Source: a bacterium (GTDB lineage Bacteria; JAJVIF01; JAGGVT01). Taken from it: DNA of 17,564 nucleotides. Under the pieces are notes generated by a model. It ran no database searches. It worked only from the letters and a program-made list of their open reading frames with translations, and had not been told where the DNA came from. Where the stretch lies: NCBI GenBank assembly GCA_021157815.1, contig JAGGVT010000077.1, forward strand, positions 1-17,564, in the 5' to 3' direction. The position numbers were made by a program, and so were the translations under genes. Of the stretch, positions 1 through 17,564 are shown piece after piece. Each line of letters starts with the position of its first letter. Within the stretch, counting starts at the first letter, position 1.

Positions 1-1
1 A

Positions 2-128
2 ATTGTTTTTCAAGTTAGCGGGGCGGAAGCAGATTGTTTTTCAAGTTAGCGGGGCGGGAGCAGATTGTTTTTCAAGTTAGCGGGAAGGGATCAAATTGTT
101 TTTCAAGTTAGCGGGGCGGGAGCAAATT
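2..128. repeat. 31-bp tandem repeat, four copies plus a partial fifth
   Basis: Units start at 2, 33, 64 and 95, and a fifth begins at 126 and breaks off after about 7 bases. The shared core is ATTGTTTTTCAAGTTAGCGG followed by a purine-rich tail. The third copy has the most changes (GGAAGGGATCAA in its tail). The array may continue left of the window. No protein is convincingly encoded here; a short reading frame across it is only repeat sequence. Confidence 0.9.
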
Positions 129-132
129 GTTT

Positions 133-150
133 CCCCCCGCTCGCGGGGGG
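133..150. repeat. G/C-rich hairpin and G tract next to the 31-bp array
   Basis: CCCCCCG (133-139) and CGGGGGG (144-150) form a 7-bp stem with a CTCG loop. A near-unbroken G run follows at about 156-165. It looks like an intergenic palindromic repeat. No T tract follows, so it is not a typical plus-strand terminator. It lies about 90 bases upstream of mnmE. Confidence 0.6.
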
Positions 151-237
151 ATTAAGGGGGGGGGGAGAAGACGCAATCCTGAATCAGAATAAAATATCTT
201 TTTTTCACAACGGAATGAAAAATAAATGCTTCCTGAC

Positions 238-1605
238 ATGTCAGATACAATCGTCGCGCTAGCTACACCATCCGGTGAGGGTGGCATTGCTGTAATTCGC
301 CTGAGCGGAGCGGATTCAACCTCAATTGCCTCAAATGTTATTGAAAACGGAGTAGGGGAAACCATTGAAAATCCGCGGATGATGATTCTTAAAAACCTGC
401 TGGACAAAAACGGAGGCATTATTGACAACGCGCTTGTTGTTTATTTCAAAACGCCGACTACATACACCGGCGAGGATGTCATCGAATTCCACTGCCACGG
501 CGGCGATTTTGTCTCGCATAAACTGATCGAGACACTTGTATCGCATGGTGCAAGGCGTGCTGAAGCAGGTGAGTTCACAATGCGCGCTTTTCTCAACGGC
601 AGGATTGACCTGACTCAGGCGGAGGGTATTCTCGCTCTGATAACAACCGGAGCTTCGCCATCGCACTCAAGAGCTGTCAGTTTGCTTCGCGGAGGCTTGA
701 AAGAGAAAATCAACAGTATTCGCGACAAACTTCTCGACATCATCGCGCCTTTCGAGGCAATAATCGACCATCCCGAGGATGACATGGATGATGAGCAATC
801 GACTGTCAATCCTGATATTCTCGCATTAATAAAAAAGGAAATAGATGATCTTGCCGCGGGATTTGTGGAAACATCAAAACTCGAAACAGGCATGAAAATA
901 GCAATCGTCGGACGGCCAAACGTGGGTAAATCCTCGCTGATGAACTGTCTTCTGATGAAACGCCGTGTGCTTGTTCATGACACTCCCGGCACAACCCGTG
1001 ATGTTATCACGGAGGAATTAATGCTGGGAGAGGGGAGATTCCGCATTTATGACACGGCTGGATTACGGGATGATGCCGCTGATATCGAGCGTGAGGGAAT
1101 CGAACTTACAAAAGAGGCAATAGATGAAGCGAATGCTGTTATCGTTGTTCTGGATTCATCCGAACCATTATCGAAAGAAGATGCTGAAATCCTGCGGAAT
1201 GTCTCGCATAAACCGCTTGTCATCTGCTTGAACAAGAGCGACAAGAAATCCAAATTATCAGTCGATGAACAACCGGAGTTATTCAAATCAAAATCGATTA
1301 TTCGCGTTTCCGCGCTTAAAGGCGATGGCGTTGACAATCTTATAGATGAATTGAAAAAACTCTATTCTGAGAATGTCGGAGAGGTTGAATCCGCAATTCC
1401 GCTGTTAAAGCGTCATCACGGACATCTTCTGAAAGCGTCCGACGCGCTCGAGGATGCGATTGAGGCGATTGAAATCCTGCTTGCACCGGATGCTATCGCG
1501 CTTGACTTGCGAATAGCGCTTGAGGAAATGCTCTTTATTACCGGTGAAAGCTTCGATGACATTCTTTTGAATGAAATATTCTCCAACTTTTGCGTTGGGA
1601 AGTAG
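238..1605 (+). CDS. mnmE: tRNA modification GTPase MnmE (TrmE)
   Basis: With MnmG, this GTPase installs the (carboxymethyl)aminomethyl group on wobble uridine 34 of certain tRNAs in the cytoplasm. The N-terminal tetrahydrofolate-binding domain opens with the family pattern DTIVALATPSGEGG. An inserted G domain follows, with the P-loop GRPNVGKSS, the switch region PGTTRD, DTAGLRD and the NKSD specificity motif. The protein ends in CVGK, matching the family's C-terminal CxGK. Length (455 aa from this start) is typical. I chose the ATG at 238 (MSDTIVA) because family members begin this way. An in-frame ATG at 226 would add four residues, and neither start has a good Shine-Dalgarno site. A methyltransferase gene follows after 18 bases. 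Identification is very secure; only the start is uncertain. Confidence 0.96.
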   Translation: MSDTIVALATPSGEGGIAVIRLSGADSTSIASNVIENGVGETIENPRMMILKNLLDKNGGIIDNALVVYFKTPTTYTGEDVIEFHCHGGDFVSHKLIETLVSHGARRAEAGEFTMRAFLNGRIDLTQAEGILALITTGASPSHSRAVSLLRGGLKEKINSIRDKLLDIIAPFEAIIDHPEDDMDDEQSTVNPDILALIKKEIDDLAAGFVETSKLETGMKIAIVGRPNVGKSSLMNCLLMKRRVLVHDTPGTTRDVITEELMLGEGRFRIYDTAGLRDDAADIEREGIELTKEAIDEANAVIVVLDSSEPLSKEDAEILRNVSHKPLVICLNKSDKKSKLSVDEQPELFKSKSIIRVSALKGDGVDNLIDELKKLYSENVGEVESAIPLLKRHHGHLLKASDALEDAIEAIEILLAPDAIALDLRIALEEMLFITGESFDDILLNEIFSNFCVGK

Positions 1606-1623
1606 TCAGGAATAAAAAACAGT

Positions 1624-2391
1624 ATGCCTGAATCCAAACATATCTACGATAAGCATTATCAGGGCGATTACAGGGAATACCTGACAGGTTTCGAGATAGC
1701 GCGATGGGATGCGCTTGCTCATTTCATTCCGGTTGTGCTTGGGAAAACGGATGTCGGTAAAGTGCTCGATTACGGCGCTGGTAGCGGTTTGTACGTTCCA
1801 CTGTGGCTGAAACTCTTTAAAAATGCTGAATTGCACTGCTGCGATATAAGTGTCGTAGCTCTTGATAAACTAAAATCGAAATTCCCGCAACTTGAAAACA
1901 ACTGCAACATCGTGAATGAGCATCAGGCTCAAATCGACGGCAACCTGTTTGATGTGATTGTCAGCGTCGAGGTTATGGAGCATGTCGAGAATCTTCAATC
2001 CTACATTGCGGATATTCATCGACTACTCAAACCGGGAGGGCATTTCATCTGGACAACCCCATGCGCTAATATCCTGTCAATAGAACACATCATTTACTCG
2101 ATTACCGGACAGATTGAATCCACCGATGAGGGCTACCGGCGGTGGAAATCAGAAGCGCCGATTCATGTCCGACGTTTGAAAAGCGAAGAAGCGAAGCAAT
2201 TGCTCTTGGAGAGCGGATTTGAGAACGTGCGTTTTCGATTCAGGTCGCATTTTTTCTCGTATGTTTGCACAAGATTCCCCAGACGCTTCAGCAATCTGGC
2301 TGACAAATTAATGAAGCTTGATTACAAGCTGTTTCGCAAAATGCCCAACGGCGCATCAATGCTGGGTTGTGCAAGGAAGATATCTACCTGA
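1624..2391 (+). CDS. class I SAM-dependent methyltransferase
   Basis: A 255-aa Rossmann-fold methyltransferase of the UbiG/Methyltransf_11 type. Motif I is VLDYGAGSG (residues 47-55). The acidic end of strand 2 is at CDIS, then FDVIVSVEVMEHVEN, and the post-motif stretch HRLLKPGGHFIWTTPC is highly characteristic. The C-terminal third is basic and aromatic (FRFRSHFFSYVCTRFPRRF) and may contact a membrane or an acidic substrate. A Shine-Dalgarno-like CAGGAA lies about 10 bases before the ATG, and the gene starts 18 bases after mnmE, so co-transcription is likely. The substrate cannot be read from the sequence; quinone, lipid or glycan methylation are all possible. It is not RsmG, which in other bacteria tends to sit with mnmG. 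Confidence 0.88.
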   Translation: MPESKHIYDKHYQGDYREYLTGFEIARWDALAHFIPVVLGKTDVGKVLDYGAGSGLYVPLWLKLFKNAELHCCDISVVALDKLKSKFPQLENNCNIVNEHQAQIDGNLFDVIVSVEVMEHVENLQSYIADIHRLLKPGGHFIWTTPCANILSIEHIIYSITGQIESTDEGYRRWKSEAPIHVRRLKSEEAKQLLLESGFENVRFRFRSHFFSYVCTRFPRRFSNLADKLMKLDYKLFRKMPNGASMLGCARKIST

Positions 2392-2428
2392 TATGGTATG
2401 ATAAAAATAGCATAGAATGAAAGTAGTT

Positions 2429-2532
2429 CGGGTGCCGCCCATACAGCCGTCTTGGTTTTATGGGTGGAATAGCATGACTTCGCAGTGATCACCCACAAAT
2501 CACAAAAAGACGTGATGTGTGGGCGGCACCCG
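2429..2532 (+). repeat. 104-bp palindromic element, copy 1 (MITE-like)
   Basis: The element begins CGGGTGCCGCCCATACA and ends TGTGTGGGCGGCACCCG, terminal inverted repeats of 17 bp with one mismatch. Inside are two back-to-back hairpins: CCCATA/TATGGG (2438-2464) and CCCACA/TGTGGG (about 2494-2525). Each has an inner 5-bp stem, and they are separated by a core of about 23 bp between TGGGTG and CACCCA. A second copy of exactly the same length lies in inverted orientation at 14941-15044. It has no coding capacity, so it would be a non-autonomous mobile or structured-RNA repeat. No obvious target-site duplication is visible. Confidence 0.85.
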
Positions 2533-2581
2533 GATTTTTTCAAGAGATACGCTCTTACCAACGGGGTGCTGATGCACTCGG

Positions 2582-2671
2582 CTTTCCGGCAAGGATGCCG
2601 AAGCTCCCAGCCTTTCCGGCAAGGGTGCCGAATCTCCCAGCCTTTCCGGCAAGGGTGCCGAATCTCCCAGC
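2582..2671. repeat. 30-bp tandem repeat, three copies, each with a small hairpin
   Basis: Units at 2582, 2612 and 2642 share CTTTCCGGCAAGGGTGCCGA followed by ATCTCCCAGC; the first differs at two positions. Each unit contains CGGCA-AGGG-TGCCG, a 5-bp stem with a 4-base loop. The length is a multiple of three, so one plus-strand frame stays open across it, but that frame is repeat-derived and I do not call a gene. Confidence 0.9.
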
Positions 2672-2681
2672 CAAAATGTAA

Positions 2682-2706
2682 CCCGGCATCCCTTTGCCGG
2701 GGTTTT
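2682..2706 (+). terminator. terminator-like hairpin with T run
   Basis: CCCGGCA (2682-2688) pairs with TGCCGGG (2695-2701) and is followed by GTTTT. It has the shape of a weak Rho-independent terminator for the mnmE-methyltransferase unit. It is almost 300 bases past the methyltransferase stop, and its stem resembles the reverse complement of the hairpin in the 30-bp units. It could therefore be just another copy of that repeat. Confidence 0.45.
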
Positions 2707-2914
2707 ACTAACCTACTAACCTACTAACCTACTAACCTACTAACCTGCTAACTTACTAACCTACTAACCTACTAACCTGCTAACCTACTAACCTACTAAC
2801 CTACTAACCTACTAACCTGCTAACCTACTAACCTACTAACCTACTAACCTACTAACCTGCTAACCTACTAACCTACTAACCTGCTAACCTGCTAACTTAC
2901 TAACCTGCTAATCC
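2707..2914. repeat. 8-bp minisatellite, 26 units (ACTAACCT / GCTAACCT)
   Basis: Twenty-six units run in perfect phase from 2707. Most are ACTAACCT. Units 6, 10, 15, 20, 23, 24 and 26 start with G, and two of these read GCTAACTT. Units 11-15 and 16-20 are identical four-A-plus-one-G blocks, so a 40-bp higher-order period is visible. The last unit (2907-2914, GCTAATCC) contains the stop codon of the minus-strand lipoprotein gene. Every unit carries TAA on the plus strand and TAG on the minus strand, apart from small changes in the last unit. Because the unit is 8 bases, stops fall in all frames. Confidence 0.95.
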
Positions 2915-4062
2915 ACCCAGTCGCAAATAAAGATATTCATGTCGTGACGGCTTTTACCGTTTCGGCTTGATGTGAAAGTGAGTTTAGAACCATCACGGCT
3001 GAACATCGGGAAAGCATCGAAACCCTCATAAAAAGTAACCTGCTCAGGATTGGAACCGTCGATGTCAACAATCCAAAGGTTGAATCCCATCGGCGATTTG
3101 CTTCCGAGATTAGAGACGTAAATAATCTTCTTATCGCCGGGCATGAAGAACGGGCAGAAATTAACCGCGCCGTTATCTGTAATCTGCACTTTGTTTGAGC
3201 CGTCTGAATCCATTACCCAAAGTTGCAAAGGCATTGGTTTAATCCCAAATTGTTTTTTCAGTGTTGTTTGGAAATCAGCCATTTCTTTATCAGTTTCAGG
3301 ATAATACGCTCTGTAACATATCTTCGTGCCATCCCAGCTGAAGAACGGGCCGCCGTCATAACCGGGACTGTGAGTCAGTTGCTTTTTGTTGGAACCGTCA
3401 ATGTCCATTGTCCAGATTTCCGGATCTCCGGTTGACAGGGATGTAAACACAATGCTGCTGCCATCGAACGCAAATGATGATTCAGCATCGTATCCCCATG
3501 CGTCCGTAATCTGTTTGAGGTTGCTGCCGTCCGGATTAGCGGTGAAAATGTCCATCTCAGGATGGAATTTCCAGTGGATTAATCCTTTTCCCATTTCAAT
3601 CATTTCAGGACATTCCTTTTTATTATGGTGCGTTGAACAGTAAAGTATCATGTCATCGCTGGGATGCCTAAAGAAACTGCTGGCGCATACGCCATCGCCG
3701 GTTGAGACCATTTTCTCTTCGCCGGTTTCAATATCTATCATGAAAATCTGGTCACATTCACCTTTTTCCATATGCGCTTGCATGATTAGCTTTGTGCCGT
3801 CCGTATTGAAATACGCTTCCGCGTTTTGACCTTTATTTGTTATCTGACGCATGTTCGCAAGACGTTTCTCCCCCGGATAGGCTAGAGGATTATCAGATGC
3901 GTCACTAGGTTTTAAGGTATCAGTATCTGTTGATGATTCGGGAACCTCTTTTTGATCTTCGGGTTGCTCGGATGTTTTGCTGTTTGTATCAGAGCAAGCC
4001 AGTGAGATAAAAAGGAGTAATGTGAAAATAGTTACTAAAATCAATGATGAAAAACGTATCAT
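2908..4062 (-). CDS. predicted lipoprotein with TolB-like (PD40) beta-propeller repeats
   Basis: The start is ATG 4062 (MIRFSSLILV), preceded by a strong AAGGAAGG about 8 bases upstream. A longer frame to 4128 has no such support. Residues 2-22 form a hydrophobic signal peptide ending LFISLAC, with C23 as the likely lipidated cysteine. The -3 residue is Ser, so the lipobox is not ideal. An S/T/E/D/P-rich linker of about 40 residues follows. The rest is a series of WD40-like PD40 repeats of the form F-x-x-DGSxIxFTS (for example SFAFDGSSIVFTS and MFSRDGSKLTFTS), spaced with IDGSN. About five or six blades are visible, as in TolB. The protein would sit in the envelope and bind partners or ligands. 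It is not TolB itself, since no Tol-Pal genes are nearby. The stop codon lies inside the 8-bp array. Confidence 0.85.
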   Translation of the reverse strand: MIRFSSLILVTIFTLLLFISLACSDTNSKTSEQPEDQKEVPESSTDTDTLKPSDASDNPLAYPGEKRLANMRQITNKGQNAEAYFNTDGTKLIMQAHMEKGECDQIFMIDIETGEEKMVSTGDGVCASSFFRHPSDDMILYCSTHHNKKECPEMIEMGKGLIHWKFHPEMDIFTANPDGSNLKQITDAWGYDAESSFAFDGSSIVFTSLSTGDPEIWTMDIDGSNKKQLTHSPGYDGGPFFSWDGTKICYRAYYPETDKEMADFQTTLKKQFGIKPMPLQLWVMDSDGSNKVQITDNGAVNFCPFFMPGDKKIIYVSNLGSKSPMGFNLWIVDIDGSNPEQVTFYEGFDAFPMFSRDGSKLTFTSSRNGKSRHDMNIFICDWVD

Positions 4063-4095
4063 GTATATATACCTTCCTTGTAAAATAATTGATGC

Positions 4096-4123
4096 ATTAT
4101 AGCATTGGTAATAATTTTGTAAA
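4096..4123 (-). promoter_or_regulatory. sigma70-type promoter for the PD40 lipoprotein
   Basis: On the minus strand, TTTACA (4118-4123) and a perfect TATAAT (4096-4101) are separated by 16 bases. The predicted start of transcription is about 30 bases upstream of the ATG at 4062. A plus-strand promoter lies just beyond it, so the two genes are divergently transcribed. Confidence 0.65.
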
Positions 4124-4149
4124 TTCAATCATGCATAAATCAGTTAACC

Positions 4150-4158
4150 TGTTATAAT
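4150..4158 (+). promoter_or_regulatory. extended -10 promoter for the NUDIX/RelA-fusion genes
   Basis: TG-T-TATAAT at 4150-4158 is a perfect extended -10. No good -35 is visible at the expected place, which is tolerated for extended -10 promoters. It precedes the NUDIX start (4214) by about 55 bases and could drive NUDIX plus the downstream fusion gene. Confidence 0.5.
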
Positions 4159-4213
4159 GTTTCAATCATTTCTGTGAATTGATTAAGGTGTCTTTGCATT
4201 GTACGGAGGGTAT

Positions 4214-4612
4214 ATGTCAGACAAACCATTTTCACTCTCAGCCAAAATACTCGTTTGCGACAGCGAAAGTCGATGGCTTTTTATAAAACGTTCGGATACC
4301 AGCAAGTGGAATCCCGGAAAGTGGGACCTGCCTGGAGGCAAACTCGATCCCGGAGAGAATTACATGGTTGGATTGCTCAGGGAAGTATCAGAGGAAACAG
4401 GTCTGAATGTTATAATTAGTTCCCTGTATGGCGCGATTGAGGATGAAACGGATGATTTCAGAATTGCCCATCTTGTCATGGCTGGGGATTATGTGTCAGG
4501 TGAAGTGAAATTGAGCCGGGAACATATGGATTATAAATGGGTCAGGCAGGAAAATGCGCTTGATCTGGATTTGTGCGATTTTCTAAGGAATCTTATCGAG
4601 ATGAGGATGTAA
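4214..4612 (+). CDS. NUDIX hydrolase (MutT-like)
   Basis: This 132-aa single-domain NUDIX protein would cleave nucleoside diphosphates linked to another moiety. The Nudix box GX5EX7REUXEEXGU is complete: G42, E48, then R56-E57-V-S-E60-E61-T-G63-L. Just before it is KWNPGKWDLPGG, typical of MutT/8-oxo-dGTP or ADP-sugar types. I use ATG 4214 because GGAGGG (4205-4210) sits right before it; an in-frame ATG at 4199 has no such site. Only 8 bases separate its stop from the RelA-SLOG-RyR gene, so the two are almost surely co-transcribed. By context it might hydrolyse an alarmone or an ADP-ribose-like signal handled by that protein. The family is certain, the substrate unknown. Confidence 0.93.
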   Translation: MSDKPFSLSAKILVCDSESRWLFIKRSDTSKWNPGKWDLPGGKLDPGENYMVGLLREVSEETGLNVIISSLYGAIEDETDDFRIAHLVMAGDYVSGEVKLSREHMDYKWVRQENALDLDLCDFLRNLIEMRM

Positions 4613-4620
4613 TTAAAAAA

Positions 4621-7110
4621 ATGACACCAGGAAAAATTGATAAAAACTGGGTAGCGGAACAGGTGAAGGAATACACAGATGTACTTCCCCGCTATGACGA
4701 ATATTCAAAGGTTCTATATACAATTCTCAAGTCGGTAATGAAAAAGACAGCTCCGATGTCAATTATCCAGACGAGAGTGAAGTCGATTCCCAGTTTCACG
4801 AAAAAGGCGATTAAGAAAGCTGAGACACGGAAATATCCTGTTGAGGAATTTACCGATTTGTGCGGTGCGCGCGTCATTGTCCAAACGCGTGACTACATCG
4901 AACCTGCCTGCGATTTCATCAAGGAGTTTTTTGAAATAGACTGGAAAAACAGTCTTGATGTCAGTGAACGTCTCAAGGTTAATGAATTCGGTTATCGTTC
5001 GATTCATTATATCGTCGAACTCAAACCTGGAGTAACATCCTATAAAAATTCAATATTTGATATCCCCCAAAGCATATTTCCGGATGATGAAACACCGATG
5101 AAGGCGGAGATTCAGATAAAGACACTGCTGGAACATGGGTGGGCTGAGTATTCGCATGACCTTGCATACAAAGGCTCATTCAAACTGCCGAAAATTATTA
5201 ACCGTGAACTCGCGGTTGTATCCGCGCTGCTTGAAAGCGTTGACTCATCGTTGTCAAGAATCAACGACAGGATTCGAAAATACACCGCAAGCTATGATTC
5301 ATACATGACAGTTGACCAGATAAAATCTGAAATTGATACACATGAGTTAATTCTCGAATACTCACCGGAAGAATTCATGATTGCCAGCAAGATAGGAAAA
5401 CTGGCGATTTCAATTGGCGAATGGCAGAAAGCGATTGATGTGCTTGAAAAGTACGTTGACACTTCTTATCAGCCAATCCTGAGAGATCTTGGAATAGCTG
5501 TTTGCAAACTCAACAAGGGAAATACTGAATCATCTGAATATCAAAAAGGCCAGGAGTATCTCGAACGCGCGATTGAACTTGACGAAACCGACGTTGATGC
5601 CATATCTTCGCTCGCGGGAACATGGAAGGGGATCGATGAGGATAAAACGCTTCTGCTCTACAAGAAAGCTCTTGAGATAGATCCGGGAGATCCCTATGTT
5701 CTCGGCAACTGCCTTGAGTACGAAATCCAATCGAGGAACGATGCGACTGTTGTTTCTCTGATGTCGATGCCGATTAATGCCGCAATTAATCGCTGCTGGG
5801 AACAGGCTGAGGTCGGTTCGAATTATCCGTGGGCTTTTTATGACCTTGGCAAATTATATCTTCTTGTCGGACAACCATACCTGAGCATGATGGCTTACCT
5901 AAAAGCGATAGAAATTTCAACCGCTTTGTTTATGGTTGAAACATCCATGAAGTCGCTTGAACATATCAAACTGGCAATAGGTTCATTGTATGATTGGGCT
6001 GACTATCTGTTTAAAATCGGGATGTTTCTTAAGAGTGGAACTGACAAGGCAATAGATGAAATCAAGCAATCAGCGTCAAAAGGAAAAGATATAATCAAAG
6101 GTGATGTAACAATCGTTGTTGGCTCGTGCAATTCGATGAAAGATGATGAGCGCGCGAAATACAGCGGTCTTCTCATTGACGCGTTCAAGGATTATCACGG
6201 AACAATTATTTCCGGTGGAACCAAACAAGGTATCAGTGGAATTGTCGGTGATTTGCAGAAAGCCTGGCCAAAAGCAATAAACACAATTGGATATGTTCCA
6301 ACTGAACCTCAATGGGGTATTGAAATAGATGACAGGTACTCGGAGATAATCACAACCCAAACATCCGAATTCAATCCGTTACAATCTTTGCAATACTGGA
6401 TTGACATTATCGCGGCAGGAATTGACCCTAAGACCGTAAAATTGGTTGGCGTCGGCGGCAATTCACTCTCATCATTCGAGATAGCGATGGCGATTGTAGT
6501 TGGAGCAAAAGTAGTCATTCTGGAAAGGCCAAAGGTACCGTCAGAATTGCAGGATGATGAAATCCTCCTTTCTGATTTAAACAACCTTGAAATATTCCCC
6601 ACTCACAGGTACATGCTGCCGGCGTTTATCGGAACAGGTACAATGAAACTGCCTGAAGAGATTCGTGAAAAACTGGCAAAATACGTACACAGCAGATACA
6701 GGGCGATTTACCCGCCCCAGCTTATCCTGACTCCTGAATCGATGGTCGATTGGGATGATCTTTCGGACGAACTAAAGGAATCAAACAGGCTGAATGTTGA
6801 CAATATAGTGCAGAAACTCAACGAGATTGGCTTTGTGATTGAAGAAGTGGATACAGAAACAAAAACATTGAAACCATTTACTGATGAACAGATTGAAATA
6901 ATGGCTGAGATGGAACACGCCCGTTGGATGGCAGAGAAAATGGTAGCCGGATGGAAATATGGCAAACATAAAGACATTGGTAAAAAAGAACACCCTTCGA
7001 TTGTCTCATGGCGTGAGCTCAGTGATGCCATGAAGGATATCGACAGGAACCTTATCAAAAACATGCCCTGGTTCCCGGCTGAACTGAAACTTCGCGTTAA
7101 GCCAAAATAG
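4621..7110 (+). CDS. RelA/SpoT-type nucleotide synthetase fused to TPR, SLOG and RyR domains
   Basis: An 829-aa multidomain protein, probably cytosolic with no signal or TM segment. About residues 20-200 form a RelA/SpoT synthetase domain: R52-V-K54 then SIPSFTKKAIKK, D79-L-C-G-A-R84, Y125-R-S127-I-H129, and E163-I-Q165-I-K-T followed by W174. These match the ATP/GTP-binding and Mg-binding positions (Asp, Glu) of ppGpp synthetases. No HD hydrolase domain is present. About 250-460 is TPR-like (YLERAIELDETDVDAISSLA; YKKALEIDPGDPYVLGNCLE). About 493-640 is a SLOG Rossmann domain (VTIVVGSCNS, ISGGTKQGISGIVGDL, LVGVGGNSLSSFEIAMAIVV) like the LOG/DprA/TRPM group. About 754-829 is a RyR domain (MEHARWMAEKMVAGWKYG, HPSIVSWREL, DR). 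I chose ATG 4621; GTG 4573 would overlap the NUDIX gene by 40 bases. Neither start has a strong ribosome site. SLOG and RyR domains are known in nucleotide-signalling conflict systems; the actual product and role here are unknown. Confidence 0.88.
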   Translation: MTPGKIDKNWVAEQVKEYTDVLPRYDEYSKVLYTILKSVMKKTAPMSIIQTRVKSIPSFTKKAIKKAETRKYPVEEFTDLCGARVIVQTRDYIEPACDFIKEFFEIDWKNSLDVSERLKVNEFGYRSIHYIVELKPGVTSYKNSIFDIPQSIFPDDETPMKAEIQIKTLLEHGWAEYSHDLAYKGSFKLPKIINRELAVVSALLESVDSSLSRINDRIRKYTASYDSYMTVDQIKSEIDTHELILEYSPEEFMIASKIGKLAISIGEWQKAIDVLEKYVDTSYQPILRDLGIAVCKLNKGNTESSEYQKGQEYLERAIELDETDVDAISSLAGTWKGIDEDKTLLLYKKALEIDPGDPYVLGNCLEYEIQSRNDATVVSLMSMPINAAINRCWEQAEVGSNYPWAFYDLGKLYLLVGQPYLSMMAYLKAIEISTALFMVETSMKSLEHIKLAIGSLYDWADYLFKIGMFLKSGTDKAIDEIKQSASKGKDIIKGDVTIVVGSCNSMKDDERAKYSGLLIDAFKDYHGTIISGGTKQGISGIVGDLQKAWPKAINTIGYVPTEPQWGIEIDDRYSEIITTQTSEFNPLQSLQYWIDIIAAGIDPKTVKLVGVGGNSLSSFEIAMAIVVGAKVVILERPKVPSELQDDEILLSDLNNLEIFPTHRYMLPAFIGTGTMKLPEEIREKLAKYVHSRYRAIYPPQLILTPESMVDWDDLSDELKESNRLNVDNIVQKLNEIGFVIEEVDTETKTLKPFTDEQIEIMAEMEHARWMAEKMVAGWKYGKHKDIGKKEHPSIVSWRELSDAMKDIDRNLIKNMPWFPAELKLRVKPK

Positions 7111-7140
7111 CTAAAACCGGATTATGATGTTGACTGCATC

Positions 7141-7191
7141 ACAGAAGAATATACATTTAGTCGATAATGACTATGTAAGAATTTCTTCTGT
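7141..7191 (+). promoter_or_regulatory. two-tier hairpin between the RelA fusion and the transporter
   Basis: ACAGAAGAA (7141-7149) pairs perfectly with TTCTTCTGT (7183-7191). Inside, TAGTC (7158-7162) pairs with GACTA (7169-7173), partly extended by ACA/TGT. No T run follows, so it is not a classical terminator. It ends 11 bases before the transporter ATG (7203) and could affect mRNA stability or ribosome access, or serve as a protein-binding site. The visible ribosome site (about 7194-7202) is poor. Confidence 0.5.
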
Positions 7192-7202
7192 CAGATAGAG
7201 CG

Positions 7203-9398
7203 ATGAAAGACGACAGCAACAGAAGACTCGGCACATTTCTCGGAGTTTATACACCGACAGTGCTGACCATTCTTGGCGCGATTATGTACCTCAGGTCGGG
7301 ATGGCTTGTCGGACATCTGGGAATCAGCCATGCCCTGGTTATTGTTGTGATAGCGAACGCAATCACACTTATCACAACGCTGTCATTTTCATCAGTTGCG
7401 ACTAACATTCGAGTCGGAGTGGGGGGAGCGTACTATATAATCTCGCGCAGCCTTGGAATTGAAATAGGCGGCGCGATTGGCTTTCCGCTTTTTCTCTCAC
7501 AGGCATTTTCAGTAACACTGTACGCTTTTGGACTCGCTGAATCGTTGCGGCTTGTAATGCCTGATGTTCCGGTGCAAACCGCCGCGTTTTTAATAATTCT
7601 TGTTGTCGCCGTTCTCTCTTTTATTGGCGCGAGTTATGCATTGAAAGCGCAGATGCCCGTTATGGTTTTCATTGGCGTATCGATTATCGCTCTTGTCGTC
7701 GGAGCGATAATGAAATCATCCGCCACTCAACTGCCGGTTTTTCAACCATCCGGTGAAATAACGTTCTGGTATGGATTCGCGGTTTTCTTCCCGGCGGTTA
7801 CCGGCGTTATGGCTGGATTGGGTTTGTCCGGCGATCTTAAAAATCCGGGACGGTCAATTCCTCTGGGATCGCTTCTTGCCGTAATGACGGGTTTTGTAAT
7901 CTATATGTTTCTTCCTGTTTTTCTTGCTATGGGAGCTAGCCCGGAGGAACTTAGAACCAATCCGATGATATGGGCAAAGATTGCGCCTTTGGGAGTATGG
8001 CTGATACTGCCGGGTTTGTGGGGAGCGATTTTCTCATCCGCAGTAGGTTCCATGCTTGGCGCACCGAGAACTCTTCAGGCTCTTTCCAGGGATGGCCTGT
8101 TGCCGGGATTCCTTCGCGGGAAAAAAGGTGGCATATATGGACTCGCTCCAGGATTTATAATCAGTATTGCGATTGCACTTGCTGCGGTCTTGCTTGGAAA
8201 TCTAAACGCTGTCGCTCCTGTCGCGACAATGTTCTTTCTCACAATATACGGCACATTGAACATAGTCTCCGCGATTGAGACTATAAGCGGAGACACATCA
8301 TGGCGGCCCAAACTCAGAGTGCCGTGGATTATCAGCATGGTTGGCGGTATTGGATGTTTTGTCGCGATGTTCCTTATAAATCCTCTTGTTGGATTAATCG
8401 CAATTCTGGCGGAAATTCTTCTATGGTCATTCTTCTCACGAAGGGAGCGAACAAGGCGATGGGGGGACGCGCGTCGCGGTGTCTTTGAGAGTTTGATAAG
8501 ATGGGCGCTGCTTCGATTGAAAAGCCATCCCATGAGCGCCAGAAACTGGCGGCCGCATGTCCTCGTTTTTGTGTCTGACCCAATAAAACAGATTGACCTT
8601 ATTCGATTTGGCGACTGGTTCAGCCACGGTAGGGGAGTTGTTACGGTATGTGAACTTATTGTCGCTGACCTTCTGAGTGATAATCTTGACCTTATCAACA
8701 AGAGAACTCAAATCCAGAATATAATGGACAAGGAGCATCTTGTTGTATTTGCCGAGGTAAATGTTGTACATGATATTGTCGAGGGAATTACAAATGTCTC
8801 GCAGGCAAACGGAATGGCAGGGTTGCAGAGCAATACCGTAATGCTCGGGTTGCCTAAAAACAGGGAACTTAACGTTGAGTTTCTGCGTGTCATGCGTCGA
8901 TTGGAGCATCTCAAAAAATCATTAATAATCGGGCGAGCGCAATCCGGACATTATTCATCGAAGGATAGTTCGCGTCAAAAGATACTTGTCTGGTGGCGAG
9001 GCATGCAGTATAACGGTGATTTAATGCTGCTTCTTGCATACCTCCTGAAAAAGAATCCTGAATGGCACGGCGCGCGAGTTCAGGTAATGAGCATTGCCCC
9101 CGACCATGTCATGAAAGACAGCATTGAAAGAAATCTTAAAAAAATCATCAGCGAAATTCGAATCGATGCTGAACCGCATGTAATTATCAAGCCGGAGGGG
9201 CAAAGAGTGACTGATTTTATCCATCAGGAAAGCTTGAACGCCGATGCTGTTTTCTTCGGGCTAGCCACTCCTAAAAAGGGTGAGGAGATGGAATACTCAA
9301 AACGGATGGAGGAACTCGCTCGTGAGCTGCCAACTGTCTTTTTTGTGAAAAATTCCAGCATGTTCATTGGTGAACTTCTCAAAAGTGACGAGGAATAG
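7203..9398 (+). CDS. SLC12-type cation-chloride cotransporter (APC superfamily)
   Basis: A 731-aa membrane protein. The N-terminal half (about 1-415) has roughly 12 hydrophobic segments with the CCC/APC hallmarks: PTVLTILGAIMYLRSGWLVG, VGVGGAYYIISRSLG, and FFPAVTGVMAGLGLSGDLKN. The last corresponds to the FFPaaTGimAGaNxSGDL block of NKCC/KCC proteins. The cytosolic C-terminal half resembles the SLC12 regulatory domain (NWRPHVLVFVSDP; later ADAVFFGLATPKKGEE). It would move chloride with K+ and/or Na+; substrate choice cannot be read with confidence. The start MKDDSNRRLGTFLGVYTPTV fits the family. It follows the RelA-SLOG-RyR gene by 92 bases containing a hairpin and no convincing promoter, so read-through from the NUDIX promoter is plausible. 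Confidence 0.88.
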   Translation: MKDDSNRRLGTFLGVYTPTVLTILGAIMYLRSGWLVGHLGISHALVIVVIANAITLITTLSFSSVATNIRVGVGGAYYIISRSLGIEIGGAIGFPLFLSQAFSVTLYAFGLAESLRLVMPDVPVQTAAFLIILVVAVLSFIGASYALKAQMPVMVFIGVSIIALVVGAIMKSSATQLPVFQPSGEITFWYGFAVFFPAVTGVMAGLGLSGDLKNPGRSIPLGSLLAVMTGFVIYMFLPVFLAMGASPEELRTNPMIWAKIAPLGVWLILPGLWGAIFSSAVGSMLGAPRTLQALSRDGLLPGFLRGKKGGIYGLAPGFIISIAIALAAVLLGNLNAVAPVATMFFLTIYGTLNIVSAIETISGDTSWRPKLRVPWIISMVGGIGCFVAMFLINPLVGLIAILAEILLWSFFSRRERTRRWGDARRGVFESLIRWALLRLKSHPMSARNWRPHVLVFVSDPIKQIDLIRFGDWFSHGRGVVTVCELIVADLLSDNLDLINKRTQIQNIMDKEHLVVFAEVNVVHDIVEGITNVSQANGMAGLQSNTVMLGLPKNRELNVEFLRVMRRLEHLKKSLIIGRAQSGHYSSKDSSRQKILVWWRGMQYNGDLMLLLAYLLKKNPEWHGARVQVMSIAPDHVMKDSIERNLKKIISEIRIDAEPHVIIKPEGQRVTDFIHQESLNADAVFFGLATPKKGEEMEYSKRMEELARELPTVFFVKNSSMFIGELLKSDEE

Positions 9399-9477
9399 AA
9401 ATATTATATGGTTGCTCATGGCATCAATTTGATATACGATTATTGGGGAAAATGATATCAATAATACGGAGAATGTA

Positions 9478-9903
9478 ATGAGAATCTTCAGGTTGAAATC
9501 AGGCGATGAAGAAATTGCCATGAATATAGCCAAGAAGTTTAAACATAAAGAACCTGAAAGCCATGAAATCGACAGTTTTCTCGCGGATAAAAATAACATT
9601 ATTTTCGTGGCTAAACTGGAGAATATGACAATCGGATACACGCTCGCTTATCAATTGAGCAGGCTTGATGCCGAGAATCCGATGGTGTTCATTTATGAAA
9701 TCGAGGTGCTTGAAAAGTACAGGCGTAACGATGTCGCACGTTCGATGCTTAACGAACTAAGGAATGAGTTTAATCCGAATCAGTGCAAGAAAATATTTGC
9801 AATCGCTGATATCGATAATGAACCGGCGATTAATCTTTATAAATCAACCGTAGGTACTCGCCACAAAAAGGACTTTGCCTTGTTTGAATGGCTGCTGAGT
9901 TGA
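9478..9903 (+). CDS. GNAT-family N-acetyltransferase, AAC(3)-I-like
   Basis: A 141-aa single GNAT domain that would transfer an acyl group from acyl-CoA to an amine. The order of conserved blocks, FLADKNNIIFVAKLENMTIG, AYQLSRLD, FIYEIEVLEKYRRNDVARSM and ADIDNEPAINLYKSTVGTR, recalls the aminoglycoside 3-N-acetyltransferase I group. I would not claim resistance from this alone. In motif A the usual RRxGxG/A pyrophosphate loop reads RRNDVA: Asp replaces the first glycine and Ala the second, which may weaken CoA binding. GGAGA (9468-9472) lies 5 bases before the ATG. It follows the transporter on the same strand after 79 bases. Confidence 0.82.
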   Translation: MRIFRLKSGDEEIAMNIAKKFKHKEPESHEIDSFLADKNNIIFVAKLENMTIGYTLAYQLSRLDAENPMVFIYEIEVLEKYRRNDVARSMLNELRNEFNPNQCKKIFAIADIDNEPAINLYKSTVGTRHKKDFALFEWLLS

Positions 9904-10055
9904 TTCAATATAGCTTCTGTTCAAATCCAAACGCTCCGATTGTGGAATGTCCTTTTTTTTAGCTTCCAATAGTAAATCCCGTTTTGAATCCGTTCCATTG
10001 TGATTTATAGTTGCTTGTGCATTCTAATTTTGAAATTACACTGGAGGTTAAGATT

Positions 10056-11012
10056 GTGTTTGCTTTTGGACCTGTACCATCAAGAAGATTGGGGCGAAGC
10101 CTCGGCATTAACAACATACCGCCAAAGGTATGTTCGTACGCCTGCATATATTGCCAGGTGGGACAAACAACTGAGATGAAAATTGAGAGGATGAGCTTTT
10201 ACAATCCGCGAGAGATATTCGACAATGTAAAAAACAAGGTGAATGAAGCAGGGATAGCGGGAGAAAAAATTGATTACCTTACTTTCGTCCCAAATGGTGA
10301 AACATCGCTTGATGAAAATCTTGGCGCTGAAATTGGCATGCTTCAGGACCTGAATATCAAGATTGCGATAATCAGTAATGCATCCTTAATCTGGCGCGAT
10401 GATGTCAGGAGTGAATTCAGCAAAGCGGATTGTGTGTCACTGAAAATTGACTCCACAGATGAAGAGACATGGAAACAAATAAACAGGCCTCATGGAAATC
10501 TCAATCTGGAAATGATACTCGATGGAATCCTCGAATTTGCAGCGGATTATAATGGCAGGCTGATTACTGAATCAATGCTTGTAAAAGGTGTTAATGATTC
10601 ATCTGATAATGCTGAAGGTGTGGCGGAATTCCTTAAGAAACTAAACCCCGCATGTTCTTATATCTCCATACCAATCAGGCCGGCATGGGAAAAATCAGTA
10701 CAATTGCCAACGGAAGATATAATAAACATGTTCTACCAGACATTTAAAAGCAGAATTGAAAATGTTGAATATCTGATTGGATATGAGGGTAATGAGTTTG
10801 CATCAACGGGAATAGTTGAGGATGACATTCTCAGCATTACCTCGGTTCATCCGATGCGCGAGGATGCAGTTGCGGAGTTTCTATCAGCCGCAGGTGCCGA
10901 ATGGCATGTGATTTCATCATTAATCGAGCAGGATAAACTGATAGAGACAACATACAACAATCAGAAATTCTATCTGAGGAAAGCGCAAACCAAATTCATT
11001 TCAGAGAATTAA
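10056..11012 (+). CDS. radical SAM protein of the COG0731 (TYW1-related) type
   Basis: A 318-aa radical SAM enzyme. It carries the CX3CX2C cluster motif C26-SYA-C30-IY-C33, which binds the 4Fe-4S centre that cleaves S-adenosylmethionine. The opening FGPVPSRRLGRSLGINNIPP before the cysteines is the hallmark of the COG0731 family, often labelled as wyosine-synthesis related. In bacteria the substrate is generally unknown. The last 70 residues (about from SITSVHPMREDAVAEFLSAA) form a small, winged-helix-like tail. I use the GTG at 10056 because GGAGG at 10043-10047 lies 8 bases before it and the family motif begins two residues later. The end converges on the TauE/SafE gene. Confidence 0.87.
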   Translation: MFAFGPVPSRRLGRSLGINNIPPKVCSYACIYCQVGQTTEMKIERMSFYNPREIFDNVKNKVNEAGIAGEKIDYLTFVPNGETSLDENLGAEIGMLQDLNIKIAIISNASLIWRDDVRSEFSKADCVSLKIDSTDEETWKQINRPHGNLNLEMILDGILEFAADYNGRLITESMLVKGVNDSSDNAEGVAEFLKKLNPACSYISIPIRPAWEKSVQLPTEDIINMFYQTFKSRIENVEYLIGYEGNEFASTGIVEDDILSITSVHPMREDAVAEFLSAAGAEWHVISSLIEQDKLIETTYNNQKFYLRKAQTKFISEN

Positions 11013-11024
11013 TGATTAATTCTC
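11004..11024. repeat. inverted repeat over the radical SAM stop codon
   Basis: GAGAATTAA (11004-11012) and TTAATTCTC (11016-11024) are perfect 9-base arms around TGA. The left arm ends with the radical SAM gene's TAA stop. It lies between convergent genes but has no T run, so a termination role is possible rather than shown. Confidence 0.5.
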
Positions 11025-11058
11025 AAACGTATTGTCGCAGCGTCTGTTTACCACCGCA

Positions 11059-11919
11059 TCACATAATTTTAATCAGCGTCAAAATGCCGAGGAACGCTGT
11101 CATATATCCAATTGATTTACGGATAAGATCAGATGGCAGAATCTTGACAGTCAATGTCGCCAGAGGCACTGACAGCATTGCGCCTATTACAAGCGGAATA
11201 GCAAGATTCCACTGCGGTAAACCGTTGAGGCTGATATAGAGAATAAATCCGACAATGCAGACAATACCCTCTGCAAAAGATGTTATCCCAATCGCGTTTT
11301 TTTCCGGTACGCCGGAAATAATCTGGCCACCTGTAACAAGAGGCCCGTATCCTCCACCGGATATGCCCTTGTTAAACGCGGCGATTGTTCCAAGGGCAAT
11401 TATTTTTTTCAATGAAAATCGTCCAGCGTAACGCTTCCCAAACAGAATGAATACGCCGATAAGAAGAATCATTACTCCAATATAAAGTTTAACATAGAGT
11501 TTCGGCAGGCTGACAGCAATAAGAACAGCGATTACTGTACCCACGATAGAACATGCGGCGAGTACTATCATCGTTTTAAAACTCTTTGTTCCCGGTTTCA
11601 GGTCAACATTTCCAAAACTGTGATGAAGCAGTCCGGCGGATATACCCGATATCGATTCCGACAAAAGCACCGCAGGCACGATATGAAGCGGCGAGAATCC
11701 CATCAGCATTAATAGGGGAGTAAGAGTTGTGCCATAGCCCATTCCCAGCGATGAATCAATGTATTCCGCAAAGAATGACATAACCAGTAAAACGACAAAC
11801 AGGTATTTTGCATCCGGAACAAGGGATTTACTGGCACTGAAAGTAACAATAATCAGCGCAATGCCGGCAAGTGTAATTCCAACTTTCCAAATGGTTCGTA
11901 TGGTTTTTTCACTCAACAT
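11059..11919 (-). CDS. TSUP (TauE/SafE) family membrane permease
   Basis: A 286-aa membrane protein with about eight hydrophobic segments in two related halves. The first half has SSLGMGYGTTLTPLLMLMG, the second NKGISGGGYGPLVTGGQII. This duplicated glycine-rich motif defines TauE/SafE transporters, which export or import small sulfur-containing or organic anions such as sulfite or sulfoacetate. The Rrf2 regulator gene lies directly upstream on the same strand (118-base gap), which suggests sulfur- or Fe-S-linked control. A promoter and a 7-base-arm inverted repeat lie in that gap. The substrate is not readable. The only ribosome-site candidates are TAGG close to the ATG and GAAGGA farther off. 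Confidence 0.88.
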   Translation of the reverse strand: MLSEKTIRTIWKVGITLAGIALIIVTFSASKSLVPDAKYLFVVLLVMSFFAEYIDSSLGMGYGTTLTPLLMLMGFSPLHIVPAVLLSESISGISAGLLHHSFGNVDLKPGTKSFKTMIVLAACSIVGTVIAVLIAVSLPKLYVKLYIGVMILLIGVFILFGKRYAGRFSLKKIIALGTIAAFNKGISGGGYGPLVTGGQIISGVPEKNAIGITSFAEGIVCIVGFILYISLNGLPQWNLAIPLVIGAMLSVPLATLTVKILPSDLIRKSIGYMTAFLGILTLIKIM

Positions 11920-11975
11920 GGCCTATTTCATCCTTCTATTTTAATTATGTGTATTCGTGCATTAAACAAATCCAT

Positions 11976-12015
11976 TATCCCTTAATTCCTATAGCATAAG
12001 AGGGATATAACTCAA
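11976..12015 (-). promoter_or_regulatory. candidate promoter and operator for the TSUP permease
   Basis: On the minus strand TTGAGT (12010-12015) and TATAGG (11988-11993) are 16 bases apart, a modest sigma70 match. TATCCCT (11976-11982) and AGGGATA (12001-12007) are perfect inverted arms 18 bases apart that straddle the -10. One arm resembles the TATCCTA half-site in the Rrf2 gene's own promoter. Confidence 0.4.
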
Positions 12016-12037
12016 AAAAAACTAATTATCACAACAG

Positions 12038-12487
12038 TCATTTTATTTTCTTCTTATTATTTCCCATCGCTTCCACTGTCATCTCAGCAAGCGATTCCTT
12101 ATCGAGAACATCGGAAACATTATCCCGTACTCTGAGCATTAGACGCCTTAACCAGCATGTTTCAAAAGGATAGGGGCAGTCATTATCACGATGCGGCGCT
12201 GTTCGACTCGCGCATGGAATAGGCGCGAGAGGGCCATCGAATGCCCGAATGATATCGCCAAGAGAAATCTCACCAGGAGGTACTCGAAGCAGATATCCGC
12301 CATCCTTGCCGCGTTCACTGATAAGAAATCCGTCCTTTCTGAGCGTTGATAATATCTGTTCAAGATATTTAGCTGAAATATTTTCCTTATCTGCCAGATA
12401 AGCAACGGAAAGCGGTTGCTTACCGTATGACCGTGCAAGGTGCGGAAGAACTCTCATTGCGTATATGCTTTTTTTTGAAAGGAACAT
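12038..12487 (-). CDS. Rrf2-family transcriptional regulator with three cysteines
   Basis: A 149-aa winged-helix regulator. The start MFLSKKSIYAMRVLPHLA and the segments ENISAKYLEQILSTLRKDGF and ERGKDGGYLLRVPPGEISLG are textbook Rrf2 (IscR/NsrR/CymR group). C92, C104 and C111 lie in the position of the Fe-S ligands of IscR, but the spacing C-x11-C-x6-C is wider than the usual three-cysteine motif. An Fe-S or redox-sensing role is likely but unproven. It probably controls itself and the adjacent TSUP permease. A strong promoter and an inverted repeat lie just upstream. The ribosome site is weak (AGAG directly before the ATG). Confidence 0.93.
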   Translation of the reverse strand: MFLSKKSIYAMRVLPHLARSYGKQPLSVAYLADKENISAKYLEQILSTLRKDGFLISERGKDGGYLLRVPPGEISLGDIIRAFDGPLAPIPCASRTAPHRDNDCPYPFETCWLRRLMLRVRDNVSDVLDKESLAEMTVEAMGNNKKKIK

Positions 12488-12501
12488 CTCTATATAATAT
12501 A

Positions 12502-12550
12502 TATCCTATCAGACTAGTAGTATATTACCACCATTTGTGTATTTTGTCAA
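12502..12550 (-). promoter_or_regulatory. sigma70 promoter with overlapping Rrf2-type operator
   Basis: On the minus strand a perfect TTGACA (12545-12550) is followed after 17 bases by TAATAT (12522-12527). TATCCTA (12502-12508) and TAGTATA (12518-12524) form an imperfect inverted repeat (6 of 7 positions) with a 9-base spacer, overlapping the -10 and the expected start of transcription. Size and position fit repression by the Rrf2 product, hence autoregulation. Confidence 0.6.
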
Positions 12551-12613
12551 TTTGTTTATTAAAATATTGTGAGACCTCTGAAGAGGGAAGAAATGTGTTA
12601 TCTTTTATTCGCG

Positions 12614-12650
12614 AAAAGAATGGATTCCGGGTCAAGCCCGGAATGACAAT
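12614..12650 (+). repeat. 37-bp palindromic repeat, left arm
   Basis: This contains ATTCCGGG-TCAAG-CCCGGAAT, an 8-bp stem with a 5-base loop. The 37 bases are a perfect reverse complement of 12978-13014. Related copies lie at 17421-17454 and, diverged, at 17464-17564. Similar intergenic palindromes are common in many bacteria. Confidence 0.92.
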
Positions 12651-12657
12651 AGCTCTC

Positions 12658-12963
12658 GTAGTAACAATGACTCAGTAGTGATGATGACTCAGTAGTAACA
12701 ATGACTCAGTAGTAACAATGACTCAGTAGTGATGATGACTCAGTAGTGACAATGACTTAGTAGTGACGATGACTCAGTAGTGATGATGACTCAGTAGTGA
12801 TGATGACTCAGTAGTGATGATGACTCAGTAGTAACAATGACTCAGTAGTGACAATGACTTAGTAGTGACGATGACTCAGTAGTGACAATGACTCAGTAGT
12901 GACAATGACTCAGTAGTGACAATGACTTAGTAGTGACAATGACTTAGTAGTGACGATGACTCC
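12658..12963. repeat. 17-bp tandem array, 18 units
   Basis: Eighteen units run in perfect phase with consensus GTAGTRAYRATGACTYA. Variation is limited to a few positions: inner AACAA, GATGA, GACAA or GACGA, and the end CTCA or CTTA, with CTCC in the last unit. Units 6-7 and 12-13 repeat the same variant pair, so local block duplication has occurred. There are no unique spacers, so it is not CRISPR. Each unit holds TAG/TGA or TAA stops, and none of it is likely coding. Confidence 0.95.
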
Positions 12964-12977
12964 CAGAATGGCACAAG

Positions 12978-13014
12978 ATTGTCATTCCGGGCTTGACCCG
13001 GAATCCATTCTTTT
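12978..13014 (-). repeat. 37-bp palindromic repeat, right arm
   Basis: This is a perfect reverse complement of 12614-12650 and contains the same 8-bp-stem hairpin. Together the arms bracket the 17-bp array as a 327-base loop. It ends 67 bases before the antiporter start, and no convincing promoter is visible in between. Confidence 0.92.
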
Positions 13015-13081
13015 CTAGAGGTTTTAAGATCAAGATATTAGTTGTTTTTAGCGTTTTAGATTTGATACAAGGCAATCAAAA

Positions 13082-14854
13082 TTGGAAGACCTGATTCTAC
13101 AATCAATAGCGATAAGCGCCATACTCGGTATGGTTGGATTGCTTCTTGGGCGATGTTTCAGGGTTCCTTCACTGCTTTTCCTAATGATACTGGGCATTTT
13201 AGCCGGGCCTACATTCCTTAACTGGATTCAGCCTGCCGCTCTCGAAGGAATCATGATGCCGTTTATCGAGATTGCAGTGGCGATTATTATCTTTGAGGCT
13301 GGTCTCGCTCTTCCAATTTCAGGTCTGAAAGCTAATTCACTCGCAATCAATCGAATGTTATTTCTTGTACTGCCGTTTACAGGCGTAACGGCGATGTTGG
13401 TTGCGAAAATCTTTGTCGGTTTGCCGTGGGTTTCAGCAGCATTATTTGGCGCGATTATCGTGGTAACAGGGCCGACTGTAATAGGGCCGCTTCTAAGAAA
13501 TGTCGCGCTTAACAAGAGAGTGGACAAATTATTCAGATGGGAATCAGTCTGGGCGGATTGCATAGGTGTCATTCTCGCCGGAGTTGTGCTGGAGGGTATG
13601 TTTGCTCCATCAGAGGTTGGAATACTGCCACTGATATTCGTTAACCGCCTTGCCGCTGGTGTGATTATCGGAATTGTCGCGGGATTCCTGCTGGGAAGAT
13701 TCATCATTCCATGGACAAACAGGATGGGCGATCCCGGCCTTCCGCAAATGCTTGTTTTAGCCAGCGCGATTGGGGTTTTCTTTCTTTCGAACATTGTGTC
13801 TGATTCCTCAGGCGTGGTAGCCGCGGCGGTTGCGGGACTGGTGCTTGCGCGATATCCGCTCAGCGGCCTGGAGGGAATCAAGCATTTCAAGGAACAAATT
13901 ACCAGATTCATTGTTGCGTTTTTGTTTGTGCTGCTGTCAGCGCAGATTGATCTTCGCACACTTGATGCCCCTTGGGTTATTTTGATTGCAGCTGCGGTTG
14001 TTATCATTTTCGTAATAAGACCGGTCGCGGTTTTACTCGCGCTTTGGAAAACGCCGCTTTCATTCGCTGAGCGGTTTTATGTCGGATTAATGGGACCCCG
14101 TGGAATAATCGCGGCAGCAATGGCGTCATATTACAGCTTCGTTCTCGCGGAACCATCAAATGAATCGACTGATATTCTTCTTCTAACTTTCATTGTGATT
14201 TTCATCTCAGGCGGATTCGCATCCCTTTTCGGAAAACCGCTGGCACGTCTGTTGAAAGTCTCGCTTGCGGATACTCGCACGGGAATAATAATCGTGGGAT
14301 ACAGCGAATTTGCGCGGCAGTTTGCTCTGTTGCTGCTTAAGTATGTTCCCGTTGTGGTTGTGGACAGCAATCCGGATAAGTGCAACAGGGCAAAGCGCGA
14401 ATGTGCATGGAGCGTTTGTGAAAACGGCCTGTCAGGCAAAGTGTACGAGGATCTCATGCAGAAAGGATTCCGTCGAGTTCTTGTCCTCACACCGAACGCG
14501 TCGTTAAACAGGCTGATAGCGACTAAAGCGCAGACGCATGTCGGCGCGGATAAAGTCTATGTTTCGGTAGGAACCGCTGAGGAAACCGATAAATCAATCA
14601 AGAAAATGTCTGTTAACATCCTTGCTTTTTCAGCATCCGGTTTTGATATCGCTCTGGCAAACGAGATGATGATTCGCGACTGTGCAAAAATCGACATTGT
14701 TGATATGGCGAATTGTCCCAGCGAGGTGGGAATAGAAACACTCGCGTTTGAAACCCCGGATGGCGGAATTAAAATCGCAAAGGCTGAAAGTGCAAAAACC
14801 GGCAACGCGATATGTTTCATCTTTGACAAGCAAATACCTGTAAACAAGAGTTAA
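13082..14854 (+). CDS. cation/proton antiporter (CPA family) with C-terminal RCK/TrkA-N-like domain
   Basis: A 590-aa membrane protein. Residues 1 to about 390 hold some 11-12 hydrophobic segments with CPA antiporter motifs: FEAGLALPISGL, VVTGPTVIGPLLR, then WESVWADCIGVILAG with the expected acidic pair region, and MGPRGIIAAAMAS. From about residue 400 a Rossmann RCK_N/TrkA-N-like domain begins (TGIIIVGYSEFARQF), where the usual GxGxxG is GYSEFA. It would exchange Na+ or K+ for protons and be gated by a nucleotide ligand. The start is a TTG at 13082 with AAGG about 10 bases upstream. I prefer it because the first transmembrane segment begins immediately; the next ATG would cut that helix. It is the second ion transporter in the window. 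Confidence 0.87.
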   Translation: MEDLILQSIAISAILGMVGLLLGRCFRVPSLLFLMILGILAGPTFLNWIQPAALEGIMMPFIEIAVAIIIFEAGLALPISGLKANSLAINRMLFLVLPFTGVTAMLVAKIFVGLPWVSAALFGAIIVVTGPTVIGPLLRNVALNKRVDKLFRWESVWADCIGVILAGVVLEGMFAPSEVGILPLIFVNRLAAGVIIGIVAGFLLGRFIIPWTNRMGDPGLPQMLVLASAIGVFFLSNIVSDSSGVVAAAVAGLVLARYPLSGLEGIKHFKEQITRFIVAFLFVLLSAQIDLRTLDAPWVILIAAAVVIIFVIRPVAVLLALWKTPLSFAERFYVGLMGPRGIIAAAMASYYSFVLAEPSNESTDILLLTFIVIFISGGFASLFGKPLARLLKVSLADTRTGIIIVGYSEFARQFALLLLKYVPVVVVDSNPDKCNRAKRECAWSVCENGLSGKVYEDLMQKGFRRVLVLTPNASLNRLIATKAQTHVGADKVYVSVGTAEETDKSIKKMSVNILAFSASGFDIALANEMMIRDCAKIDIVDMANCPSEVGIETLAFETPDGGIKIAKAESAKTGNAICFIFDKQIPVNKS

Positions 14855-14901
14855 AACTGGTCTCTGACGGGTAGGCTTTTCCTGGGAGCGCTGGATTCCA
14901 T

Positions 14902-15120
14902 CCGGCGCACAAAGGCGTTCCCCCTTTTATGAATACACGTCGGGTGCCGCCCACACATCACGTCTTTTTGTGATTTGTGGGTGAAATGCGTAACTTCGCA
15001 ACATGTCACCCATAAAGCCGGGACGGCTGTATGGGCGGCACCCGGTTTAATAGTATTTAGGCAGCCTGAAATGTTGAAAGTCGATATCAAGCCGGCGTAC
15101 AAAGGAGTCCCGCCTTTTTA
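14902..15120. repeat. imperfect 29-bp direct repeats flanking the second 104-bp element
   Basis: 14902-14930 and 15092-15120 share CCGGCGyACAAAGG, then GTyCC and CCTTTT, with about six differences. Each can form a small AAAGG/CCTTT stem. They bracket element copy 2 at 14941-15044. No equivalent flank is obvious around copy 1. The rest of the 393-base gap holds the pabA promoter and leader. Confidence 0.55.
14941..15044 (-). repeat. 104-bp palindromic element, copy 2 (inverted)
   Basis: Reverse-complemented, this matches copy 1 (2429-2532) along both arms apart from three C/T changes in one hairpin. The central 23 bases differ and instead resemble the copy 1 core in the opposite sense (both plus strands carry ACTTCGCA). 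The termini are CGGGTGCCGCCCACACA and TGTATGGGCGGCACCCG. Two internal hairpins are present; the one at about 15009-15035 is stronger here (AGCCG-GGA-CGGCT). Confidence 0.87.
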
Positions 15121-15144
15121 ATCATCATTTCCAAGTAAAACCTA

Positions 15145-15172
15145 TTGACAAATCTTAAATTTATGGCATAAA
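15145..15172 (+). promoter_or_regulatory. promoter for pabA-pabB
   Basis: A perfect TTGACA (15145-15150) is followed after 16 bases by CATAAA (15167-15172, four of six consensus positions). It is about 75 bases upstream of pabA and places the leader hairpin at 15194-15230 within the transcript. Confidence 0.55.
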
Positions 15173-15193
15173 TAACCCGAGTTATGTCAGGCG

Positions 15194-15230
15194 TGAAGCC
15201 ATCCCGACTCTCTGAATCTGGATGGCTTCA
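15194..15230 (+). promoter_or_regulatory. 11-bp leader hairpin before pabA
   Basis: TGAAGCCATCC (15194-15204) and GGATGGCTTCA (15220-15230) pair perfectly around a 15-base loop. The sequence after it (TTTATATAGG) is not a full T run, so it may be a weak attenuator, an mRNA-stabilising 5' structure or a protein site. The ribosome site AGGAGA follows at 15238-15243. Confidence 0.6.
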
Positions 15231-15247
15231 TTTATATAGGAGACCCG

Positions 15248-15856
15248 ATGAAAATAATCATCATAGACAACTACGATTCCTTCACTTACAACCTTGCGCA
15301 ATTATTCAGCAGATATTCTCTGGATGTGCGTGTTTATCGCAACGATGAAATCGACACGAACGATATCCAATCCATGAACCCTGATTATATCTGCATATCA
15401 CCGGGCCCAAAAACGCCTGATGATGCCGGAATCAGTGGGGATGTTGTGCGGCGATTCGGTACTCGAGTGCCAATTCTGGGCGTATGCCTCGGCATGCAGG
15501 TTATCAACGAGGTGTTTGGCGGAATAACCGTAAGAGCCGACAATCCGCTGCACGGGAAAGTCTCGACGATCAACCATTCCAGCGATGGAATATTTTCAAA
15601 CATCCCTTCCCCGTTTAAAGCGGCACGATATCATTCACTGAAAATCGAAACTAACTCAAATCATCTTGAAATTCTGGCACACTCGGATGATGGCGTTATC
15701 ATGGGAATCCAGCATATGTCTTTTCCGATATGCGGTGTGCAATTTCATCCCGAATCGTTCATGACACAATACGGTGATATCATCATCGAGAATTTCCTGA
15801 TGTTGAAGCCGGTTCTTGTGGATTACTCAGAAGAAAATATTTCTATTCACCAATAG
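15248..15856 (+). CDS. pabA: glutamine amidotransferase subunit of aminodeoxychorismate synthase (PabA/TrpG type)
   Basis: A 202-aa class I glutamine amidotransferase that releases ammonia from glutamine for the adjacent synthase subunit. The start MKIIIIDNYDSFTYNLAQ is the family signature. The nucleophile C80 is in GVCLGMQ and the catalytic H167/E169 in GVQFHPES. The oxyanion-loop region ISPGPKTPDDAG is present. A good ribosome site AGGAGA precedes the ATG. PabA and TrpG cannot be told apart by their own sequence, and in some bacteria one protein serves both pathways. I call PabA because the next gene is PabB. The gene is 11 bases upstream of pabB. Confidence 0.9.
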   Translation: MKIIIIDNYDSFTYNLAQLFSRYSLDVRVYRNDEIDTNDIQSMNPDYICISPGPKTPDDAGISGDVVRRFGTRVPILGVCLGMQVINEVFGGITVRADNPLHGKVSTINHSSDGIFSNIPSPFKAARYHSLKIETNSNHLEILAHSDDGVIMGIQHMSFPICGVQFHPESFMTQYGDIIIENFLMLKPVLVDYSEENISIHQ

Positions 15857-15867
15857 CGTGAATCACG

Positions 15868-17280
15868 ATGAACAATCCGTTTGAAAGTGAAAAGCAAATT
15901 AGCCTTGTCGAGGACAGGTTAATCGTGCATGGCATGGATGATTCTGAATTCCTGGTTGAAGCGCGGAATATCGTTTCAAACCCTTTATCTATACTGCTTC
16001 TTAGCGGTGGATGCTCCGACACAAACCGCTATTCAATAATCGGATACCATCCTTTTCTGAATATCATTTCCAAAGATTCCTCTGTTTACATACAGACTCC
16101 CGGTAGCACAACCATTTTGAAAGAAAATCCACTTGATGTAATCGACAAGGTATTTGACAGCCTTAAGCCTGGCTATCCGCTTGAACGCCTGCCATTTCAA
16201 GGCGGCGCAATGGGCTATCTCGCGTATGAATTGAAAAATCAAATTGAGAAACTTCCTCAAACAGCTGAGGATAATCTCGAATTGCCTGATGTTTTTCTTA
16301 TGTTTCCCTCTCAAATTCTGATTCACGACAGGAAGCAAAAGAGCCTGCGATTATGCAAGCTCTCCGTGGATGGCATCGATGCTTATATCAGGTATCCCGC
16401 ATCCAAACCGGCAAATGAAAATCAGCAGTCATCGATGATTGGTGAAATCACCAGCAACACCACTTACGAGCAATACATCGACTCTGTGCGCCAAATCAAG
16501 GAGTACATACTAAGCGGTGATATCTATCAGGTAAATCTGTCACAGCGATTTTCAGTCCCCTTCAATAATGACCCATTCTCTCTTTTTACTTGCTTGTATG
16601 ATCAAAACCCCGCGCCGTTTTATTCATTCATCAACGCTAATGACCATTATGTAATCTCAACATCCATGGAGCGATTCCTGTATCAAAAGGATTCCTATAT
16701 CGAAACCCGTCCCATAAAAGGCACAAGGAAGCGTGGTGAAACTGATATCGAGGATAAAGCGCTTCGAGAAGAGCTGGAATCAAGCGCCAAGGAAGATGCT
16801 GAACTGTCGATGATAGTTGACCTTCTGAGAAACGACCTTGGCAAAGTTTGCAAACCATCAAGTGTTGAGATTATCAGGCACAGGGAAATAGAGGAATACC
16901 AGAATGTGTTTCATACTGTTTCGACAGTCACCGGTGAACTTATTAAAAGTACCAGTTACGGTGATTTGCTCAGGGCGACATTTCCCGGCGGTTCCATTAC
17001 AGGATGCCCTAAAATCCGCGCCATGGAAATAATCGATGAGCTTGAATCGGATGTTCGCCACGTTTACACCGGATCAATCGGATATTTTGGCTTTCACGGG
17101 AATCTTGATTTGAATATCGCCATTCGAACCGCGGTTATCGCGGATGGCACTTGCAATTTAGGCGTAGGCGGCGGTATTGTTCATGATTCAATCGAGGAGG
17201 ATGAATATCAGGAAACTCTTCAAAAGGGAAAGACGTTTTTTGATGTAATTAGAGAGATGAGTGAAGAGTCCAATCCGTGA
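15868..17280 (+). CDS. pabB: aminodeoxychorismate synthase component I
   Basis: A 470-aa chorismate-utilising enzyme that, with PabA, turns chorismate into 4-amino-4-deoxychorismate for folate. The N-terminal half has NRYSIIGYHP. The catalytic half has GDIYQVNLSQRF, RPIKGTRKRG (K284), MIVDLLRNDLG, VFHTVSTVTGEL, FPGGSITGCPK and GVGGGIVHDS. The lysine in PIKGT is the covalent-catalysis residue typical of PabB; anthranilate synthase TrpE has PIAGT, so PabB is favoured. Only a weak ribosome site precedes the ATG, suggesting translational coupling to pabA. The last codons and the TGA stop are the degenerate first unit of a 26-bp array. No pabC lyase is seen inside the window. Confidence 0.92.
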   Translation: MNNPFESEKQISLVEDRLIVHGMDDSEFLVEARNIVSNPLSILLLSGGCSDTNRYSIIGYHPFLNIISKDSSVYIQTPGSTTILKENPLDVIDKVFDSLKPGYPLERLPFQGGAMGYLAYELKNQIEKLPQTAEDNLELPDVFLMFPSQILIHDRKQKSLRLCKLSVDGIDAYIRYPASKPANENQQSSMIGEITSNTTYEQYIDSVRQIKEYILSGDIYQVNLSQRFSVPFNNDPFSLFTCLYDQNPAPFYSFINANDHYVISTSMERFLYQKDSYIETRPIKGTRKRGETDIEDKALREELESSAKEDAELSMIVDLLRNDLGKVCKPSSVEIIRHREIEEYQNVFHTVSTVTGELIKSTSYGDLLRATFPGGSITGCPKIRAMEIIDELESDVRHVYTGSIGYFGFHGNLDLNIAIRTAVIADGTCNLGVGGGIVHDSIEEDEYQETLQKGKTFFDVIREMSEESNP

Positions 17281-17420
17281 TAGGATTTAAAGAGGCCAAT
17301 CCATGATAGGATTTGAAGAGGCCAATTCATGATAGGATTTGAAGAGGCCAATTCATGATAGGATTTGAAGAGGCCAATTCATGATAGGATTTGAAGAGGC
17401 CAATTCATGATAGGATTTGA
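17278..17420. repeat. 26-bp tandem array starting at the pabB stop codon
   Basis: Units start at 17278, 17304, 17330, 17356 and 17382, with a 13-base partial at 17408. The core is TGATAGGATTTGAAGAGGCC. The last 16 coding bases of pabB (17262-17277) match the unit's second part at about 14 positions, so the array looks derived from the gene's 3' end. Unit 1 still carries some of the gene-like variants (CCAATCCA). Confidence 0.93.
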
Positions 17421-17564
17421 TGTCATTCCGGGCTTGACCCGGAATCCATTCTATAACCGAAAAAAGATGGATTCTGAATCAAGTTCAGAATGACAGTAAG
17501 ATGGATTCTGAATCAAGTTCAGAATGACAGTAAGATGGATTCTGAATCAAGTTCAGAATGACAG
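17421..17564. repeat. palindromic repeat copy followed by three diverged 34-bp copies
   Basis: 17421-17454 is the same palindromic repeat as 12978-13014 (ATTCCGGG-CTTGA-CCCGGAAT). Then 34-bp units at 17464, 17498 and 17532 carry the reverse orientation with ATTCTGAA-TCAAG-TTCAGAAT. The last is one base short at the window edge, and the array may continue. Confidence 0.9.

Follow-up and report, generated by a model that had tools for sequence, protein, structure and literature searches.

A conserved pairing of a NUDIX hydrolase with a synthetase-TPR-SLOG-RyR fusion protein, a candidate nucleotide-signalling module of bacteria

A NUDIX hydrolase gene and the gene of a large fusion protein, in which a RelA/SpoT-type synthetase domain is joined to a TPR array, a SLOG domain and a RyR domain, make up what, judged from sequence comparison, is a conserved yet rare two-gene signalling module. 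We put at about even the chance that this pair is a nucleotide-signalling hub, which the NUDIX enzyme would reset, with an interchangeable output and with the SLC12-like transporter gene beside it being incidental. The window, i.e., the whole stretch of DNA analysed (17,564 bases), is one entire contig (C170) of a 3.2-Mb genome assembly, and its features are collected in Table 1. The first-pass annotation had placed three plus-strand genes together here, namely a NUDIX hydrolase with a complete box, a fusion of synthetase, SLOG and RyR domains and an SLC12-like transporter; the gene layout and the domains named were confirmed, whereas the TPR array of the fusion had been missed. An alignment with the relative from locus L017 supported the ATG at 4621, located 8 bases past the NUDIX stop, as the start of the fusion over the GTG at 4573.

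Table 1. Features of the NUDIX-fusion locus, in window coordinates.
Feature	Coordinates	Strand	Basis
NUDIX hydrolase gene, complete box GKLDPGENYMVGLLREVSEETG	4214..4612	+	PF00293 E 3.3e-16; strict box
Fusion gene, 829 aa, synthetase-TPR-SLOG-RyR	4621..7110	+	ORF; 20 full-length relatives compared
RelA_SpoT synthetase core	4771..5175	+	PF04607 E 3e-17
TPR array, limits approximate	5338..5970	+	PF00515 E 1.4e-7, weaker TPR models
SLOG domain, LSDAT (TRPM) type	6085..6627	+	LSDAT_prok, fold match to TRPM2 and LOG
RyR (R12-type) domain	6847..7062	+	PF02026 E 1e-15; fold match to 6uhi and RyR3 R12
SLC12/cation-chloride-cotransporter-like gene; probably outside module	7203..9398	+	PF03522, TIGR00930

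The 17.5-kb contig also carries six minisatellite arrays, at 1-132 (period of 31 bases), 2582-2672 (30), 2706-2911 (8), 12658-12962 (17), 17262-17420 (26) and 17464-17564 (34), in which, for instance, TACTAACC is repeated 26 times and a 17-mer 18 times. Two perfect inverted repeats were seen in addition, one of 44 bases (2489-2532 vs 14941-14984) and one of 38 bases (12613-12650 vs 12978-13015), the latter enclosing the 17-base array.

Relatives of the fusion were compared at 20 distinct loci (the window, L010-L018, L028-L035, L066 and L067; L036 and L013 are one locus), which were gathered by homology and do not form an unbiased sample. The synthetase residues R52, K54, K62, D79, G82, R84, Y125, H129, E163, Q165 and H179 are invariant in all 20 full-length proteins, the domain aligns with solved small alarmone synthetases of the YjbM/YwaC type, and no Pfam or NCBIfam model of an HD hydrolase domain matched the fusion. 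With its active-site residues intact and the HD domain absent, this part of the protein appears to be a small alarmone synthetase domain. It has these traits in common with synthetases of the YjbM/SasB, YwaC/SasA and RelQ type, but unlike them it is fused to TPR, SLOG and RyR parts and paired with a NUDIX gene. The TPR array, positioned between the synthetase and SLOG, matches solved TPR proteins.

The SLOG domain of the window gave a weak Pfam match (LSDAT_prok, PF18171, E 0.06) that is under the cut-off when taken alone, and the same model, described as "SLOG in TRPM, prokaryote", matched all ten of the relatives scanned, with a best E of 1.6e-10. Residues G501, G532, G533, G537, G613 and E620 are invariant in the 20 full-length relatives. 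When an AlphaFold model of fusion residues 481-829 (mean pLDDT 82.5) was searched with Foldseek, the TRPM2 chanzyme came out on top (E 3.5e-8), closely followed by RyR R12 structures, while in a second look with VIA LOG-family proteins and TRPM2 were tied (Z about 15-16). Because a sequence-only search of the SLOG profile against the PDB returned chance-level matches only, the assignment rests on the Pfam LSDAT matches and the fold matches, which together point to a Rossmann-like SLOG domain, as read at first pass. Since E620 is invariant, this domain could be catalytic instead of a sensor.

The RyR domain is clear from profile and predicted fold alike. Its residues H766, W769, H791 and D808 are spaced identically to H75, W78, H100 and D117 of RyDEP, as matched by spacing and motif without superposition, so that the window copy appears to have all four ligand residues of that protein. 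RyDEP is a phage enzyme that cleaves 2' and 3' cyclic ADP-ribose, which it binds through these four residues, and the R12 family of RyR domains has ADPR and adenine compounds among its ligands (PMC13232231). While the spacing of ligand residues is common to RyDEP, the R12 domains (PF02026) and the window, RyDEP is a counter-defence glycosidase of a phage and the window RyR belongs to a large fusion protein of a bacterium. Among the 20 relatives, H766 is kept in all, W769 in 19 and D808 in 19 (with one gap); H791 is kept in only six, which counts against the hub reading. In the genome of the window RyR was found in the fusion only. Swapping of RyR domains within loci as homotypic adaptors was rejected, as the RyR tree, in which many forks are weak, mostly sorts by protein type (fusion, RCK, AAA) and not by locus. 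A tandem RyR-domain protein (L020, 8749-9852) was also seen in a genome of the window's class, G002, where the fusion is absent.

That the NUDIX hydrolase is a true partner of the fusion was borne out by its position next to it in 18 of the 20 loci, upstream in ten and downstream in eight, with gaps of about 0.9-1.4 kb in L014 and L018; near the fusions of L010 and L034 no NUDIX gene was found. Chance adjacency would be ~1% by our rough estimate, which assumes 10-20 NUDIX genes per genome. The window protein has the strict box GX5EX7REUXEEXG, the NUDIX proteins of the loci fall into two divergent groups, and the strict box is kept only by the window-type group and L066, the remaining proteins varying within the box. 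Since the NUDIX gene lies on either side and comes from divergent lineages, the pairing is not explained by mere descent of one fixed gene order.

Full-length fusions occur in Chloroflexota, Nitrospirota, Acidobacteriota, Pseudomonadota and further lineages. They were detected in at least 9 of the 82 genomes searched from the phylum of G048, at least 2 of 297 (phylum of G063), at least 2 of 295 (G065) and at least 1 of 400 (G059), counts that are lower bounds because just 2-11 candidates were scored per genome. In the phage, plasmid and viral-contig collections no full-length fusion was found but only synthetase-domain matches, which argues against carriage by mobile elements. The module is patchy in distribution and apparently chromosomal. 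Its conservation across diverse bacteria, together with the retention of catalytic and predicted ligand-binding residues, is consistent with a nucleotide-signalling hub. As to anti-phage defence, PADLOC matched fusion and NUDIX to the candidate families PDC-S33 and PDC-S07.

The loci differ in the genes found around this pair. TrkA_N/RCK proteins of a GsuK-like 2TM-RCK kind are encoded near the fusion in eight of the 20 loci (L010, L011, L016, L028, L029, L031, L032 and L066) and SLATT proteins in four (L012, L016, L035 and L067); channel-like or SLATT membrane genes are close to it in 11 of the 20. The RCK proteins of L011, L016, L031 and L066 bear a RyR domain, and the L010 copy, broken by a run of unknown bases, retains only the stretch before RyR. 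For the L016 protein a TM helix, a pore helix, a second TM helix, two RCK domains and RyR were predicted (pLDDT 78, lower in the membrane part), with GsuK as the best fold match (E 6.3e-11). GsuK is a nucleotide-binding RCK potassium channel; unlike GsuK, the RCK-RyR partner carries an added RyR domain, and in the L016 protein the TxGYG filter motif is missing in the form searched. The window has no such gene. A 2TM-RCK gene on contig C111 of the window's genome was rejected as a dedicated RCK-RyR channel, being without a RyR match. The nucleotide-controlled ion flux proposed at first pass is therefore plausible as an output for the family, given these RCK and SLATT neighbours, but not with SLC12 as the carrier.

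TIR proteins are encoded in eight of the 20 loci (L010, L014, L016, L029, L030, L034, L066 and L067). In the window neither a TIR nor a channel partner of the fusion was detected, a point against the hub reading. With no TIR gene beside the fusion the locus does not show the Thoeris arrangement of a TIR signal producer next to its effector.

Several further proteins were observed in these neighbourhoods. A TIR-phosphofructokinase domain fusion lies near the module in two distant lineages (L014, 9954-12095, minus strand; L029, 9230-11443, plus strand), and proteins of 860-930 aa with a C-terminal RyR domain are encoded in L011 (2041-4671), L018 (3897-6503), L030 (3042-5627) and L035 (3978-6767), three of them with an AAA-type ATPase match and all resembling a PfkB-type kinase at the N-terminus by eye. 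L068 encodes a protein (144-3203, minus strand) in which a sigma54-activator AAA domain is joined to RelA_SpoT, TPR and SLOG-like regions, and stand-alone sigma54 activators are found close to the fusion in L013 and L032. Directly upstream of the NUDIX gene in L012, the product of 3712-5457 combines a SLATT-type C-terminal half with a long N-terminal region without a Pfam match.

Which ligand and product the module has, which way control runs and whether immunity is involved are inferred. In the proposed hub, RyR and SLOG would bind ADP-ribose-type or other adenine nucleotides, which could be made by the products of the nearby TIR genes that are frequent in relatives, while the TPR array would take a protein input. 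Ligand binding by RyR/SLOG and the TPR input would release or shape the activity of the synthetase, which would then move pyrophosphate from ATP onto a nucleotide or possibly tRNA, and the NUDIX hydrolase would cleave the diphosphate-containing product or ligand and thereby reset the system. The output past the synthetase would vary, with a GsuK-like RCK channel or SLATT as candidates in many relatives and none found in the window. The opposite direction, in which the synthetase controls RyR/SLOG, is possible.

The pair may instead be a toxin with its antidote, the synthetase stopping growth through alarmone production or tRNA pyrophosphorylation under the gate of TPR, SLOG and RyR and the NUDIX enzyme relieving it, an explanation we hold to be unlikely. 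It would fit the intact active site without an HD domain, the tight linkage of NUDIX in both orders and the occurrence of stand-alone relatives of the synthetase domain in phages and viral contigs. On the other hand, NUDIX is missing at two loci, and the fusion is large and multi-sensor, whereas toxSAS proteins are compact.

Further down in probability, and in our view improbable, is a regulator of metabolism, not of immunity, in which SLOG is a PpnN-like nucleosidase under the alarmone of the fused synthetase, tuning nucleotide pools in stress while RyR senses adenine nucleotides. PpnN is among the VIA fold matches, its alarmone-bound forms included (Z about 14.5), and the invariant G613 and E620 resemble the LOG motif PGGxGTxxE. 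The neighbouring genes of the window, and likewise those of L017, look like housekeeping genes, in keeping with such a regulator; those of the window do not resemble a defence island, which counts against the hub. The best Foldseek matches are TRPM2 and not LOG, however, and the TIR, SLATT and AAA-RyR neighbours suggest conflict systems.

The gene downstream of the fusion is a cation-chloride-cotransporter homologue, matching TIGR00930 (E 7e-114, yet under the curated cut-off) and PF03522 (2.5e-11). The first-pass annotation had cast it as the output of a circuit in which the synthetase makes a signal, SLOG or RyR binds it and NUDIX erases it, and had named a transporter gene not conserved next to the fusion in relatives as an outcome that would refute the idea; this is the outcome obtained. 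SLC12 adjoins the fusion in the window and in none of the 19 other loci. It was not found in G001, the source of the closest fusion relative, or in G002, and in 15 other fusion genomes it was on a different contig in six and without a match in nine, the absences resting on draft assemblies; in G003 a partial SLC12 is present and the fusion was not found. On these neighbourhoods SLC12 was rejected as a conserved output, and the gene in the window is probably a bystander. Thus the circuit with SLC12 as output is very improbable, despite the shared strand, the 92-base gap (7111-7202) in which no terminator was detected and the membrane genes near other fusions. A promoter-like site in the gap (7130-7157), at chance level, also speaks against it.

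A likeness to TRPM2 and ryanodine receptors, noted at first pass, was upheld by the LSDAT_prok and fold matches. With TRPM2 (SLOG/MHR, channel and NUDT9-H) the window pair has in common an LSDAT-kind SLOG and a NUDIX enzyme, but here NUDIX is a separate MutT-like protein, a synthetase and RyR are added, and the fusion contains neither a channel nor a NUDIX domain, whereas TRPM2 holds a TRP channel and NUDT9-H in one chain; RCK channel-like genes are present only in some relatives. It is conceivable, though we doubt it, that bacteria have in this family an equivalent of TRPM2 and the ryanodine receptor spread over several proteins, in which an ADP-ribose-type signal acts through RyR/SLOG to gate the synthetase and often a GsuK-like RyR channel, with NUDIX as the eraser. 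Burroughs et al. 2015 reportedly defined the SLOG/LSDAT systems and described nucleotide-centric conflict systems, which have SLOG, SLATT and TIR parts in common with this family. Every single domain of the fusion is already known, and in our literature search no paper named the fusion or the RCK-RyR partner, although Burroughs et al. 2015 may list both.

Work on alarmones and work on ADP-ribose signalling usually run separately, and with the fusion and its NUDIX partner a connection between the two can be tested directly. The RCK-RyR proteins are small bacterial systems for asking which ligands RyR domains bind and whether they gate channels, the same question that animal ryanodine receptors pose. 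If the family does correspond to TRPM2 and ryanodine receptors in this way, TIR/NAD signalling would be tied to the stringent response and to membrane potential.
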